Below are positions 1-64,000 of a DNA stretch of 64,000 nt, in pieces. The notes below the pieces were generated by a model. It did not search any database, was not told the origin of the DNA, and worked only from the letters and a program-made list of their open reading frames with translations. The number at the start of each line of letters is the position of its first letter. Within the stretch, counting starts at the first letter, position 1. This DNA is from Lachnospiraceae bacterium (GTDB lineage Bacteria > Bacillota_A > Clostridia > Lachnospirales > Lachnospiraceae), in NCBI GenBank assembly GCA_016287765.1, contig JAEEWS010000004.1, positions 38,903 through 102,902 of the forward strand. The letters run 5' to 3'. The translations under genes and the position numbers were made by a program.

Positions 1-568
1 TGCCGAGGAACTCGATCTCCTTCTGCATAAGGTAACCTACGCAGTTGTTGCCGCCCTTAGCCTTGATGAACTTTGTAACACCTTCAACGGAAGCATGAGC
101 TCTGTGGGAAGAACCGAATGCATCGCATACATAATCGTCTGCAAGATCAGCAAGTTCCTTGGAGAAAGCTTCACCGTTCTTTGTCTCTTCGCTTCCTCTG
201 AAACGTGTGTTCTGAAGAAGGATAACATCTCCTTCCTTCATAGCTGCAACAGCCTTTGTTGCTGCTTCTCCGGTAACATTGTAATCGGAAACGAAAACAA
301 CTTCCTTTCCAAGCTTCTCGGAAAGCTTCTTGGCTACAGGTGCAAGGGATTCCTTCTCATTGGGGCCTTCCTTAACCTTTCCGAGGTGAGAGCAAAGGAT
401 AACCTTTCCGCCGTCCTTGATCAGCTTGTTGATGGTGGGAAGTGCTGCATTGATACGTGTTTCATCGGTGATAACACCATTCTTCAAAGGAACGTTAAAG
501 TCACAACGAACAAGAACGCGACGTCCCTTTACATTAATATCGTCAACAGATTTTTTGTTTAAACCCAT
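1..568 (-). CDS. pgk: Phosphoglycerate kinase, N-terminal part (cut by window edge)
   Basis: Glycolytic kinase converting 1,3-bisphosphoglycerate and ADP to 3-phosphoglycerate and ATP in the cytosol. The reading frame is open from an ATG at 568 to the window edge, about 189 residues of a protein usually near 400. It begins [11 protein letters not shown] and carries the family signature [10 protein letters not shown] near residue 20, and SHLGK and LLQNTRFR further on, all typical of the N-terminal substrate-binding domain. A GGAGGACAA ribosome site precedes the ATG. It lies downstream of gap on the same strand, separated by a strong hairpin, the usual gap-pgk order of Firmicutes. The C-terminal nucleotide-binding half is outside the window. 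Confidence 0.95.
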
Positions 569-645
569 TTTATTGTCCTCCTGATAGTAATGAAAAAATA
601 GAAAATATAAGAAAGCCGTAAAGGCTGATCCTTACCATTAAAGAA

Positions 646-673
646 GGGGTCCGGTCCAAAATGACCGGACCCC
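646..673 (-). terminator. GC-rich hairpin between gap and pgk
   Basis: An 11-bp perfect inverted repeat (646-656 with 663-673, loop of 6) lies about 25 bases after the gap stop. On the minus strand it is followed by only a weak T-rich run (TTCTTT), so it may be an attenuating or mRNA-stabilising hairpin that sets gap and pgk levels rather than a full terminator. Confidence 0.6.
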
Positions 674-698
674 ATTAAGGTCTTTATATTTTGAATGA

Positions 699-1766
699 TC
701 AGATCTCTGCGAAGTACTTGATAGTACGAACCATCTGGCTTGTGTAGCTGTTCTCGTTATCATACCAAGAAACAACCTGTACCTGATAAAGATCATCACC
801 GATCTTTGAAACCATTGTCTGTGTGGAATCAAAGAGGGAACCGAATCTCATACCGATAACATCGGAGGAAACGATGGGATCTTCGTTGTAACCGAAGGAC
901 TCGCTTGCAGCAGCCTTCATCGCAGCGTTGATACCTTCAACGGTAACATCAGCACCCTTAACAACAGCTGTAAGGATAGTTGTGGATCCTGTAGGAACGG
1001 GAACTCTCTGAGCAGAGCCGATGAGCTTTCCGTTGAGCTCAGGGATAACAAGACCGATGGCCTTAGCAGCACCTGTGCTGTTGGGAACGATGTTTGCAGC
1101 GCCGGCACGTGCACGACGAAGATCGCCCTTTCTGTGAGGTCCGTCAAGGATCATCTGATCGCCTGTATATGCATGGATGGTGCTCATGATACCGCTCTGG
1201 ATAGGAGCATAATCATTGAGAGCCTTAGCCATGGGTGCAAGGCAGTTTGTTGTGCAGGATGCAGCAGAGATAACCTGATCATCCTTTGTAAGGGTCTTCT
1301 CGTTAACGGAGAATACGATAGTCTTGAGGTCCTTTCCTGCAGGAGCGGAAATAACAACCTTCTTAGCACCTGCCTGGATGTGAGCCATTGACTTCTCCTT
1401 GGAGCAATAGAAACCTGTGCACTCAAGAACAACGTCAACACCGAGCTCTCCCCAAGGAAGATCTGCTGCCTTAGGCATAGCGTAGATAGTGATCTCCTTA
1501 CCGTCTACTGTGATAGATCCGGGAACCTTAACTGTCTTTCCGTCTTCCTCGAAGATGGGCTCCTTGGAATCTACAGTATGAAGGTTCTCACCGATCTTTC
1601 CGCAATATCCGCCCTGAGCTGTGTCATACTTAAGTAAGTCAGCAAGCATTGCAGGACTTGTCAAGTCGTTAATAGCTACTACTTCGTAGCCCTCTGCTCC
1701 GAACATCTGTCTGAATGCAAGACGTCCGATACGACCAAAACCATTAATTGCAACTTTAACTGCCAT
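699..1766 (-). CDS. gap: Glyceraldehyde-3-phosphate dehydrogenase, type I (NAD-dependent)
   Basis: Oxidises glyceraldehyde-3-phosphate to 1,3-bisphosphoglycerate with NAD and phosphate. The protein has 355 residues, slightly longer than the usual 335-340. The Rossmann motif INGFGRIGR is at residues 7-15, the acidic residue in INDLT near 34 suits NAD rather than NADP, and the catalytic cysteine sits in SCTTNC (Cys171). The C-terminal [15 protein letters not shown] block is typical. The ATG follows a GGAGGAAAC ribosome site. It is transcribed from its own strong sigma-A promoter (1868-1896) and is followed by pgk, so the two form a glycolytic unit. Confidence 0.97.
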
Positions 1767-1785
1767 ATTTGTTTCCTCCTGTTTT

Positions 1786-1837
1786 CACGCAAATGCGCGT
1801 GTATTTGTGTGTGCCGCTTGGCAATATTTTAAGCGGC
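1786..1837 (-). promoter_or_regulatory. Two hairpins in the gap 5' leader
   Basis: The gap leader contains two short inverted repeats: 1786-1790 with 1797-1801 (5 bp) and 1813-1819 with 1831-1837 (7 bp). They may protect the 5' end of this abundant mRNA. They match no riboswitch I know. Confidence 0.35.
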
Positions 1838-1867
1838 AGATCAAAGATTTACCGCCTATTTTAGAAC

Positions 1868-1896
1868 ATTAAAACACGTCGTTACTTTTTTGTCAA
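1868..1896 (-). promoter_or_regulatory. Sigma-A promoter of gap
   Basis: Read on the minus strand: TTGACA, a 17-base spacer, TTTAAT. The -35 is at 1891-1896 and the -10 at 1868-1873. The start codon is about 100 bases downstream. The -35 is perfect, as expected for a highly expressed glycolytic gene. Confidence 0.75.
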
Positions 1897-1937
1897 TACT
1901 CGAAAAGTAATCTTAAGTTTTTTTTATTAAAGGCCTT

Positions 1938-2177
1938 TTACTTCTCAATCTCCTCATTGGGAAGAATGTGTACCTTACCCTCGTAAAGTTCCTGAACAGC
2001 GATGGAAAGAGGCTTATCGCACTTGGGGACAACAAGGGGCTCCGCACCGTCGATCAACTGTCTTGCTCTTTTTGCGGTAGCTATGCAAATGGAATAACGA
2101 CTGTTTACCACAGCCTGCTCTCCTTCTGCGTTGTCATTGATTCTCTGTGTCAATTCAGCATAGGATGGATGGATCAT
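1938..2177 (-). CDS. rpoZ: RNA polymerase omega subunit
   Basis: Small RNA polymerase subunit that helps fold beta-prime. The protein has 79 residues, normal for Firmicutes. The core helix SRYSICIATAKRARQLIDG (about residues 26-44) corresponds to the conserved omega block, and a short acidic tail follows. It lies 110 bases downstream of yicC on the same strand. In many Firmicutes remA and gmk sit between yicC and rpoZ; both are absent here. A possible extended -10 promoter at 2243-2248 lies in that gap. Confidence 0.88.
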   Translation of the reverse strand: MIHPSYAELTQRINDNAEGEQAVVNSRYSICIATAKRARQLIDGAEPLVVPKCDKPLSIAVQELYEGKVHILPNEEIEK

Positions 2178-2242
2178 TTTATACTTCCTTTCGATAATGA
2201 AAATTTATTCTGTATATTACCTTTATCAAAGCATCGGTAATA

Positions 2243-2251
2243 ATTATATCA
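2243..2251 (-). promoter_or_regulatory. Possible extended -10 promoter of rpoZ
   Basis: On the minus strand the gap between yicC and rpoZ holds TATAAT (2243-2248) preceded by TGA, an extended -10. A TTGACA lies too close (8 bases) to act as its -35. Start codon at 2177. Confidence 0.4.
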
Positions 2252-2287
2252 TGACTTGTCAATAGAAACGAATACTTTTTTTAAAAA

Positions 2288-3166
2288 TTATTCTATATTT
2301 TGGATCTGTTCTCTGATCTTTTCTATCTCGGTTTTAAGTTCGATCGCGATATTTGAGATGTCTATATCGTTTGCCTTTGACAATGTGGTGTTGGCCTCAC
2401 GGTTCATTTCCTGAGCAACAAAGTCCAGTTTTCTTCCCACATCTTTTCCTGCGTTTAAGGTGTCACGCATATTGGAAACATGTGCCTTTAAGCGCACCAT
2501 TTCCTCGTCAACACAGATCTTGTCGGCAAAAACTATGAGCTCGGTAGCAAGAACCTGTTCGGAAACATTGGTATCTCCCAAAAGTTCCTTTACCTTGTTC
2601 ATTATCTTATCCCTGTACTCTTTAAGGATCTCGGGTCCTCTGGCCTCGATCTTCTCAACCATTTTATCTATGCCGTCAAGCTTTCCGAGAAGATCCTCTT
2701 TCAGTTTTTCACCTTCTGCTATCCTGGTCTCCACAAACTTTTCAAGACAGCCTCTCAAGCAACTTTCAAGCAATTTCCAAAGGCCTTCCTCATCAACTTC
2801 TTTTTCTTCAAAACTCATTACTTCCGGCATTCTTGCCACTACTGCGGCATTCATTTCATTGGGTAGTCCGAACTCCTCCGAGATCTGCTTAATGTACTCG
2901 ATATACTCTCTTGCAGTCTCTCTGTTGTACTTAACATAGCCCGCAGCTTCACCGGTATCTTCATAGGTGATAAATACATCCACCTTACCGCGGCTTAAGT
3001 ACTCCTTCATTACACTTCTGATCCCCGCCTCAAAGAAGTTTAATTTTTTGGGCATCTTAATGGCTATCTCGCTATATCTGTGATTAACGGACTTGATCTC
3101 TACAGCTATCTTTCTTCCGCCGTCCTCGATCTCACAGCGTCCAAAGCCTGTCATGCTCTTTATCAT
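2288..3166 (-). CDS. yicC: YicC/YloC family endoribonuclease
   Basis: Cytosolic ribonuclease family linked to RNA turnover. The 292-residue length is standard. It starts MIKSMTGFGR, the family signature, and ends in the conserved C-terminal helix with KTEIEKIREQIQNIE. The middle is rich in charged helices. It begins 15 bases after the ArsR-like regulator and is the last gene of the G3E GTPase operon before rpoZ. Being downstream of metal or sugar-type regulators is not its usual setting; the link may be only co-transcription. Confidence 0.92.
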   Translation of the reverse strand: MIKSMTGFGRCEIEDGGRKIAVEIKSVNHRYSEIAIKMPKKLNFFEAGIRSVMKEYLSRGKVDVFITYEDTGEAAGYVKYNRETAREYIEYIKQISEEFGLPNEMNAAVVARMPEVMSFEEKEVDEEGLWKLLESCLRGCLEKFVETRIAEGEKLKEDLLGKLDGIDKMVEKIEARGPEILKEYRDKIMNKVKELLGDTNVSEQVLATELIVFADKICVDEEMVRLKAHVSNMRDTLNAGKDVGRKLDFVAQEMNREANTTLSKANDIDISNIAIELKTEIEKIREQIQNIE

Positions 3167-3181
3167 CGGTTTTCTCCTTTA

Positions 3182-4105
3182 TTAAACTTGCTTTTTATAT
3201 ATTGCCATCCTAATGCCCTGGGCATAGTCCCCGAACCCTTCTCCAAAAAGGTTCATTCCTCCGCGGTTTATTGCATCTTCGGAAACACCTATCTTAACGG
3301 ATACATAGTTTTCATCCCTTATCCCAAATTCATTAAGTTTCAGATCCGAGACCTTCTCTCCGTCAATGTAACATCCGTCTTCCCGGATGGACCAGGTCTT
3401 AAGATCTCCGTATTGAGTATTCTTGTCGGGCCACCAGCCGGGATTCCACATTCCTCTTCTGCCGCCAAAATCCGAAGGACAGGTCCATGTTCCGGCATTT
3501 CTGCCGTTCACCCACACTGTGATATCCGAAGGATAATTCATGTTGAACTCATGATCTTCGGAACAGGCTTCAAATGATATCTCAATCCGTTTTGCTTCTT
3601 TATCTTTAAATGAATAGTTGGGAAATCTGTACTCTACGAAACCCGTATTTCCAAACCACAAGAGCTTGGCGTTACCTCTGTCCTGATGATAAAAGCTTCC
3701 CGGCTCATCTTCCTGACCGATGGCTCCTTTTTCTCCTGCCAATCCGCAGGTGGGTTTTACGGAATAGTTTACAAATGCACCTATGGGCATATTTATTATC
3801 TCTACAGAGTCAGCACCTATAGCCGATTCGGTAACTATTTCTATGCCGTTCACCGCTTTTTTGCAAAGTTTCATGGACCCCCTTACCGCAGGGACCAGAT
3901 CACATTTGATCAGGCCTGCTTCTTCAAGGGCTCTTACATGCATTGCGGCAGAACTGGCAGGTATGTCCAGTTTATCCGCTATTTCATTTACATTAAAGCT
4001 TTTTTCGGAAAGGAGCCTTAAAATGTCTATCCTGACATTACTTGAAAGCGCCTTTCCGATAAGATTCAGTTTTTCTTTGTCATCAAGATTAATCTGAAGG
4101 ACCAT
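3182..4105 (-). CDS. ArsR-type winged-helix regulator with large beta-rich C-terminal domain
   Basis: The 307-residue protein has an N-terminal winged helix (about residues 10-80, with RIDILRLLSEKSFNVNEIADKL and MHVRALEEAGLI) of the ArsR class, so it should bind DNA as a dimer. No metal-binding cysteine motif (CxC) is seen in the recognition region. The remaining ~220 residues are aromatic and glycine rich (for example YRFPNY, WVNGRNAGTW, GMWNPGWWPD), suggesting a beta-sandwich that might sense a ligand such as a sugar. It starts 10 bases after the second GTPase gene and precedes yicC, in one operon. Its target is not visible; autoregulation is possible. Confidence 0.8.
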   Translation of the reverse strand: MVLQINLDDKEKLNLIGKALSSNVRIDILRLLSEKSFNVNEIADKLDIPASSAAMHVRALEEAGLIKCDLVPAVRGSMKLCKKAVNGIEIVTESAIGADSVEIINMPIGAFVNYSVKPTCGLAGEKGAIGQEDEPGSFYHQDRGNAKLLWFGNTGFVEYRFPNYSFKDKEAKRIEISFEACSEDHEFNMNYPSDITVWVNGRNAGTWTCPSDFGGRRGMWNPGWWPDKNTQYGDLKTWSIREDGCYIDGEKVSDLKLNEFGIRDENYVSVKIGVSEDAINRGGMNLFGEGFGDYAQGIRMAIYKKQV

Positions 4106-4115
4106 GTCTTCACCT

Positions 4116-5054
4116 TTAATTCATCATTACCACGTGATCTTCCGGTTTCTTGGCGGGTTCGACCTCGATGAGCTTATAAACGGGTCCTTCCCCTTCATAC
4201 TCCTTCAGATACTTTGACTGCACCTCGCACGTCACCTTCACCCAGTCTCTGGTCTTGTATGCAACCGCATCTCCATAACAAAGGAAGCCGATAAAAGCTA
4301 TGTCCGCGGCGCAGCAGGTCATGGCAAATCTTCCCGGTACAAATGTGCCCTTGGGAGTTTCCTTTCCTCTGTAGACCATGGCAAGAAACTTTACCTTTTT
4401 CCCCACATAATCCGAAAGGTTATCAAGCACATCCAGATAGAAGATACCATAATCATCATCCGGGATCTCGATCACGTCAGCGTTCATGTCATAGGGAAGC
4501 TCGATCTCATCATCATAACCGCTTTCTTCCCCTTCTGCTGCTTCAAATACACATTGAGCTCTTCTGTTCAATGTACGTACAAGCTTTCTCAGAGTGTTTC
4601 TCTTGGTGGAAGCATTGCATTTATTGAAGATGACCAGCTCAGAAAACTGGATCACCTCATTCATCATCTGACGCATGTTGGCCATGTAAGTTTCAAAAGT
4701 AGGCGCATCAACGATGGTGATGATCTGTGAAAGTTCCCAGCGTCTCGGGAATCCCTGTTCAAGGATCCTCGAAACACTCCAGGTACCGTTCCATTCGATC
4801 ATAACTCTGTCTGCCTTGTAAGTCTTAACGCAATCCATCATAAAGGAAGGTCTGAAATCCTCCTCGTTTTCAACATGAACGATGGAGACCTTACGTTTTT
4901 TCATTTCCTCAACGTCATATTCGATCTCACCTTCTTCACAGACAATGAGCAAAGTGCTCTTACCTTCGGTGAAATCGTCATCCATAAGGGTGTCTCTTAT
5001 AAATGTGGTCTTTCCTGCATCAAGAAATCCAAGTATTAAGAATAAAGGAGTCAT
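4116..5054 (-). CDS. G3E (CobW-like) GTPase with YcgQ/DUF1980-like C-terminal domain
   Basis: A P-loop GTPase of the G3E type in its first ~200 residues: Walker A GFLDAGKTT (9-17), Walker B IVDAP near 120, and NKCN where most have NKxD. It lacks the CxCC metal motif of zinc chaperones. The last ~100 residues (KVKFLAMVYRG, GRFAMTCCAAD, IGFLCYGD) resemble the C-terminal domain of YcgQ/TIGR03943 proteins, which are encoded with YcgR-type permeases near zinc genes. Its start overlaps the stop of the upstream His-rich GTPase (TAATG), so the two are translationally coupled. A role in zinc handling is inferred from family and partner. Confidence 0.75.
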   Translation of the reverse strand: MTPLFLILGFLDAGKTTFIRDTLMDDDFTEGKSTLLIVCEEGEIEYDVEEMKKRKVSIVHVENEEDFRPSFMMDCVKTYKADRVMIEWNGTWSVSRILEQGFPRRWELSQIITIVDAPTFETYMANMRQMMNEVIQFSELVIFNKCNASTKRNTLRKLVRTLNRRAQCVFEAAEGEESGYDDEIELPYDMNADVIEIPDDDYGIFYLDVLDNLSDYVGKKVKFLAMVYRGKETPKGTFVPGRFAMTCCAADIAFIGFLCYGDAVAYKTRDWVKVTCEVQSKYLKEYEGEGPVYKLIEVEPAKKPEDHVVMMN

Positions 5055-6178
5055 TATCTAAAAACCTCTTCAAGTTTATCTTCCTTCAGATCCGAACCGA
5101 TGACACAAAGCTTTCCTGTGTAGTCAGGCTGACCGTCTCTGATCTCGTATTCTTCGGGAACCAGATCGAAATAGATCCATGTTCCGTCCGTCCCCATTAC
5201 CATACCCTTTGCACGGAGTATCTTTCCGAATTCATCGGAAAATGCAAGCTTCTTAAGTACTTCTTCAAGACCGGCCTTGTCATACTTATGAGGAGTTTCC
5301 TTACCCCAGCTAGTAAATACTTCATCCGCATCATGACCGTGATGATGATGATGGTGATGATGTTCATGTTCATCCTCATCCTCGTCATGGTGATGATGAT
5401 GATGCTCATGTTCATCCTCATCCTCGTCATGGTGATGATGGTGATGCTCATGTTCATCCTCGTCCTCATCGTGATGATGGTGATGATGGCACTCGCACTC
5501 GGGATCGTCGCACTCGTCATCGTCCTCGTCGTCATGAGCATGTTCTTTTATCTCTGCAAGAAGCGCATCTGCAAAATTTTCTTTCTTTTCCATTGCGGAA
5601 AGCATTACGTTCTGATCCAGGCTGTCCCAGGGCGTGGTAATAATGGTGGCATTGGGATTATGTTCCTTAAGAAGAGCCACTACCTCTTCCAGTCTGGCAT
5701 CGGTAAGATTCTGGGTACGGCTCAGGACAATGGTCTTAGCGCTTTCTACCTGATTGTTAAAGAACTCACCGAAATTCTTAATATAAACCTTCGCCTTTTG
5801 TGAATCCACTACTGTGGAGAATGAATTGAGGGCTGCACCGTCGAGCTTGTCCTCCACGTTCTGAACCGCTTTGATAACATCGGAGAGTTTTCCTACTCCC
5901 GAAGGTTCGATTATGATCCTGTCGGGATGGAACTGAGCAACCACTTTTTTAAGTGCTTCGCCGAAATCTCCCACAAGTGAGCAGCAGATACATCCGGAAT
6001 TCATTTCCGTAATCTCTACTCCCGCATCCTTAAGGAAACCTCCGTCAATACCGATCTCACCGAATTCATTTTCGATGAGGACCACTTTTTCTCCTTTGAA
6101 GGCACCGTCAAGAAGCTTTTTTATGAGCGTCGTCTTTCCTGCACCCAAAAATCCGGATATTATATCAATCTTTGTCAT
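5054..6178 (-). CDS. G3E GTPase, putative zinc metallochaperone, His-rich
   Basis: COG0523 (CobW/ZNG1-like) GTPase, a family that delivers zinc or other metals to client proteins. The 374 residues contain Walker A GFLGAGKTT (9-17), the metal-binding CICC motif (63-66) in NSGCICCSL, and a typical C-terminal CobW_C domain from about residue 285. Between the domains lies a long acidic and histidine tract (about residues 215-290) with three 14-residue repeats of DEDEDEHE plus six His, a likely metal store. It is first in the operon behind a consensus sigma-A promoter. I saw no classical Zur box upstream. The paired GTPase follows with a one-base overlap. Confidence 0.88.
   Translation of the reverse strand: MTKIDIISGFLGAGKTTLIKKLLDGAFKGEKVVLIENEFGEIGIDGGFLKDAGVEITEMNSGCICCSLVGDFGEALKKVVAQFHPDRIIIEPSGVGKLSDVIKAVQNVEDKLDGAALNSFSTVVDSQKAKVYIKNFGEFFNNQVESAKTIVLSRTQNLTDARLEEVVALLKEHNPNATIITTPWDSLDQNVMLSAMEKKENFADALLAEIKEHAHDDEDDDECDDPECECHHHHHHDEDEDEHEHHHHHHDEDEDEHEHHHHHHDEDEDEHEHHHHHHHHGHDADEVFTSWGKETPHKYDKAGLEEVLKKLAFSDEFGKILRAKGMVMGTDGTWIYFDLVPEEYEIRDGQPDYTGKLCVIGSDLKEDKLEEVFR
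5339..5488 (-). repeat. 42-bp tandem repeat encoding His/Asp/Glu-rich tract
   Basis: Inside the His-rich GTPase gene. After six His codons (5471-5488), three 42-bp units each encode DEDEDEHE followed by His codons (the last unit ends with eight). The units differ only by a few silent changes, so copy number can probably change by slippage without breaking the frame (42 = 14 codons). Confidence 0.85.
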
Positions 6179-6265
6179 TTAAACACGTCCTTTCCCGACA
6201 TCATTCCATTACTCAAAATGAAAAAACATGATGCCGTCGTTTTACTTTTTATAACTCTGTTAAAC

Positions 6266-6278
6266 CGGGTAAAACCCG
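6266..6278 (-). promoter_or_regulatory. Palindrome in leader of GTPase operon
   Basis: A 5-bp inverted repeat CGGGT/ACCCG with a 3-base loop lies 14 bases after the -10 element, in the transcribed leader, about 90 bases before the first start codon. It could be an operator or a small hairpin. It does not resemble known Zur boxes. Confidence 0.3.
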
Positions 6279-6291
6279 AAATCAACTTATT

Positions 6292-6320
6292 ATTATATTC
6301 CCTTTCCCGCATTTAGTCAA
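6292..6320 (-). promoter_or_regulatory. Sigma-A promoter of the GTPase-ArsR-yicC operon
   Basis: On the minus strand: TTGACT (6315-6320), 17-base spacer, perfect TATAAT (6292-6297). The -35 overlaps the stop codon of rqcH, so the operon is independently promoted although the genes are on the same strand. Confidence 0.8.
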
Positions 6321-8086
6321 GAAATTAAGGACAGAGCCGAAATGTCCGTAGTGGCCACAAGGGAATAATTGGTGTGATAAATGACAAATCCGGGCTTTGC
6401 ATTTGCAGGTTTTTTTATCTCTTTTTTCTTTACGTAATCCACTTCGACTTTACCGTTTTTTGCCGCCGATGAAAAATGAGCAGCCAGAGCCCCGGCATAT
6501 TCGAAGGCCGCATCCGGCACTTCACTGTTTCCCGTCTGCATTATAACATGAGATCCGGGGCAACCCTTGGCATGGAACCACCAGTCATTGTTGGTTGCAA
6601 GTCCGAAAGTCAGTTCATCGTTTTGTATATTGTTCTTTCCCACGTAAAAGTTAATGCCCTCGGGAGAAACGAAGTGCAGCGGACTGCTTTTGATCCTGGT
6701 CTTTCCCTTATTCCTGCCGTCCTTTTGAAGTTTAAACCTGATATAACCGTTATCCGTGAGTTCTTTTTTTATCTGGGCAAGATCCCCTTCATCCGTTGCT
6801 ATCTCAAGAGAAAGAGCAATACTGTTAAGGTGTTCCAGATTTTTTTTGGTTTCTTCAATATAAACACTTAAAGCCTCAAAGGTCCTCTTAAGCTTTGCAT
6901 ATCTGTCAAAGTACTTCTTTGCATTCTGGATGGGAGTCAGTTCACTGTCCAGGGGAATAGCGATCTCTTTTTCCGAATAATAATCAAAAGCCTTTAATAC
7001 CCGGCTGCCCGGCTCGGCATTATATCCGTAGGCTGTCAAAAGTTCTCCGTATACTCTGTATTTATCTCTTTTGGCCGTATCCTCCATCTGCTTTTGCTGC
7101 AATGCAAGTTTCTTGGCTTCTCTTTCTATGGCTGTGTTTACGATCTTCCTCAGATCCGCGGATTTCTGTCTTATGGCTGTTGCCGCATTTCTCTCAGAAT
7201 AAAAATCCGACAGGAGACAAGATACTGAAGTGTACTCCCTTATCTCGTAGTTATCCGGAAGTTCTTCCGTAAAGGGTATTACCGAAAACTCTGAGGGCAC
7301 ACCGTCCTCCAGCAGCATTAGGGGGCTGAATGTCCCTTCCGTTATATCATCCGCTACTCTTTTTATACACTTATAAAGGTGAAGGCCAAAGTCTTCGTCT
7401 ATCTCACAGGCAGGGGTCCTGCCGTCCATTCCCGCTTTTCTGACCAGTTCTTCGGCCACCTGGGGGCTGATGCCCGTAAGGCCTGTATAGATGGCTTTAA
7501 CCACAGGCATATTTTTTGAAAGCACTTTTGCTCTGAAAGTTTCAAGGTCCATGGTCAGCACTTCGGCTCTGTCCTCAGTTCCCGGCAGGAAGTAATCCCT
7601 TCCGGGCAGGACCTCTCTGACGGAGCTCATAAAGGAATTTACCCTTTTGATCGAGTCCAATATCTTATACTCTTCATCGCAGAGGATGATATTACTGTAC
7701 TTTCCCATTAACTCCACGATGAGATGCTTGAGTTTAAGATCCCCCATTTCATCCAGATGCTCTATATAAAAATCCACCGTTCTTTCCAGACTGGGTTCCT
7801 TACTGTGGCCCTGGCGGATATCCACGATCCTCGCACTGTTAAAATGTTTTCTTAAAAGCATACAAAAAGCAGGAGCCGTCATGGGGCTCTGCTTGTTGTC
7901 CTCCGTAATATACATGAGCGGCAAGGACGCATTGGCTGAGATCAGCAGTCTCAGATTTTCATCTGCTTTTACAGTAAGCTGTAATTCATCTTTCTCGGGC
8001 TGAGCGATCTTGGAGATCCTTCCGCCCTTTAATCTGCGGTTTAATTCCTGCACCAGGCAGGCAACCGTTATACCGTCAAATGCCAT
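6317..8086 (-). CDS. rqcH: RqcH, NFACT-family ribosome quality control protein
   Basis: Binds stalled 50S subunits with peptidyl-tRNA and recruits tRNA-Ala to add C-terminal alanine tails (formerly annotated fibronectin-binding protein). Starting at the ATG at 8086 (MAFDGITVACLV, after a GGAGA ribosome site) it has 589 residues; the frame extends 12 codons further up, but MAFDG is the family's usual start. The NFACT-N domain (1-200), HhH region, long coiled coil (about 330-440, rich in Lys/Glu) and NFACT-R domain (WWFHAKGCPGSHVI near 500) are in order. It overlaps the end of the PHP gene by 11 bases. Confidence 0.92.
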   Translation of the reverse strand: MAFDGITVACLVQELNRRLKGGRISKIAQPEKDELQLTVKADENLRLLISANASLPLMYITEDNKQSPMTAPAFCMLLRKHFNSARIVDIRQGHSKEPSLERTVDFYIEHLDEMGDLKLKHLIVELMGKYSNIILCDEEYKILDSIKRVNSFMSSVREVLPGRDYFLPGTEDRAEVLTMDLETFRAKVLSKNMPVVKAIYTGLTGISPQVAEELVRKAGMDGRTPACEIDEDFGLHLYKCIKRVADDITEGTFSPLMLLEDGVPSEFSVIPFTEELPDNYEIREYTSVSCLLSDFYSERNAATAIRQKSADLRKIVNTAIEREAKKLALQQKQMEDTAKRDKYRVYGELLTAYGYNAEPGSRVLKAFDYYSEKEIAIPLDSELTPIQNAKKYFDRYAKLKRTFEALSVYIEETKKNLEHLNSIALSLEIATDEGDLAQIKKELTDNGYIRFKLQKDGRNKGKTRIKSSPLHFVSPEGINFYVGKNNIQNDELTFGLATNNDWWFHAKGCPGSHVIMQTGNSEVPDAAFEYAGALAAHFSSAAKNGKVEVDYVKKKEIKKPANAKPGFVIYHTNYSLVATTDISALSLIS

Positions 8087-8900
8087 AGATACCGTCTCCC
8101 ACTTTTTCGGAATAGTGGGCATCGGATCCGTAAGTGATCGCAGTTCCGCCCAACTCCTTATATCTGTTCATTATGGCATCCGAAGGATGAACATGTTTTA
8201 TCCTTGTGAATGCCCCATTTGTATTAACTTCCAATGCCTGACCTCTTTTGATTATGATCTTAAGGATCTCATCAATAGTTTGGGAATTCCTGCCGTATAC
8301 CCCCTTAAAATATTCTTCGGGAGTGGTATCGATCAGTTCGTCAGGAACATAGCGGACCACATAGTCTATGTGGGCAAGAGAGGTAAAGAGATCATATTCT
8401 TTAACGCATTCAAGCATATTTTCATAGTACTCTTTTATAAGTCTGTCTGCCCCCAGTTTAAACCAGGCTTCCGGATAGTAGGGTTCTTCATCGTTTACCA
8501 GATGTACCGAACCCAGGACCACGTCAAACCGATATTTGTCCACCATTCCTTTGTATAGTTTAAGGATGTCGGGTCTGTGAGGCCTCATCCCCAGTTCTAT
8601 TCCCGAAAGGATACGGATCCGGTCACCGTATAGGCTTCTAACTCTTTCAAGTTCTTTAAAATACTTTTCTATATCAAAAGTAAAAAGAGGTCTCTCATCA
8701 AAATCCGGATGGAGCTTCATTCCTTCCGGTCCGTTCGCTTCCCTTAAATCTTCTCTGAACTCCTCCGGATAATCTTCATCCCAGTGTTCCGTAAAAGCGA
8801 TGGCATCAAGTCCTCTTTTAATGGCAACTTCCACAGATTCCTGCATACAGGCATTGGAATCCGTGGAAAAATATGTATGTACGTGCAGATCTGCTTTCAT
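8076..8900 (-). CDS. PHP-domain phosphatase, histidinol-phosphatase (HisJ) type
   Basis: The 274-residue protein has the PHP metal motifs in order: DLHVHTYFS (4-12), FTEHWDEDY near 37, SGIELG near 99, GSVHLV near 131 and GSDAH near 262. HisJ-type proteins dephosphorylate L-histidinol phosphate, but no other his gene is nearby, so another phosphate ester is equally possible. It is first in a two-gene operon with rqcH, from a consensus promoter at 8984-9012. Confidence 0.85.
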   Translation of the reverse strand: MKADLHVHTYFSTDSNACMQESVEVAIKRGLDAIAFTEHWDEDYPEEFREDLREANGPEGMKLHPDFDERPLFTFDIEKYFKELERVRSLYGDRIRILSGIELGMRPHRPDILKLYKGMVDKYRFDVVLGSVHLVNDEEPYYPEAWFKLGADRLIKEYYENMLECVKEYDLFTSLAHIDYVVRYVPDELIDTTPEEYFKGVYGRNSQTIDEILKIIIKRGQALEVNTNGAFTRIKHVHPSDAIMNRYKELGGTAITYGSDAHYSEKVGDGIYGI

Positions 8901-8919
8901 AATGTATCACCCTTTCCCT

Positions 8920-8953
8920 GTGCCACGGATCGATCTCATGGCACGCCTTTTTT
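8920..8953 (+). terminator. Hairpin with T-run on the plus strand, no plus-strand gene
   Basis: Inverted repeat 8920-8925 with 8939-8944 followed by a T-run (8948-8953) on the plus strand. It lies in the leader of the PHP-rqcH operon. No plus-strand gene precedes it, so it may block antisense transcription or act as a leader hairpin. Confidence 0.3.
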
Positions 8954-8983
8954 CATTAAGGCCGGATCTTTCCGGGCAGACAC

Positions 8984-9012
8984 ATTTTACTTTATGACCG
9001 GTTTTCAGTCAA
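8984..9012 (-). promoter_or_regulatory. Sigma-A promoter of the PHP-rqcH operon
   Basis: On the minus strand TTGACT (9007-9012), 17-base spacer, TAAAAT (8984-8989). The -35 overlaps the stop of the last gene of the Tad-like cluster, separating the two transcription units. Confidence 0.75.
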
Positions 9013-9436
9013 GGGTCACCCTGCGTACAATAATGATTTCATAATTCAGTTTTCTTCCCGGCGCACTGATCTCAAAGGTCTCGGATTCAAAACACAGTTC
9101 AAGGATGTCGCTGCCTCTTACATTAAGAAGTTCCGTCTCCTCCTCTGCCGTAACACCGTTTACGGAAACCGTGATCTTCTTTAATCTCACCCCTTCCTCA
9201 TCGGTCAATGCGCGGCAAACATGTTCAAAGACCATTTGAGCCCTCAATATGGGCCGGGGTTCATACAGGCTTTTGCCAAAGTCCCCTGTCACCGCATCCG
9301 CTGCCGCATTAAACACAGCCTCCAGCCTCTCCCGCTGCCGCAGCACCGTTTTTAAAACATACCTTTCATAGCTTACGGAAGAAAAGGAAAGGCAGAACAG
9401 GATCCCAAATATCAATATCAATCTTGAGCATCTCAT
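9005..9436 (-). CDS. Membrane-anchored protein, last gene of Tad-like cluster, unknown
   Basis: Not recognised as a family. Starting at the ATG at 9436 (MRCSRLILIFGIL) it has 143 residues: one N-terminal hydrophobic segment (about 4-22), then a soluble, mixed alpha/beta domain with VTVSVNG- and FEISAPG-like strands. A TTG at 9445 is an alternative start. The form, signal anchor plus small extracytoplasmic domain, resembles minor pilin or TadE/F-like proteins, which fits its place in the cluster. It overlaps the 58-residue frame upstream by about 70 bases, so one of the two starts may be wrong. Confidence 0.6.
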   Translation of the reverse strand: MRCSRLILIFGILFCLSFSSVSYERYVLKTVLRQRERLEAVFNAAADAVTGDFGKSLYEPRPILRAQMVFEHVCRALTDEEGVRLKKITVSVNGVTAEEETELLNVRGSDILELCFESETFEISAPGRKLNYEIIIVRRVTLD

Positions 9437-9542
9437 ACAATACAACCTTTATAAAAGAAATCTCTCCCTTAAGAAAAACAACAGGTCCAAAAAAACATAC
9501 CGCGATCAGCAGAAACCGCATAACAAGTTCTTCAAAATCCAT
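9366..9542 (-). CDS. Small hydrophobic protein in Tad-like cluster (58 residues)
   Basis: Short frame starting MDFEELVMRFLLIAV at 9542, overlapping the stop of the upstream gene (9532) and running into the next gene in another frame. It has one membrane-spanning stretch (about residues 8-25) with an acidic N-terminus. The coupling of its start to the preceding stop fits the overlap style of the cluster, but the long overlap with the following gene lowers confidence. Confidence 0.4.
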   Translation of the reverse strand: MDFEELVMRFLLIAVCFFGPVVFLKGEISFIKVVLYEMLKIDIDIWDPVLPFLFFRKL

Positions 9543-9840
9543 AGTAGATCAGCTTCCCTTTCTTTTTGTCTTCATCCTTCGGTTCTGTCTCCCTGTAAAA
9601 ATATGGGTACAGTTCCGAGTCGATCTCCCCCTCCGGGGTGATGCTTACCGCCGTAACATGAACATTTATTATCTCTCCCACCGTCAGGATATATTCCGGT
9701 TCATCTTTGTTTTCGTCAACTGCTTTTCTAATAACAGCCCGCTTTACTTCAGACACCGTTTCCTTCCATTGTAACAGTGGTGAGATCATCAATATAAGGA
9801 TAAAGGTAAGCACCCCCAGTATATGGTCAGGTCCGTTCAT
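9532..9840 (-). CDS. Small membrane-anchored protein of Tad-like cluster, unknown
   Basis: 102 residues: short N-terminus, one hydrophobic segment (about 7-24, VLTFILILMISPLL), then a small charged domain with VGEIINVHVTAVSITPEG, probably beta strands, and a basic C-terminus. A GAGGCGG ribosome site precedes the ATG, and it starts 10 bases after the 43-residue gene. Topology suggests a pseudopilin-like or assembly accessory protein. No family recognised. Confidence 0.7.
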   Translation of the reverse strand: MNGPDHILGVLTFILILMISPLLQWKETVSEVKRAVIRKAVDENKDEPEYILTVGEIINVHVTAVSITPEGEIDSELYPYFYRETEPKDEDKKKGKLIYYGF

Positions 9841-9850
9841 ATTATCCGCC

Positions 9851-9982
9851 TCACATCAATGCCGCCCGGATCAGCTGTTCATACAGCCCTATCAGGTAAA
9901 CGGTGATTCCCAGTAAAAGTGTCACTCCGGATGAAAATATCAAAATATCCGCACCGAGATTTATGACAGAATTTCTTTTCAT
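9851..9982 (-). CDS. 43-residue single-span membrane protein in Tad-like cluster
   Basis: A short frame between two cluster genes: start MKRNSVINLGADILIF at 9982 with GGCGGG just upstream, stop at 9851. One hydrophobic segment (about residues 10-33) is followed by an amphipathic tail ending LIRAALM. In size and position it could be the Flp-type structural pilin, but it lacks the Gly-(4)-Glu-Tyr processing motif of Flp pilins, so that is only a possibility. Confidence 0.55.
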   Translation of the reverse strand: MKRNSVINLGADILIFSSGVTLLLGITVYLIGLYEQLIRAALM

Positions 9983-9990
9983 CCCGCCTC

Positions 9991-10485
9991 CTATCTTTGA
10001 GTAAAGGTCAATCTGTCTATGATACCGTTTTCATCCCTGTGTAGTTTTGCATCAAAGGTCGCATTGGGATTTATATAATACATGGACATGGACCTGTCAC
10101 TTATGTTCCTGGCCGCTTCTTCAAAGTTGATCATATTCTTGTCATCATATCCGCACACCGTACCCGCAGAGCAATTATATGCCACGCCCTCCTTATCCTT
10201 GGACTGGCTCTTCAGAAAACTGCCGTTTTTCACATATATCGTTACGTTTTCATCGTCAAGGCGGTTTATGAGGCTCTTAATCTCTCCTCCCGAAGCTGTG
10301 TTTCCGGTTCCGTCATACATGGCATATTCTATATCCGAATAATGGCCCATAAGATCGTCATACTGTGAATTTGCCGCATATATGGTCTCCTTTGATTTGT
10401 TATACATAGACATCCCTATCACCACAAAGCCAACTGTCATGATGATGCCAACCGAAAAGTAAATTATCTTTTTAACTATATCCAT
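9991..10485 (-). CDS. Pilin-like membrane-anchored protein A of Tad-like cluster
   Basis: 164 residues with an N-terminal hydrophobic segment (about 7-27, IIYFSVGIIMTVGFVVIG) and a soluble domain. The C-terminal region with SMYYINP, DENG and LTFTQR matches the next upstream protein (SVYYMNP, DEND, ITVEQR), so the two are paralogues. Two cysteines (CSAGTVCG) could form a disulfide outside the cell. The layout fits a TadE/F-like minor pilin, though no peptidase cleavage motif is obvious. It begins 3 bases after its paralogue's stop. Confidence 0.7.
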   Translation of the reverse strand: MDIVKKIIYFSVGIIMTVGFVVIGMSMYNKSKETIYAANSQYDDLMGHYSDIEYAMYDGTGNTASGGEIKSLINRLDDENVTIYVKNGSFLKSQSKDKEGVAYNCSAGTVCGYDDKNMINFEEAARNISDRSMSMYYINPNATFDAKLHRDENGIIDRLTFTQR

Positions 10486-10488
10486 TTT

Positions 10489-10902
10489 TTATCTCCTTTG
10501 TTCTACTGTGATCTTTTTTACCGCATCGTTCTCATCGAAGCGGACAGTTACATGATATTTTTTCAGAGGGTTCATATAATATACGGATGAAGTGTCCCTG
10601 ATACAGGCTGCGGAGATCTCATCCAACACGAAACTCTTTTTTTCCGTCCTGACTTCGACAGTGATCCCTTCCGAGGCATACATCTTCTTAACATAGGATA
10701 TTGCCCGGCTGCCGTCGATCTCTGTTCCGTCAAACCTGGTGATCTCATATTTCTTTAGTTCCCTTATGGAGTTTTCCTCCTGCTCCACTATGTTCTTTCC
10801 GATCTCCGCTGCCTTTGAATAGACCTTAAATCCTATCATTGCCAGAGACACTGTTATAACAAGCCCTGCTGCAAACAGAATGAATTCCTTTACTACAGAC
10901 AT
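10489..10902 (-). CDS. Pilin-like membrane-anchored protein B of Tad-like cluster
   Basis: 137 residues. One N-terminal membrane segment (about 7-27, ILFAAGLVITVSLAMIG), then a helical linker and a C-terminal domain paralogous to the downstream gene product (shared YY-NP and DEN motifs, QR end). Probably exported and anchored. It starts 8 bases after the TadB/C-like gene. A duplicated pair of minor pilin-like genes right after the platform protein is consistent with Tad loci. Confidence 0.7.
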   Translation of the reverse strand: MSVVKEFILFAAGLVITVSLAMIGFKVYSKAAEIGKNIVEQEENSIRELKKYEITRFDGTEIDGSRAISYVKKMYASEGITVEVRTEKKSFVLDEISAACIRDTSSVYYMNPLKKYHVTVRFDENDAVKKITVEQRR

Positions 10903-10910
10903 ACTCCCTC

Positions 10911-12491
10911 CTAAATGCCCTTTAGTATGTTGAACAGTTCTTCCATTTCACCCAATGTCATTTTAAGGAAGGGGATAACAAAATACCCTCCCAACATTAC
11001 AGCCCCCGGTATCCATGCTATGATATCCGTAAGGTCCTTTCGTTTTTCCGTCCTTATGGTGTTTTCCAGTTCTTCCATCTTTTCCATGTTCTCCCTGTCG
11101 GATATCGTATCCGCAAATGCATCTTCGATACCGACTTCATCGACGGCAAGAAACCCGTCTGCGATACTTTCGAAATACTCATTTTTCTTCTTTCCCTTTT
11201 CCTTTAAGTTTCTCAATGCTTTTTCCGCTCCTCCCGGCAGGATGTTAAGAGTTTCCCTGATCTCGTTTCCGAAGGCTCTGGCAAATAATTCCAGATCCGA
11301 TAAAAGATCAGTGACCGTGATGCTCTCCAGCTTTCTCTCCATCATGATCACCATCTGCATCCTTTTTATCTCCTCCACTGTCAGATTCTTATATCTCGCC
11401 TTTTTAAAGATCAGTTCCAGCAAAGGCATAAGCGACGCCAGCACCCCCATCACTCCCAGTATCACAAGTCCCCCCGGGCAGCTTTCCACTCCCATGATGA
11501 TCCCTGAGATCACCGGGAAAGAAAAGGCCGCTGCCATTTTCATGACCGTTTCTGCCACCGTGTCTTCGGTATCTGTTTCCGATATCAGCATTCTGATCAG
11601 CCTGCATATGATCCCCTTATTGTTTTCCAGTTTTCCGGAGAGCCTTTCCGGCCGGGTTCCCGTAAAAAACTTTTCTGCCCTTCCCGGATCCGATCCCGCA
11701 TCCGACACCATCCGGTATACGAAAAAAGAAAGTATAAGAGCCCCCAAAAGTACAGCCTTGCCGTATCCTTCGTAAAAGCCGGTCATGTTATCGGTAAATG
11801 CCAGACCTGCCTTTTTGAACACACCGTAAAAAAGTACAGGGACCACAGCCACAGTCATATATCCCGAGAACATATATGCGGTTTTCCTGGAAGAATACAG
11901 TTCTCCCGCAACACCGTTCCTAAGAAGATTCAGATTTTCCGCAAAGACAGAGCCCTCCTTTTCACCTTTTCCGTCCCCGAATTCGGAAGCCTCAAAGGCC
12001 TGTATCAGGAACAGTTTAAGGAAACGGTTTCTCACTCCTTTTCCCACATATTCCCTCACTGCTTTTCTTCTTTCTCCCAGAAGCAAAATGTCATGTATCT
12101 CCTCAGCATTGAGCCTTATCTCCTCCGGCATTTCCCTTGAGGCTTCTTTGACCGCTTCCGGAATGTTTCCCAGATTAAGGAACTTCTTTCTGACTCCCGA
12201 CAGATATCCGGGCAGCTTCATGTACAGCCGGTTTCTCATGTTTCTCAAGATGATCCCCGGTATCTCTCTGGTCATGATATAGGTGACAAAGCCCATTAAG
12301 AGCCATGTAAAAAAGCCGGGTCCGTTTATCAAAAGAACGAAGATCATGCTGAGTACCGCTGCCGTAACGGACAGAAACACTATCTTTCCCGACTTTTCCT
12401 TAAGTGTCTCCCTTCCATAGGGGCAGAGTTCTTCAAGCCCTTTTTCAACCCACCGTCGGTAGTGGCCAAAGACATTTGATACCACCGTCAT
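10911..12491 (-). CDS. TadB/TadC-like inner-membrane platform protein
   Basis: 526 residues with membrane segments near 37-75 (two), 208-225, 245-262, 315-365 and a C-terminal one near 490-510, and two soluble helical regions (about 85-200 and 370-480). This pattern, two T2SF-like halves, fits a fusion of TadB and TadC, which are usually separate ~300-residue proteins. It would form the membrane platform driven by the CpaF-like ATPase. The ATG at 12491 follows GAGG and overlaps the ATPase gene end by 47 bases. The assignment rests on topology and context, since sequence similarity is weak. Confidence 0.65.
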   Translation of the reverse strand: MTVVSNVFGHYRRWVEKGLEELCPYGRETLKEKSGKIVFLSVTAAVLSMIFVLLINGPGFFTWLLMGFVTYIMTREIPGIILRNMRNRLYMKLPGYLSGVRKKFLNLGNIPEAVKEASREMPEEIRLNAEEIHDILLLGERRKAVREYVGKGVRNRFLKLFLIQAFEASEFGDGKGEKEGSVFAENLNLLRNGVAGELYSSRKTAYMFSGYMTVAVVPVLFYGVFKKAGLAFTDNMTGFYEGYGKAVLLGALILSFFVYRMVSDAGSDPGRAEKFFTGTRPERLSGKLENNKGIICRLIRMLISETDTEDTVAETVMKMAAAFSFPVISGIIMGVESCPGGLVILGVMGVLASLMPLLELIFKKARYKNLTVEEIKRMQMVIMMERKLESITVTDLLSDLELFARAFGNEIRETLNILPGGAEKALRNLKEKGKKKNEYFESIADGFLAVDEVGIEDAFADTISDRENMEKMEELENTIRTEKRKDLTDIIAWIPGAVMLGGYFVIPFLKMTLGEMEELFNILKGI

Positions 12492-14022
12492 CTTGAACCT
12501 CGCTGATCCTTTCTATGCATCTTAAGCCTCCCTTTCGCCTCATATGTATGTCTATTCCCAGTGCGTTCACCGCTTCGCTTCTGGCCAGCCTTTCATCGCT
12601 GTATCCTCCCGCATTGAGCCGGGCGTTGGTAAAATCCCTCACCATGTCGGAAGTTTCCTTATAGTGGGCGGTAAACAGAATAGTCTCCGCAGTTTTAGCG
12701 ATATCTGTAAGCGTAACCGCCATGTCCGGAGTATTCACCTCTCCCACGGCAAAAACCTGTCCCGTGGTCTTCTTGGAAAATCCCAGGACTCTGTCCGCCG
12801 GATCCTTATCCGACACTCTTAAGGTCAGGGTATTGGCTTTCGGGAGATAATCACGGATATTAAGTTCAAAGCTTTCCGCCTCGATCACGCGTATGCTCTT
12901 TTCCTTACCTATCTCTATAAGCAACGCCCTTAAAAGGGTGGTCTTTCCCGAGGCTGTTTCTCCCGTTACCGCAATACTCTTCCTGGTGTGCAATATGCGT
13001 ATCAGGAGATCCCTTAGTTCTTCGTCCTCCACCAGTTCATCCAGGGATATCCTCGGCACGGTATCAAATTTTCTGATAAGCCCTGCCCAGGAGTCCGAAA
13101 AAGGCGGTCTTGTAACAGTCACTCTTCTTCCGTCGGGGGTGTCCGCCACGATCCTCGGCGTTCTTCTTGTAAGTTCACCCGCTCCCGTGTTTTTTATCAG
13201 GTTTCTTAATACTCTGATCAATTCATCATCGGATCCGAAGGAAAGGAACAGCAGCCTGACCGGAATCCCCGAGACCAGGATGTGCACGCTGTCCCTGCTG
13301 AAGCTTTTGCTTTCAACATTTTTCTTTTCTTCCAGCATTTCCCTGTAATCGTAGTTATCCTTTATGCATCCCGACATTCCCAACTGTATCTCTTCGATGC
13401 ATCCCTTCTGCCACATCAATGAATCCACTTCTCCAAAGCCCACCGTCATGGCGTAGATCATGGTCGCCAACACCTTTAGCCTGTCCTCCCTGTCCATATT
13501 ACGGCATAAACAGGCATATGCATCCTCAACATAATTACCCGACAACTCTCCGCAACAGACAGAAACATCCTTGAACCTGCTTTCCCAGAGTTTTTCAAAG
13601 CCTCTTTCCCGCTCATTCTTTCCCGCCTCGTAAAGTATGCACTCAAATCTCCCCCAAAGATTGCCGCTTTCATTAAATATCCTGTCCAATTCTTCATCCG
13701 TGGGTTTTTTAACCTCCGTTAGCCAGGCAAGGATCACAGACTTTATCACATCCCTGGGTCCTTTAAGCCCGCTGCAGCAGTTTCCCAGAGCCTCTGCCAC
13801 CGACTCCTCGGTCTTTTGTACATTTAAAGCCGAATTCCCGCCGAAGTTTTGTTTCCTAAGGCCGTAGTCGTTAAGAAGTTCTGCTCCCTCCTTTACCAGC
13901 CGCGAGAAGGTCACACACCTCATGGTCTCATCCTTTTTTTCCTTTCTTTCTTTAAAAAGCATATATCCCGCCAACGGGATCAGAAGCAAAAGAAAGACCA
14001 GCTGAAGGACCTCACCTGTCAT
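12445..14022 (-). CDS. CpaF/TadA-like secretion ATPase with N-terminal membrane segment
   Basis: 525 residues. The C-terminal half is a type II/IV secretion ATPase: Walker A GETASGKTT (about 345), Asp box region, VFAVGEV as Walker B, and FTAHY in the place of the TIHA His box. It powers pilus assembly or secretion in Tad systems. Unusual points: residues 4-22 form a hydrophobic segment (LQLVFLLLLIPLAGYML) not usual in soluble CpaF, and the Walker B and His boxes are divergent (GEVNT instead of GEVRG). The upstream CpaE-like gene overlaps by 4 bases (ATGA). Confidence 0.8.
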   Translation of the reverse strand: MTGEVLQLVFLLLLIPLAGYMLFKERKEKKDETMRCVTFSRLVKEGAELLNDYGLRKQNFGGNSALNVQKTEESVAEALGNCCSGLKGPRDVIKSVILAWLTEVKKPTDEELDRIFNESGNLWGRFECILYEAGKNERERGFEKLWESRFKDVSVCCGELSGNYVEDAYACLCRNMDREDRLKVLATMIYAMTVGFGEVDSLMWQKGCIEEIQLGMSGCIKDNYDYREMLEEKKNVESKSFSRDSVHILVSGIPVRLLFLSFGSDDELIRVLRNLIKNTGAGELTRRTPRIVADTPDGRRVTVTRPPFSDSWAGLIRKFDTVPRISLDELVEDEELRDLLIRILHTRKSIAVTGETASGKTTLLRALLIEIGKEKSIRVIEAESFELNIRDYLPKANTLTLRVSDKDPADRVLGFSKKTTGQVFAVGEVNTPDMAVTLTDIAKTAETILFTAHYKETSDMVRDFTNARLNAGGYSDERLARSEAVNALGIDIHMRRKGGLRCIERISEVQDDGGIKCLWPLPTVG

Positions 14023-14771
14023 CTTCCTCCTCCTTTCAACATTTTATTTACCATTTCCCCGGTTTTGGATGTGAAATAATGATCCGGCATATACCTTCCC
14101 ATATTCCTCATGGTCTTAAAAAACTCCACAACCGTCCCTTCGGAAAGCGCATCCATGAAGCCTGTGCAGGAGGGCAGCATAGTCAGTTCCGTTCCGTAGG
14201 AAAATCTGAAACTCCCGGCGCCGGCAGTGGAATTCTTAAGGCTACCGTTAACCACAAACATATCTTTTTTATCTTTTCCCTGTTTTTCAAAATGTTCTTT
14301 CCATGCCCTTTTGCTCTGGGGCAACATCCACATTGTGGTATCCGCCTTTATCCTTCTGCCCGCTCCGCAGTCCACCAATACCAGGTCGTACACTTTTCCG
14401 ATCTCGGATATCATTACCTCCGAGAGTTCATCCTCTTCTTTTCCCCTTATAAGACCTCCCCCGTGGAACACATCCAGAGAAGGACTCAGAGTTTTAAGCG
14501 CACAGCCTCTCACCTTTTCTTCATTTAATCTTCCTCCCCTTATCATCAGCAACAGAGCAGAGAGGCCGGTCTTTTTATAGATCTCTTTCTTTAGATCATT
14601 TGCTAAGTGTCTGTCAAAACAGTCGCAGATGTCGTTCTTCCCTCCGGGGAGCTGGACCACCGCCGTATTAAATCCGGTCTCTGCGGCAAGCCAGGATGCT
14701 GCGGCAGAAACACAGGAGGTTACGTGGCCTGTTCCCGAAAGGTCGGATCTGAACTCAAAGATCTTGCCCAT
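14019..14771 (-). CDS. CpaE/TadZ-like protein with degenerate P-loop
   Basis: 250 residues with the outline of a MinD/ParA-type protein: N-terminal EFRSDLSGTGHVTSCV where the deviant Walker A (KGGxGKT) should be, then LVLVDCGAG near residue 130 as in the Walker B strand of MinD. The P-loop lysine is missing, so it probably does not hydrolyse ATP. In Tad loci CpaE/TadZ positions the apparatus; many TadZ proteins are also degenerate. It lies directly before the ATPase gene (4-base overlap). Confidence 0.65.
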   Translation of the reverse strand: MGKIFEFRSDLSGTGHVTSCVSAAASWLAAETGFNTAVVQLPGGKNDICDCFDRHLANDLKKEIYKKTGLSALLLMIRGGRLNEEKVRGCALKTLSPSLDVFHGGGLIRGKEEDELSEVMISEIGKVYDLVLVDCGAGRRIKADTTMWMLPQSKRAWKEHFEKQGKDKKDMFVVNGSLKNSTAGAGSFRFSYGTELTMLPSCTGFMDALSEGTVVEFFKTMRNMGRYMPDHYFTSKTGEMVNKMLKGGGR

Positions 14772-15331
14772 TTTTTCTCCCTTTCCATTACTTTTTTCAT
14801 TTTTCTGCGGGTCAGTCCCATGATCTCTTCACCCATATCCATAAGACCTTTTCTCATTCCCGGACTCAGGTTCTTAAGGCGGTATTGTATCCCTTCCTGA
14901 AGACAGCATCTCACTGTCAAGTCCTTGACGCTTTCTCTTAAATAGACACTGCTTCCCTTTATCTTAAGCAGGTTCATTATGTAATCCCCTGCTTTTTCAT
15001 TTCCGCAGATATCTCTGATCAGCACCAGGTCATAGACATTACATCCCAGCTGTCTCATGTCCCTTTCAAACCTTCTGGCAGTTGCGGGGAAGATATCCGT
15101 AACAAGGCAGTTGATATCACCTGAAGCTTTTTTTGCCTTTATCATCCCGTTTATCAAAAGCACTCCGGGATATTCTTTTATCTCTTCCTCCCTTATCAAA
15201 GGGATATCGGAAAAGGAATAACTTCTCACCGTGTCATTTATGGCCACATCTATCCCTGACAGTTTAAGCAGTTTTGCAAAGTGCATGACGATATCTTCAC
15301 AATCGACGCCGTCAAAACATATGCATTTCAT
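14720..15331 (-). CDS. Unknown cytosolic protein of Tad-like cluster (possible receiver-like domain)
   Basis: 203 residues, no signal or membrane segment. The N-terminal half alternates short strands and helices (MKCICFDGVD, GVLLINGMI, VYDLVLIRD), as in an atypical receiver or P-loop fold; TadZ proteins have such an N-terminal domain, and here it might be encoded separately from the MinD-like part that follows. The C-terminus is strongly basic. It overlaps the genes on both sides by 20 and 52 bases. Confidence 0.6.
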   Translation of the reverse strand: MKCICFDGVDCEDIVMHFAKLLKLSGIDVAINDTVRSYSFSDIPLIREEEIKEYPGVLLINGMIKAKKASGDINCLVTDIFPATARRFERDMRQLGCNVYDLVLIRDICGNEKAGDYIMNLLKIKGSSVYLRESVKDLTVRCCLQEGIQYRLKNLSPGMRKGLMDMGEEIMGLTRRKMKKVMEREKKWARSLSSDPTFREQAT

Positions 15332-15887
15332 TTTGTCTTCCTCTCCTTCCCTTTATCATCATTCCCCATTTTCCTGCAGGAGGTCTGACGGCACAGAATG
15401 CTCCGCTTTCGATCTCAGGATCTCTGCAGGTCAGTTCTTTTCCCGTTTCTTCTATTGCCAGTATCCTTATTATCCTTTCCTCTTCTTCCCGGTTATCGGA
15501 ACAGAGAAAAGCGGCCTTTTTGTATCTTTGACCGTCTGCGGAAAGCTCGGTACCGGAATGATTTTGGATCTTGCAAAAGGATCCGGTCCTTATCTCCCAA
15601 TCCGTAAAGTTTATAACGAAGGAAAGATCTCCGGCCCTTTCCTTTTCCTTATCTCCCTGCATTTTTAAAAAATCCCTTTCTTTTTCCGGAATACCCAATA
15701 CCTTTTCCGAGAGAAGAGCTTTGTACATCTTCTTAAGGTCATCCCCGGTAAGTTCATCGGAAGCCTCTGTTTTAAGGAGTTCTTCCAATTCTTCTCTTCT
15801 TTCCAGGATTAAAATGTTTAAAAGCTGTTTTCCGGTCAGGAAGCCACCGTTATCAAAGGGCCAGTCCCCTTCCTCTCTCTGCTTCAT
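15312..15887 (-). CDS. Unknown protein of Tad-like cluster
   Basis: 191 residues, charged, no membrane segment. The N-terminal half is helical and Glu/Lys-rich; the C-terminal half has several hydrophobic strands (FVINFTDWEI, ERIIRILAIEE). No family recognised. Its ATG overlaps the stop of the CpaB-like gene (TGATG), so it is translationally coupled and very likely part of the same machinery. Confidence 0.6.
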   Translation of the reverse strand: MKQREEGDWPFDNGGFLTGKQLLNILILERREELEELLKTEASDELTGDDLKKMYKALLSEKVLGIPEKERDFLKMQGDKEKERAGDLSFVINFTDWEIRTGSFCKIQNHSGTELSADGQRYKKAAFLCSDNREEEERIIRILAIEETGKELTCRDPEIESGAFCAVRPPAGKWGMMIKGRRGRQNEMHMF

Positions 15888-16357
15888 CAGGGTATCCTCA
15901 CGGCATAGGCTCTGACTATGCTTCCTTCTTTCATACCGATCAGTGCATCGGTGATACAGGCCAGCTCATCTTCCCTGACCAGGAGAAAAACCCCTTCCTT
16001 GTCCATGCCTTTAATGCATTTTTCCGCCAAAAGTTTGGAATCTCCTCCATTCGGATCTACTATCCGGACATCGATCAGATCACCTTCGGATATGTAATTA
16101 CTGATATCTATCCCGTCGATCCACACTTCCCTCATTTCGGGAGTGTTCTTTTCTTCGATCACTGTTTCCCGTTCTATAGTGTCCTGTGTCTCTTCCTGCG
16201 TGCTTACCTGCCTTTCTGCCTCAAACCCCACACCGTTTGCAATACACAGCCTTTCTGCCAAAAGAGAAGCAAAGGCTCCGGCAGTAAAAAACATCACAAA
16301 AAGCAGGACACGAATGATCGTCCCCGTCTTGTTTTTTCCGTATTTTATTTTGTACAT
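15887..16357 (-). CDS. CpaB/RcpC-like SAF-domain protein, first gene of Tad-like cluster
   Basis: 156 residues. An N-terminal membrane segment (about 14-34) is followed by a Thr/Glu-rich linker and a C-terminal domain (VWIDGIDISNYISEGDLIDV, KCIKGMD, FLLVREDE) that fits the SAF and RcpC/CpaB fold: a short beta clip, then the 'EGDLIDVRIV' strand typical of CpaB. CpaB is a periplasmic or surface-associated assembly factor of Tad pili. First gene after the promoter at 16430-16458. Confidence 0.65.
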   Translation of the reverse strand: MYKIKYGKNKTGTIIRVLLFVMFFTAGAFASLLAERLCIANGVGFEAERQVSTQEETQDTIERETVIEEKNTPEMREVWIDGIDISNYISEGDLIDVRIVDPNGGDSKLLAEKCIKGMDKEGVFLLVREDELACITDALIGMKEGSIVRAYAVRIP

Positions 16358-16429
16358 TTTAATTGGATCTGTTCCTGAAGTTTTAGAACTATCATTTGAA
16401 CATATGAATCAGACAATTTGACGTGCCAT

Positions 16430-16458
16430 ATTATATACTGACACACTGAATTTGTAAA
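16430..16458 (-). promoter_or_regulatory. Sigma-A promoter of the Tad-like cluster
   Basis: On the minus strand TTTACA (16453-16458), 17-base spacer, perfect TATAAT (16430-16435). About 75 bases before the first start codon. Divergent from the promoter of the 82-residue gene; the two -35 boxes are only 17 bases apart, so one regulator could control both. Confidence 0.8.
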
Positions 16459-16475
16459 GAATTATTTTTTTGAAG

Positions 16476-16504
16476 TTGTATTTTTTTTGATCTGGGTTTA
16501 TCAT
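16476..16504 (+). promoter_or_regulatory. Sigma-A promoter of the 82-residue gene and argH
   Basis: TTGTAT (16476-16481), 17-base spacer, TATCAT (16499-16504). The ATG at 16531 is preceded by GGAGG. Confidence 0.65.
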
Positions 16505-16530
16505 AGTACAAGTTTGAACGGAGGCTTTTC

Positions 16531-16779
16531 ATGGAAAAATCAGCTGAAAAGAAAATGGCGCCTCTCCTTCCCTATGATGTGACGGTAGCTGAAAATTTCA
16601 AAATGTATGATTCCTTTGCCTATGTAAATAACAGGGACAAGACTGCCCCCATGGTTCATGAATTGGAGACGGGAAATGTTCTTAAGTACTACACGTGCAA
16701 TATCACTGAGGAAGACTTTAGGATCGGATTGGATACACCCAAGTATCTGAAGGTCACACCTCGCAAAAATAAAGATTAA
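16531..16779 (+). CDS. Small protein upstream of argH, unknown
   Basis: 82 residues, charged, no membrane segment. A GGAGGC ribosome site stands before the ATG. It has aromatic and polar patches (FKMYDSFAYV, VLKYYTCNITEEDF) and a basic C-terminus (TPRKNKD). I do not recognise it. It ends 10 bases before argH, so the two are co-transcribed; a role in arginine synthesis is possible only by position. Confidence 0.7.
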   Translation: MEKSAEKKMAPLLPYDVTVAENFKMYDSFAYVNNRDKTAPMVHELETGNVLKYYTCNITEEDFRIGLDTPKYLKVTPRKNKD

Positions 16780-16789
16780 GGAGAACCTA

Positions 16790-18157
16790 ATGAAACTCTG
16801 GGGCGGACGTTTTACCAAAGAAGAAGACCAACTTGTACATCGATTCAACGAATCTCTTTCCTTCGATCAGAGATTTTACGCACAGGACATCCGCGGTAGC
16901 ATCGCACATGTTACCATGCTGGCGGCCTGCGGTATTATATCCGATGAGGAAAAGGATCTTATAATTAAAACCCTGAATGACATAAAAGCCGATATAGATA
17001 ACGGTAAACTTGTGTTCGGCACAGAATCCGAAGATATCCATTCCTTCGTTGAAGCCGAGCTCATCGCCCGCACGGGGGATACCGGAAAGAAGCTGCACAC
17101 AGGCCGTTCCCGTAACGATCAGGTGGCTTTGGACATGAGACTCTACACCAGAGATGTAACAGACGAACTCATCGCCTTAGAAACCGGCCTTTTAAAGGAG
17201 CTCTATGTGCTCATGGAAAAAAATCTGGACACCTACATGCCCGGTTTCACCCATTTGCAGAAGGCCCAGCCTGTAACACTGGCTCATCATCTGGGCGCTT
17301 ACTTTGAAATGTTTTTAAGAGACCGTTCCCGTCTTAAGGACAATCGTGAACGCATGAACTACTGTCCTCTCGGCAGCGGAGCTTTGGCAGGCACCACCTA
17401 CCCTCTGGACAGAAAGCTCACTGCTTCACTCCTCGGCTTTTACGGTCCTACTCTTAACTCAATGGATTCCGTGTCCGACAGGGATTATCTTCTTGAACTC
17501 CTTTCGGACCTTTCGATCACCATGATGCACTTAAGCCGTTTTTGCGAAGAGATCATCATGTGGAATTCCAACGAATATCGTTTTATAGAGTTGGATGATG
17601 CCTACTCCACAGGCTCCAGCATCATGCCTCAGAAGAAAAATCCGGATATCGCGGAGCTCATCCGCGGCAAGACAGGAAGAGTTTACGGACATCTCATGGC
17701 ACTTCTCACCACCATGAAGGGTCTTCCCCTTGCTTATAATAAAGATATGCAGGAAGACAAAGAAGGCGCCTTCGATGCCATGGATACGGTTAAGGATTGT
17801 CTTTCCCTCTTTACGGATATGCTTAAGACCATTACCGTAAATAAGGAAAACATGGAAAGCAGTGCAAAAAACGGCTTCACCAATGCCACAGATGCAGCCG
17901 ACTGGTTGGTAAAGAACGGCGTTCCTTTCCGCGATGCTCACGGTATCATCGGGCAGCTTGTCCTTCTCTGTATCGAAAAGGACTGCTCTCTGGATGAACT
18001 TCCGCTTGAAGAATACAAAAAGATCTGTCCCACCTTCAACGAAGGCATATATGAAGCCATCGCCATGAAGACCTGCGTGGATAAGAGAAACACCATCGGA
18101 GCTCCGGGAAGAAGCGCCATGGAAAAAGTACTTGAAGCATATAAAGATATGATATAA
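16790..18157 (+). CDS. argH: Argininosuccinate lyase
   Basis: Last step of arginine synthesis: argininosuccinate to arginine and fumarate. 455 residues, normal for the family. It starts MKLWGGRF, has SEDIHS (substrate binding), TGRSRNDQVALD near 105, THLQKAQP near 155 and the fumarase/ASL signature GSSIMPQKKNPD near 275. The GGAGAACC site and the upstream small gene place it in a two-gene operon ended by a strong terminator. argG is not in the window; argF is at 46.9 kb, so the pathway is scattered. Confidence 0.97.
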   Translation: MKLWGGRFTKEEDQLVHRFNESLSFDQRFYAQDIRGSIAHVTMLAACGIISDEEKDLIIKTLNDIKADIDNGKLVFGTESEDIHSFVEAELIARTGDTGKKLHTGRSRNDQVALDMRLYTRDVTDELIALETGLLKELYVLMEKNLDTYMPGFTHLQKAQPVTLAHHLGAYFEMFLRDRSRLKDNRERMNYCPLGSGALAGTTYPLDRKLTASLLGFYGPTLNSMDSVSDRDYLLELLSDLSITMMHLSRFCEEIIMWNSNEYRFIELDDAYSTGSSIMPQKKNPDIAELIRGKTGRVYGHLMALLTTMKGLPLAYNKDMQEDKEGAFDAMDTVKDCLSLFTDMLKTITVNKENMESSAKNGFTNATDAADWLVKNGVPFRDAHGIIGQLVLLCIEKDCSLDELPLEEYKKICPTFNEGIYEAIAMKTCVDKRNTIGAPGRSAMEKVLEAYKDMI

Positions 18158-18164
18158 AAATTAA

Positions 18165-18200
18165 GCGTTTTGCCGATATCTCGACAAAACGCATTTTTTT
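18165..18200 (+). terminator. Terminator of argH (bidirectional with the GT2 gene)
   Basis: Inverted repeat 18165-18172 with 18185-18192 (8 bp, loop 12), then seven T's (18194-18200). The opposite strand also has a T-rich run, so it may also end the converging glycosyltransferase gene. Confidence 0.85.
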
Positions 18201-18205
18201 ATTAT

Positions 18206-19147
18206 TTAAACCGCATTCGTAAAATAGTTTTTGTTTCCGGTTATCTTTATTGCTCTCTTTTTTCCCAGGACCTTATAATTCCTTCCCATGATCACTCCCA
18301 GATACCGCACTCCGCAGGACAGGATGAAATAGGGAGTTTTAAGGAGTCTTCCCTGCTTTCCCAGCCTTTTTATCATGTATTTCACATATCTGGTACCTTC
18401 CTTTTCGGAAGAAAGCTTCTTAAAGATCTCCGGATGATCCGCCTGGTTCACGCCGAGAGCAAAACTGCGCTTAAAATTGTCTTTAAGACTGTAATCATGA
18501 GAATGAAAGACCTTTGCTTCAGACACATATGCAAGACTGCCTCCCGCCTTAAGAAGTCTGTAGGCATAGGTCATGTCTTCGGCAAAAATGCTCTTTTCCC
18601 TAAAGCCACCCATTTCAATAAATCTGTCTTTCTTATACATCATACAGGTATCGGAGCAAAAGATCGTCTTGATCCCGTACTTTTTAAAATCCTCTGCTGT
18701 CCTTACATAGGATTTCCCTGTGTAATTAAATAATCTCGTATATTTTTCAAGTATATCCGCTTTTTCATTTGCCACCTGACGGGCAAAGGCCGCATCTGCA
18801 CCGTTTTCAAGTGCTTCTGAAAGACGTTCCAAAAGATGCGGCCCTGCGGGAACCGCATCCTGTGTCATAAAAAGCACCGCATCCGCATCGGAGATCTCGG
18901 CCATCTTCTGTCTGGTAAGGGCATGATCATATTCACTTTTCTTAACAGGGTACACTTCTATCTCTGTTTTTCCCTGTCCCATCTCCTCTTTCGCCCTGCT
19001 TTTTATCTTATCGCAGTCATCGGTTTCGCCGACGGTATTTGCTATCAGCACCTTGTCGGGAGTAAGCGTCTGTTCCGACAGTTTCTTCAAAAGTCTGTTG
19101 AATTTTTGATCCGGCTTGTAAACCGGAATAATAACATCGATCCTCAT
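18206..19147 (-). CDS. Glycosyltransferase family 2 (rhamnosyltransferase-like)
   Basis: 313 residues with a GT-A fold: start MRIDVIIPVYKPDQKF, nucleotide-sugar site FMTQDAVP near residue 92 (the DxD position), FCSDTCMMYKKD near 170 and FAEDMTYAYRLL near 192. The pattern is close to rhamnosyltransferases of cell wall polysaccharide or O-antigen synthesis, which use dTDP-rhamnose; the sugar is not provable here. Stand-alone gene with its own promoter (19177-19205). Confidence 0.85.
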   Translation of the reverse strand: MRIDVIIPVYKPDQKFNRLLKKLSEQTLTPDKVLIANTVGETDDCDKIKSRAKEEMGQGKTEIEVYPVKKSEYDHALTRQKMAEISDADAVLFMTQDAVPAGPHLLERLSEALENGADAAFARQVANEKADILEKYTRLFNYTGKSYVRTAEDFKKYGIKTIFCSDTCMMYKKDRFIEMGGFREKSIFAEDMTYAYRLLKAGGSLAYVSEAKVFHSHDYSLKDNFKRSFALGVNQADHPEIFKKLSSEKEGTRYVKYMIKRLGKQGRLLKTPYFILSCGVRYLGVIMGRNYKVLGKKRAIKITGNKNYFTNAV

Positions 19148-19176
19148 ATAAGCCTCTTTTCTGCTTTCCTGATCTG

Positions 19177-19205
19177 ATTTTAGACCATTTTCCCTCTTTC
19201 GGCAA
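19177..19205 (-). promoter_or_regulatory. Sigma-A promoter of the GT2 gene
   Basis: On the minus strand TTGCCG (19200-19205), 17-base spacer, TAAAAT (19177-19182). Confidence 0.6.
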
Positions 19206-19235
19206 TAAAAAATGTCGTGCTTTCACACGACATTT
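19203..19235 (-). terminator. Terminator of the pot operon
   Basis: 10-bp perfect inverted repeat (19210-19219 with 19226-19235, loop of 6) followed on the minus strand by a T-rich run. It lies 13 bases after the potD stop. Confidence 0.85.
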
Positions 19236-19248
19236 AAATTCTATCCGA

Positions 19249-20301
19249 TCACTCATTGGCAACGATCTTGGTCCACAGATCGTTTGTAAGTCTTCTGATG
19301 GTCTCATTATCATGATAGATCTCATCAAGAGCATAGGTCCTGGGAAGATATGCCTCGTTATCCGCATAATCTCCGCCCTCTGCCGTAACCTCCGCAAGCA
19401 CTTCGGCATTGGGTGAAGTATAGCCTACGGTAAGAGTATTGTCCATGCATGCTTCTTTGGTGAGCATATAATTGATAAACTTGTTTGCAAGAGTGGGGTT
19501 TTCAGCATTGGTGGGGATAACCATGGCATCGCACCAGATGTTGGTTCCGCAAGCGGGAGTGTAATAGCTCATATTCTCATTCTCACCGAGAACGTAAGCC
19601 GCATCACCGCTGTACATGATGGCCAGATCTTTTTCTCCTTGAGCCATGGAATCGATGACGAGATCCGTAACATAAACGGGTTCGGTAGCTTCGTCAAGCT
19701 CGATCAGCCACTTATAGGCTTCGTTTATCTCATTCTCGTTTTCCGTGTTGCAGGAATAACCCAGCTGCTTTAAAGCGATCATAAAGCTGTCTCTGGAGGA
19801 ATTGTACATATAGAGCTTGCCCTTGTACTTGGGGTCTTTCATTATACCGAAGCCCTCATTTTCAAGATCGCTGTAATCCACGTTGTTCTTGTTGTAAACA
19901 ATGCCGCAGGTACCCCAGAAGTAGGGAACGGAATAGGTATTGTCGGGATCGTAACCCATGTTCTTAACGCCGTCCGCAAGAAGGGAAATGTTGGGAATGG
20001 CAGACTTATCTATGGGCTGTAACATCTTTTCGTTTATAAGTCTCTCGATCATGTAGTCCGAAGGAACCAATACATCATAGGCACTGCCCCCTGCCAGTTT
20101 GGTATACATCATCTCATTGGAATCATAGTATTCCACGATGACTCTGCAATTATATTCCTTTTCAAAATTGGAAATAACATCTTCACCCAGGTACTCACCC
20201 CAGATATAGAGCTTAAGTTTTTCCTTTGCACCTCCGCAGCCGCCGAAGCAGGATGCGATCAACGCCATTACAAGCGCCGTGATCATAAATCTTTTTTTCA
20301 T
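19249..20301 (-). CDS. potD: Spermidine/putrescine-binding lipoprotein
   Basis: Extracellular substrate-binding protein of a polyamine ABC importer. 350 residues with a lipoprotein signal (hydrophobic 7-18, lipobox near CFGGC). The mature N-terminus LKLYIWGEYLGEDVISNFEKEY is characteristic of PotD/PotF. YDVLVPSDYMIERL and VPYFWGTCGIVYN follow as usual. Last gene of the operon potA-potB-potC-potD, followed by a terminator. Confidence 0.93.
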   Translation of the reverse strand: MKKRFMITALVMALIASCFGGCGGAKEKLKLYIWGEYLGEDVISNFEKEYNCRVIVEYYDSNEMMYTKLAGGSAYDVLVPSDYMIERLINEKMLQPIDKSAIPNISLLADGVKNMGYDPDNTYSVPYFWGTCGIVYNKNNVDYSDLENEGFGIMKDPKYKGKLYMYNSSRDSFMIALKQLGYSCNTENENEINEAYKWLIELDEATEPVYVTDLVIDSMAQGEKDLAIMYSGDAAYVLGENENMSYYTPACGTNIWCDAMVIPTNAENPTLANKFINYMLTKEACMDNTLTVGYTSPNAEVLAEVTAEGGDYADNEAYLPRTYALDEIYHDNETIRRLTNDLWTKIVANE

Positions 20302-20352
20302 TTTCTTTATTCTCCTAACCGGAAATTATATTTCCCGCACATCTTATATCAT

Positions 20353-21156
20353 TTATGCCGGTAACGCAAGATTTTTCTTTTTGCCGATCTTTGAAGGAAC
20401 GATATTGGCCAGCAACAGAAAGACCGAGATTATAACCGTTACAAGTGTGGCAAGAGCGTTTATCGAAGGGTTGACTCTCTTTGACATGGTATAAACGATG
20501 ATCGATATATTTGAAACTCCGTTTCCCTGCACAAAGAAGGAAATGACGAAATCGTCAAAACTCATGGTAAATGCGGTCAACGCACCGGATATTATACCCG
20601 GCATTATCTGGGGTATGACTACTTTCCATAAGGCATATAAAGGCGTGGCCCCGAGATCCATAGCCGCTTCCGCCAGATTCGGATCCAATCCTCGCAGCCT
20701 CGGCATCACACTTAAGATCACATAAGGTGTACAAAACATTACGTGAGCAAGAAGCATCGTTCCGAAACCGTTTTTAAAATGCAATGTGGCAAACAGCACC
20801 AAAAGTCCTATAGCGGTAACAATGTCGGGATTCATGATGGGAAGGTTGTTGATCTGTTCCACCGCAAACTTAAGTCCCTTGTTGCTCTTTGAAAGTCCTA
20901 TTGCCGCAACGGTTCCGAAAAGGGTGGACAAGACTGTGGCCAAAGCCGCTATGACTATGGTATAGAACACCGCTTCCTTCATTTCCCTGTCTCTGAACAT
21001 CTTACCGTACCACTGAAGTGAAAAGCCGGTAAAGTTTGTCAGGGATTTTCCTTCGTTAAAGGAAAAAACAATGGCATATATTATGGGTGCATAGAAGAAA
21101 AGTGCCAAAACCCACATCAGTATTTTGGATGATAATTTATTCTGTCTTTTCATCAA
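20353..21156 (-). CDS. potC: Polyamine ABC transporter permease
   Basis: 267 residues, about six membrane segments. The inner-membrane coupling motif is EAAMDLGATPLYALWKVVIPQ near 170-195, the usual EAAxxxGxx loop that contacts the ATPase. Its start overlaps potB by 4 bases. Confidence 0.93.
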   Translation of the reverse strand: MMKRQNKLSSKILMWVLALFFYAPIIYAIVFSFNEGKSLTNFTGFSLQWYGKMFRDREMKEAVFYTIVIAALATVLSTLFGTVAAIGLSKSNKGLKFAVEQINNLPIMNPDIVTAIGLLVLFATLHFKNGFGTMLLAHVMFCTPYVILSVMPRLRGLDPNLAEAAMDLGATPLYALWKVVIPQIMPGIISGALTAFTMSFDDFVISFFVQGNGVSNISIIVYTMSKRVNPSINALATLVTVIISVFLLLANIVPSKIGKKKNLALPA

Positions 21157-21992
21157 TTGCCTCGCTGTTCCATGATCTCGGTCTTATCCGCTTTTCCGGT
21201 AAAATACATGGAAACTATGATAATGATCACCATGATAAGTGAAACCGCACTTCCGAAGTTCCAGTTTTCCGTTGTAAGGAACTGGGTCTCGATCAAATTT
21301 CCTATCATGTAGTAACGACCGCCGCCAAGCATCTCCGGAATATAGAAGCTGGATACCGCCGGCAGGAACACCAAAGTGATACCGCTTAAAACTCCGGGTA
21401 TGGACAAAGGCAAAGTGATCCTTAAGAAACTCTTGGTCTTGTTGGCTCCCAGATCCGCAGCGGCCTCAAGAAGGCTGGTATCGAGCTTTGCCAGTGATGT
21501 ATAGATCTGTATGATCATAAAGGGCAGGAAGTTATATACCATACCCAAAACCACAGCAAAGCCTGTATTAAGCATGGGCACAGGTCCCAGGCCGAAAAGT
21601 CCGAAGAACTTATTTATGATACCGTCATCCTGAAGGATCCCTCTCCAGGCATAGGTTCTCACCATCATGTTGATCCAAGTGGGGAAGGTGATCAAAAGTA
21701 TCCATTTCATCTTAACCCCATCGGCGCATTTTGATATAAAGTAGCCTGCCGGATATCCGACGGCTAAACATATGACTGTTGTAATAACCGCTATTTTAAG
21801 ACTTCGTCCCAAAACACTGATAAAAATGGTATCAGAGAAAAACTTTTTAAAGTTTTCCAATGTGAAAACGAAATCCAGAACCGCATTTCCATCCTTAGTA
21901 AAGGCATAGAACATAATGAGCAGCATAGGTGCCACTACCATTACCGATATCCATGCCACATAGGGATAGACCATCTTTTTGTAATGTTTCAT
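21153..21992 (-). CDS. potB: Polyamine ABC transporter permease
   Basis: 279 residues, about six membrane segments. The coupling loop LEAAADLGANKTKSFLRITLP is near 185-205. It begins 6 bases after potA and overlaps potC by 4 bases. Substrate specificity is inferred from PotD and the gene order. Confidence 0.93.
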   Translation of the reverse strand: MKHYKKMVYPYVAWISVMVVAPMLLIMFYAFTKDGNAVLDFVFTLENFKKFFSDTIFISVLGRSLKIAVITTVICLAVGYPAGYFISKCADGVKMKWILLITFPTWINMMVRTYAWRGILQDDGIINKFFGLFGLGPVPMLNTGFAVVLGMVYNFLPFMIIQIYTSLAKLDTSLLEAAADLGANKTKSFLRITLPLSIPGVLSGITLVFLPAVSSFYIPEMLGGGRYYMIGNLIETQFLTTENWNFGSAVSLIMVIIIIVSMYFTGKADKTEIMEQRGN

Positions 21993-21998
21993 TACCTT

Positions 21999-23573
21999 CT
22001 ATTCTCCCATTTCTTTCTTCATGATGTGAATGTCCTCGGGTGTGAACTTAAGCCCCACCTGAGCACCCACTTCAAATTTATCCGTTGTATCCACCTTGTA
22101 CTCATAGCCCTGGGTCTTAAAGGTAACCTTATAAGTACCGGGCACTATGTTTGCGGGATCGAAATCATAGACCACATCCGTGATCTGTACCGGAGAATTG
22201 TCCTCCAGATCATCTGCATAGGCATTGGCCCAGATCTTAAGATCCGTCTTAAGGGCAATACTTTCTGCCAGTTCGTCCGCTTTTTTAAAGAAGTTAACAG
22301 CATATATCTCCTCGCCGTAATCCTCATCCACCACCTTATTGACTTCAGCCACTATCATGTTCACTGTAACGCTTGTACCTGCGGCGGTAGAGAAGGTAAC
22401 GGGATATGTACCCTTTTCCTTTTTGATCTCATAATCCACACTGCTTATGGAGATACGTTCATCATTTTCCGGATTCCAGGCCTGAGCATCCGCACGGTTT
22501 ATAATAAAGCCGTCGCTGAGCTCGTCCAGATCCAGAATGTCCACGTAAAAGTCGTTGGCATCCATCATCTCCCCGGCAGCCTCATTTTTTACAGGCTTAT
22601 CCTCGGTAACGATCATATCAACGGTGATGGCCGTACCTGCGCTGGTCTCCACCACTGTTTCATAATGAACGCCCTTAAAGAGAACGGATTTTACTATTCC
22701 TCTGAGCTGCCCTGATCTGGGTCCCACAATATCCAGGTCTTCGGGACGTATGACCACATCCACGGGAGTATTCTTACCGAAGCCGGAATCTACGCATTCA
22801 AAGGTCTTATCTTCGAAACTCACCTTGCAATCTTCAAGCATCACGCCATCTACAATGTTGCTGTCACCTATGAAATTGGCAACATATCTGTTAACGGGCT
22901 CGTTATATATATCGGTGGGAGTTCCTACCTGCTGTATCTCTCCTTCTTTCATGACCACTACCTTATCGGACATGGTGAGAGCTTCTTCCTGATCATGGGT
23001 AACAAAAATGAAAGTGATACCCACCTCTCTCTGTATTCTTTTAAGTTCTCTCTGCATTTCCTTACGGAGCTTGGCATCCAGAGCACTTAAAGGTTCATCG
23101 AGCAAAAGCACCTTAGGCTCGTTAACCAGCGCCCTTGCGATCGCAACTCTCTGCTGCTGACCGCCGGACATCTCGTTTATCCCTCTTTTTGAGAAATCCT
23201 CAAGACCAACCAGGGTGAGCATACGCATAACCTTCTGCTCCACCAGATCCTTGGGCTCTTTCTTTATGTTCAGGCCGAAAGCCACATTGTCATATACATT
23301 CATATGCGGAAAAAGGGCATATCTCTGGAATACCGTATTCAGATCCCTCTTATAAGGGGGAAGCTTGGATATGTCTTCACCGTCAAAGATGACATTGCCT
23401 TCATCCGGCTCCAAAAAACCGCCAAGTATCCTTAGCAAAGTTGTCTTACCGCAGCCTGAAGGTCCCAACAATGTAACGAATTCATTTTCGTATATATCCA
23501 GGTTGATCCCTTTAAGGACCAACTGCCCGTCAAAGTTTTTAACAATATTCCTAAATTGGACCAGTTTCTTCAT
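21999..23573 (-). CDS. potA: Polyamine ABC transporter ATPase with enlarged C-terminal domain
   Basis: 524 residues, against about 350-380 for typical PotA. The ATPase domain is normal: Walker [10 protein letters not shown] (38-46), signature [15 protein letters not shown] near 140, Walker [12 protein letters not shown] near 160, then a TOBE-like start (about 290, [10 protein letters not shown]). From about residue 305 to 480 two ~90-residue repeats are inserted, each with a TxAGTxxTVxMIV strand pair (at VDMIVTED and VNMIVAEV); the sequence returns to a TOBE ending ([12 protein letters not shown]) at the C-terminus. The insert may tune regulation by substrate. Confidence 0.9.
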
Positions 23574-23632
23574 GTCCTATGTTCCTCCGCCTCTGCTTTT
23601 TCTCTGCAATGAGTCAAGGGGGATTATATTAC

Positions 23633-23638
23633 ATATTT
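23633..23638 (-). promoter_or_regulatory. Possible -10 of the pot operon
   Basis: TATAAT on the minus strand (23633-23638). No good -35 at 17 bases; ATGACT stands at 18. About 60 bases before the potA start. Confidence 0.4.
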
Positions 23639-23684
23639 ATTCAAAAGTCATTACTTTTTTCCTTATAAGGTAAATAATTAAGGT

Positions 23685-23713
23685 TTGAATAACCAAGAGA
23701 AATATGCTAAACT
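23685..23713 (+). promoter_or_regulatory. Sigma-A promoter of the PBP gene
   Basis: TTGAAT (23685-23690), 17-base spacer, TAAACT (23708-23713). The ATG at 23750 follows a GGAAGG site. Confidence 0.65.
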
Positions 23714-23749
23714 AAAAAATTGAACTTTTATGATTTACGGAAGGCTAAT

Positions 23750-26700
23750 ATGAACTACAGTAAAAACGAGATAAACAAAACAATTCATCAGTTAAAAAGT
23801 CGAAGCAGAAAGATTTCCACCGGTATTTCGGTCTCCGGTTTCAGGATCCTTTTGCTTATAGCCATAGGGTTGATAGTTATAGGCATTTTTGCCGGCGTGG
23901 GCGTCCTTAAAGGCGTTATCGCTTCTTCCCCCAGCCTTGAAAACGTTAACGTTATCCCCGAAGGATATGTTACCCGTTTCTTTTATACCGACGAAACCGT
24001 TTCCCAGACTCTTATAGGCGCGGGAGGAAACCGTGAATACGTATCTCTGGACAATGTTCCCGATTATGTTTACAACGCCTTTGTTGCCATAGAGGATGAA
24101 AGATTCTGGAAGCATGACGGTATCGATGTAAGAAGTATCCTCCGTGCGGTAAGTGAAGTCATTAAGAACCGTTCTCTTTCCACCGGTGCTTCCACCATTA
24201 CCCAGCAGCTTCTTAAGAACCAGGTCTTTGAAGGCGGTAACGAAACCAATGATTTTCATAAACTGGTACGTAAGATCCAGGAACAGTATCTTGCCATCCA
24301 GCTTGAATCGATCACCGACAAGAAACTGATACTTGAATATTATTTAAATACCATTAACCTGGGTCAGGGCTGCTATGGTATTGAAATGGCATCCACCACC
24401 TATTTCGGAAAATCCGCTCAGGATCTTACAATTTCCGAAGCCGCGGTTCTTGCCTGCATCGCCCAGTCTCCCACCAGAATGAACCCCTATCGGCATCCCG
24501 AAGCAAACATGGAACGTCGTAACGGAGATTACGGTGTTCTTAAGAAAATGCTGGTAAACGAGTTCATCACTCAGGAAGAATATGATGCAGCAATTGCTGA
24601 CACCGAGGATGTATATGCCCGTATCAATAATTACGTAAGCGCAAACTCCGGCAGAAGCTACTACTCCTACTTTACGGATGAAGTCATCTCCCATCTCATG
24701 GCGGACCTTCAGGAGCTTGGCTACTCGGCCTCACAGGCCTCGGACATGATCTACACCGGCGGTCTTTCGGTTTACACCACTCAGGACAGAGAGATCCAGG
24801 AGATCATCGACGAAGTCCTTAACGACGACACCATCTGGCCTGCCATAGGACAGGGTTCCTACTATGATGTGGACTATGCCCTTTCGGTTTTAAAGAAAGA
24901 CGGAACCACCATACACTATCAGCTTTACCATTTCCTTGACTATTTCAAATATTTTGAAGGAAGTTCCACCACTCAAGTCCGGATCTTCGGCGGAAGATAT
25001 GACCTGATGACCACCAATAAACTGTACATAGAAGCCTGTGTAGCGGAATTTAAAAATGCCATGGTCCAAGAGGGCGACACCATCCTCGGTGAACGTTTCA
25101 CCGAAACCCTTGAGCCTCAGATCTCCTTTGTAATGCTGGATCATTCCACAGGCGCCATTGTCGGTCTTTCCGGCGGAAGAGGCGACAAAGCCGGTAACCG
25201 TGTCCTTGATCGTGCCACGGATGCGCTTCGTTCGGTAGGTTCCACCTTTAAGGTGCTTGCAGCCTATCTCCCCGCATTCGATACCGGTACGCTGACCCTG
25301 GCCTCCGCACTGGACGATTCACCTTACTACTATCCCGATTCCATTAAAAAGGTAAACAACTGGTACGGTTCCAATACTTACAGGGGTCTGAACACTACCA
25401 GACTCGGTATATCCTATTCCATGAACATACTGGCCTGCCGTACTCTTGAAAGAGTTACGCCACTTGTTGCTTTCGATTATCTTAAGGACCTGGGCTTTAC
25501 CTCCCTGGTTGAATACAAGGTCGGAAAAGACGGAAAAGGCTATACGGATATCAACTATACCCTGGCACTGGGCGGTCTCACCAACGGTGTTACCAACCTG
25601 GAACTTACAGCGGCCTATGCTGCTATTGCCAACAAAGGTATATACAATAAGCCCTATTATTATTCAAAGGTACTGGACCACAACGGAAATGTACTGATCG
25701 AACACAAGCCGGCACCCAAGCAGGTAATGAAAAACTCCACAGCTTTCCTTCTCACCTCTGCCATGCAGGATACTTTAAAGAAGAACATCGGTACTGCTTC
25801 CATCGCCGCATTCCAGGAGTATCCCATGACTCTGGCAGGAAAGTCCGGTACTACTTCCGATAACTTCGACCTTTGGTTTGAAGGCTATTCGCCCTACTAT
25901 ACCGCAGGTATCTGGGAAGGCTTTGATATATCCTTCTTCATAAAGACCACAAATACTCATGAGATCCTTTGGCGAGAGATAATGGAAAGAGTTCATAAAC
26001 TTAAGGCTCTTCCTGAAGCAGGTTTTGAAGCTCCGGATTCCATCACTACCGCCGAGATCTGTACCAAGTGCGGAAAGTTGGCGGTTCATGGCCTCTGTGA
26101 TAAATATGAGGGCGGTAACTGCATCAGGACAGAATACTTTGCCAAGGGAACAGTTCCCACAGAATACTGCGACTGCCACGTTTCCGTTAAGGTATGCAAC
26201 AAGACCGGACTGATCGCTCAGGAAGGATGTACGGATTATACGGAGAAAGTGCTTCTGGTCAAGGATGAAGGCGAGATCTGGACACCGGTTGATACGGATA
26301 TGACTATCCTGTCTCCCACTCCCACACCTCATGCTTTCATTTTGCCCACGGCAACACCCGATCCTTTATATACTTCAACACCTACACCCACATTTACGCC
26401 AACTCCTACTCCCACTCCTGAGGGTTATATGGCTCCGGAGACCAGGCAGAGCATGCTTTCAAGATTCTTTGAACTGTTTAGGAAACTCAAGCTTTTGCTT
26501 TCCGTAAATGATGAAAACGTAATGTTCTATACCGAGAACAAATCCATAATTGATTCTCTTACCCTTGAACTTACACCTGTTCCTTCTGTTACACCCGTGT
26601 TTATTTCCACCAAAGAGCAGGTTATATACACCACCTCGGATACCAAATATATCGTTCCGGACGGCTATTGCTATGAATGTCGTATCGAACAGGGTCTTGT

Positions 26701-27055
26701 AACGGCTACACCCAGCCCCTTCCCTACCAGAACGCCATTCCCTACTCCGACACCACATCCTCCTCTTACCTATGATGAGCTTGAAACCTTCCTGAACGAA
26801 ATGCAGCATCTCCTCAATCCTTCAGCTACACCCACTCCTGCGGGACTTGGTGACGGCGATATAGAACATGAAGGAGAAGGCATATTCTGGTATGAAGGAG
26901 AAGGTTCAGGCTGGGACGACGGAGATATAGATCTGTACACTCCCACTCCTGTTCCTGTACCAACACCTGAAATCACGGATTACATGGCTCCAATGCCGGT
27001 TCCTGCACCTGAAGCCATGATAACTCCTACACCGACACCCTATTTCATTCCATAG
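23750..27055 (+). CDS. Class A penicillin-binding protein (bifunctional PBP1a type)
   Basis: Bifunctional cell-wall enzyme: glycosyltransferase and transpeptidase. 1,101 residues from the ATG at 23750 (GGAAGG before it; a TTG 10 codons upstream is less likely). A basic cytosolic tail, one membrane segment (about 33-55), the GT51 domain with EDERFWKHDG (catalytic Glu near 115), then the transpeptidase with STFK (SxxK), SMN and KSG (KTG box). The last ~350 residues are unusual: two short segments with CxxC pairs, then Pro/Thr-rich stretches with repeated TPTP and a Gly/Glu/Asp-rich patch, probably spanning the wall. Confidence 0.93.
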   Translation: MNYSKNEINKTIHQLKSRSRKISTGISVSGFRILLLIAIGLIVIGIFAGVGVLKGVIASSPSLENVNVIPEGYVTRFFYTDETVSQTLIGAGGNREYVSLDNVPDYVYNAFVAIEDERFWKHDGIDVRSILRAVSEVIKNRSLSTGASTITQQLLKNQVFEGGNETNDFHKLVRKIQEQYLAIQLESITDKKLILEYYLNTINLGQGCYGIEMASTTYFGKSAQDLTISEAAVLACIAQSPTRMNPYRHPEANMERRNGDYGVLKKMLVNEFITQEEYDAAIADTEDVYARINNYVSANSGRSYYSYFTDEVISHLMADLQELGYSASQASDMIYTGGLSVYTTQDREIQEIIDEVLNDDTIWPAIGQGSYYDVDYALSVLKKDGTTIHYQLYHFLDYFKYFEGSSTTQVRIFGGRYDLMTTNKLYIEACVAEFKNAMVQEGDTILGERFTETLEPQISFVMLDHSTGAIVGLSGGRGDKAGNRVLDRATDALRSVGSTFKVLAAYLPAFDTGTLTLASALDDSPYYYPDSIKKVNNWYGSNTYRGLNTTRLGISYSMNILACRTLERVTPLVAFDYLKDLGFTSLVEYKVGKDGKGYTDINYTLALGGLTNGVTNLELTAAYAAIANKGIYNKPYYYSKVLDHNGNVLIEHKPAPKQVMKNSTAFLLTSAMQDTLKKNIGTASIAAFQEYPMTLAGKSGTTSDNFDLWFEGYSPYYTAGIWEGFDISFFIKTTNTHEILWREIMERVHKLKALPEAGFEAPDSITTAEICTKCGKLAVHGLCDKYEGGNCIRTEYFAKGTVPTEYCDCHVSVKVCNKTGLIAQEGCTDYTEKVLLVKDEGEIWTPVDTDMTILSPTPTPHAFILPTATPDPLYTSTPTPTFTPTPTPTPEGYMAPETRQSMLSRFFELFRKLKLLLSVNDENVMFYTENKSIIDSLTLELTPVPSVTPVFISTKEQVIYTTSDTKYIVPDGYCYECRIEQGLVTATPSPFPTRTPFPTPTPHPPLTYDELETFLNEMQHLLNPSATPTPAGLGDGDIEHEGEGIFWYEGEGSGWDDGDIDLYTPTPVPVPTPEITDYMAPMPVPAPEAMITPTPTPYFIP

Positions 27056-27136
27056 AGTTTAATACGGTATTTATATCTGAGATCTCGTGGAATCCTGTGA
27101 ATATCACATTAGTTCAAAACATAACAAGATCATATA

Positions 27137-27167
27137 TATCGGGCAGTTTACTGTCCGATATTTTTTT
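27137..27167 (+). terminator. Terminator of the PBP gene
   Basis: 10-bp stem (27137-27146 with 27151-27160, one G-U pair, loop of 4) followed by a T-run (27161-27167). Confidence 0.85.
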
Positions 27168-27171
27168 GCAA

Positions 27172-27206
27172 AAAAACACCTCTTTACCGGTTTCCCGGTA
27201 AAGAGG
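27172..27206 (-). terminator. Terminator of mrp
   Basis: 12-bp perfect stem (27179-27190 with 27195-27206, loop of 4) followed on the minus strand by a T-run. It lies 45 bases after the mrp stop. The stem sequence is close to the hairpin at 29918-29945. Confidence 0.85.
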
Positions 27207-27251
27207 ATGCATAAAATGCCATGTTCAATAGAATATTAAAACTGTTCTTTA

Positions 27252-28118
27252 TTATTTTTCTACAGGAAAGGTACTTTCGATAAAGTCTGCAGCTCCGACC
27301 AATTCCTCGATCAGAACATCCTCTACCATACCTTCATCCACTGCTTCAGCTACTCTGCTGTTTACAGGAAGCTTTGCAAGGCACTTAAGGCCATACTTTT
27401 CACAAGTCTCATCAATGTGACTCTTTCCGAATACGGGAATGTGCTTTCCGCAATCCGGGCACTCGATGTAGCTGTAATTCTCGACAATGCCTATGATAGG
27501 AACATTCATTGCTTTTGCCATATTAACAGCTTTACCTACGATCATGGAAACCAATTCCTGAGGGCTGGTAACTACGATGATGCCGTCAATGGGAAGTGAC
27601 TGGAATACGGTAAGAGGAACATCTCCTGTCCCGGGAGGCATATCCACGAACATATAGTCCACGTCGCCCCAAACCACTTCTGTCCAGAACTGTTTAACCG
27701 TGCCTGCGATAATAGGTCCTCTCCAAAGTACAGGCATCTCTTCGCTATCCAGAAGAAGATTTACGCTCATTATTTCTGTATTGTTTCTTGAAACTGCAGG
27801 TAATATGCCCATTTCATTTCCCTGTGCTCTCTCTTTGATACCGAAGCTCTTGGGAATTGAAGGTCCTGTAATATCCGCATCAAGAACCGCCGTTTTATAG
27901 CCCTTACGGTTCATCATTACCGTAAGACAGCTGGTAACCAGAGACTTACCTACTCCACCCTTACCTGAAACAACAGCTATTACCTTTTTAACATTGCTGT
28001 ATTGGTTACAAGGCTCATGAAGATCCTGTTTTCTTGAAGCACAATTAGCCGAGCAGGATGAACAGTTTCCGCCGCAATCTTCAACAGGCTGCTGATTATT
28101 GTTGTCATTTTCTGCCAT
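27252..28118 (-). CDS. mrp: Mrp/NBP35-family iron-sulfur carrier ATPase
   Basis: P-loop ATPase that carries Fe-S clusters. 288 residues: Cys-rich N-terminus (CGGNCSSCSANC at about 16-27) as in NBP35, deviant Walker A SGKGGVGKS (about 51-59), FVDMPPGTGD near 160, and CPDCGKHIPVFG near 222 with the cluster-binding CxxC. Own promoter at 28231-28259 and terminator downstream. Confidence 0.92.
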   Translation of the reverse strand: MAENDNNNQQPVEDCGGNCSSCSANCASRKQDLHEPCNQYSNVKKVIAVVSGKGGVGKSLVTSCLTVMMNRKGYKTAVLDADITGPSIPKSFGIKERAQGNEMGILPAVSRNNTEIMSVNLLLDSEEMPVLWRGPIIAGTVKQFWTEVVWGDVDYMFVDMPPGTGDVPLTVFQSLPIDGIIVVTSPQELVSMIVGKAVNMAKAMNVPIIGIVENYSYIECPDCGKHIPVFGKSHIDETCEKYGLKCLAKLPVNSRVAEAVDEGMVEDVLIEELVGAADFIESTFPVEK

Positions 28119-28230
28119 GATTGACTACCTCCTTATATATATACAATCAAATCCGATCCGTACCGGGTTACATTGGGTAACACATGAACCGATCTGCTGT
28201 ATGCAAACAAAATTTAACCCGCGAAAAGAG

Positions 28231-28259
28231 ATTATAACTCACGAACTCATTTTTGTAAA
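28231..28259 (-). promoter_or_regulatory. Sigma-A promoter of mrp
   Basis: On the minus strand TTTACA (28254-28259), 17-base spacer, perfect TATAAT (28231-28236). Confidence 0.8.
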
Positions 28260-28400
28260 GAAAACAAATGGAGCCCTTTATAAACAGTACATAAATTCGT
28301 TACTGCAATGCAAAATATCCCCCGCTATAGCTCTTTGAAAGCGAGCTTTCAGAGTTTAAGCATGTCGTATATGTGTGAAGAGTATAATAAATCCGCAGAC

Positions 28401-28436
28401 AAAAAACAAGAGCGAAAGCTCACGCTTTCGCCCTTG
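28401..28436 (-). terminator. Terminator of the DUF3793-flavodoxin operon
   Basis: 13-bp stem (28407-28419 with 28424-28436, one G-U pair) followed by six T's on the minus strand, about 75 bases after the flavodoxin stop. Confidence 0.85.
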
Positions 28437-28508
28437 TCCTTCCTTACACAATTTACCTTAACTTCTTTGAACTCATTTAAAGAAGTCCGATCAGAAGTGA
28501 AAATCTAT

Positions 28509-28931
28509 TTATGCCAAAGCTTCTCCAAGTTTCTTGCAAGCAGCAACACCGTCATCATCGGGTGCTTCGTTGCACATTACACTGTCGCAGGCAAGAACTG
28601 CGCCGTCTGCCTTGCAGGTGTCTTCCCATGTTCTGATCCATTCACCGTCTCCCCAGCCGTAAGAACCGAAAAGTGCGATCTTCTTTCCTGAAAGTGCGCT
28701 CTCGCAAGCCCGGAACATAGGAGCAAATTCTGACTCCTCAAGTTCCTCTGCGCCCATTGCGGGGCATCCGAAAGCAATAGCATCAACGCTTCCTACGAGA
28801 TCCGCGCTGAACTGTGATGCAGTGTATGTTGTAACCTCAGCTCCTGCTGCCTTTGCTCCATCAGCAACTGCATTAGCCATAGCTTCGGTGTTTCCTGTAC
28901 CGCTCCAATAAACAACAGCTACTTTACTCAT
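28509..28931 (-). CDS. Flavodoxin
   Basis: Small FMN electron carrier, often replacing ferredoxin when iron is scarce. 140 residues, standard for short-chain flavodoxins. FMN phosphate loop WSGTGNTEAM at 9-18, then AFGCPAMGAEELEE and FGSYGWGDGEW for the isoalloxazine loops. It lies 25 bases after the DUF3793 gene in one operon, with paired operators upstream that may be iron-responsive. Confidence 0.95.
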   Translation of the reverse strand: MSKVAVVYWSGTGNTEAMANAVADGAKAAGAEVTTYTASQFSADLVGSVDAIAFGCPAMGAEELEESEFAPMFRACESALSGKKIALFGSYGWGDGEWIRTWEDTCKADGAVLACDSVMCNEAPDDDGVAACKKLGEALA

Positions 28932-28956
28932 GATAATACCATCCTTTTAATATAAT

Positions 28957-29511
28957 TTATGAACAACTCACGATGAGTCGATCAATCGATCTGTTATGCC
29001 TATACGCTTCCATATAGGCTCCTTTGCAACGCTTAAATCTGTCAAAGGTGCATCTGGCATTTTCCACGTCGCAATAAACCTTCCAGGTTCCGGTAAGTTT
29101 TTCTCCTTTACCCTTATTCTTGATAAAAGCTTCCACGTCCTCGGGAGGATAACCCAGAAACAATCCTATCTCATGAGGGAAGTCTTCGCTTCTTCTGAGC
29201 CTCTTTGCCAGCTCTACCACACAAAGATCCGCACTCACAAGAGGGTAAGCTCTGTCCCGCAGTATATTTCTTGCCTCAGCAGTGTTCAGATCTTTCTTAA
29301 GATCCTCGATCCTGTACATGTAGAGCAAAATATATTTCGGTGTATATTTTAAAGGCAAAAGCCTCAATCCCTTAGGGACCAGAAGCTTGTTGATCTCTCT
29401 TAATTCCCTGGTAAAAGTCTCTTTATCCTCAGCAGGTGTAGTAAAAAGATTCCCTGTCTTTATACCTGCCATTGTGGGTGAGCATTGATCTACTATTATC
29501 TCTTCAGGCAT
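28957..29511 (-). CDS. DUF3793 family protein
   Basis: 184 residues, recognised as DUF3793 by the layout: an N-terminal TMAGIKTGNLF, a central VELAKRLRRSEDFPHEIGLFLGYP block and a Cys-containing C-terminal part with CTFDRFKRCKGAY. The family is restricted to anaerobic Firmicutes, is of unknown function and often sits beside flavodoxin or iron-uptake genes. Start ATG at 29511 after an AAGGA site. First gene of the operon, with a ~270-base leader. Confidence 0.85.
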   Translation of the reverse strand: MPEEIIVDQCSPTMAGIKTGNLFTTPAEDKETFTRELREINKLLVPKGLRLLPLKYTPKYILLYMYRIEDLKKDLNTAEARNILRDRAYPLVSADLCVVELAKRLRRSEDFPHEIGLFLGYPPEDVEAFIKNKGKGEKLTGTWKVYCDVENARCTFDRFKRCKGAYMEAYRHNRSIDRLIVSCS

Positions 29512-29627
29512 TTAACTCATCCTTCCGGCTGATATATTCTCCTTTTTTATTTAGACATTTCGCGTTTAAGCTAAATGCTGTTTAAGTAAACTGTGTTTTA
29601 GCTTACCTGCGGTTTGCGTATTGCCTA

Positions 29628-29678
29628 TCGGGCTGGGCTGAATCGCTTGGCCATTTGCTTGGCTCAATTGCTTGGCTC
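29628..29678. repeat. 13-bp tandem repeat (about four copies)
   Basis: Units of 13 bases, best seen as ATTTGCTTGGCTC and AATTGCTTGGCTC at 29653-29678, with two decayed copies before them. 13 is not a multiple of 3, so this is not coding. It lies in the leader of the DUF3793 operon. Confidence 0.6.
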
Positions 29679-29749
29679 ATTTTTCTTTATTTACCTAATT
29701 GCTTTTTGCTTTTTGCTTGTTTTCTTATTTGGGAACATATCGCCTCTTA

Positions 29750-29765
29750 GTTAGGCAATGCTAAC
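29750..29765. promoter_or_regulatory. Operator 1, 16-bp palindrome
   Basis: GTTAGG-CAAT-GCTAAC, an imperfect palindrome downstream of the -10 of the DUF3793 promoter. It repeats the site at 29781-29796 with centres 31 bases apart, about three helical turns, so two dimers could bind the same face. The shape TTAG(N)CTAA is like DtxR/IdeR or MntR operators; this is inference. Confidence 0.55.
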
Positions 29766-29778
29766 TCAAGTAGTGGTA

Positions 29779-29807
29779 ATGTTAGCATACGCTAACCACA
29801 ATGTCAA
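29779..29807 (-). promoter_or_regulatory. Sigma-A promoter of the DUF3793-flavodoxin operon
   Basis: On the minus strand TTGACA (29802-29807), 17-base spacer, TAACAT (29779-29784). The palindromic operator at 29781-29796 covers the -10 and spacer, so the bound protein would block polymerase. Confidence 0.7.
29781..29796. promoter_or_regulatory. Operator 2, 16-bp palindrome over the promoter
   Basis: GTTAGC-ATAC-GCTAAC, perfect 6-bp arms, lying on the -10 element and spacer. Together with operator 1 it predicts repression, probably by an iron-sensing metalloregulator (the target is a flavodoxin). Confidence 0.65.
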
Positions 29808-29911
29808 GTGGTTTTATCAAAATATTCAAAGGTACAAAAAAGCACGTTTACACCCGTACTTCCATAAGCGGAAATTCGGTACCGAAGAGATTTTTTTCAG
29901 TCTTTTTCACA

Positions 29912-29945
29912 AAAAATCTCCTTGCCGGGTTATCCCGGTAAGGAG
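29912..29945 (-). terminator. Terminator hairpin after the MBL remnant
   Basis: 12-bp stem (29918-29929 with 29934-29945, one G-U pair, loop of 4) followed on the minus strand by a T-run. The stem resembles the mrp terminator at 27179-27206. Confidence 0.8.
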
Positions 29946-29949
29946 GTTC

Positions 29950-30222
29950 ATATAACGCTCTGTTAATGATCTGTTCAATTTGGGCCTCACGAACTCCCGA
30001 TATTCAATTATCTTCACCGTCTGTTTCACCGCTTGCTCCTGACATATACCCCTTCGTGCCTTGCCCTCAGTATATTCCGTTTTTTCATAAGAAAAAAAAC
30101 ACTTATCGCCAGATCCGGTGAAGAGCCGTATTTTCCATGTAAGCATCTGTAATGCTGATGATCCCGTTATGTGCACAGCCCGCAGCCCCTTCAGTATTCT
30201 CTATAAGGTTTATTATCTTCAT
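29950..30222 (-). pseudogene. Remnant of an MBL-fold metallohydrolase with internal deletion
   Basis: From the ATG at 30222, the frame reads MKIINLIENTEGAAGCAHNGIIS and stops after 39 codons. MKIINLIENTEG...GC is the typical N-terminus of a clostridial MBL-fold hydrolase, while GCAHNGI and DAYME belong to the middle-to-C-terminal part of the same family. The metal-binding HxHxDH part between them is missing, so a deletion appears to have joined the two at the shared GC(A). In another frame, KTEYTE and ICQEQA (in the 29907-30176 frame) resemble the C-terminal helix, so a frameshift followed. The assignment is from memory of the family. Confidence 0.5.
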
Positions 30223-30515
30223 AATTCTATTCCCTCTATTACTCTTTCGTATTCACCCTCTATCAAAGTCGCCTGTTCGCCGCTGTTCATAAAGCCCTCT
30301 ACTACCTTTCGATTATCTTCTTTGAGCCGGTCAGCTGTGCAATCACTGTCATCCTGTCTTGATTCCACATCCGATGCATGCTTTCTGATCAGGTCAAGAT
30401 TTTTGTCAATATAGTCCGATGTCATACCAATGCATATAAATCGGATATTTTTAAGATAACCCTCATCAAGATCTTTTTCACGTTGATCAGTTTTATCATT
30501 TATCTTAACTTTCAC
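30219..30515 (-). CDS. Hypothetical protein, weak gene next to the MBL remnant
   Basis: 98 codons from a GTG at 30515 without a ribosome site; a stop lies just upstream in frame near the flavin reductase end. The product is polar with a short hydrophobic stretch (NIRFICIGM). The stop overlaps the ATG of the MBL remnant (ATGA), so it may once have been its operon partner. Possibly a truncated gene. I do not recognise it. Confidence 0.35.
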   Translation of the reverse strand: MKVKINDKTDQREKDLDEGYLKNIRFICIGMTSDYIDKNLDLIRKHASDVESRQDDSDCTADRLKEDNRKVVEGFMNSGEQATLIEGEYERVIEGIEL

Positions 30516-30552
30516 TTGTGTTGTCTTAGCCTGTTCCGTGTTAGCTTTGCTT

Positions 30553-31146
30553 TTATCTGTCCTTATCTAAATAATCTCCGATCTTTCCCAACATTTTACC
30601 AAGGCTGTGATATCTTCCGGAATATATGACCGGATCCAGAACAGTCAGATCCACATCAAAAATATCTTCACACTCCAGCCTCTCATCCACTTGAATATTT
30701 CTTATGTTACAAAAGAATGTGGTTGATGCTCCCGTTTCCACAGCCTTTTTTACTTCGCATTCGTAAACCCACCTGCTTTTATCCAAAACAGGCACGTCCA
30801 GCACTTCCCCTCTCACGACTTCATAGGAGATGTCATTTTTTAGGCCGTCTTTTGCATGTTTCGATCCGAAATAGTCCATTAAGCCAAGCATATCCCTGCT
30901 CACCAGATTCGCACTGAATTTGCCTGTCCTGATGACATTCCTCTTTGTCGTCTTATTTCCGAACATGCTTATTACCAACAGATAACTGTCGCCATCCTCA
31001 CACGTGGCACTCACCCAGGTTATCGGTGCAAAATCGGCTGAGCCGTCCTCATTATTTGTTCCGATGATAAAGGATGGCTGTACACACATTGAATACTTGG
31101 GTTCAACGGACCTTCTCCCTGTTCTGCCTGCATATGCCTTATCCAT
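30553..31146 (-). CDS. Flavin reductase-like FMN-binding protein
   Basis: 197 residues from the ATG at 31146, which follows GGGGAGG; the frame extends 25 codons further up but without a site. Of the flavin reductase/DIM6-NTAB family: PSFIIGTNNEDGSADFAPITWVS (N-terminal flavin strand) and TGKFSANLVSRDMLGLMDYFG near residues 90-110. These proteins hold FMN and act in reduction or as flavin-dependent reductases; no substrate can be deduced. A single gene between a DUF218 gene and a decaying patch. Confidence 0.85.
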   Translation of the reverse strand: MDKAYAGRTGRRSVEPKYSMCVQPSFIIGTNNEDGSADFAPITWVSATCEDGDSYLLVISMFGNKTTKRNVIRTGKFSANLVSRDMLGLMDYFGSKHAKDGLKNDISYEVVRGEVLDVPVLDKSRWVYECEVKKAVETGASTTFFCNIRNIQVDERLECEDIFDVDLTVLDPVIYSGRYHSLGKMLGKIGDYLDKDR

Positions 31147-31387
31147 GTTTTTCCTCCCCTGTATATTTCCCAATTTCCCCCGGATAACGGTTTTCCAAAA
31201 ACTTACTGTGATATATGTCATTGGGTACTCTTGATTTTCTTGTGGTTTATTTGTTGAATCTTCTTGTCGATCTTTCTTGTCGTTCTTTCCTGCGTTCTTT
31301 CCTGTTGATTTACCTTAGGATCTTATATTTGACCTCTTATATGCTGCTCTTCGGTTTGATTACTTTTGGTTTTGCTGTTTTGATATC

Positions 31388-32059
31388 TCAGTCATTTGTT
31401 ATATCTCCACTGCCTTTAATATCAATAGCTTCTCCTTCATATGTAGGTTTTACGCGAAACAGGCAATATAAAATATCTTTATCTCTGGCTAACCATTCTC
31501 TAAGATTCCGTTTAAATGTTCCCACATAAGTACGAGGATCCGCCGGTGCACCAAGTGCCTCCACCCCAAGCTTCCGACTGATATACAATGCTCTGTACAT
31601 GTGATACTCCTGGGTTACAACGATCATCTTTTCAACTCCAAATATCTCCTTTGCCCTCCACACGCTTTCATATGTAGAAAACCCGGCATGATCCATAAAA
31701 ATGTCCTCACCGGGCAGACCTGCGTTAATAAGATAATTTTTCATAGTATTGACTTCATCATACTCATCTCTTCCATGATCCCCGCTTACAAGGACAGTCT
31801 TGCAGATTCCCTTTTGATACAAGCGGATCGCCTCGTCAAGCCTGTCAGCAAGCATATGGCTGGGTTGGCCGTTTGCCCAAACAGCAGCTCCCAGGATCAG
31901 AATACAATCTGCATTCAACTCCGATAATTTCTCATCAGACACTATCTTCTTTTTTTCCACTGCCATCATAAGTAAATTACTGATCACAAAAAACAGCACC
32001 GCTAAACCAATTCCTCCTACCGGAATAAACTTCATTTTTTTAATCTTTTTTTGTTTCAT
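31388..32059 (-). CDS. DUF218 (YdcF/ElyC/SanA-like) membrane protein
   Basis: 223 residues. A membrane segment (about 11-33) and a DUF218 domain: CILILGAAVWANGQPSHMLADRLDEA (about 51-76), VLVSGDHGRDEYDEVNTM and VVTQEYHMYRALYISRKLG. SanA and ElyC affect envelope polymers, possibly via polyprenyl-phosphate intermediates; the molecular activity is not clear. Confidence 0.85.
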   Translation of the reverse strand: MKQKKIKKMKFIPVGGIGLAVLFFVISNLLMMAVEKKKIVSDEKLSELNADCILILGAAVWANGQPSHMLADRLDEAIRLYQKGICKTVLVSGDHGRDEYDEVNTMKNYLINAGLPGEDIFMDHAGFSTYESVWRAKEIFGVEKMIVVTQEYHMYRALYISRKLGVEALGAPADPRTYVGTFKRNLREWLARDKDILYCLFRVKPTYEGEAIDIKGSGDITND

Positions 32060-32155
32060 CTGCCAACTCTCTTCAAATCTTGCTGGATTTAATATATGTA
32101 TTATTCTTTATTTGTATTACTCTTTATTTGTATTATTCTTTAAACTTCTTCCTCT

Positions 32156-32548
32156 TCATTGTTTTTTTACCTGCGGACTCATTTTGGCCAAAACACCTTC
32201 AACCAAAAGCAACCCTGTAATGATCCCACCTACTATGGAAAAATATTCAACTCCAAACATCAGTTGAAATAAGGAAACGATGCTTGCGGTCAAAGAGAAG
32301 ATAAAAACATAGTTCAAGAATTTATCATTTTTAAAGGAAAGAACCACCAGCGCCAAAACCGCACATGTCAAAATTACGATGACGAAGGGTGCAAAATTTG
32401 CATAACCCAATAACACGGGATCAAAATAAGAAAATAATTGTCTGCTCCTCTCTGTGGGTGAAAGTGCAAAGACAAGTACAGCCCCCATAGGCAATGCTTC
32501 CAGAACTAATGTTACGATTATCACCAGTAACAACCCAATCTTTTTCAT
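32156..32548 (-). CDS. Small membrane protein, unknown
   Basis: 130 residues with four hydrophobic segments (about 4-28, 47-67, 77-95, 98-116). A GGGAGG-type site precedes the ATG. No family recognised. Confidence 0.65.
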   Translation of the reverse strand: MKKIGLLLVIIVTLVLEALPMGAVLVFALSPTERSRQLFSYFDPVLLGYANFAPFVIVILTCAVLALVVLSFKNDKFLNYVFIFSLTASIVSLFQLMFGVEYFSIVGGIITGLLLVEGVLAKMSPQVKKQ

Positions 32549-32697
32549 TTATTTCCCTCCTCTAATTGTTGAAGTTTTGAAACTTTGAAACCTGATGCTA
32601 TATCCTTTTTTCCGTCATTGTTTCAGATAGTTTCGAAACCCGGGCTTAAATATATTTTATCATATATTTTCCCGTAGCACATCTATTAACTGAATTT

Positions 32698-33513
32698 TCA
32701 ACATCCCAATGTTTCTTTTAACCCTGTGATCATTTTACGGAGCTGTTTTGTATTGATCTGATATTTGCTTGTTTCAAATGTCCATATAAGTGAATCATGC
32801 TGAAACAAGCCCGCTTCTTCGTATTTTCTTATCTTAAAAAACGCATTGTTCCTATATTCTATGTCATCCATCATGCCAAAATGCTCCCAGTATATTTCTT
32901 TTTTATTTTTTACATCCAATAAGGTGAAATCCGGGTGGACAACATCTGAGTTTAACCTCAACGGTTTTTCGTATATAAAAGGCACAGCCAATTCATCCAA
33001 AATATCGGCAATTATCACTTCTGTTTTCGACCTCACCCGCAATCCTTTTCTTGTATAATACTCCGGCATATTTTCTTTGAAACCCATTTTTTCAAAATCC
33101 CGGTGCAGCCAGTTTAACAAGTATTCTTCGTCCGAAACAAAGGGTATACTTATAAGATTCCTCTTTGCTTCTGTCATTTTATTTAATGCACTTATATAAA
33201 TATTTTCATTGGTCATGGCGAGCATCTCCCGGATTTCATTATTCTTCCTGTTGATCTCTTTCAACAGGTTCTCATTATACTCGATCCTTGCCAGAGTCCT
33301 GGCCGTTTCTATATCTTTCTTTTTTATGTAGGTTCCATTTCCTTTGGAACCGTTTCTTCGAAGATAATACTGATACGAACCTCCATGTTTAAATGCCCTC
33401 AATTTCATATCCTTCGGAGCTGTTTTAACAAGTTGATCAAGTTCAGCTATTATTTTCCTACTTGTTTTCTCCAGATCACTTCTTTCAATTATTAATTCTC
33501 TTTTATTTAACAT
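32698..33513 (-). CDS. PD-(D/E)XK nuclease-like protein, orphan
   Basis: 271 residues. Residues 1-120 are charged helices (possible coiled coil, Lys/Asn/Glu rich). The rest shows the pattern of a restriction-endonuclease fold: RSKTEVIIADILDEL (conserved Glu, about 160), VHPDFTLLD (catalytic Asp region) and EIYWEHFGMMDD in place of the ExK strand. No methylase or other defence gene is beside it. The lack of a standard ExK lysine makes activity uncertain. Confidence 0.6.
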   Translation of the reverse strand: MLNKRELIIERSDLEKTSRKIIAELDQLVKTAPKDMKLRAFKHGGSYQYYLRRNGSKGNGTYIKKKDIETARTLARIEYNENLLKEINRKNNEIREMLAMTNENIYISALNKMTEAKRNLISIPFVSDEEYLLNWLHRDFEKMGFKENMPEYYTRKGLRVRSKTEVIIADILDELAVPFIYEKPLRLNSDVVHPDFTLLDVKNKKEIYWEHFGMMDDIEYRNNAFFKIRKYEEAGLFQHDSLIWTFETSKYQINTKQLRKMITGLKETLGC

Positions 33514-33544
33514 TTCTACCTTTTCCTTTCATAAAATGATTTTT

Positions 33545-33861
33545 GTCTGCTTTCGCCTACGTTCCGGGAAGCTTTCTCTCTCCCAAAAGCAGATATTTCC
33601 CGGTTTGGCCACACTTTGTCTGCTTTCGCCTACGTTCCGGGAAGCTTTGCCCACCCAAAAAGCAGATATTTCCCGGTTTGGCCACACTTTGTCTGCTTTC
33701 GCCCTTGTTCTGGGAAGCTTTACCCACCCAAAAAGCAGATATTTCCCGGTTTGACCACACTTTGTCTGCTTTCGCCCTTGTCCCGGGAAGCTTTCTCTCT
33801 CCCAAAAGCAGACATTTCCCGGTTTATCAGCGATTAATCTGCCTTCGCCCCATCCCGGTCG
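33545..33861. repeat. 73-bp tandem repeat, four copies plus a partial fifth in the comEC end
   Basis: Copies start at 33545, 33618, 33691 and 33764, exactly 73 bases apart, and a fifth decayed start at 33837 is in phase and lies inside the end of comEC. Each copy has interleaved inverted repeats (CTGCTTT/AAAGCAG and CCGGGAA/TTCCCGG in the order b' a' b a; first copy 33547-33553, 33564-33570, 33586-33592, 33597-33603), so a pseudoknot or alternative hairpins are possible in RNA. The 73-base length is not a multiple of 3 and the open frames seen in it are artefacts. Confidence 0.9.
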
Positions 33862-36260
33862 GTGCGGTGCACCTCGATCCTCCGCTCTTTAAGCAGCTCC
33901 AGCACCGACCGATGGGGATGGCCGTAGGGATTACCCCGCCCGCAGGAGATCACTGCCAAGTCAGGGCAGATGAGATCAAGAAATTCCGGAGAAGTAGCAC
34001 TGTAGGAGCCATGATGCCCTACTTTAAGGATCACTTGCTTCGATCCCACACTCCGCCACCCAAGCCGGTCAAGCATCCTCATTACTACCTTTTCTTCTTC
34101 CTTTCCCGCATCTCCCATCATGTAAGCCGCAAATTCCGGTGTATCCAATAAAAACACAAGAGAAGTTTCATTTTCAGAATTTTTGGCTTCAACCGGTGCC
34201 AAACATACAAGCCTGCAATCCTCACTTTTAAGCGAAAGTTCCTCCCCTGCCCCGATATACTCCACTCGGACATTTTTCTCCGCCGCGAGTTTCTCAAGTT
34301 TTTCATAATCCTCACCTTTTTCCTGTACTTCCGGCAACACAAGGCATTTGATCCCCACATTGCCGTCATACCGCATCATGTAATCAAGATCATTCCGATA
34401 AACCTTCATGTTTTCAAGTATCTCAATTATCCCGCTGATATGATCTTCATCAGTGTGAGACACTGTCGCCCGGTCCAGAAGCATCATTCCACGGTATTTC
34501 ATGTACTTCCCAAGCACCTTTTCTCCGACTCCCGTCTCGCTTGTGCTTCCGCAATCGAAGGCCACAGAATCCCCCTTCTCCGAGAGGAACACGCTGCAAT
34601 CTCCCTGCCCCACAGAAAGAAAAGTAAGCGCATTTTCCCCGGGCCTTATCCAAAGCAACGCAATAAGACACCCGACCGCCACCGGGATACAGGTCATCCC
34701 GGGTTGCTTTTCATATACCGGCCTTTCCTGCCTTGCCGCCAGCATCTTATCTCTCTTATATTCCATCTGCTTTATGATCCATCTGTAGATCATAAATATA
34801 CAGGCATATATCCCCGCAACAGTTAAGATTTCCGGTCTCCCCGTAAGTAATAATGAAAAAGGCAGGTTGGATGTGAAGGCGGATATTCCTTCAAACAGCC
34901 TTAAGATCATAAATGCTCCCCCTCCGAAGATCTTTCCAACAACGGGCAGCATACACCCAAAAATCCCCGACAGGATCCCAAATCCAAGAAGTACACCCGT
35001 AAGAGGTATCACTATTAAATTTGAAATAAATGAATAGATGGGGATCTCATAAAAGATACACGCCGTAACAGGCATGGTGAATGCGGTAACAAAGAATCCG
35101 AATACAGGAGCAGATCTAAACTCACTTGCAAAATGAACCGCCACGATTGCGGTAAAGGACAGGATAAACGCAGGATCCTTGAGTTCTCCCGGCCATATAA
35201 GAAGGATCACACAGGCTGCGGCTGCCAGTGAAGAAAGCAGATCATAGTGTTTCCTCACCAGTTTCCCCGTGATCAATACAATGCACATGATCCCTGCTCT
35301 TACAGCTGATACGGAGCCTCCCGTAAAACACAGAAAAAATCCCAAAAAGGCCAGAGTTGCCACTGCAGCCATATTTTTTTCGCAAAAGTATCGTCTCAAA
35401 AGTTTCCATAACCCCATACAGAGAAGTGAAACATGAAGTCCGGAGATCGCTAGGATGTGCCCTATACCGGTACGCCGGTATAGATCCACCGTTTCCTCAT
35501 CTTCAAAGTTTCTGTTTCCGGTGATCATGGCTATTAACAGTCCACTATCCTCTTCGTTAAAGACATTCATGATCCCTTCTTCAAACTTCCTTCCCATGAA
35601 ACACAAGAACTGCCTTATATGGCCCAAAATACCGCTTCTGTTATCTGTGATCCTGACCTTTTTTGAAAATATCCTTGCATGGACATTTTCTTTAAGGCAT
35701 TTCGGAAGAAGGTCATACTCCCCGGGATTTTGAGATTCTTCAATAAAATAATACCTGCCATACACCGTAACAAGGTTTCCGCACTTTGGCTCCACATTAT
35801 TTTCATCCGGCATATATATGAGGCATCCACCCGCTTCTCTGTCCTTAAACTCGTTATATCCTTTGATAATGCATCTATCCAGTTTAAGCACCAGATAACC
35901 CTTGTCCTTTTGAACTTTCGTAACTTCCCCTTCTGCAATGACATGAGTTTCACCTTTTTCATAAAGCACGGAATAAGCTTCTCTTTGGGAAGCCGTCACT
36001 CCTTCCCTGTAACCCGTCAAGGCAAAAGAAAGCGCAAAAAGAAGAGGCAAAAGCCCCAGAAGTATTATTAAATTAACATACCATTCGGGAGTGAAGATCT
36101 TAAGAAATTTAGCTTTAAATCTTTCCGAAAGAAAAAAGAACAGAATTACCAGAAGTGCCCATCCGCACTCAACCGCCGCTGCGGCCGCTATGCCGAGATC
36201 ATTTAGAAGGATCCCAAGTAAAACGGCCGCAAGCAGGGCAAACATCGGTCTTTTTATCAT
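33834..36260 (-). CDS. comEC: ComEC/Rec2 DNA uptake channel
   Basis: Transports single-stranded DNA across the membrane during natural transformation. 808 residues with an N-terminal DUF4131 region and ~10 membrane segments, the competence domain (TGIGHILAISGLHVSLLCMG near 270), and a C-terminal MBL-fold domain (LSVGQGDCSVF near 555 and SHTDEDHISG with the metal ligands). Starts at the ATG overlapping the histidine kinase stop (ATGA). The stop at 33834-33836 falls inside a repeat unit of the 73-bp array. Confidence 0.95.
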   Translation of the reverse strand: MIKRPMFALLAAVLLGILLNDLGIAAAAAVECGWALLVILFFFLSERFKAKFLKIFTPEWYVNLIILLGLLPLLFALSFALTGYREGVTASQREAYSVLYEKGETHVIAEGEVTKVQKDKGYLVLKLDRCIIKGYNEFKDREAGGCLIYMPDENNVEPKCGNLVTVYGRYYFIEESQNPGEYDLLPKCLKENVHARIFSKKVRITDNRSGILGHIRQFLCFMGRKFEEGIMNVFNEEDSGLLIAMITGNRNFEDEETVDLYRRTGIGHILAISGLHVSLLCMGLWKLLRRYFCEKNMAAVATLAFLGFFLCFTGGSVSAVRAGIMCIVLITGKLVRKHYDLLSSLAAAACVILLIWPGELKDPAFILSFTAIVAVHFASEFRSAPVFGFFVTAFTMPVTACIFYEIPIYSFISNLIVIPLTGVLLGFGILSGIFGCMLPVVGKIFGGGAFMILRLFEGISAFTSNLPFSLLLTGRPEILTVAGIYACIFMIYRWIIKQMEYKRDKMLAARQERPVYEKQPGMTCIPVAVGCLIALLWIRPGENALTFLSVGQGDCSVFLSEKGDSVAFDCGSTSETGVGEKVLGKYMKYRGMMLLDRATVSHTDEDHISGIIEILENMKVYRNDLDYMMRYDGNVGIKCLVLPEVQEKGEDYEKLEKLAAEKNVRVEYIGAGEELSLKSEDCRLVCLAPVEAKNSENETSLVFLLDTPEFAAYMMGDAGKEEEKVVMRMLDRLGWRSVGSKQVILKVGHHGSYSATSPEFLDLICPDLAVISCGRGNPYGHPHRSVLELLKERRIEVHRTDRDGAKAD

Positions 36261-37351
36261 TTAACCCCTTTACTTTTATATACAAGAGGGATCTTAATGG
36301 TAAATAGTGTTCCGCCAAGTTCCGAATCCGAAACCTTGATACTTCCATGATGCATGAGGACCACTTCCTTAACTATGGACAATCCCAGACCTGTACCGCC
36401 GGTTTCTCTCGAACGAGCCTTGTCCACCCGATAGAAACGGTCAAAGATCCTCTTCTTTGCATCTGCGGGGATCCCCACTCCGGAATCCTCCACCTTAAGA
36501 ACAAAGTATCTGTGATCAGCATTGATGGAACACTTTACCCTTCCGTTATCCTTATTGTATTTGATCGCATTTTCAACCAGATTGGTAACCACCAATGAAA
36601 GCTTCACTTCATCCACTTCTGCCACCACGTTTCTGAAGCTTTCAAAGGTCATTTCGATATTTCTGTTAAGAGCAAGAGGCCTTAACTGTCTCATGCAGTT
36701 TTCCACCAGTTCGTTCACCGGGATCAAAACCGTGGTAACGGCCTCTTCTTTTTTGGTAATCTTCACCAAAGTCAAAAGATTGGAGATTATCTTATTTTCC
36801 CTGTCTATCTGGGAATTGATGTCATTCAGAAACTCCACATACATTTCCTTCGGTGCATTTTCCGAAGACAGCAGAGAGTCCGAAAGCACCTTCATGGATG
36901 CAAGAGGAGTTTTAAGCTCATGTGAAACATTGGAAACGAACTCATCTCTCCTGGCATCGGTCTGTGCCATCTCCTCCAGCATATCATTTATGGCATCCTG
37001 AATATCCCATACCTCGGATGTCCCGTTTATAGCCAGCTTTTTGTCGTGATGTCCCTCCGAAAACTCGCTCACATCATCCGCCAGTTTCTTAAGCGGAAAA
37101 GAAAGCCTTGCGGATATAAGCACCGCCAGTCCCACCAGCACCAATACCACCGGCAGAAGAACAACAGGCATCTGTGCATATAAAACGTCGACCAGTTCAT
37201 CGCTGTCTGCCCCCGATCTTACCGCATTTACCGCTATTCCAAGGGAAGCTGAAGAGGCAATGCCCATGGGTATAATACCGAACAGCAATAGATACAGGAG
37301 CATCTTAAACTGTATACTGTTTAATTTTTTAAGAAAACTTTTAAGCTTCAA
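36257..37351 (-). CDS. Sensor histidine kinase embedded between competence genes
   Basis: 364 residues. Two membrane segments (about 16-38, 68-86) with a short external loop, a HAMP-like linker (about 88-135), DHp box SHELKTPLASMK (about 142-153, phospho-His intact), and a HATPase domain with NLVENAIKYN, DSGVGI and GGTGLGLSIVK. TTG start at 37351 overlaps the response regulator by 11 bases, preceded by AGGATATT. The short sensor loop suggests membrane or envelope signals. Partner of the regulator just upstream. Confidence 0.9.
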   Translation of the reverse strand: MKLKSFLKKLNSIQFKMLLYLLLFGIIPMGIASSASLGIAVNAVRSGADSDELVDVLYAQMPVVLLPVVLVLVGLAVLISARLSFPLKKLADDVSEFSEGHHDKKLAINGTSEVWDIQDAINDMLEEMAQTDARRDEFVSNVSHELKTPLASMKVLSDSLLSSENAPKEMYVEFLNDINSQIDRENKIISNLLTLVKITKKEEAVTTVLIPVNELVENCMRQLRPLALNRNIEMTFESFRNVVAEVDEVKLSLVVTNLVENAIKYNKDNGRVKCSINADHRYFVLKVEDSGVGIPADAKKRIFDRFYRVDKARSRETGGTGLGLSIVKEVVLMHHGSIKVSDSELGGTLFTIKIPLVYKSKGVK

Positions 37352-38024
37352 AATAATATCCTATTCCCCATTTAGTATGGATGTAGATGGGATTCCCCGG
37401 ATCCTTTTCGATCTTTTCCCTGAGTCTTCTGATGTGCACGTCAACTGTCCTTGCATCGCCGTAGAAGTCCTCGCCCCAGACCGCGGTAAGCAGTTTATCC
37501 CTGTCATAGGTCTTGTCGGGATTTGAAGAAAGAAGCTGCAGAATGTCAAATTCCTTGGCTGTAAGCCCCGCATCCATACCATTTATAAGTGCTCTGCGGT
37601 TTTCCGAATCCACGGTAAGCTCTCCGAATACACTGACCGGTACTTCCTTTTCCTCTTTCTTTCCCACTCTTCGAAGAATGGCCTTTATCCTCGCCTTTAC
37701 TTCCACAATATTAAAGGGCTTGGTAACATAGTCATCGGCGCCGTAATCAAGTCCCATGATCTTATCCATGTCCTGATCCTTGGCTGTCAGCATAATAACC
37801 GGAACATCGGAAAATTCCCTTATCTCCCTGCACACTTCATATCCGTTCATCTTAGGCAGCATGAGATCGAGAATGATCAGATCGAAGTCATTGTTTTTTA
37901 CCTTGTTTAGAGCTTCCTCTCCGTCATAGGCACAATCCACCTCATAATCATCCTGCTCCAATGAAAATCTTATACCCTTCACGATCAGTTTTTCATCATC
38001 AACCACCAGTATTTTTTTACCCAT
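37341..38024 (-). CDS. OmpR-family response regulator embedded between competence genes
   Basis: 227 residues from the ATG at 38024, preceded by GAGGAAG. Receiver domain with acidic DD pocket, phospho-Asp in LDLMLPKMNG near residue 55, then Lys in VTKPFN; C-terminal winged helix with RTVDVHIRRLREKIE near 200 and YIHTKWGIGYYFEA at the end. Partner of the kinase downstream. It starts 8 bases after the comEA stop. Confidence 0.93.
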   Translation of the reverse strand: MGKKILVVDDEKLIVKGIRFSLEQDDYEVDCAYDGEEALNKVKNNDFDLIILDLMLPKMNGYEVCREIREFSDVPVIMLTAKDQDMDKIMGLDYGADDYVTKPFNIVEVKARIKAILRRVGKKEEKEVPVSVFGELTVDSENRRALINGMDAGLTAKEFDILQLLSSNPDKTYDRDKLLTAVWGEDFYGDARTVDVHIRRLREKIEKDPGNPIYIHTKWGIGYYFEA

Positions 38025-38032
38025 TTTCTTCC

Positions 38033-38656
38033 TCACTCAATACAAATGTAGTCTTCGATCCTTGAATACAAGGAATCTCCGATCCCGCTTACATTTTTGA
38101 TATCTTCCTTCTTTTCAAAGGCGCCCACCTTGTTTCTGTAGGCGATTATATCTTTGGCTCTGCTTTCGCCTATACCGGGTAACAGCGTAAGTTCCTTTAC
38201 CTCGGCTTTATTGATATTCACTTTTGTTTCTTCCTGCTCATCATTCTTACCGGAACCGTCATCTATACCGGTTCCTGCAATCCTGTCTTTCTGTGACAAA
38301 GCGGATGTTTCTTCCAGTGAAGGTACATAGATCCTTTCACCGTCCGTCAAAAACCGGGCCAGGTTCAGATACTCCCTGTCCGCATCCTCCGCAAAGCCTC
38401 CTGCCTCCTCCAATGCAGAAATGACCCTGCTGCCTCTTTCTACTTTCACTACGCCGGGAGAATTGACACTTCCGCACATATGTACCGCAATATAAATTTT
38501 TGGGGTTACTGTGGGTATAGGTGAAGGCACTTTTGTAACGGGAGTTTCCGAAGATGTTTCCGATCTCCCGATGTCTCCCTTATAAAAAAATGCGTACCAA
38601 AGACCTGAAAGAATTGCAAAAACAACGATCAGAGCAATAATTAATTTCTTTTTCAA
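38033..38656 (-). CDS. comEA: ComEA DNA receptor
   Basis: Membrane-anchored DNA-binding receptor for transformation. 207 residues from a TTG at 38656 (with GGAAAGG before it); the promoter transcription start lies about 35 bases upstream and rules out the longer frame. N-terminal anchor (about 5-22), a Thr/Pro/Ser linker, an SLBB domain (MCGSVNSPGVVKVERGSRV), and two helix-hairpin-helix motifs (VNINKAEVKELTLLPGIG and DIKNVSGIGDSLYSRIEDY) at the C-terminus. First gene of the operon with a TCS and comEC. Confidence 0.85.
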   Translation of the reverse strand: MKKKLIIALIVVFAILSGLWYAFFYKGDIGRSETSSETPVTKVPSPIPTVTPKIYIAVHMCGSVNSPGVVKVERGSRVISALEEAGGFAEDADREYLNLARFLTDGERIYVPSLEETSALSQKDRIAGTGIDDGSGKNDEQEETKVNINKAEVKELTLLPGIGESRAKDIIAYRNKVGAFEKKEDIKNVSGIGDSLYSRIEDYICIE

Positions 38657-38700
38657 TGTACAAAACGGCCTTTCCGTCCGCACATCTGTCCGCAGCAAGT

Positions 38701-38729
38701 ATTTTAAATGAAAAAAGAAATATAAGCAA
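38701..38729 (-). promoter_or_regulatory. Sigma-A promoter of the comEA-RR-HK-comEC operon
   Basis: On the minus strand TTGCTT (38724-38729), 17-base spacer, TAAAAT (38701-38706). Confidence 0.6.
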
Positions 38730-38790
38730 CAACAAAATGCAAATTTATATTTCTCAATGTCATTAAAATATGATATGCTTTAATATGATC

Positions 38791-38819
38791 TTGAGCGTTT
38801 CATGCTCATCAAATATAAT
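38791..38819 (+). promoter_or_regulatory. Sigma-A promoter of the acyltransferase gene
   Basis: TTGAGC (38791-38796), 17-base spacer, perfect TATAAT (38814-38819). The ATG is 18 bases downstream of the -10, so the leader is very short. Confidence 0.65.
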
Positions 38820-38836
38820 TATTGCGGGAGAACAAC

Positions 38837-39988
38837 ATGAATACAGAAAAACACAGAAATCCTTCCCTTGATCTTATTAGAAGTATAGCCATTATTCTTG
38901 TGGCTGAGGTTCATTCCATCAACAGGATCTATTCCTTTACTCTTAAGGGCATGAACTCTCTCTCTTCCTATTCCTTTATATTCGGTAATTTTATGCATTC
39001 TCTGGGCCAGATGGGTGTACCCCTTTTTCTGATGCTTACAGGCTATCTTTTGCTTCCCAGGGATTACGATACGGTAGAGGACATAACAAGTTTTTGGAAG
39101 AAAAAGCTGATCCCCCTTGTGATCTGTTATGAGATATGGGTGGCTGTCTATGAACTATTTGCCTCCTTTGTCATCCATAAAAAGACCTTCACCTTTACCT
39201 CCTGGCTGAGACATGCCTGCATGCTGGAGGATTTTGAGATCTTAAGGCACATGTGGTATCTGCCCACCATAATCGGCATATACATCTTCATCCCCTTTAT
39301 TTCCATCATTTTAAAGAAATATTCTCCAAAATTGTTTATCCTTCCTTTATTGGCAGGATATATCTATATTTTTGTTGTTCCCACAGCCAACATTTTCTTA
39401 AACGGCGCGGAGCTTATACCTTTAACCTCCAAGATCAATGTAGCTTATATGGGCGCCCATAACGGAATGTATGTTTTAGCGGGATACTTCTTTAAGGTCG
39501 TCCTTGAACCCCGGCTTCAGGCAGTTACTTCCAAAAAGAAAGCCTTGTTCTTATCCCTGGGGGGTACATTGCTTGCCCTTATCTGCACTGCTCTTACCAT
39601 GTGCTGGAGCTATACTCACGGCCATGCGATCACAGTCACTTACAACAACGCTTTCCTGCCCCTGTTTGGATTCGGTCTCTTTTCCCTGGTTTTCCTTATA
39701 GGCGAAAGCATACCTTTTCAGAAGCTTTGGAGATCCATTTCCCTCATGTCCTTCGGCATTTTCTTTTTCCATTATCCCATAATGCTTTTGGTCCTGGAGC
39801 ACTTTAGATCAAGGCTTCTCGTAATGAAAAAGCCCCTGGGTGCACTGATCCTTTTTTCCGTTATATTCTTCGGGGCATATATCATCTCGGCTTGTTTATC
39901 CCGCTTTATCCCCAAGGTAGCTCAAGTGCTCTTTTTAAAAAAGCCGGAGCCAAAAAAAGATATGCCCGCAAACGAAAATTTATCTTGA
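38837..39988 (+). CDS. Acyltransferase family 3 membrane protein
   Basis: 383 residues from the ATG at 38837 (CGGGAGAAC before it). About ten membrane segments. The family pattern is visible: NPSLDLIRSIAIILVAEVH near the N-terminus (catalytic His region) and FFFHYPIMLLVLEHF near residue 310. Such proteins O-acylate wall polymers or polysaccharides. The gene stands alone; the substrate is unknown. Confidence 0.85.
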   Translation: MNTEKHRNPSLDLIRSIAIILVAEVHSINRIYSFTLKGMNSLSSYSFIFGNFMHSLGQMGVPLFLMLTGYLLLPRDYDTVEDITSFWKKKLIPLVICYEIWVAVYELFASFVIHKKTFTFTSWLRHACMLEDFEILRHMWYLPTIIGIYIFIPFISIILKKYSPKLFILPLLAGYIYIFVVPTANIFLNGAELIPLTSKINVAYMGAHNGMYVLAGYFFKVVLEPRLQAVTSKKKALFLSLGGTLLALICTALTMCWSYTHGHAITVTYNNAFLPLFGFGLFSLVFLIGESIPFQKLWRSISLMSFGIFFFHYPIMLLVLEHFRSRLLVMKKPLGALILFSVIFFGAYIISACLSRFIPKVAQVLFLKKPEPKKDMPANENLS

Positions 39989-40013
39989 CAATATCGGCCT
40001 TCCGCGTTATTAT
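39985..40013 (+). promoter_or_regulatory. Sigma-A promoter of rpsT
   Basis: Perfect TTGACA (39985-39990), 17-base spacer, TATTAT (40008-40013). It overlaps the stop of the acyltransferase. Confidence 0.8.
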
Positions 40014-40025
40014 TCTTGAGTATGT

Positions 40026-40058
40026 TTTAGAGGAACGTCCGTGTCCGACTCTTCTAAA
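40026..40058 (+). promoter_or_regulatory. Leader hairpin of rpsT
   Basis: Arms TTTAGAGGA and TCTTCTAAA (one mismatch) with a loop of about 15, in the ~90-base S20 leader. Ribosomal protein autoregulation by a leader hairpin is possible; I cannot match it to a known S20 motif. Confidence 0.35.
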
Positions 40059-40109
40059 GCCGTCATGCAGAACGAATGAAGAAATCATTATATCGGAGGT
40101 GTTTCAGGA

Positions 40110-40373
40110 ATGGCAAACATTAAGTCAGCAAAGAAGAGAATCGAAGTTATCGAGACAAAGACATTAAGAAATAAGATGATCAAGTCCAAGGTTAAGACAT
40201 TGGTTAAGAAGGTTGATGCCGCTGTTGCCGCAAACGACAAGGCTGCTGCTACCGCTGCTCTCACAGACGCTGTTGCAGAGATCGATAAGGCTACTTCAAA
40301 GGGTATCTTCCATAAGAACACAGCTGCAAGAAAAGTTTCCAGACTTACCAAGGCTGTTAATGCTATCGCTTAA
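40110..40373 (+). CDS. rpsT: Ribosomal protein S20
   Basis: 87 residues. The start MANIKSAKKRIEVIETK and the basic three-helix composition (Lys/Ala rich) are typical for S20, which binds 16S rRNA in the 30S body. GGAGGTG precedes the ATG. Own promoter at 39985-40013 and own terminator. Confidence 0.97.
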   Translation: MANIKSAKKRIEVIETKTLRNKMIKSKVKTLVKKVDAAVAANDKAAATAALTDAVAEIDKATSKGIFHKNTAARKVSRLTKAVNAIA

Positions 40374-40387
40374 TTAAGCACTTTTTA

Positions 40388-40415
40388 AGGGCCGCATGGT
40401 ATGCGGTCCTTTTTC
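40388..40415 (+). terminator. Terminator of rpsT
   Basis: 9-bp stem (40389-40397 with 40401-40409, one G-U pair, loop of 3) then T-run 40410-40414. It lies 15 bases after the stop. Confidence 0.85.
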
Positions 40416-40434
40416 TTTTACGAAAGGATAACAA

Positions 40435-41682
40435 ATGAAAACAACTCCCGTTAAAGGAACCAACGACTATCTGCCTTCCCAGACCAAGCTCAGGGACTAT
40501 GTGCAGAGAAAGATACTTGAAGTATACGAATCCTGCGGATTTGAAAGGATCACCACCCCCGTTATCGAGGACATGGAGAACCTTAATAAAAGTGAAGGCG
40601 GAGAAAACCTGAACTTAATGTTCAAGATCATGAAGCGCGGAGACAAACTGGCGGAAGCCCTTGACTCCTATAAGACCTCCGGCAGAGAAGATCTTGCAGA
40701 CCTTGGTCTTCGCTATGACCTCACTCTCCCCCTCACCCGTTTTTATGCAAACAACAGAAATTCACTGGCTTCACCTTTTAAGGTAATACAGATCGACCGC
40801 TCCTTCAGAGCTGAGCGTCCCCAGAGAGGCCGTTTACGTGAATTCATTCAATGCGATATAGATATTCTGGGCAGCACCTCAAAGAACTGTGAGATCGAGC
40901 TGATCGATACCACAGCCAAAGCCCTTTTAAATGTGGGTATCTCCGATTTCAAGATCCGTATCAATGACAGAAGGATCCTTAAGAATCTGATCCTTTCCGC
41001 CGGTTTTAAGGCAGAGGATTCCGATTCCGTATGCATATCCTTCGATAAGGCGGACAAGATCGGAATGGAGGGTGTCAGATCCGAACTTCTTGAAAAGGGC
41101 TTTGACAGTTCAGCCTGCGAAAAGTTTGTTGAAATGATGTCCAGAAAGCCCTTCACTCTTGATGATGCAGCTTCCTATCTCGAGGATAAGGAGCCGGTGG
41201 AATCGGTCAGAAATATCATCGAAAAAGTACGTGCGGTTAACGACGGAAGATATGCAATCGAATACGACTGCTCTCTCGTTCGCGGGCAGGGCTATTACAC
41301 AGGTACCGTATTCGAGATCGAGTCTCTTGAGTTCGGCGGTTCCGTTGGCGGTGGCGGAAGATATGACAATCTCATCGGTAAATTCATCGGCGAAAATGTT
41401 CCTGCCGTAGGTTTTTCCATCGGCTTTGAAAGAATCGTGTGCATCCTTAACGACAATAACTTTAAGATCCCCGATTCCAAAAAGAAGCTTGCAGTCATAT
41501 ATCCTGCCGACTCCGTTACAGATGCCATCCGCATTGCTGACGGATACAGAAAGGAATATGATGTGACCCTTATAGAAAAGATCAAGAAACTGGGTAAACT
41601 TTTCGGTAAGCTTGAAGAATCCGGTTATTACGGCTGCAGGATCATCGATGAAAGTGAAGAAATAAAGATTTTTGAAAAATAA
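40435..41682 (+). CDS. hisS: Histidyl-tRNA synthetase
   Basis: Charges tRNA-His. 415 residues. Class II motifs: GTNDYLPS (N-terminal HisRS block), LGLRYDLTLPLTRF near 90 and motif 2 FRAERPQRGRLREFIQCDIDILG near 122-145. The His-specific LVRGLDYYTG is here LVRGQGYYTG, a deviation from common bacterial HisRS, and motif 2 with REFIQCDIDI is like that of the archaeal/eukaryotic type. The C-terminal anticodon domain is short (~90). It follows rpsT by 61 bases with no clear promoter of its own. HisZ is possible but less likely. Confidence 0.85.
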   Translation: MKTTPVKGTNDYLPSQTKLRDYVQRKILEVYESCGFERITTPVIEDMENLNKSEGGENLNLMFKIMKRGDKLAEALDSYKTSGREDLADLGLRYDLTLPLTRFYANNRNSLASPFKVIQIDRSFRAERPQRGRLREFIQCDIDILGSTSKNCEIELIDTTAKALLNVGISDFKIRINDRRILKNLILSAGFKAEDSDSVCISFDKADKIGMEGVRSELLEKGFDSSACEKFVEMMSRKPFTLDDAASYLEDKEPVESVRNIIEKVRAVNDGRYAIEYDCSLVRGQGYYTGTVFEIESLEFGGSVGGGGRYDNLIGKFIGENVPAVGFSIGFERIVCILNDNNFKIPDSKKKLAVIYPADSVTDAIRIADGYRKEYDVTLIEKIKKLGKLFGKLEESGYYGCRIIDESEEIKIFEK

Positions 41683-41690
41683 AACCAAAA

Positions 41691-41791
41691 TGAACCCCGG
41701 GGACGGGGTTAAGGGTTCATTTTAAAAATGAGCCTTGGGGACGGGGTTAGGGGTTCAAAAAATGAACCCCTAACCCCGTCCCCAAGGCTCA
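41691..41791. repeat. REP-like palindrome cluster, three 29-base copies
   Basis: Copy 1 at 41691-41719, copy 2 at 41729-41757 and copy 3, inverted, at 41763-41791. Copies 2 and 3 form a perfect 29-bp stem with a 5-base loop. The core is GGGGACGGGGTTAGGGG flanked by TGA and TTCA. It lies between hisS and the hybrid kinase gene. REP/BIME elements mobilised by RAYT (TnpA-REP) transposases look like this. Confidence 0.8.
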
Positions 41792-41793
41792 AA

Positions 41794-41821
41794 AAAGGGA
41801 GAACCTATAGCTTCTCCCTTT
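41794..41821. terminator. Bidirectional terminator between hisS and the hybrid kinase
   Basis: 10-bp perfect stem (41794-41803 with 41812-41821, loop of 8). On the minus strand it is followed by a T-run, so it ends the kinase gene; on the plus strand it may end hisS. Confidence 0.8.
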
Positions 41822-41827
41822 AATTAT

Positions 41828-43423
41828 TTACAGATATTTTGAAAGTATCATACACAGCTTCTCAAATTCAACGGGCTTGGACAGAAGCTCATTCATCCCT
41901 GCCTCCTTTGCATCATTTATATCCGATACAAAGGCATTGGCCGTTAAAGCGATAATCGGAACACTCTTGGCATCCTTACGTTTCATCTTACGTATGGCCT
42001 TAGTGGCTTCATAACCGTCCATGATGGGCATCTGTATGTCCATAAAGATCACATCGAAATAATCCTTTTCGGAGCCCTCGAAAACACAGACCGCTTCCTG
42101 TCCGTCACAGGATCTTTCCACTTCCATTCCGGTCATTTTAAGTATCTCCTCGGCTATTTCCGCATTGAGGTCGTTATCTTCTACCAGCAATGCTCTCTTA
42201 CCGGTAAAATCCTCCTTTACGGTACTGTCCTCATCACTGTTCTCTTCGCTGTCATCCATCTTTTCATCAGCGATAAGAAGATTCAGCCTGACAGTTACAA
42301 CAGTACCTTTTCCCACTTCCGAATCGACAAAGATCTCACCGCCCATCATGTTGATGATGTTCCTGGTTATGACCATTCCCAACCCCACTCCGTTATCCAG
42401 GGTAAGCTTCTTCTCCCTTTTGACTGCAAAGGGTTCAAAGAGATGTTTCTTTATCTCCTCATCTATGCCGACTCCGTTATCTGCGAAAGTGATCTCATAT
42501 CTGGCAACTCCGTTTCCGTCTTCTCTTTCATTGACGGTTACGGTCACCTCTCCGTTTTGAGGTGTAAATTTTAAAGAATTTGATACAAGATTTGTAAATA
42601 TCTGCTCGATCCTGGTGGGATCTCCCACCACATTTGTATTTACAAGACCATTCTTTTCCAGTGTAAATTTCACCTTCTTGGCCTTGGCCGAATCCCTGGT
42701 CATGGCTTCAAAGTTATCCAGAAAGTCGATAAAGTTAAAATCGCAGACATTAAGCTCTGCTTTTCCTTCCTCTATCTTTTCGATATCCAGAACTTCATTT
42801 ACTATGGACAGTACATACTTTCCCGCTTCCTTGATCTTTTCAAGATCGTAATTCAGCTTTTCCGTATCTGTAATATGAGCCTGGGCCAAAGCCACGAGTC
42901 CCATAATGGAGTTTATGGGATTACGGATATCATAGCTCATTCCCGTAAGCAATGCTGTTTTGGATTCATTTTCCTTTATGGAAAGGTCATAGGATTTTTT
43001 GTAATCATCCAAAAGCTTCTTGGATTTTCTTTCCGATGTAACATCCCTTGCTATGCCAAGGATACCTATAATACTTCTGTTCTTGTTTATAATGGGGTAC
43101 TTTGAAGTGGACAGAGTGCACTTCATGCTCCTGCCTGTGATCTTTCCTTCTTCAAGCGAATCAATGATCGGTTCACCGGTGGTGATAACCTTATAGTCCC
43201 CTTCTCTTAAAACATTTCCTATATTCTCATTCCGGGTTAATTCTATGGCATCAAGCCCTACTATCTCATCCCCTCCGGAATAACCGAAAAGCTTGGCGAA
43301 GCTGTCCGATGCAGCAACATAAACTGAGTTCAGGTCTTTAATAAATACATAGTCCTGAGAATTATCAAGAAAGGAATCCAAAGCGCTATTCAGTTCTTCA
43401 TTACTGTTTCTGAAGTTCTTCAT
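41828..43423 (-). CDS. PAS-hybrid histidine kinase with missing phospho-acceptor His
   Basis: 531 residues from the ATG at 43423 (GGGAGG before it). Domains in order: PAS (about 20-130), DHp-like helices, HATPase (about 275-385, NGVGLGMVITRNIINMMGG), and a C-terminal receiver with phospho-Asp in FMDIQMPIMDG and Lys in SKPVE. The H-box reads GMSYDIRNPINS where MSHDIRTPMN is expected: the His is a Tyr (codon 42932-42934 TAT). It may therefore not autophosphorylate and could act as a sink or sensor through its receiver. No partner gene beside it. Confidence 0.88.
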   Translation of the reverse strand: MKNFRNSNEELNSALDSFLDNSQDYVFIKDLNSVYVAASDSFAKLFGYSGGDEIVGLDAIELTRNENIGNVLREGDYKVITTGEPIIDSLEEGKITGRSMKCTLSTSKYPIINKNRSIIGILGIARDVTSERKSKKLLDDYKKSYDLSIKENESKTALLTGMSYDIRNPINSIMGLVALAQAHITDTEKLNYDLEKIKEAGKYVLSIVNEVLDIEKIEEGKAELNVCDFNFIDFLDNFEAMTRDSAKAKKVKFTLEKNGLVNTNVVGDPTRIEQIFTNLVSNSLKFTPQNGEVTVTVNEREDGNGVARYEITFADNGVGIDEEIKKHLFEPFAVKREKKLTLDNGVGLGMVITRNIINMMGGEIFVDSEVGKGTVVTVRLNLLIADEKMDDSEENSDEDSTVKEDFTGKRALLVEDNDLNAEIAEEILKMTGMEVERSCDGQEAVCVFEGSEKDYFDVIFMDIQMPIMDGYEATKAIRKMKRKDAKSVPIIALTANAFVSDINDAKEAGMNELLSKPVEFEKLCMILSKYL

Positions 43424-43449
43424 TTCAGCCTCCCAAAAAAGATAGAATA

Positions 43450-43478
43450 ATTTTAACCCCAAAATTCTTTAAAAACAA
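43450..43478 (-). promoter_or_regulatory. Sigma-A promoter of the hybrid kinase
   Basis: On the minus strand TTGTTT (43473-43478), 17-base spacer, TAAAAT (43450-43455). Confidence 0.55.
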
Positions 43479-43583
43479 TAGATTTCTTCTAAATGCGCAA
43501 AAAATTCCGTCAAAAAATAAAATTTTTATTAAAATTCAATCATTTACGCACAAGTTTCTTAATATATTTGGTAGGTCCAGTCA

Positions 43584-43609
43584 CAAAAAAAACCGGTCCT
43601 AAGACCGGT
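43584..43609 (-). terminator. Terminator of asd
   Basis: 7-bp stem ACCGGTC/GACCGGT (43592-43598 with 43603-43609) with loop of 4, then eight T's on the minus strand. Confidence 0.85.
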
Positions 43610-43619
43610 CAAAATATTT

Positions 43620-44705
43620 TTAATTCTTTTTCTCAATGTATTTCTGAGCCACAAGTAGTTCTGCGGAAAGAATAGCTCCTCCTGCCGCGCCTCTCTTTGT
43701 GTTGTGAGAAAGCCCCACGAACTTCCAGTCGTAAACCTTATCCTCACGAAGACGGCCCGCAAATACTCCCATTCCCTTTTCGGAATCACGGTCCAGCTTA
43801 GCCTGAGGACGATCATCCTCCTCAAAGTAGGTGATAAACTGCTTAGGTGCCGAAGGAAGATCCAGCTCCTGAGGAAGTCCCTTGAAGTTCTTCCATCTTT
43901 CAAGGATCTGCTCCTTGGTGGGCTTCTTCTTGAAGCTTACAAATACAGCTGCTGTATGTCCGTCGGAAACCGGAACACGGATGCACTGTGTGGTGATAAC
44001 GGGTGATTCAGCCTTAACGATCTGACCGTTTTCTACCTTCCCCCAGATCCTTAAAGGCTCCTGCTCACTCTTTTCTTCCTCACCGCCGATGTAGGGAATA
44101 ACATTGTCCACCATCTCGGGCCAGTCCTTAAATGTCTTTCCTGCACCGGAAATAGCCTGGTAAGTGGTAGCCACAACAACTGTGGGCTCAAATTCCTTAA
44201 GGGCGTGTAACATAGGTGTATAGCTCTGGATGGAGCAGTTGGGCTTAACAACAACGAAGCCTTTCTTTGTGCCAAGTCTCTTCTTTTGGCTCTCAAGTAC
44301 TGCAAAATGCTCGGGATTGAGTTCGGGAACTACCATGGGAACGTCGGGAGTCCAGCGATGAGCGGAGTTGTTGGAAACAACGGGTGTTTCCGTCTTTGCA
44401 TATGCTTCCTCAATGGCCTTGATCTCATCCTTAGTCATATCAACTGCGCTGAATACGAAATCAACGAGGGAAGCAACCTTCTCAACTTCTTTAACATTGA
44501 GAACGGTCAATTTTCTAACTCCTTCAGGCATAGGAGTTGTCATCTTCCAACGATCTCCCACAGCCTCTTCATAACTCTTTCCTGCACTTCTGGGGCTGGC
44601 AGCAACGGCAACCACCTCAAACCAGGGATGGTTTTCAAGCAATGAGATAAATCTCTGTCCAACCATTCCCGTAGCGCCGAGAATACCGACTTTAAACTTT
44701 TCCAT
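43620..44705 (-). CDS. asd: Aspartate-semialdehyde dehydrogenase
   Basis: Second step of the aspartate family pathway (lysine, threonine, methionine). 361 residues, start [19 protein letters not shown] (NADP-binding). Catalytic Cys in [11 protein letters not shown], and His in a [10 protein letters not shown] block. The length and motifs fit the archaeal/fungal-type subclass found in many Clostridia. Own promoter at 44788-44816 and terminator downstream. Confidence 0.95.
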
Positions 44706-44787
44706 AGAAATCTCCTTTTCTTAGCTGTTCATGCAAATCCTGTCGTAGTTGCAGCTAAATTATTGCTTTATCGTATTAATGCGTGAC

Positions 44788-44816
44788 ATTGTAGCACAAC
44801 CGATAATTCATTGCAA
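44788..44816 (-). promoter_or_regulatory. Sigma-A promoter of asd
   Basis: On the minus strand TTGCAA (44811-44816), 17-base spacer, TACAAT (44788-44793). The -35 lies in the end of dusB. The ~80-base leader has no visible riboswitch. Confidence 0.65.
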
Positions 44817-45770
44817 GTAGTAATTCAATAATTTTTCAAGTTCGTCATAGCTCTCGACAAAATTCACGCTGTCCCTGACTTTGGAGGCCCCGGAAAAGCC
44901 GGCCATATACCATGCCACATGCTTTCGCATCTCTCTGATACCGATATATTCACCCTTAAGATCTATTTCCATACGTGCATGTCTCAATGCCATATGTATC
45001 CTGTCATTAAGCGTGGGTTCAGGTAAAAGCTTACCTGTTTCAAGATAAACCTTGATCCTGTTAAATATCCAGGGATTTCCCTGGCAGCCTCTCGCCACCA
45101 TAACACCGTCTACTCCGGTCTCCTCCAGCATGCGTTTGGCATCCTCAGGCTTATATATATCTCCGTTTCCTATTACCGGTACCTTCACCGCATCTTTAAC
45201 TTTTTTGATGCAGTTCCAATCAGCTTTTCCGTAATAATAATCTTCTCTGTTTCTTCCATGGACTGCGATAAGCTTTGCTCCGCCTTCTTGGGCTGCCAAT
45301 GCACATTCCACAGCATTCTCAAGGGTCTCATCGAAGCCTTTTCTTATCTTTACGCTTACGGGTTTTGACGTGCTTGTTGATGCGGCCCTCACCATATCCT
45401 CTATCAAACGGGGATTTTTCATGAGAGCGGCGCCTTCACCGTTATTTACCACCTTGGGAACCGGACAACCCATATTTATATCTATGATGTCGCATTTACA
45501 TCCCATTTCATCCAGCATGGCAACTGCTTTTCCCATAACATCCGGCTCACAGCCGAACAGCTGTAACGAAACAGGTTTTTCTTCATCGGCGATCTGTAAA
45601 AGTTCCTCGGTATTTTTGTTGTGGTATGTGATTGCCTTGGCACTTACCATCTCCGTATAGAGAAGATCCGCACCGTTCTCTTTGCACAACAACCTGAAGG
45701 CCATGTCCGTTATGCCGGCCATGGGCCCGAGTACAACACCTTTAACTTTTAAATCTCCGATCTCTATCAT
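44808..45770 (-). CDS. dusB: tRNA-dihydrouridine synthase
   Basis: Reduces uridine to dihydrouridine in tRNA D-loops with FMN and NADPH. 320 residues. Motifs: [20 protein letters not shown] (18-36), [28 protein letters not shown] with catalytic Cys near 100, [16 protein letters not shown], and [13 protein letters not shown]. It overlaps the coaX stop by 4 bases. Confidence 0.93.
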
Positions 45771-46537
45771 TTTTTCGTCTTAAGATAGATCAGCCATAAT
45801 CCCTTCATGGTCAGGTCCCTGTCATAAGTATCTATGGCATCGCAGTTTTCGGAAATTAGTCTTCCCAACCCGCCTGTAGCCACAACCTTAAGGTTATTAA
45901 AGCCTGATTCTTCTTTTACCTTTCTTATAATATATTCTGTCTGTCCTATACAGCCATATACCAACCCCGCCTGCATACTTGTTACTGTATCCTTTGCAAG
46001 TATTGAGGGCGGAAGTTCTATCTCGATCTCCGGCAGCTTTGCCGTGTCATTCCACAGCGCATTTGCCGATATCCTGATGCCCGGACTGGTAATTCCCGCT
46101 GTAAATGTACCGTTTTCCATGATCAGATCATAGGTGGTGGCGGTTCCGAAATCACAGACGATAACAGGTCCTCCGTAAAGTTCATATGCTCCCACGGCAT
46201 CCACTATCCTGTCTGCTCCGATCTCCTTGGGATTGGCGGTTTTTATCATTAATCCCGTCTTTGTTCCCTCACCTACTATGATCGGCCTTTTATTCAGATA
46301 TTTGACGATGCCGTTAACAAGCGAATGCATTACCGCCGGAACTACCGAAGCAATGATAACATCCTCTATATTTTTTATATTGATTTCTCCGTTCTTGAGA
46401 AATTCGGATATAAGTATGCCGAATTCATCGGATGTCCTCTGCATCTTGGTGGTTATCCTGAAGGAAGTGATAACCTTCATATCTTCCATTATAGCACATG
46501 TTATGTTTGTATTTCCAACATCAACGGCAAAGATCAT
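45767..46537 (-). CDS. coaX: Type III pantothenate kinase
   Basis: First step of CoA synthesis; the type III form needs no feedback inhibitor site. 256 residues with the ASKHA pattern: [17 protein letters not shown] (phosphate 1), [33 protein letters not shown] (phosphate 2 and pantothenate site), and [11 protein letters not shown] near 215. Overlaps dusB by 4 bases. Confidence 0.95.
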
Positions 46538-46573
46538 ATATGCCTCCCCTTGTTTTACTGTTCATTCAAACTT

Positions 46574-46858
46574 TCAAATGATACCCATGCTTAAAAAGAT
46601 TATAAGAATGAACACGATAACGATCCCAAAAAATATCATGGACATTCCCATGGTCTTCTTTTCTTTGTTCCTGTAAAAAGTAAAGCCGTTAAGAATGTTC
46701 ATTAAAGCCCCCAGCACGATGACAAGACATATGCTGAAGGTAGTACCCGTAAAAGAAAAAACCAAAAGGGCAACCACCATAAGGATGCCCATAATGATAT
46801 TCAAAACTTCTGTTACTAAGCCTTTGTCTTTAATAAATCTGTTAAATCTCTTAAACAT
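46574..46858 (-). CDS. Small membrane protein between argF and coaX
   Basis: 94 residues with three hydrophobic segments (about 15-37, 43-60, 70-92), basic loop between the second and third. No family recognised. It starts 6 bases after argF, so it is in the same operon. Confidence 0.65.
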   Translation of the reverse strand: MFKRFNRFIKDKGLVTEVLNIIMGILMVVALLVFSFTGTTFSICLVIVLGALMNILNGFTFYRNKEKKTMGMSMIFFGIVIVFILIIFLSMGII

Positions 46859-46864
46859 GATCCT

Positions 46865-47866
46865 TTAAGCTCCGAGAGTTGCTGCCATAACTGCTTTGAT
46901 AGTGTGCATCCTGTTCTCGGCTTCATCAAAGACAACGGACTGTGAGGATTCAAATACAGCATCCTCGACTTCAAGTTCGCTGAAATTGAACCTCTCTCCC
47001 ATCTCCTTGCCGATCTCTGTCTTAAGATCGTGGAAGGCGGGAAGACAATGCATGAAGATGGCAGTACTCTTGGCATTCTTCATAATGTTCCCGGTCACCT
47101 TATAAGGTGTAAGTTCCCTGATCCTCTCTTCCCAGACCTCATCGGGTTCTCCCATGGATACCCATACATCGGTATAGATGATATCCGCATCCTTTGTGCC
47201 TTCGACAGGATTTTCCGTAAGCGTAACAGTGCTGCCGCTGCTCTTTGCAAACTTCTTGCATTTTTCGGTAAGTTCTGCATCGGGGAAGTACTTCTTGGGT
47301 GCGCAGGCTACGAAATCAAGCCCCAACTTGGCACATACCACCATAAGGGAATTACCTGTATTATAACGCGCATCTCCCATATAAACAAGTTTCTTTCCCT
47401 TAAGAGATCCCAGATGCTCTCTGATGGTCAGCATGTCCGCCAACATCTGAGTGGGATGAAACTCGTTGGTAAGGCCGTTCCATACAGGTACTCCCGCATA
47501 TCTGGCCAACTCCTCCACTATCTCCTGTCCGAAGCCGCGATATTCGATACCGTCAAACATTCTTCCAAGCACACGGGCTGTGTCCGCGATGCTTTCCTTC
47601 TTTCCGATCTGTGAACTCTTTGGATCCAGGTAAGTGGCATTCATACCCAGATCATGGGCGGCAACTTCAAATGCACAACGGGTTCTGGTGGATGTCTTCT
47701 CAAATATGAGCGCCACATTCTTCCCCTTAAGAGTATCGTGCATGATCCCCTTTTTCTTCTTATCCTTGTAATCTGCTGCAAGATTGATCAGCGCAAGGAT
47801 CTCCTCCGCTGAAAAATCCATGAGTTTTAGGAATGACCTTCCTTTAAATTCTTCCGTAACCGACAT
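46865..47866 (-). CDS. argF: Ornithine carbamoyltransferase
   Basis: Makes citrulline from ornithine and carbamoyl phosphate. 333 residues of the long bacterial type. STRT loop in [20 protein letters not shown] near 55, [15 protein letters not shown] (HPxQ) near 135, and HCLPAFHD near 272 with the catalytic Cys. Preceded by GGAGGGAAA. It is co-directional with the lyase-like gene upstream and shares an operon with the small membrane gene. Confidence 0.95.
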
Positions 47867-47892
47867 TTTTCCCTCCTTTAATAAATGATCAT

Positions 47893-49539
47893 TTAGTAAA
47901 TGATCCCATCCTTTGCTTTAATAGTGATCGTCCTCTCAAACTCCGTGGTGTCCGTAAAGTAAACGGTAAAGCACTGGGGACTTCTTCCCTCGCTTCCGAA
48001 TTTACCTGCGACAAAATCATGGTCATAAAATCCCGGGCCCACTTCAATGGCGTAATCCCCGCGGGTGGCTGTAACCATACCGTCCTTTACGATCATACAT
48101 TCTCCCGCAAGACCTTCTACGTTAAAATGATCGCTGACTATATCAGCACCCGCATCAAAGGCCAATTCAAGCCGGAGAGGTGCTCTGTCAACACCGTAAG
48201 TCTTTATCTTAACCTCAAGACCGTCCTCGATCTCTTTGATCTTCACATCAAAGTTCAGATCCGGGCTTGTGATCTTCTTTCTTGTATTCGCGTTATCCAT
48301 CTTCCACCAGTCGGAAGTTCCGCGATACTCGCCAAAGGGCAGGTAGAACCAGCCTCTCATGGTCTGATGCAATGCATATGCACCGTCGGCCTTTTCAATA
48401 CTCTCACTCTTAAATGCTCTGTGTTCGCAGAAGCTGGCACCCAGCTTAAGTCCGAGGCAAAGGTCTCCGTTCTGGAACCATACGAAATTGGAAGCATTGT
48501 TAATGATGGTATAGGACCAATTGTTCTTCCTTCTTCTTACTATACCCGATTCTTTATAAAAAACATCGTATTCTTTTTCATAGCCTGACTCTTCGCACTC
48601 CAGATCGATGAGTTCGGGATGAAGCATATAATTGATCAGATACTCGGGGAAGTCTTTTCTGGACTCGCAGAGATCCATGATATAATTAGCCGCCTTCAGG
48701 AACTTTTTGTTGTTTCTCTTATAGCCCATATAGAGATATTCAAAATAATAATCTCTGGGATAAACCTTTACGCCTCTGTCCTGACGGGTTGAATTGTTTG
48801 TAAAGATCGAATCGTCAGGCTCCAGATAGGTCAACATCATATTGAGATTTCTGTCGGCGCAGTCTATGTATTTTTCATCCCCCAGGACCTCACCCATGGT
48901 GATCATGGCATCATTGTTTATACGGTTGTAATTTCCTGCGGAACGCTCGGAATACTCACCTTCCGAGGTGCAGTCTATGCCTTCTGCCAGGTACTTTTCA
49001 GCCTGTGCCTTGTATCTGTCGTCTCCGAAGATCTTCCAGCACTCAAGGAGATTTGAAGCAATGGCCCAACGGTGGTTGGGAGTATGGAATCCGCTTCCGT
49101 TCATACCGTCGGCTCCACCCTTAACTATCTCTTCCACTTTCTTTGTAAAAAGCTCAGCATCGGGAGCATCCGGATTTTTAAGCAGGTATTTGTAAAATAC
49201 GAGCATTCTCTTTACGCAAAAAGCTGTGTCCGGTCCGGAAAAGAAATTGCAATCCACCAGGTCAAAGGTGCCATCGGGGCGCTGCTCTCTTCTTATATAA
49301 TCAAGGCCTCTTAAAATAGCCTCTTTGATCTTCGCATCCTTATAAAGAGAAGATCCGGGATTCATATATACCGCTGCAAGATTTGTAACTCTGTAAATGG
49401 CAAACTTGGGCTGAATAACGTTCTTTTCGTCCGGGAAGCCTCCGTCTTTAACCGATGTTTTGTCCTTGACCTGAAATCTTAAGGACCTTATTGCTCTCTT
49501 TTCGGCATCCTTTATAAGTAATTCATAATGTTTACGCAT
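47893..49539 (-). CDS. Putative (alpha/alpha)6-toroid polysaccharide-active protein
   Basis: 548 residues from the ATG at 49539 (AAAGGCG before it; 20 further codons upstream lack a site). The N-terminal half has helical repeats with [24 protein letters not shown] and [28 protein letters not shown], a pattern of alginate or heparinase-type lyases and related toroid hydrolases; the C-terminal half is beta-rich ([23 protein letters not shown]). No signal peptide, so probably cytosolic. I cannot assign a family or substrate. Confidence 0.6.
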
Positions 49540-49685
49540 ATACTTCGCCTTTCCGACATAATGATAAATTATATTTTTCAAAGTTAACAATAACAGCACA
49601 AAAACTTATCATTAACTTACTAAATAGCCATAGAGGGATTTTAGCATAATAAAGTCTTCATCTCAATATCAAAAATATAAAAAAG

Positions 49686-49714
49686 TTGTATTATTTCAAG
49701 AATTATTGTAAAAT
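49686..49714 (+). promoter_or_regulatory. Sigma-A promoter of the PilZ gene
   Basis: TTGTAT (49686-49691), 17-base spacer, TAAAAT (49709-49714). The ATG at 49754 follows GAGGTGG. Confidence 0.7.
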
Positions 49715-49753
49715 AATTAAATAGGGGATTATTAGCAGCTGTGAGGTGGAATT

Positions 49754-50413
49754 ATGACGATATCGGATTTTACGAAAGGCCAACAGGTAAAACTTGATAT
49801 TCGTGCTAACAATGTAAAAGGCAGTTTTGATGCTACCGTTGCCTTAACTCACAAAAACATACTTCTTCTCGAGCCCATTATTGTTGAAGGTAAACTGGTC
49901 GGTTTCCCAAAGGAATATAGTGCCGAACTGACAGTTATCGTCAAAGATATCTGCTATGTATGGAGCAATATCCAAATACAGGCGGTATCCTTTAAGGGGC
50001 ATCATTTTCATGCCATAGAGCTTTTTGGTGATGCGGAAGTAAGAAACCGCAGGAACAATTTCCGTGTTCCCATCGGTGAAGTTATGAATGTTGTCTATTT
50101 CACCGAATCCGGTCCCAAGCCTCATCACGCAATGATAAAAGATATCAGCGAAACAGGCTTTGCCTTTATCTCAAAAGAAGAATTCGACACCGGAAGAATG
50201 GTTCGCTTAAACGTTCTCTTGCCCGATAAAACGCCTTTGGCACTGAGCGCAAAGATCGTCAGGAGCCAGCCCATGGAGAGAGATAAGGACACCCTTTACG
50301 GTTGCCGCTTCTCCGATAAGAATTCTAAACTGGCAGGTTTTCTCATGCAACTCCAGCGTGATAAACAAAAGAAGAAGATCGGCCTCGGCTCCTTCTCCGG
50401 AACAAGGCATTAG
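49754..50413 (+). CDS. PilZ-domain cyclic-di-GMP receptor (YcgR-like)
   Basis: 219 residues: N-terminal YcgR-N-like beta barrel (about 1-95) and C-terminal PilZ domain (about 98-205). The c-di-GMP site is intact: RNRRNNFRVP (RxxxR) near 97-106 and DISETGFAF (DxSxxG) near 135. YcgR-type proteins act on motility or export when c-di-GMP is high. Its stop overlaps the stop of the convergent ABC gene. Confidence 0.9.
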   Translation: MTISDFTKGQQVKLDIRANNVKGSFDATVALTHKNILLLEPIIVEGKLVGFPKEYSAELTVIVKDICYVWSNIQIQAVSFKGHHFHAIELFGDAEVRNRRNNFRVPIGEVMNVVYFTESGPKPHHAMIKDISETGFAFISKEEFDTGRMVRLNVLLPDKTPLALSAKIVRSQPMERDKDTLYGCRFSDKNSKLAGFLMQLQRDKQKKKIGLGSFSGTRH

Positions 50414-52161
50414 AACTGGCTGTAATACAATTCGCTGTAAAAACCTTTCTTAGCCATAAGTTCTTCGTGATCACCCATTTCAACCACATTTCCGCTTTTC
50501 ATTACTAGAATAACGTCCGCGGTCTGTATGGTGGACAGTCTGTGAGCAACCACAAAGCTGGTCCTGCCTTCCATCATAGTATTAAAAGCCTTTTGGATCT
50601 TGATCTCGGTTCTTGTATCTATAGATGATGTAGCCTCGTCCAATATCAAAATGGGCGGGGTTTTTAACATAACTCTGGCTATACATATAAGCTGTTTCTG
50701 TCCCTGGGACAATTCGTCTCCGTTTTCGCTTAAAACGGTATCGAACCCGGCGGGCAGTCTTTTTATGAAGCTTAAAGCATGAGCTTTTCTTGCAGCCTCT
50801 TCTATCTCTGCATCGGTAGCGTCGGGAGAATTCAAGGCTATATTTTCCTTCACTGTCCCGTGTCTTAACCAGGTGTCCTGCAGAACCATGGCCACATTGT
50901 TTCTGAGCTGTTCTCTGGACATATCCCTGATATCCTGTCCTCTAAGATTTATGCTTCCTTCATTAACATCATAAAATCTCATGAGCAGATTAATAAGAGT
51001 AGTCTTACCGCATCCCGTAGGTCCTACTATGGCTATCTTCTGCCCTTCCTTTACTTTAAGGTTAAAGTGTTGGATCAAAGGTTTTTCAGGCACATAAGAA
51101 AAACTTACATCCTCAATGCTGACGATACATTCATCGTTCTTTGCTTCCTTTTGATCCTCTGAATAAATCTCTTCCAGTTCCTTTTCATCCAGGAACTCAA
51201 ATACTCTTGCCGCACACGCAAAGGCGTTCTGGAACTCTGTTATAACACCGGATATCTCATTAAAGGGCTTGGTATACTTTCCGGCATATGCAAGAAACGC
51301 CGAAAGCTGTCCGATGGAGATGCCGCCGTTAACCGCAGCAATGGCTCCGAACACACCTACTCCGGCATAAACCAGGCTGTTAACAAATCTGGTGCAGGGA
51401 TTTACAAGTGAGGAATAAAAGATGGCTCTTAAGGAATACTTTGCCATCCTCTCGTTTATCTCATCAAACTTCTGCTGTTCCGTCTCTGCCATACCATAAG
51501 CATTTACTGCCTTTTGATTCTCAATGTTTTCATTTATAAAAGCTGTCTGCTCTCCTCTGGTACCGGACTGCTTTTTAAACATGGAATAGCTGCGTTTTGC
51601 TATGAATGCGGAAACAAAAAGTGAAACGGGAGTAACCACAACTACGACCAAAGTAATGAGCACATTCAACCTCAGCATGAAGAAAAGTGTGACCACTATG
51701 GTAAGAACTCCGGTAAAAAGGTTTGTAAAGCCCATGAGAAGGCCGTCCGAAACCTGCTCGATGTCGTTGGTCATACGGCTTAATATATCTCCGTGGGCAT
51801 GAGAATCAAAATATCCCACCGGCAATCTGTTCATTTTTGCAAAGGCATCATTTCTGATGTCCAGCCCCACACGATAAGCCGTCCTGTTATTGCATACGCT
51901 TAAAAGCCATTGAGCGATCGCTGCGATCAGGATACACAGGCCCATTTTAACAAGAAGAGATACCACCGAAGCCATATCCGTCTTCCCGTTATCCAGGCAC
52001 ATATCGATAACATTTCCCGTAAGTACGGGAATGTAAAGGGTGAGCACTACCCAGAGTGCGGCCAGCAAAACAGAAAGCATTACAAAGGGTAAATGCTTCT
52101 TTATATAATAAAACAGTTTTTTTGTTGTCTTTTTGTTATTGTTCTTTTGTACAGCTTTCAT
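50410..52161 (-). CDS. ABC exporter, full half-transporter (consensus ATPase site)
   Basis: 583 residues from the ATG at 52161 (AAGGA before it). Six membrane helices (about 15-300), then the ATPase: Walker A GPTGCGKTT, signature LSQGQKQLI, Walker B ILDEATSS with the catalytic Glu. It pairs with the split half-transporter just upstream (genes 52.1-53.8 kb), like the TM287/288 or BmrCD heterodimers, in which one ATPase site is degenerate. Export of a drug, peptide or lipid is likely; the substrate is unknown. Confidence 0.9.
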   Translation of the reverse strand: MKAVQKNNNKKTTKKLFYYIKKHLPFVMLSVLLAALWVVLTLYIPVLTGNVIDMCLDNGKTDMASVVSLLVKMGLCILIAAIAQWLLSVCNNRTAYRVGLDIRNDAFAKMNRLPVGYFDSHAHGDILSRMTNDIEQVSDGLLMGFTNLFTGVLTIVVTLFFMLRLNVLITLVVVVVTPVSLFVSAFIAKRSYSMFKKQSGTRGEQTAFINENIENQKAVNAYGMAETEQQKFDEINERMAKYSLRAIFYSSLVNPCTRFVNSLVYAGVGVFGAIAAVNGGISIGQLSAFLAYAGKYTKPFNEISGVITEFQNAFACAARVFEFLDEKELEEIYSEDQKEAKNDECIVSIEDVSFSYVPEKPLIQHFNLKVKEGQKIAIVGPTGCGKTTLINLLMRFYDVNEGSINLRGQDIRDMSREQLRNNVAMVLQDTWLRHGTVKENIALNSPDATDAEIEEAARKAHALSFIKRLPAGFDTVLSENGDELSQGQKQLICIARVMLKTPPILILDEATSSIDTRTEIKIQKAFNTMMEGRTSFVVAHRLSTIQTADVILVMKSGNVVEMGDHEELMAKKGFYSELYYSQF

Positions 52162-52885
52162 AAATTTCCTTGTATACAGAATTGTTTTTAAGAAGCTCTT
52201 CATGAGTTCCTATGCCTGCCATTTTGCCGTCTTCAAGCACAATGATCTTATCTGCGTGAAGAACGGATGCGGTACGCTGTGAAACTATAAAGACCGTCAT
52301 ATCCTTAAGTTCCTTAACAGCTTCTCTTAAACGCCTGTCCGTTGCATAGTCAAGTGCCGAAGAAGAATCGTCCAGTACCAGGATCTCAGGTTTTCTGACC
52401 AGTGCCCTTGCTATCATGAGCCTCTGCTTCTGTCCTCCGGAAAGGTTGGTTCCTTTTTCCGATACCTTTTCATTTAAGCCACCGGCTTTTTCCATAACAA
52501 AATCCAGCCCCTGAGATATCCTTAAGGCTTCCTTCACATCCTCTTCCGTGGCATCGGGCGCTCCGAAGGCAACATTTTCGAATATGGTGCCTTTAAACAT
52601 ATAGTAGTGCTGAAAACAAAAGCCAACTTTTTCCTTAAGCTCCGAAAGATCATACTCCTTCACGTTTTTACCGTTTACCAGCACTTCGCCTTCAGCTGCG
52701 GGATAAAACCCCGGTATCAGGCTTACAAGCGTGGTCTTGCCACTGCCGGTACTGCCTATTATGCCTATGGTCTCACCTTTTTCTGCGGTAAAGGATATAT
52801 CCTCCAGAGAGTAGTCTCCCGCTCCCGCATATTTCATATATACATTTTTAAATTCAACGCTCTTCACCGATCTCAAAAACCTCAC
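52136..52885 (-). CDS. ABC exporter ATPase domain, separate from its membrane domain
   Basis: 249 residues from a GTG at 52885 (a second GTG at 52867 is possible). Only the ATPase part: Walker A GSTGSGKTT, signature LSGGQKQR, Walker B LVLDDSSS in which the catalytic Glu is Asp (the degenerate site of a heterodimeric exporter). The upstream gene encodes only the membrane part; frames are offset by one base and the usual ~15-residue linker is absent, so this looks like one gene broken in the linker. Otherwise it may function as separate subunits, because the start overlaps the stop. Confidence 0.75.
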   Translation of the reverse strand: MRFLRSVKSVEFKNVYMKYAGAGDYSLEDISFTAEKGETIGIIGSTGSGKTTLVSLIPGFYPAAEGEVLVNGKNVKEYDLSELKEKVGFCFQHYYMFKGTIFENVAFGAPDATEEDVKEALRISQGLDFVMEKAGGLNEKVSEKGTNLSGGQKQRLMIARALVRKPEILVLDDSSSALDYATDRRLREAVKELKDMTVFIVSQRTASVLHADKIIVLEDGKMAGIGTHEELLKNNSVYKEIYESCTKEQ

Positions 52886-53804
52886 TGATCCTATTCGCCG
52901 AAGCCAGAGACTTCGTAAGTAATATGATAAGGTCTGCCAGCTTTATAAGCTCAACCAATATCTGGGACATATAGTTTACTATGGCGATCAGCTCACCTTT
53001 TGTAAGCTCACCCAGGTTAACCTCAACCGCACCGCCGTATAAAATGGCAATAAGCGCGGCATTGACTATAATAAAGGTAATGGGATTTAAAAGTGAGGAT
53101 ACCTTGGAAGAAAATACTGCCTTTGAGGCATAGTCTTCCGTTTCGCTTTTAAATCTTTCCACTTCCTTCTTCTGCATATTAAAGGCTCTGATCACTCTAA
53201 GGCCGTCAAGGTTTTCATTGGCGGTAAGAAGACTTTTATCAAGAGCCGCCTGAACCTTGGCATACAAAGGTACCGTCCCAAGCATGATACCGAAGACTAT
53301 CACGGAAAGTAAAGGGATAGCCACACAGAAATAAAGCGCACTCTTTGCGTCAATGGTGAAGGCCATGATCGCAGCGCCAAACACAATGAAGGGAGATCTT
53401 AAGAACAATCTCAGAGTCATGTTTATCCCTGTCTGGAGCTTGTCCGCATCCGCTGTCATACGGTTAATAAGGGTCGCATTACCCACAGTATCCAGTTCCG
53501 AAAAGCTTAGGGTCTGAATGTGCCTGAAAAGGGCTGATTTAAGATCCTTAGAAAATCCCACCGCTGTTTTGGCCGCAAAGAACTGAGCCGTTACCGACAT
53601 GAGGAGTCCCGCTGCCCCCAATCCCACAAGGATCAGGCCATGCTTAAGTATAAAGGACTTATCACCATTTTCTATGCCCACGTCTATTATAGCGGTCATA
53701 ACAAGGGGTACAAAAAGTTCCAGTACCGCTTCAAACATCTTGAAAAGCGGTGCCGGAATAGCTACTTTTACATAAGGTTTAAAAAATCTCATTAACTTTC
53801 TCAT
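52854..53804 (-). CDS. ABC exporter membrane domain without ATPase
   Basis: 316 residues from the ATG at 53804 (another ATG is 12 bases downstream). Six membrane helices and the ABC type-1 layout; it ends with the SANRISEVFEIGEER helix, where a full protein would continue into the ATPase. The promoter at 53812-53840 puts the transcription start near 53805, so the mRNA would be nearly leaderless. Confidence 0.7.
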   Translation of the reverse strand: MRKLMRFFKPYVKVAIPAPLFKMFEAVLELFVPLVMTAIIDVGIENGDKSFILKHGLILVGLGAAGLLMSVTAQFFAAKTAVGFSKDLKSALFRHIQTLSFSELDTVGNATLINRMTADADKLQTGINMTLRLFLRSPFIVFGAAIMAFTIDAKSALYFCVAIPLLSVIVFGIMLGTVPLYAKVQAALDKSLLTANENLDGLRVIRAFNMQKKEVERFKSETEDYASKAVFSSKVSSLLNPITFIIVNAALIAILYGGAVEVNLGELTKGELIAIVNYMSQILVELIKLADLIILLTKSLASANRISEVFEIGEER

Positions 53805-53811
53805 AACGGAT

Positions 53812-53840
53812 ATTATACGATCCGACAACCTGTTTGTAAA
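53812..53840 (-). promoter_or_regulatory. Sigma-A promoter of the ABC exporter
   Basis: On the minus strand TTTACA (53835-53840), 17-base spacer, perfect TATAAT (53812-53817). Confidence 0.7.
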
Positions 53841-53874
53841 GGAAACAGGGCCATTTTTAGCCAAATTTAATGAT

Positions 53875-56154
53875 TTATCCCAGCCACTTGGTCATTACTT
53901 CTCTCAATCTGTTAAGATCCACGGGCTTTGCAATGTGCTCGTTCATTCCCGAATTCTTCGCTTCCTGTACATCTGCCATAAATGCATTTGCAGTCATGGC
54001 GATAATGGGTATAGTCTTGGCATCGTTAATAGGCAGGGCACGTATTGCCTTGGTTGCATCATAACCGTTCATTATAGGCATCTGGATATCCATAAAAATG
54101 ATATCGTAATAATCGGAACCGCGATCCGAAACGATCTCTACAGCCTCTGCACCGTTGGAAACACATTCGGTCTCAACGCCGGTCATTTCCAGAAGTTCCT
54201 TGGCGATCTCCGTGTTAAGCTCATTATCTTCGACAAGAAGAGCTCTTCTTCCCACGAACCTGATCTCCTTAAAGGCCTTTATCTCCTGTTCCTTTCTCTC
54301 GGGCTTTTCGTCCCCCAGCATCTGATGGAGAGCGCTGACCACCCTGGATTTAAAGAGAGGCTTTGAAATAAAAGCTTTGACCCCCAGTCTTCTGGCCTCT
54401 ATCTCAATATCCGTCCAGTCATAGGCAAAGACAGCAAAAACAGGGGCTTTGTCACCCAGTTTTTCATTTATGGCACGTATAGCCTTAAGGCCGTCAACCT
54501 CAGGCATTTTCCAGTCAACCAGTGCAAGTTTGAACGGATCTCCATTCTCGGCTTCCGAAACCACAAGGTCTATAGCTTCTTTTCCGCCGTAGGCACTCTG
54601 AGATCTCATGCCTAAGTTTCTCAGCATGGAACTGTTATTTTCGGCAGATACACGGTTGTCATCCACCACAAGTATATGCAGATCATTAAAATTATTATTC
54701 TTTTCTTCTTCGCTTTCCTGTACCTTTAAGCAGAAGGTGGCGGTAAACTTGGTTCCCTTTCCGAGGGCGCTTTCCACCATGATATCGCCGTTCATCATAT
54801 TGATGATGTTCTTCGCAATGGCCAGACCCAGCCCTGTTCCCTGAACATTCTTGGTCTTTTCGTTATATTCTCTGGAGAAGGGTTCGAATATATGACGCTG
54901 GAACTCTTCTGACATGCCTATGCCGTTATCCTCTATAACGAACTCATAGCAACCGGTACCGTTTTTAATAAACTTCTCAAAAATGGACATCTTTATCCTG
55001 CCGTGCTCATCGGTGTATTTAACCGCATTTCCGGTAAGATTCAGGAACACTTCTTCCAGTCTGGTAGGGTCTCCTATTACCTTTTCATGTTCAACGTTAA
55101 GTACATTGCATATAAAATCCTGATGCTTTGCATCTGTTTGAGGATGTATCATGGTAACCAGATTATCCATAAGATCGGAAAGAGAGAAATCCTCTTCCGA
55201 CAATTCCAGTCTTCCGGTATCGATCCTGGACATATCCAGAACATCATTTATAAGCATAAGAAGATGCTTACTGGATTCGGATATCTTATCAAGGCAATAG
55301 GCAACTCTTTCCTTATCGTCGATCCTGGTAAGAGCCAATGCTGTCATTCCCACGATACCGTTCATGGGCGTTCTGATATCATGGCTCATTCTGGAAAGGA
55401 AATCGGACTTTGCACTGTTGGCGCTGTTGGCTGCATCCAGTGCACTCTTTAACGCTTCCTGCATCTGAAGTTCATGACGTTTCTGGGCATCTATCTTCTG
55501 GAAGCCCAAAAGCATCTTGGTAACTTTTTTCTTTTCGTCTCTTTCCGAAGCTATCAAATAGGTTCTGGTCCATCCCACATAGTTACTGATGAACTCTGTG
55601 GTTATGCTCTTCTGATCTCCCAGTCTTTTGTCAACGGTAAAGATATCGCCGAATTCATAGAGATCTTCATGGAATTCGGGAGATACGGTTTCAGATACAA
55701 AGCGTTTATAAGCTGAAGAAAACCTGCCCCTTTCTCCCATGATAAAGGTAATAAAATCCTGAGGCAGGATCTCATAGAAGCTGTCCTCTTTAACATCGAT
55801 AAAACATACATAATAAAATATGGTGCTGAAGGAATTAATGATCAAGCCCTGATTTTCCACAGATCTGGCTCCCGTAGCCAATTTTTGCATGCCTTCCGCC
55901 AGATCCCTGGAACTGCTGATGGTAAGAACACAATAGACCACTCCGCCCGCAACAATGGACAAAAGAAAAGCAATAACTGCCAGTATCTGGAACCATCCGT
56001 TATAGACGATGCTGGATTCGGGATAATACTCCTCAACACTTAGAGCCACCGCTATAAAGATAGCCGCAAAAATAAGCCCGACAATCAAAATAACTATCGA
56101 ACTTACAACCTGTACATATATGCTTTTTTTCTTGTTTACATCAGCTTTTGCCAT
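53875..56154 (-). CDS. Hybrid histidine kinase with two receiver domains
   Basis: 759 residues. Two membrane segments (about 11-37 and 53-75), a long linker or sensor region, DHp box FLSRMSHDIRTPMNGIVGM (His intact, about 258-266), HATPase (GTGLGLAIAKNIINMMNG near 435), then receiver 1 (Asp in ALVDWKMPEVDG) and receiver 2 (Asp in FMDIQMPIMNG). The second receiver strongly resembles that of the hybrid kinase at 41.8 kb, so the two are relatives. It starts 34 bases after tRNA-Leu. Confidence 0.9.
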   Translation of the reverse strand: MAKADVNKKKSIYVQVVSSIVILIVGLIFAAIFIAVALSVEEYYPESSIVYNGWFQILAVIAFLLSIVAGGVVYCVLTISSSRDLAEGMQKLATGARSVENQGLIINSFSTIFYYVCFIDVKEDSFYEILPQDFITFIMGERGRFSSAYKRFVSETVSPEFHEDLYEFGDIFTVDKRLGDQKSITTEFISNYVGWTRTYLIASERDEKKKVTKMLLGFQKIDAQKRHELQMQEALKSALDAANSANSAKSDFLSRMSHDIRTPMNGIVGMTALALTRIDDKERVAYCLDKISESSKHLLMLINDVLDMSRIDTGRLELSEEDFSLSDLMDNLVTMIHPQTDAKHQDFICNVLNVEHEKVIGDPTRLEEVFLNLTGNAVKYTDEHGRIKMSIFEKFIKNGTGCYEFVIEDNGIGMSEEFQRHIFEPFSREYNEKTKNVQGTGLGLAIAKNIINMMNGDIMVESALGKGTKFTATFCLKVQESEEEKNNNFNDLHILVVDDNRVSAENNSSMLRNLGMRSQSAYGGKEAIDLVVSEAENGDPFKLALVDWKMPEVDGLKAIRAINEKLGDKAPVFAVFAYDWTDIEIEARRLGVKAFISKPLFKSRVVSALHQMLGDEKPERKEQEIKAFKEIRFVGRRALLVEDNELNTEIAKELLEMTGVETECVSNGAEAVEIVSDRGSDYYDIIFMDIQMPIMNGYDATKAIRALPINDAKTIPIIAMTANAFMADVQEAKNSGMNEHIAKPVDLNRLREVMTKWLG

Positions 56155-56187
56155 GACCTATACCTTCTTTTCACCCCTAATATCAAG

Positions 56188-56269
56188 TGCGGATAACAGG
56201 ACTTGAACCTGCACGTCTGTTGACAATAGAACCTAAATCTATCGCGTCTGCCAATTCCGCCATATCCGC
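56188..56269 (-). tRNA. tRNA-Leu (anticodon UAG)
   Basis: 82 bases, class II with a long variable arm. Acceptor GCGGATA pairs with TATCCGC, discriminator A at 56188; anticodon loop TTTAGGT in a stem ATAGA/TCTAT gives UAG. CCA is not encoded. Only 16 bases separate it from the EAL gene and 33 from the downstream kinase; no own promoter is evident. Confidence 0.95.
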
Positions 56270-56276
56270 AAGATTC

Positions 56277-56300
56277 AAGGCAGGTTTACAGACCTGCCTT
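56277..56300 (-). other. Inverted repeat over the EAL stop codon
   Basis: 9-bp stem (56277-56285 with 56292-56300, loop of 6) spanning the stop codon of the EAL gene, directly before tRNA-Leu. It lacks a good T-run, so it may be a weak terminator or processing site. Confidence 0.45.
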
Positions 56301-58190
56301 ATCATTATCGGTTTCCAGGAAATTAATGTAATCACCTCTTGTTAGAGGCTTAGAATAATAATATCCTTGAATATAGGAAACTCCCAGAGTACTGATCTCA
56401 TCAGCCTGCTCTTTTGTTTCCACTCCTTCGGCCACTATCTCAAACCCCATATCCTGTAACATCTTAATGGTCGAAGTCATAATGTGCTTAGCCTTGTCAT
56501 TTACAAAGTAAGCATTTATCATTTCCCTGTCAAACTTAACGATCTTAACGGGCATATCCATAATATAATTCAGATTGGAATTGCCCGTTCCGAAATCATC
56601 CAGGGAGAAGGTAACTCCGTATATCATGAGTTCCTTCATATTCTTCAAAAGTATATTCTTCTCGGCAACCGATCCCGTCTCGGTTATCTCGAGATTGATC
56701 CACGCAGGATCCACATGATTCTTATTCATGATGGAAACAAAGGAATCAGCCAGACACTCGTAGGAACATTGTACAGTGGAAAGATTGACCTCAATGTACT
56801 TAACATCGAATCTTTCATTAAGCATCTCTCTGGAAAGGAGCTGACATGTCTTTTCAAACACTATCTCTCCTATCTTTATGATGGTACCGTTCTTTTCAGC
56901 CACGGGAATAAACAGTCCCGGAGGAACGATGGAGCCGTCTTCTCTTCGGATCCTTGCGAGAGCTTCCGCAGAAACAAACCTTTTTTCCTTTATGGAATAG
57001 ATAGGCTGATAGAAAGCTTCGATCCTGTCATTGTCTATGGCATCACGGATGATCTCCTCCATTTCCCTTTCCTTGACAAGTTCGGTAAGAGAAGAAGGCA
57101 TTACTATATTGACTTCATTTACATTTGTGCCTGAATAGCCGATAAAGCGAATGGCCTGGGAAAGTGAATCCCAACCGTCAAATTCCATGGAATTGGGTAC
57201 ATACATATATCTTGTGGGCAGGATAACATTCTTCTTGGAACCCCAGCCGTAGTTAAAGCGCTCCCTGATCAATTCCAATGCATCATTGGCATTATCCTTC
57301 TGTTCGAATGCCATACAATATTCACTGTCATTGATAATGAAGATATCGCCCTTTTCAAAGCTCATTATGTATCTGTTGATCTCTTCCTGGATATCAGACT
57401 CAAGGCTCATCTTCTTGCTTGCATTTCCGTAGGGTGAGATCTCCAAATAAACCAACGAGAATCTCTTTCCGTTGTTAAAATGCTGATTGGCATATAAGGA
57501 CAAGGCATTTTCGTTGAAAAAGCCCGTATTTCTGTCAAGGTTGGATTCGGGATTTTCCAGAGCGAAGTAAATGATGGTTACTCCCAGGGAAGCGCCGAAA
57601 CTTACGATAAGCAGTTCACTGTTAAAGAACTGGATGAGGGCCGCGGCTATCCATGTGGCTATCCACATGTACACCACCTTGCGTCTGTTGATGTTTACTA
57701 TTCTCTTGTTCATCTCGGTGGTGACAACGATCATAACGATCACAAGCGCAACACAGATGTAGGTGGCAATGGTGGAAGGACCTTCCGTGTACTTGGCCAC
57801 TCCGTTTTCATCATAAGCGATCCTGATGGGAAGAGCAAAAATGACGGTACACATGACCACCCAGGATATATAAACCCTGACCATGGCTGTCTTGTATTCT
57901 TTGTTGAGCTTATAAACATCGGCGCAGAGATATCTGAGTCCGAATATACACACGCTAAGAAGGGATGCCACATAGAGTTTGCAGACGATCTCCACAAAAA
58001 AGTCAGGCAAAGTGGCTTCATGGTTAATGCAGAATATGGAAAGCATATCCAGCAAGGTACAGATCAAGGTGGTCAAAACAAGTTCAAGATAGTTTTGTCC
58101 CGTTTTGATCAAAATCTTCCTTCTGAACGAATAAAAATATACTATTGTCGCCAAGAGTGTCAATCCACAGCATTGTGACAGTATACTCAT
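56286..58190 (-). CDS. Membrane EAL-domain c-di-GMP phosphodiesterase with degenerate GGDEF
   Basis: 634 residues from the ATG at 58190 (perfect GGAGG, 5-base spacing; a TTG 4 codons up is less likely). N-terminal seven-helix membrane sensor (about 1-210), a GGDEF-like domain with no GGDEF signature (about 215-360), and an intact EAL domain: SAEALARI, NLEITETG, LDDFGTGNSNLNYI, FDREMI, EGVET and QGYYYSKP. It should hydrolyse c-di-GMP. The PilZ protein at 49.7 kb is a possible reader. Confidence 0.92.
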   Translation of the reverse strand: MSILSQCCGLTLLATIVYFYSFRRKILIKTGQNYLELVLTTLICTLLDMLSIFCINHEATLPDFFVEIVCKLYVASLLSVCIFGLRYLCADVYKLNKEYKTAMVRVYISWVVMCTVIFALPIRIAYDENGVAKYTEGPSTIATYICVALVIVMIVVTTEMNKRIVNINRRKVVYMWIATWIAAALIQFFNSELLIVSFGASLGVTIIYFALENPESNLDRNTGFFNENALSLYANQHFNNGKRFSLVYLEISPYGNASKKMSLESDIQEEINRYIMSFEKGDIFIINDSEYCMAFEQKDNANDALELIRERFNYGWGSKKNVILPTRYMYVPNSMEFDGWDSLSQAIRFIGYSGTNVNEVNIVMPSSLTELVKEREMEEIIRDAIDNDRIEAFYQPIYSIKEKRFVSAEALARIRREDGSIVPPGLFIPVAEKNGTIIKIGEIVFEKTCQLLSREMLNERFDVKYIEVNLSTVQCSYECLADSFVSIMNKNHVDPAWINLEITETGSVAEKNILLKNMKELMIYGVTFSLDDFGTGNSNLNYIMDMPVKIVKFDREMINAYFVNDKAKHIMTSTIKMLQDMGFEIVAEGVETKEQADEISTLGVSYIQGYYYSKPLTRGDYINFLETDNDKAGL

Positions 58191-58203
58191 TTTTGCCTCC
58201 AAA

Positions 58204-58222
58204 ATGCCTTTTCAAAAGGCAT
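58204..58222 (-). promoter_or_regulatory. Palindrome next to the EAL ribosome site
   Basis: 19-base palindrome (ATGCCTTTT ... AAAAGGCAT) immediately before GGAGG. It may fold and limit translation. Confidence 0.35.
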
Positions 58223-58248
58223 ATATCCATTAAAACACATACATAAAA

Positions 58249-58277
58249 ATTATAATCTTTTAGTCGAAAAAAAACAA
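58249..58277 (-). promoter_or_regulatory. Sigma-A promoter of the EAL gene
   Basis: On the minus strand TTGTTT (58272-58277), 17-base spacer, perfect TATAAT (58249-58254). Confidence 0.65.
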
Positions 58278-58295
58278 TAAAAAATTCCTAATACA

Positions 58296-58775
58296 TCAAA
58301 CTCCTCTGCTGAGTCCCGTAATCCCCGTTCTGGCTATCTCCAGTATCCTGTAATCGGAAAGGAGTTTTAAAAACGCCTCAAGCTTTGACTGATCTCCGGT
58401 AAGCTCCGCTATAAGGGAATCAGGTGTTACATCCACGATCTTCGCCCTGAATATCTCGGCTATGGAGATCACACCCTGTCTTGCTTCTTTGGTAGCCGCT
58501 ATCTTTACCAGGATCAATTCCCTGTAAACGGAAGAAGAAGGGTCCAGTTCCTTAACTTCCTTAACATCCTCCAGTTTTTCAACCTGCTTCTTTATCTGAT
58601 CCAGGATCTGTTCATCTCCCGTAACCACAACAGTCATTCTGGAATACTCCGGATTTTCCGTTTCCCCCACCGTAAGGCTGTCAATATTATATCCTCTCCT
58701 TGAAAACAAACCCGACACACGGCTCAATACGCCGAATGTATTGTCTACAAAGATGGACAGGACCATTTTTCTCAT
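58296..58775 (-). CDS. ilvH: Acetolactate synthase small (regulatory) subunit
   Basis: Regulatory subunit for branched-chain amino acid synthesis; binds valine. 159 residues: ACT domain start MVLSIFVDNTFGVLSRVSGLFSRRGYNIDSLTVGET near 5-40, then AELTGDQSKLEAFLKLL. The large subunit ilvB is not adjacent. Last gene of an operon from the pseudouridine synthase. Confidence 0.93.
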   Translation of the reverse strand: MRKMVLSIFVDNTFGVLSRVSGLFSRRGYNIDSLTVGETENPEYSRMTVVVTGDEQILDQIKKQVEKLEDVKEVKELDPSSSVYRELILVKIAATKEARQGVISIAEIFRAKIVDVTPDSLIAELTGDQSKLEAFLKLLSDYRILEIARTGITGLSRGV

Positions 58776-58807
58776 TTTTTCCCTCCTGAGATCAACTCCT
58801 CCGGCCT

Positions 58808-59938
58808 TTAAAGCCGGGCCATATTCCTGAAATCACCGATAATGTCCTTTAATGCATCCACAGTGATATCCGCTTCCTCTTTTGTATTCTCTCCGTTTAG
58901 CGAAAACCTTAAAGACGAATTACATCTCTTTTCCGAAAAGCCCATTGCCTTAAGCACATGTGAAGCTTCTCCGCTTCTTGACGTGCAGGCGGAGCCTGTG
59001 GATGCGCAGATTCCCAAAGAAGAAAGCCTCATTATCACACTGTCTCCCGCGATCCCTTCAAAGCTCACGTTAAACGTCCCGGGGAGTCTTACTTCTGCTC
59101 TGCCGTTTAAGGCACTTCCGGGTATCTCCTTTAATATCCTTCCGGTCATATATTCTCTCAACCGGCTTACTGCCGTTTCATCATCCCGTTCTTTAAAAGC
59201 CGCGGCAAAACCTGCTATACCCGGCACATTTTCAGTTCCCGACCGCATTCCTCTTTCCTGTCCTCCTCCGAAGATCAGGGGAGGAATATCCGCTTCAAAG
59301 CTTTTATATAAAAGTCCGGTTCCTTTGGGTCCTCCTGTCTTATGGGCCGAAGCGCTCAAAAGATCTATGTTTAAACTCTTAACGTCTATATCCAGATGTC
59401 CGAAGGCCTGAACCGCATCGGTGTGAAAAAGGGTTCTGTGTTTTTTACAGATCTTACCCAATTCATCGATCCTTTGAATAACACCTGTCTCATTGTTGGC
59501 ATACATGACCGAGACCAGAATGGTATCGGGCCTGAGGGCTCTTTCCAGCTCTTCGGGATCAAGGACCCCTTCCGGGTCCACATCCAGATAAGTCACCTGA
59601 AATCCCTTTTTCTCCAGATCTTTACATGCATTGAGCACGGCATGATGCTCAGTTTTCTGGGTTATCAGGTGCCTTCCTTTTTCTTTTAACGCTTCTGCTG
59701 CTCCAAAAAGAGCCCAGTTATCGCTTTCCGTACCCCCGGAGGTAAAGAAGATCTCATCTCTGTCACAATTAAGACCTTCCGCAAAAACCTCCCGCGCTTC
59801 CTCCATTTTCCATCTTGCTTTTCCGGCTTCAAGATAAACGGCGGAAGGATTGGCATACTCTTCAGTGAGCAGAGGCAACATGGCATCAAGGGCTTTTTTC
59901 TTTAATTTTGTTGTGGCTGCATTATCAAGATAGATCAT
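58808..59938 (-). CDS. Cysteine desulfurase (NifS/IscS-like)
   Basis: Pyridoxal-phosphate enzyme that takes sulfur from cysteine for Fe-S or thionucleoside synthesis. 376 residues: start MIYLDNAATTKLKKKAL, PLP Lys in SASAHKTGGPKGTG near 202, and catalytic Cys in GSACTSRSGE near 320. No iscU or thiI is next to it. It precedes ilvH in the operon. Confidence 0.93.
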   Translation of the reverse strand: MIYLDNAATTKLKKKALDAMLPLLTEEYANPSAVYLEAGKARWKMEEAREVFAEGLNCDRDEIFFTSGGTESDNWALFGAAEALKEKGRHLITQKTEHHAVLNACKDLEKKGFQVTYLDVDPEGVLDPEELERALRPDTILVSVMYANNETGVIQRIDELGKICKKHRTLFHTDAVQAFGHLDIDVKSLNIDLLSASAHKTGGPKGTGLLYKSFEADIPPLIFGGGQERGMRSGTENVPGIAGFAAAFKERDDETAVSRLREYMTGRILKEIPGSALNGRAEVRLPGTFNVSFEGIAGDSVIMRLSSLGICASTGSACTSRSGEASHVLKAMGFSEKRCNSSLRFSLNGENTKEEADITVDALKDIIGDFRNMARL

Positions 59939-59986
59939 GTTTTTATCTTTGCGAACCGGATCACGGATCCGGATGCACTCCGCATT

Positions 59987-60892
59987 TTACAGTTCGTAAG
60001 GTGTTACCTGGTAAACATAATAGTTTACCCAGTTGGTGTACAGGGCATTGGCATGACCTCTCCAGGAAAGTACCGGCTCCTTTTTGGGGTCGTCATCGGG
60101 ATAGTAATTTTTCGGAATATCGGGGTTGATACCTTTTCCCAGATCCCTCTTGTATTCCTTATCGAGAGTTATTCTGTCATACTCCGGATGTCCCATCACA
60201 AATATCCTTCTTTTGCGTCTGTCCATACAAAGAAAAATACCTGCTTCGTCCGACTCGGCCATGACCATGAGTCTCTTGTCTTTTTTGATCATTTCATTAT
60301 CCGATTCCGTGTATCTGGAATGGGGGATATTAAAAACGTCGTCAAACCCACGTACCAAAGGTTCTTTTCTGTTCATCACCCTGTGACTGTATATGCCTGA
60401 AAGCTTCTTTCCCAGTTCCTTTTTCGGAATACCGTAATGGTAATAGAGTCCCGCCTGTGCTCCCCAGCAGATGTGAAGTGTGGAGGTTACATTTTTTTCC
60501 GACCAGGCCATTATATTTTTAAGTTCATCCCAGTAGGCCACTTCCTCGAAGGGCATGAGTTCCACCGGTGCACCTGTTATTATCATTCCGTCGAACTTCA
60601 CATTTTTCACGTCTTCATAGGTCATATAGAAGGTATCCAGATGGCTGGTAGCCGTGTTGTGTCCCACATAGGATGCCGTGGTAAGGAAGGTCAGATCCAG
60701 CTGCAGGGGCGTGTTGGAAAGACTTCTCATCAGCTGTACTTCGGTGTCCTCCTTTAAGGGCATAAGGTTTAGGATAGCGATCTTAAGCGGTCTTATATCC
60801 TGGGTAACGGCTCTTTTTTCGTCCATGACGAAAATATTTTCTTTTTCCAATACCTTCTTTGCCGGAAGGTCATTCTGAACTTTAATGGGCAT
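59987..60892 (-). CDS. metA: Homoserine O-acyltransferase MetA (probably acetyl-CoA type)
   Basis: Acylates homoserine for methionine synthesis. 301 residues. Motifs: PIKVQNDLPAKKVLEKENIFVM at the N-terminus, ITGAPVELMPFEEVAYWDEL near 105-125, and catalytic Cys in HICWGAQAGLYYHYGI near 142. The Glu after GAPV is at the position known to select acetyl-CoA in bacilli MetA (Gly selects succinyl-CoA in E. coli), so it is probably an O-acetyltransferase. It lies between ligA and the cysteine desulfurase. Confidence 0.95.
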   Translation of the reverse strand: MPIKVQNDLPAKKVLEKENIFVMDEKRAVTQDIRPLKIAILNLMPLKEDTEVQLMRSLSNTPLQLDLTFLTTASYVGHNTATSHLDTFYMTYEDVKNVKFDGMIITGAPVELMPFEEVAYWDELKNIMAWSEKNVTSTLHICWGAQAGLYYHYGIPKKELGKKLSGIYSHRVMNRKEPLVRGFDDVFNIPHSRYTESDNEMIKKDKRLMVMAESDEAGIFLCMDRRKRRIFVMGHPEYDRITLDKEYKRDLGKGINPDIPKNYYPDDDPKKEPVLSWRGHANALYTNWVNYYVYQVTPYEL

Positions 60893-60944
60893 TTCAAGTC
60901 TCCTGTCTGCAAGCCAAGAGGATCATCAACGCGAAAAGCGGATC

Positions 60945-62891
60945 TTACAATCCCAAAAATTCATCCTCATTGATGATCTTGATGTTTAATTTTCTTGCTT
61001 CTTTATTCTTGGAAGAATTGGAAGTAATATCATTGTTGATCAGATAAGTGGTCCTGGAACTTACGGAACCGGCCACCTTTCCTCCCCTTTCTTCAATATA
61101 TGCTTTTAATTCATTTCTGTTTTTAAATTTTTCAACGCTGCCGGTTATTACAAAGGTCATGCCGTCAAATTTAAGTTCTGAGGTATTTTCCGCGGGCTTC
61201 TCCAGCTCCACTTCGCTTAACAGATCGTCAAGTACGGCATTTACCTTATCTGTCTTAAAAAACTTCACATATTCCTCGGCTATCACTTCCCCGATACCGT
61301 CCACTTCCACCAGTTCTTCATAGGAAGCCTTTCTTATCTTATCCATATCATTGTTAAAATGCTTACAGATCAGCTTGGCGGTAGCTATGCCTATATTGGG
61401 GACTCCCATTCCGTAGAGGACTCTCACGGCTGTGGTCTTTCTTGCTTTTTCTATAGCCTTAAGGGAATTTTCATAGGACTTTTCTCCGAAGCCCTCCAGA
61501 TTTACGATCTTATCCTTGAAACGGTCTATTCTGAAAAAGTCCGGAGTAGTCTTTAATATGCCCTCATTGATCCATTTTTCAATGGTACTTTCGGATATGC
61601 CCTCTATATTCATGGCATCACGGCTTACAAAAAGAGAGAAGCCTTTGATCTTCTTTGCGGCGCATTCCGGATTATTACACATGAGCACCTTTACCCCTTC
61701 ATCTTCCACCACTTCCGTGTCCATACCGCACACGGGACATGTTCTCGGAGGCTTTGCCGTACCGCTTTGGGTAAGGTTCCCCGCTATCTGGGGTATTATC
61801 ATATTTGCTTTAAAAACTTCTATCCTGTCTCCTATGCCCAGTTTCAGGCCTTCCATTATGGAGACGTTATGTATGCTTGCTCTGGATACATTGGTACCTT
61901 CCAGATCCACGGATTCAAATATGGCCACAGGATTGATAAGGCCTGTCCTTGAAGCACTCCATTCTATATCCAGAAGGGTTGTTTCCGCAGTTTCATCCTG
62001 CCATTTAAATGCTATGGAATCTCTGGGGAACTTGGCTGTTCTTCCCAGTGATGCGGAATACTCCAGATCGTCATAGCTTAATACCAGCCCGTCGGAAGGA
62101 AAATCATTCTTTGAAACCTGTTCTTTAAAGTATCCAAAGACTTGATCGAAATCCTCTTTATTTACAAGTCTTTCCTCCACACAGGTAAATCCCATGGATT
62201 TAAGCCATTCAAAGCCTTCGTGTCTTGTCTTAAAACCCGTATCCGGTTCGGTGGAAATAAGTCCGAAAACATACAGTTCAACATTCCTTTGGGCAGTTAT
62301 GGCATTATTCAACTGTCTAACGCTTCCGCTGCAAAGGTTTCTGGGATTCTTGTATTTTGCATCAGCCTCGGGTATCTCGGAATTGATCCTTTCAAATTCC
62401 GAATAGGTGATGATAGCTTCTCCCCGGATCACCAGCTCCCCGGTATAAGGGATCTTTAAAGGGATGTTTTTATACACCCTGGCATTATTGGTGATTATCT
62501 CTCCGATCTCTCCGTTCCCTCTGGTAACTGCCTTCACCAGTTCTCCGTTATTGTAGGTCAAAACATTGGTAAGACCGTCCATTTTCCATGAAAGAAGCCC
62601 ATCCTTATCCCCCAAAAAGGCCTTAAGAGTTTCCGGATCCTTGGTCTTGTCAAGGGAAAGCATGGGTGATGCGTGACGTTCCTTGGGAAGTTCCGACAAA
62701 ACCTCATATCCCACATTGACGGTGGGACTTTGAGACATTACATAACCTGTTTTTTCTTCCAGAGCCTTGAGTTCATCATATAATTTATCGTACTCAAAAT
62801 TGGACATTATCTCAATGTCCTTCTGCTCATAGGTCATCCTGGCCCTGTTGAGTTGTTCGGTAAGATATTCTATTCTTTCACGATCACTCAT
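60945..62891 (-). CDS. ligA: NAD-dependent DNA ligase
   Basis: Joins DNA nicks in replication and repair. 648 residues. Adenylation Lys in LLSWKMDGLTNV near 117, OB domain with GRTAKFPRDSIAFKW, Cys4 zinc finger (CPVCGMD ... CNNPECAAKK, about 395-425), helix-hairpin-helix repeats and a C-terminal BRCT domain (FDGMTFVITGSVEKFKNRNE from about 570). It overlaps the upstream pseudouridine synthase gene by 8 bases. Confidence 0.97.
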   Translation of the reverse strand: MSDRERIEYLTEQLNRARMTYEQKDIEIMSNFEYDKLYDELKALEEKTGYVMSQSPTVNVGYEVLSELPKERHASPMLSLDKTKDPETLKAFLGDKDGLLSWKMDGLTNVLTYNNGELVKAVTRGNGEIGEIITNNARVYKNIPLKIPYTGELVIRGEAIITYSEFERINSEIPEADAKYKNPRNLCSGSVRQLNNAITAQRNVELYVFGLISTEPDTGFKTRHEGFEWLKSMGFTCVEERLVNKEDFDQVFGYFKEQVSKNDFPSDGLVLSYDDLEYSASLGRTAKFPRDSIAFKWQDETAETTLLDIEWSASRTGLINPVAIFESVDLEGTNVSRASIHNVSIMEGLKLGIGDRIEVFKANMIIPQIAGNLTQSGTAKPPRTCPVCGMDTEVVEDEGVKVLMCNNPECAAKKIKGFSLFVSRDAMNIEGISESTIEKWINEGILKTTPDFFRIDRFKDKIVNLEGFGEKSYENSLKAIEKARKTTAVRVLYGMGVPNIGIATAKLICKHFNNDMDKIRKASYEELVEVDGIGEVIAEEYVKFFKTDKVNAVLDDLLSEVELEKPAENTSELKFDGMTFVITGSVEKFKNRNELKAYIEERGGKVAGSVSSRTTYLINNDITSNSSKNKEARKLNIKIINEDEFLGL

Positions 62892-63693
62892 GTTTAACGA
62901 TCCTTTTCCTGTTTTCGTTACTTTTAGCTGTATCCTTTGCCGCCAGTTTTGAGGAGCTCTTGAGCATTCTTTTAAGTTCTTCTCTTTCGGTGGTTGTAAG
63001 ATGCCTGTACTCTCCCACTTTAAGATTGTTCAGGGTTATATGCATGACCCTTACTCTTTTAAGACTTACAACCTTGTAATCAAAGTACTCACACATACGT
63101 CTTATCTGTCTGTTAAGTCCCTGGGTCAGAATGATCTTAAAGCTCTTTTTGCCGGTAGGCTCTATCTTGCAGGGTTTGGTAACTGTGTCAAGAATAGGAA
63201 CTCCTGTTGCCATACCCTTTAAAAACTCGGGAGTAACAGGTTTATTTACAGTTACTTCATATTCTTTTTCATGCTTGTTGCCGGCTCTCAATATCTTATT
63301 GACTATATCTCCGTCATTGGTGAGCAGAAGCAGTCCCTCGGAATCCTTATCAAGGCGTCCGATGGGAAATATCCTCTTGGGATAGTTGATAAAATCGATA
63401 ACATTGTCCGGTTCTCTTTTTGTATCTGTGGTGCAGACAATCCCCACCGGCTTGTAAAAGGCAATTAGTACCTGATTATCGTCTCTCGAGACTGTTTTAC
63501 CGCAAAACACCACTTCCTGTCCCGAAAGTACCTTTGTACCGTTCTGTGCAACAACACCGTCCACGGTAACCTGTCCTTTTTCCACGAAAACATCGGCTTC
63601 GCGTCTGGAGCAAAGCCCTGCATCACTTAAATATTTGTTTATTCGCACCCCGTTTTCAAGCTCGGGTGTCTCAAATTTCTTATTATTCTTCAT
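62884..63693 (-). CDS. RsuA/RluB-family pseudouridine synthase
   Basis: Forms pseudouridine in rRNA. 269 residues: S4 RNA-binding domain (about 15-75, INKYLSDAGLCSRREAD) and catalytic domain with Asp in FPIGRLDKDSEGLLLLTNDGD near 115 and RQIRRMCEYFDYKV near 195. The ATG at 63693 has only a 2-base leader if the promoter at 63702-63731 is used, so a leaderless mRNA or a GTG start 15 codons downstream is possible. First gene of the operon. Confidence 0.9.
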   Translation of the reverse strand: MKNNKKFETPELENGVRINKYLSDAGLCSRREADVFVEKGQVTVDGVVAQNGTKVLSGQEVVFCGKTVSRDDNQVLIAFYKPVGIVCTTDTKREPDNVIDFINYPKRIFPIGRLDKDSEGLLLLTNDGDIVNKILRAGNKHEKEYEVTVNKPVTPEFLKGMATGVPILDTVTKPCKIEPTGKKSFKIILTQGLNRQIRRMCEYFDYKVVSLKRVRVMHITLNNLKVGEYRHLTTTEREELKRMLKSSSKLAAKDTAKSNENRKRIVKHE

Positions 63694-63701
63694 AAAAGTG
63701 A

Positions 63702-63731
63702 ATTATAACCCAAATGTCACCTGCTTTTCAA
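63702..63731 (-). promoter_or_regulatory. Sigma-A promoter of the pseudouridine synthase-ligA-metA operon
   Basis: On the minus strand TTGAAA (63726-63731), 18-base spacer, perfect TATAAT (63702-63707). Confidence 0.65.
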
Positions 63732-63767
63732 GTGGTAAAGAATAAAAGGTTGCTGTAAACCCATGAC

Positions 63768-63796
63768 TTTACAATTTAAAACTCTTGTTGTATAAT
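63768..63796 (+). promoter_or_regulatory. Sigma-A promoter of tRNA-Arg
   Basis: TTTACA (63768-63773), 17-base spacer, perfect TATAAT (63791-63796). The tRNA begins 17 bases later. Confidence 0.8.
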
Positions 63797-63812
63797 CACA
63801 CGGTACTTTTAA

Positions 63813-63886
63813 GTCACTGTAGCCCAGCTGGACAGAGCGTTCGCCTCCGAAGTGAAAGGCCGTCGGTTCGAATCCGATCAGTGACG
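63813..63886 (+). tRNA. tRNA-Arg (anticodon CCG)
   Basis: 74 bases. Acceptor GTCACTG pairs with CAGTGAC, discriminator G at 63886; anticodon stem TTCGC/GTGAA, loop CTCCGAA gives CCG. T-loop GTTCGAATC is normal. CCA is not encoded. Followed by a terminator. Confidence 0.95.
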
Positions 63887-63889
63887 TTA

Positions 63890-63920
63890 AAAAAGGGACT
63901 GATCAACAGTACCTTTTTTA
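63890..63920 (+). terminator. Terminator of tRNA-Arg
   Basis: Inverted repeat with A-rich upstream arm and T-rich downstream arm (AAAAAAGG...ACTG with CAGT...CCTTTTTT) and one mismatch, after the tRNA. It may work in both directions and end the gene at the window edge. Confidence 0.7.
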
Positions 63921-63924
63921 TTAT

Positions 63925-64000
63925 CTATCCAACGGTCACGGCCGATAAGGCATAGAGCATCTCCGGAAGCAGCTGCTTCTTTCGGCTCATTACATTCGGC
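63925..64000 (-). CDS. C-terminal end of a gene reaching past the window (tentative)
   Basis: On the minus strand a frame is open from the window edge to a stop at 63925-63927, giving a basic, hydrophobic tail ending LLPEMLYALSAVTVG. A second frame stops at 63888. Too little is visible to identify it. Confidence 0.3.
   Translation of the reverse strand, partial: PNVMSRKKQLLPEMLYALSAVTVG

Follow-up and report, generated by a model that had tools for sequence, protein, structure and literature searches.

What kind of machine is encoded by twelve closely packed genes, most of which escape the common domain libraries? The question is raised by a locus in a 64,000-nucleotide stretch of a Lachnospiraceae genome (hereafter the window). 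The ORF list of the window places twelve reading frames, all open and all on the minus strand, at positions 9005-16357 with intergenic distances of -80 to +10 bases (Table 1). Both hexamers of the promoter are identical in the window and in three relatives (G001, G003 and G005) and the spacer differs among them; promoter-like sites across the sequence were not enriched over shuffled sequences (13 found, 17.2 expected). An earlier note on this DNA, made from the letters, had described about twelve tight minus-strand genes behind one promoter, and that layout is borne out.

Table 1. Features of the cluster in the window, listed from the promoter downstream.
Feature	Position	Strand	Description
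Operon promoter	16430..16458	-	-35 TTTACA, 17-base spacer, -10 TATAAT; 11/12 consensus matches
Gene A	15887..16357	-	156 aa; N-terminal span and C-terminal CpaB/RcpC-like domain; SAF part of relatives absent
Gene B	15312..15887	-	191 aa; no span predicted; unmatched in Pfam and NCBIfam
Gene C	14720..15331	-	203 aa; BC family, TadZ/ParA-like without Walker A; BC profile 4.3e-34
Gene D	14019..14771	-	250 aa; TadZ/CpaE-like, atypical P-loop; D profile 2.5e-56
Gene E	12445..14022	-	525 aa; motor ATPase related to TadA/CpaF; N-terminal span
Gene F	10911..12491	-	526 aa; both platform halves (TadB- and TadC-like) in a single protein; F profile 3e-138
Gene G	10489..10902	-	137 aa; pilin-like, GH family; GH profile 1.1e-23; one N-terminal span
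Gene H	9991..10485	-	164 aa; pilin-like, GH family; GH profile 1e-28
Gene I	9851..9982	-	43 aa; one span; position of a short GH-like protein (45-51 aa) in some relatives
Gene J	9532..9840	-	102 aa; one span; shortened J protein by position
Gene K	9366..9542	-	58 aa; one span
Gene L	9005..9436	-	about 143 aa; one span; shortened L protein; frame open from the TTG at 9445

Ten of the genes (all but E and L) were compared with their counterparts in G001. A dN/dS of 0.04-0.21 was obtained for nine of them, and gene G is the exception at 0.37 with a dS of merely 0.034. The gene order CpaB-BC-D-E-F-GH-J-L is shared by loci in Clostridia and Paenibacillaceae, and the family ATPase also occurs on plasmids of Bacillus-like bacteria. 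Carriers of the complete operon include Alkalihalophilus pseudofirmus OF4, on plasmid pBpOF4-01, and Paenibacillus polymyxa. Of 86 loci, 74 have CpaB, BC and D upstream, and 52 of 61 have F, GH, J and L on the downstream side, as counted in the same loci from which the families were grown; drift into neighbours affected the profiles for CpaB, I and X350. Because the order recurs in distant genomes and dN/dS is low in nine of ten genes, the cluster is more than a product of chance.

The most recognisable component is the ATPase E. Searches of Pfam (12 proteins) and NCBIfam (10 proteins) gave no credible match in the cluster apart from E, and even E scored 24.8 bits against Pfam T2SSE, just below the cut-off of 24.9, in agreement with the earlier note's remark that the proteins are weakly recognisable. 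E is already called CpaF by one public source, and T2SSE is listed for it by another database. The closest solved structures are CpaF (9e-21), the archaellum motor FlaI (6e-14) and PDB 2oap (6e-11), which we take to be archaeal GspE2; VirB11 is related to E more weakly than CpaF is. The Walker A motif and the Walker B Glu are invariant (17/17) and the His box is also present, as in ATPases of the type IV filament (TFF) superfamily. In a tree of bacterial sequences in which TadA was represented by 16 clostridial rows, the E clade (support 100/97, or 100/99 with an intermediate clade included) is separate from the TadA sampled. The PilB- and PilT-like rows form their own group, and a 100/100 branch sets them apart from TadA and E. 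A PilB/GspE-type ATPase, as in type IVa pili and type II secretion, was rejected for E on the grounds of this separate grouping and of structural matches to CpaF-type rather than PilB proteins. A control TadA profile matches in 95 of 99 family loci, and E itself is matched at E<1e-50 in six of the seven genomes of the window's genus. The E reading frame is broken in G164, a distant genome.

The assignment of F as the platform protein rests on hhalign, since plain HMMER misses F. By hhalign the F family aligned with the TadB profile at two places (90.6% and 57.0%) and the TadC profile was also matched, whereas in plain HMMER the TadB control profile found F in 0 of 99 loci and the TadC profile in one, weakly. 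Six spans were predicted in F by a simple hydropathy scan. Separate paralogous TadB and TadC proteins are not what the window encodes, as F is a single protein; two F-matching ORFs were found in four family loci (L116, L118, L125 and L126) and in three of seven intermediate loci. The earlier note had tied its Tad/Flp-like reading to an ATPase and membrane protein of the T2SS/T4P superfamily and to a gene order conserved in relatives. Both were found, so the reading passes the test that the note had set for it.

Two further Tad components are present in the window cluster, namely TadZ-like proteins (D and C) and an RcpC/CpaB-like protein (A) without the SAF part. The D and BC families matched TadZ by hhalign (97.2% and 90.4%, respectively), and GK[ST] occurs within the first 40 residues in 18 of 95 D members and 2 of 87 BC members. 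Gene A matched the CpaB-family profile at 1.9e-29, a profile that had drifted into neighbours; window A alone matched a 320-aa relative at 4e-07, and its shortening is visible in the alignment. The relative of A in L066 has SAF. The same locus has a VirB4-like gene close to its operon. Gene B was matched in 5 of 20 loci (L031, L032, L033, L035 and L036), all close relatives of the window.

G and H are paralogues, as the earlier note proposed, and both match the GH profile. An AlphaFold2 model of H (mean pLDDT 79; residues ~91-140 under 70) consists of a helix of 56 residues (2-57) and a small alpha/beta head. This lollipop outline and the position of the GH genes directly behind the platform gene, like that of the Flp-like gene in control locus L049, fit a pilin or pseudopilin, but no match was found in sequence or in the PDB: GH against Flp-like or TadE-like control profiles gave under 4% (hhalign), and Foldseek against the PDB gave no GH match at E<=0.001. 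These controls were named in this analysis, the Flp-like control by place, size and motif and without a Pfam name. Up to six GH copies occur per locus, and helix-only GH-like versions of 45-51 aa were found in L038, L042 and L046. The family comprises at least 6,398 unnamed proteins at E<=0.001 in one database search, and no Pfam domain is present in 119 of the 120 GH proteins among the matches listed.

The small proteins that follow are placed largely by position. Gene I resembles the short GH-like proteins in position and size, the window protein giving no family-profile match. The window J and L proteins do not match their profiles themselves, but the J counterparts in L035 (122 aa) and L036 (124 aa) and the L orthologue in L031 (143 aa) do. 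The likelier start codon of gene L is the ATG at 9436 and not the TTG at 9445, as judged from the relative in L031, which begins at that ATG. A full-length L from L056 was modelled by AlphaFold2 (pLDDT 84) with a helix (3-51) and an alpha/beta domain, the same outline as H. Some L partners of the GH proteins carry the public names 'F0F1-type ATP synthase' or 'sensor histidine kinase'. Gene K is 93% identical in G001 (dN/dS 0.21), and short proteins also occupy its position in L035 and L036. When aligned with the TadE-like control by hhalign, GH, J and L gave 2.6, 4.1 and 5.2%, so that no TadE/TadF/TadG-type match was found, though roles may still coincide.

How, then, would the subunits be processed? 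The classical E+5 prepilin motif is present in 5 of 276 GH/I proteins versus 12 of 20 Flp-like controls, and the Flp-like profile matched in 0 of 99 family loci versus 20 of 22 control loci. A prepilin peptidase (A24) gene was found in 18 of 22 control loci and in 1 of 99 family loci, where it lies beside other Tad-like genes; none was found in 11 further loci, including the intermediate loci. As the earlier note had stated, no peptidase, secretin or Flp-like gene was matched in the window cluster (Pfam, NCBIfam and control profiles). Elsewhere in the genomes A24 is common: all seven genomes of the window's genus have it, as do 57 of the 61 genomes searched. Among 21 carriers of the wide family 18 have it, 17 of them above the cut-off. 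The three carriers without it include two that also have a TadA-type ATPase (G124 and G242) and the one with the broken E (G164).

This distribution would suit GH subunits that are cleaved by a peptidase encoded elsewhere, as would the many GH starts that resemble a short class III leader (K/R at residue 6 in 158 of 273 and A/G/S at residue 7 in 176 of 273). Filament loci without their own peptidase are known, e.g. MSH, in the part of PMC6668835 used here. We nevertheless consider processing from elsewhere rather unlikely: in the window's GH proteins residue 7 is F or I, neither a good cleavage residue, E+5 is absent in 271 of 276, the ATPase clade stands apart from the clostridial TadA sampled and A24 genes are scarce in family loci compared with controls. 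A possible, though doubtful, reading is that this large Bacillota lineage polymerises GH without processing, with neither E+5 nor an A24 peptidase, and keeps the whole six- to seven-residue N-terminus. If true, prepilin processing, one feature held to define type IV filaments, would be dispensable.

The product of the cluster is probably a machine of the cell envelope that belongs to the type IV filament superfamily, in a lineage beside clostridial Tad, and that most likely builds a short envelope filament or pseudopilus. By homology, E would form a ring-shaped ATPase at the cytoplasmic side and drive F, which would lift the GH-type subunits G and H out of the membrane. These may stack via their long hydrophobic N-terminal helices, with J, K, L and I as candidate minor subunits or initiating complex. 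D and C, with degenerate nucleotide sites, could serve as a placement hub, and A, a putative CpaB/RcpC remnant, may surround the exit outside the membrane. The machine likely serves to attach to the outer cell wall or to remodel it, since genes for S-layer (SLH), DUF5704, Ig-like (L037) or repeat (L035) surface proteins follow the operon in larger relatives. The window operon has no such gene at its end and would thus be the engine without them. No phenotype was found for any family member.

The surface-protein genes could also be read to mean that the machine is a secretion device, in which GH, J and L act as a piston or lasting envelope complex that exports these proteins. However, a surface protein that has a Sec signal can do without a machine of this kind, and purifying selection acts on the genes of the window operon even though it adjoins no surface-protein gene; export in place of a filament is therefore unlikely. 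Type IV secretion of the VirB type was rejected, as Pfam found no VirB4, VirD4 or VirB11 in the window cluster. That the operon is a decaying, functionless remnant in the window's lineage might be read from the missing SAF part of A, the short I, J, K and L, the missing surface-protein gene and the broken frame in G164. The twelve open frames, the low dN/dS of nine of the ten genes compared, the retained promoter and the recovery of E in six of seven genus genomes make decay highly improbable.

Among known systems, the machine proposed here is closest to the Tad/type IVc (Flp) pilus of monoderm bacteria, with which it shares an ATPase related to CpaF/TadA, a TadB/C-type platform, TadZ- and RcpC-type proteins and subunit genes directly behind the platform. 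It differs in the fused platform halves (in the window and most loci), the two TadZ-like proteins, the separate ATPase clade, the GH, J and L families of its own and a locus in which no Flp-like, TadE-like or A24 gene was matched, save the one neighbour case. In the part of PMC3244431 (2011) considered here, Gram-positive tad-like loci of Clostridia are likewise described without a recognisable prepilin motif, but tadV is reported present; membership may overlap. The 'generic' type IV filament systems of PMC6668835 (2019), as far as the part considered describes them, share the scheme of ATPase, platform and pilin with an optional peptidase, but are defined by a profile-found major pilin, whereas GH profiles resemble neither the Flp-like nor the TadE-like controls. 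The archaellum motor is more distant, CpaF being closer to E.

Judged by its sequence, the cluster is a member of a distinct Tad-related (type IVc) lineage that appears far wider than Lachnospiraceae and largely unannotated. The window version would be a reduced one, with CpaB lacking SAF, shortened J, L and I proteins and an operon that does not end in a surface-protein gene. The earlier note had offered a choice between a minimal Gram-positive Tad pilus and a distinct secretion device; the choice misses a lineage with subunit families of its own that reaches far beyond Lachnospiraceae, and also that the window version is a reduced one. Placing GH in a machine would allow a whole envelope system to be annotated in Clostridia, Paenibacillaceae and Bacillus-like plasmids. 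It also raises the testable question of whether cleavage by a prepilin peptidase is obligatory for type IV filament subunits, and the reduced version in the window may reveal the core of the machine.

The twelve-gene cluster (genes A-L) is a member of a lineage that adjoins clostridial Tad and has its own subunits, and this lineage is wide and largely unannotated. No description of this lineage was found in the literature searched. Its GH family covers the pilin-like proteins G and H. The ATPase, E, retains the Walker A motif, the Walker B glutamate, and the His motif. Ahead of Walker B, E has an invariant KK (17/17) in place of the arginine-rich stretch of ordinary TadA. When an E profile was compared with the PDB, CpaF was nearest (9e-21), followed by FlaI (6e-14), 2oap (6e-11), and VirB11 (1e-8). 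In an unrooted tree of 60 ATPases (support as ultrafast bootstrap/SH-aLRT; PilB/PilT taken as outgroup by assumption), the 30 E rows form a single clade (100/97) and a larger one with seven intermediate rows (100/99), 16 clostridial TadA sequences form their own clade (99/99), and the PilB- and PilT-like rows form a separate group (100/100). E (98) and TadA (99) are also clades in an earlier tree, where PilB/PilT and TadA fall together on one side of the midpoint (86%); the 60-ATPase tree omits five rows of that earlier one for their long branches. Canonical Tad in these comparisons means clostridial Tad alone.

E was the sole credible library match in the cluster (12 proteins searched against Pfam, 10 against NCBIfam) and lies below the cut-offs, a borderline case with 24.8 bits for Pfam T2SSE at a cut-off of 24.9. 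Another database lists T2SSE for E (P0001) and one source names it CpaF. Two E homologues in public records, P0017 and P0030, are named as Lachnospiraceae. On two plasmids the operon's ATPase and SAF protein carry names, on one of them ParA as well, and the remaining core is "hypothetical".

Genes A-L lie on the minus strand from 16357 down to 9005 with spacings of -80 to +10 bases between adjacent genes. The hexamers of the promoter-like site are identical across the window and the genomes G001, G003, and G005, and the spacer differs. The AT-rich DNA upstream of the -35 box is invariant in four genomes, as are most of the ~25 bases downstream of the -10 box (window 16400-16490); the two may represent an UP element and a site for a regulator. 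The cluster is flanked by argH (named from sequence) at one end and by genes of the PHP-domain and NFACT kinds at the other. Since frames of equal size flank the cluster in relatives, fully at two loci (L031 and L032) and partly at three (L033, L035, and L036), the locus is chromosomal and inherited. The dN/dS against G001 was 0.04 to 0.21 for nine of the ten cluster genes compared and 0.37 for gene G, where dS is only 0.034; judged by dN/dS, the cluster does not look to be decaying.

Profile families seeded from one distant locus, L044, recovered window genes A, C, D, E, F, G, and H, and genes were labeled according to the best-scoring profile. Some of the profiles drifted: the CpaB family grew to 258 proteins from 95 loci and its profile scores GH proteins too, I fused with GH, X350 fused with D and others, and E absorbed controls. 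The order CpaB-BC-D-E-F-GH-(I)-J-L recurs throughout the locus set. Among loci with enough DNA, 74 of 86 have the full set CpaB, BC, and D upstream and 52 of 61 have the full set F, GH, J, and L downstream; this count omits five of 98 loci that have no called E gene, two of them pieces of one split locus. The J and L profiles did not match J and L of the window; the counterparts that they do match are J of L035, J of L036, and L of L031. Gene B is restricted to close relatives of the window (5 of 20 loci) and gene I was assigned by place and size alone.

Features of the window and genes behind the operon in relatives
Feature	Locus	Position	Strand	Basis
Promoter-like site TTTACA / 17 bases / TATAAT	window	16458-16430	minus	sequence match
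Gene A	window			CpaB profile, 1.9e-29
Gene C	window			BC profile, 4.3e-34
Gene D	window			D profile, 2.5e-56
Gene E	window			E profile, 2.9e-151
Gene F	window			F profile, 3e-138
Gene H	window			GH profile, 1e-28
Gene G	window			GH profile, 1.1e-23
Ig-like protein, 1,561 aa	L037	after operon
GH18-domain protein	L046	after operon
SH3-domain protein	L039	173 bases past operon
Repeat protein, 712 aa	L035 (G006, window's own genus)	after operon

In hhalign comparisons the D family is TadZ-like (97.2%) and the BC family matches TadZ more weakly (90.4%). Without a profile, window A by itself matches a 320-aa CpaB-like relative in L037 (4e-07). A SAF domain is present in the L066 relative of A (45.2 bits, cut-off 21), and Pfam finds none in that of L044; by alignment, window A retains the membrane span and last domain without the SAF part.

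The Tad platform has been described as split into TadB and TadC, with "generic" systems lacking their own peptidase allowed (PMC6668835, 2019). The F profile matches the TadB control in two places by hhalign, residues 68-325 at 90.6% and 504-671 at 57.0%. It also matches the TadC control twice, at 86.2% and 63.1%; each control profile had absorbed the other protein (40 proteins, 22 loci). Across 99 loci, plain HMMER found F in none with the TadB control profile and in one with the TadC control profile. Of seven intermediate loci, three have two F-matching ORFs (about 270-300 and 370-385 aa), three have one, and one has none; four family loci also have two, of about 440 and 250 aa. The loci L156-L162 carry the intermediate ATPase clade, partly with a two-ORF platform and GH-, J-, or L-like genes, and may show the origin of the one-protein platform.

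The GH family comprises at least 6,398 proteins, from a search that scored no more than 8,000 candidates, and 119 of 120 among the matches listed have no Pfam domain. For H, AlphaFold2 predicts (mean pLDDT 79, under 70 at residues ~91-140) one helix, residues 2-57, with a small alpha/beta head. A full-length L protein of L056 shares this outline, a helix (3-51) with a large alpha/beta domain (pLDDT 84); neither model had a PDB match at E<=0.001. Public records call three L-family proteins (P0249, P0264, and P0340) "F0F1-type ATP synthase" or "sensor histidine kinase", names that appear to be wrong. In the control Tad locus L049 a Flp-like gene directly follows the platform gene, the place held here by the GH genes. 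GH scored under 4% by hhalign against the Flp-like and TadE-like controls, families defined by place, size, and motif; both L049 proteins are nameless in Pfam.

Prepilin processing was approached through the motif (G/A/S and E separated by four residues and followed by a hydrophobic stretch, within the first 50 residues) and the A24 peptidase. Of 276 GH/I proteins 5 carry the motif, as do 4 of the 82 J and 1 of the 81 L proteins; among the controls, 12 of the 20 Flp-like and 20 of the 32 TadE-like proteins have it. A Bulleidia tad operon is reported to have tadV as its first gene (PMC12786226). An A24 profile derived from the 22 control loci matched 18 of them. Of the 99 loci in this family, counting the window, it matched one, L059, where further Tad-like genes stand alongside. 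No A24 gene was labeled in 11 further loci, seven of them intermediate; of the 11, L157 also has genes of the TadE- and TadZ-like kinds close by and L169 a TadA. Elsewhere in the genome, A24 was found in 57 of the 61 genomes searched, including 7/7 of the window's genus, and in 18 of 21 family carriers, 17 exceeding the cut-off. The GH N-terminus in many relatives resembles a short class III leader, K6-A7. In the window's G and H the residues at position 7 are F and I, and from these sequences processing of the two appears unlikely. For the lineage, both a filament and the absence of processing are hypotheses.

Strong matches to E (below 1e-37, with open frames >500 aa unless cut by the contig) were found in 16 of 61 genomes, the nearest genome and 60 relatives, and the weak class is partly ordinary, shorter TadA. 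The strong class is present in six of the seven genomes of the window's genus; the search with E found none in G004. In a spread sample of 243 genomes from the class, with five candidates scored per genome, the best match reached >=400 bits in 22 and was intermediate (100-165 bits, frames >=520 aa) in another 15, as counted from the rows listed. In two genomes of one family (G187:C33:19208-21065 and G237:C17:13130-14993) the ATPase lies in two overlapping frames, through either gene splitting or a frameshift. Scanning a single genome per species gave at least 584 pattern stretches, at least 503 of them encoding relatives, and the 80 loci retained come chiefly from Clostridia, Paenibacillus, Cohnella, and Tumebacillus. 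The family also occurs in 24 plasmid records, including Paenibacillus (10) and Lysinibacillus (7).

Within a few kb upstream of the operon, L066 carries an M23/transglycosylase gene and one for a VirB4-like ATPase (AAA_10) (L066:94-4022), which makes for a conjugation-like neighborhood in some Paenibacillaceae. A Ser/Thr kinase-like gene lies upstream at L056:5983-7425, L082:5838-7337, and L101:5425-6867, called as Pkinase by Pfam in L082 and through sequence resemblance only in L056 and L101. On the plasmids pTHECO01 (L171) and pBpOF4-01 (L172), from different genera, S-layer-homology, DUF5704, and GGDEF-type genes lie behind the operon, the last hinting at cyclic-di-nucleotide control. The window has no surface-protein gene at the operon's end. 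SLH-domain and DUF5704 proteins are encoded after the operon in relatives, and because surface-type genes trail it there, the gene content points to surface attachment or wall remodeling as the operon's probable role.
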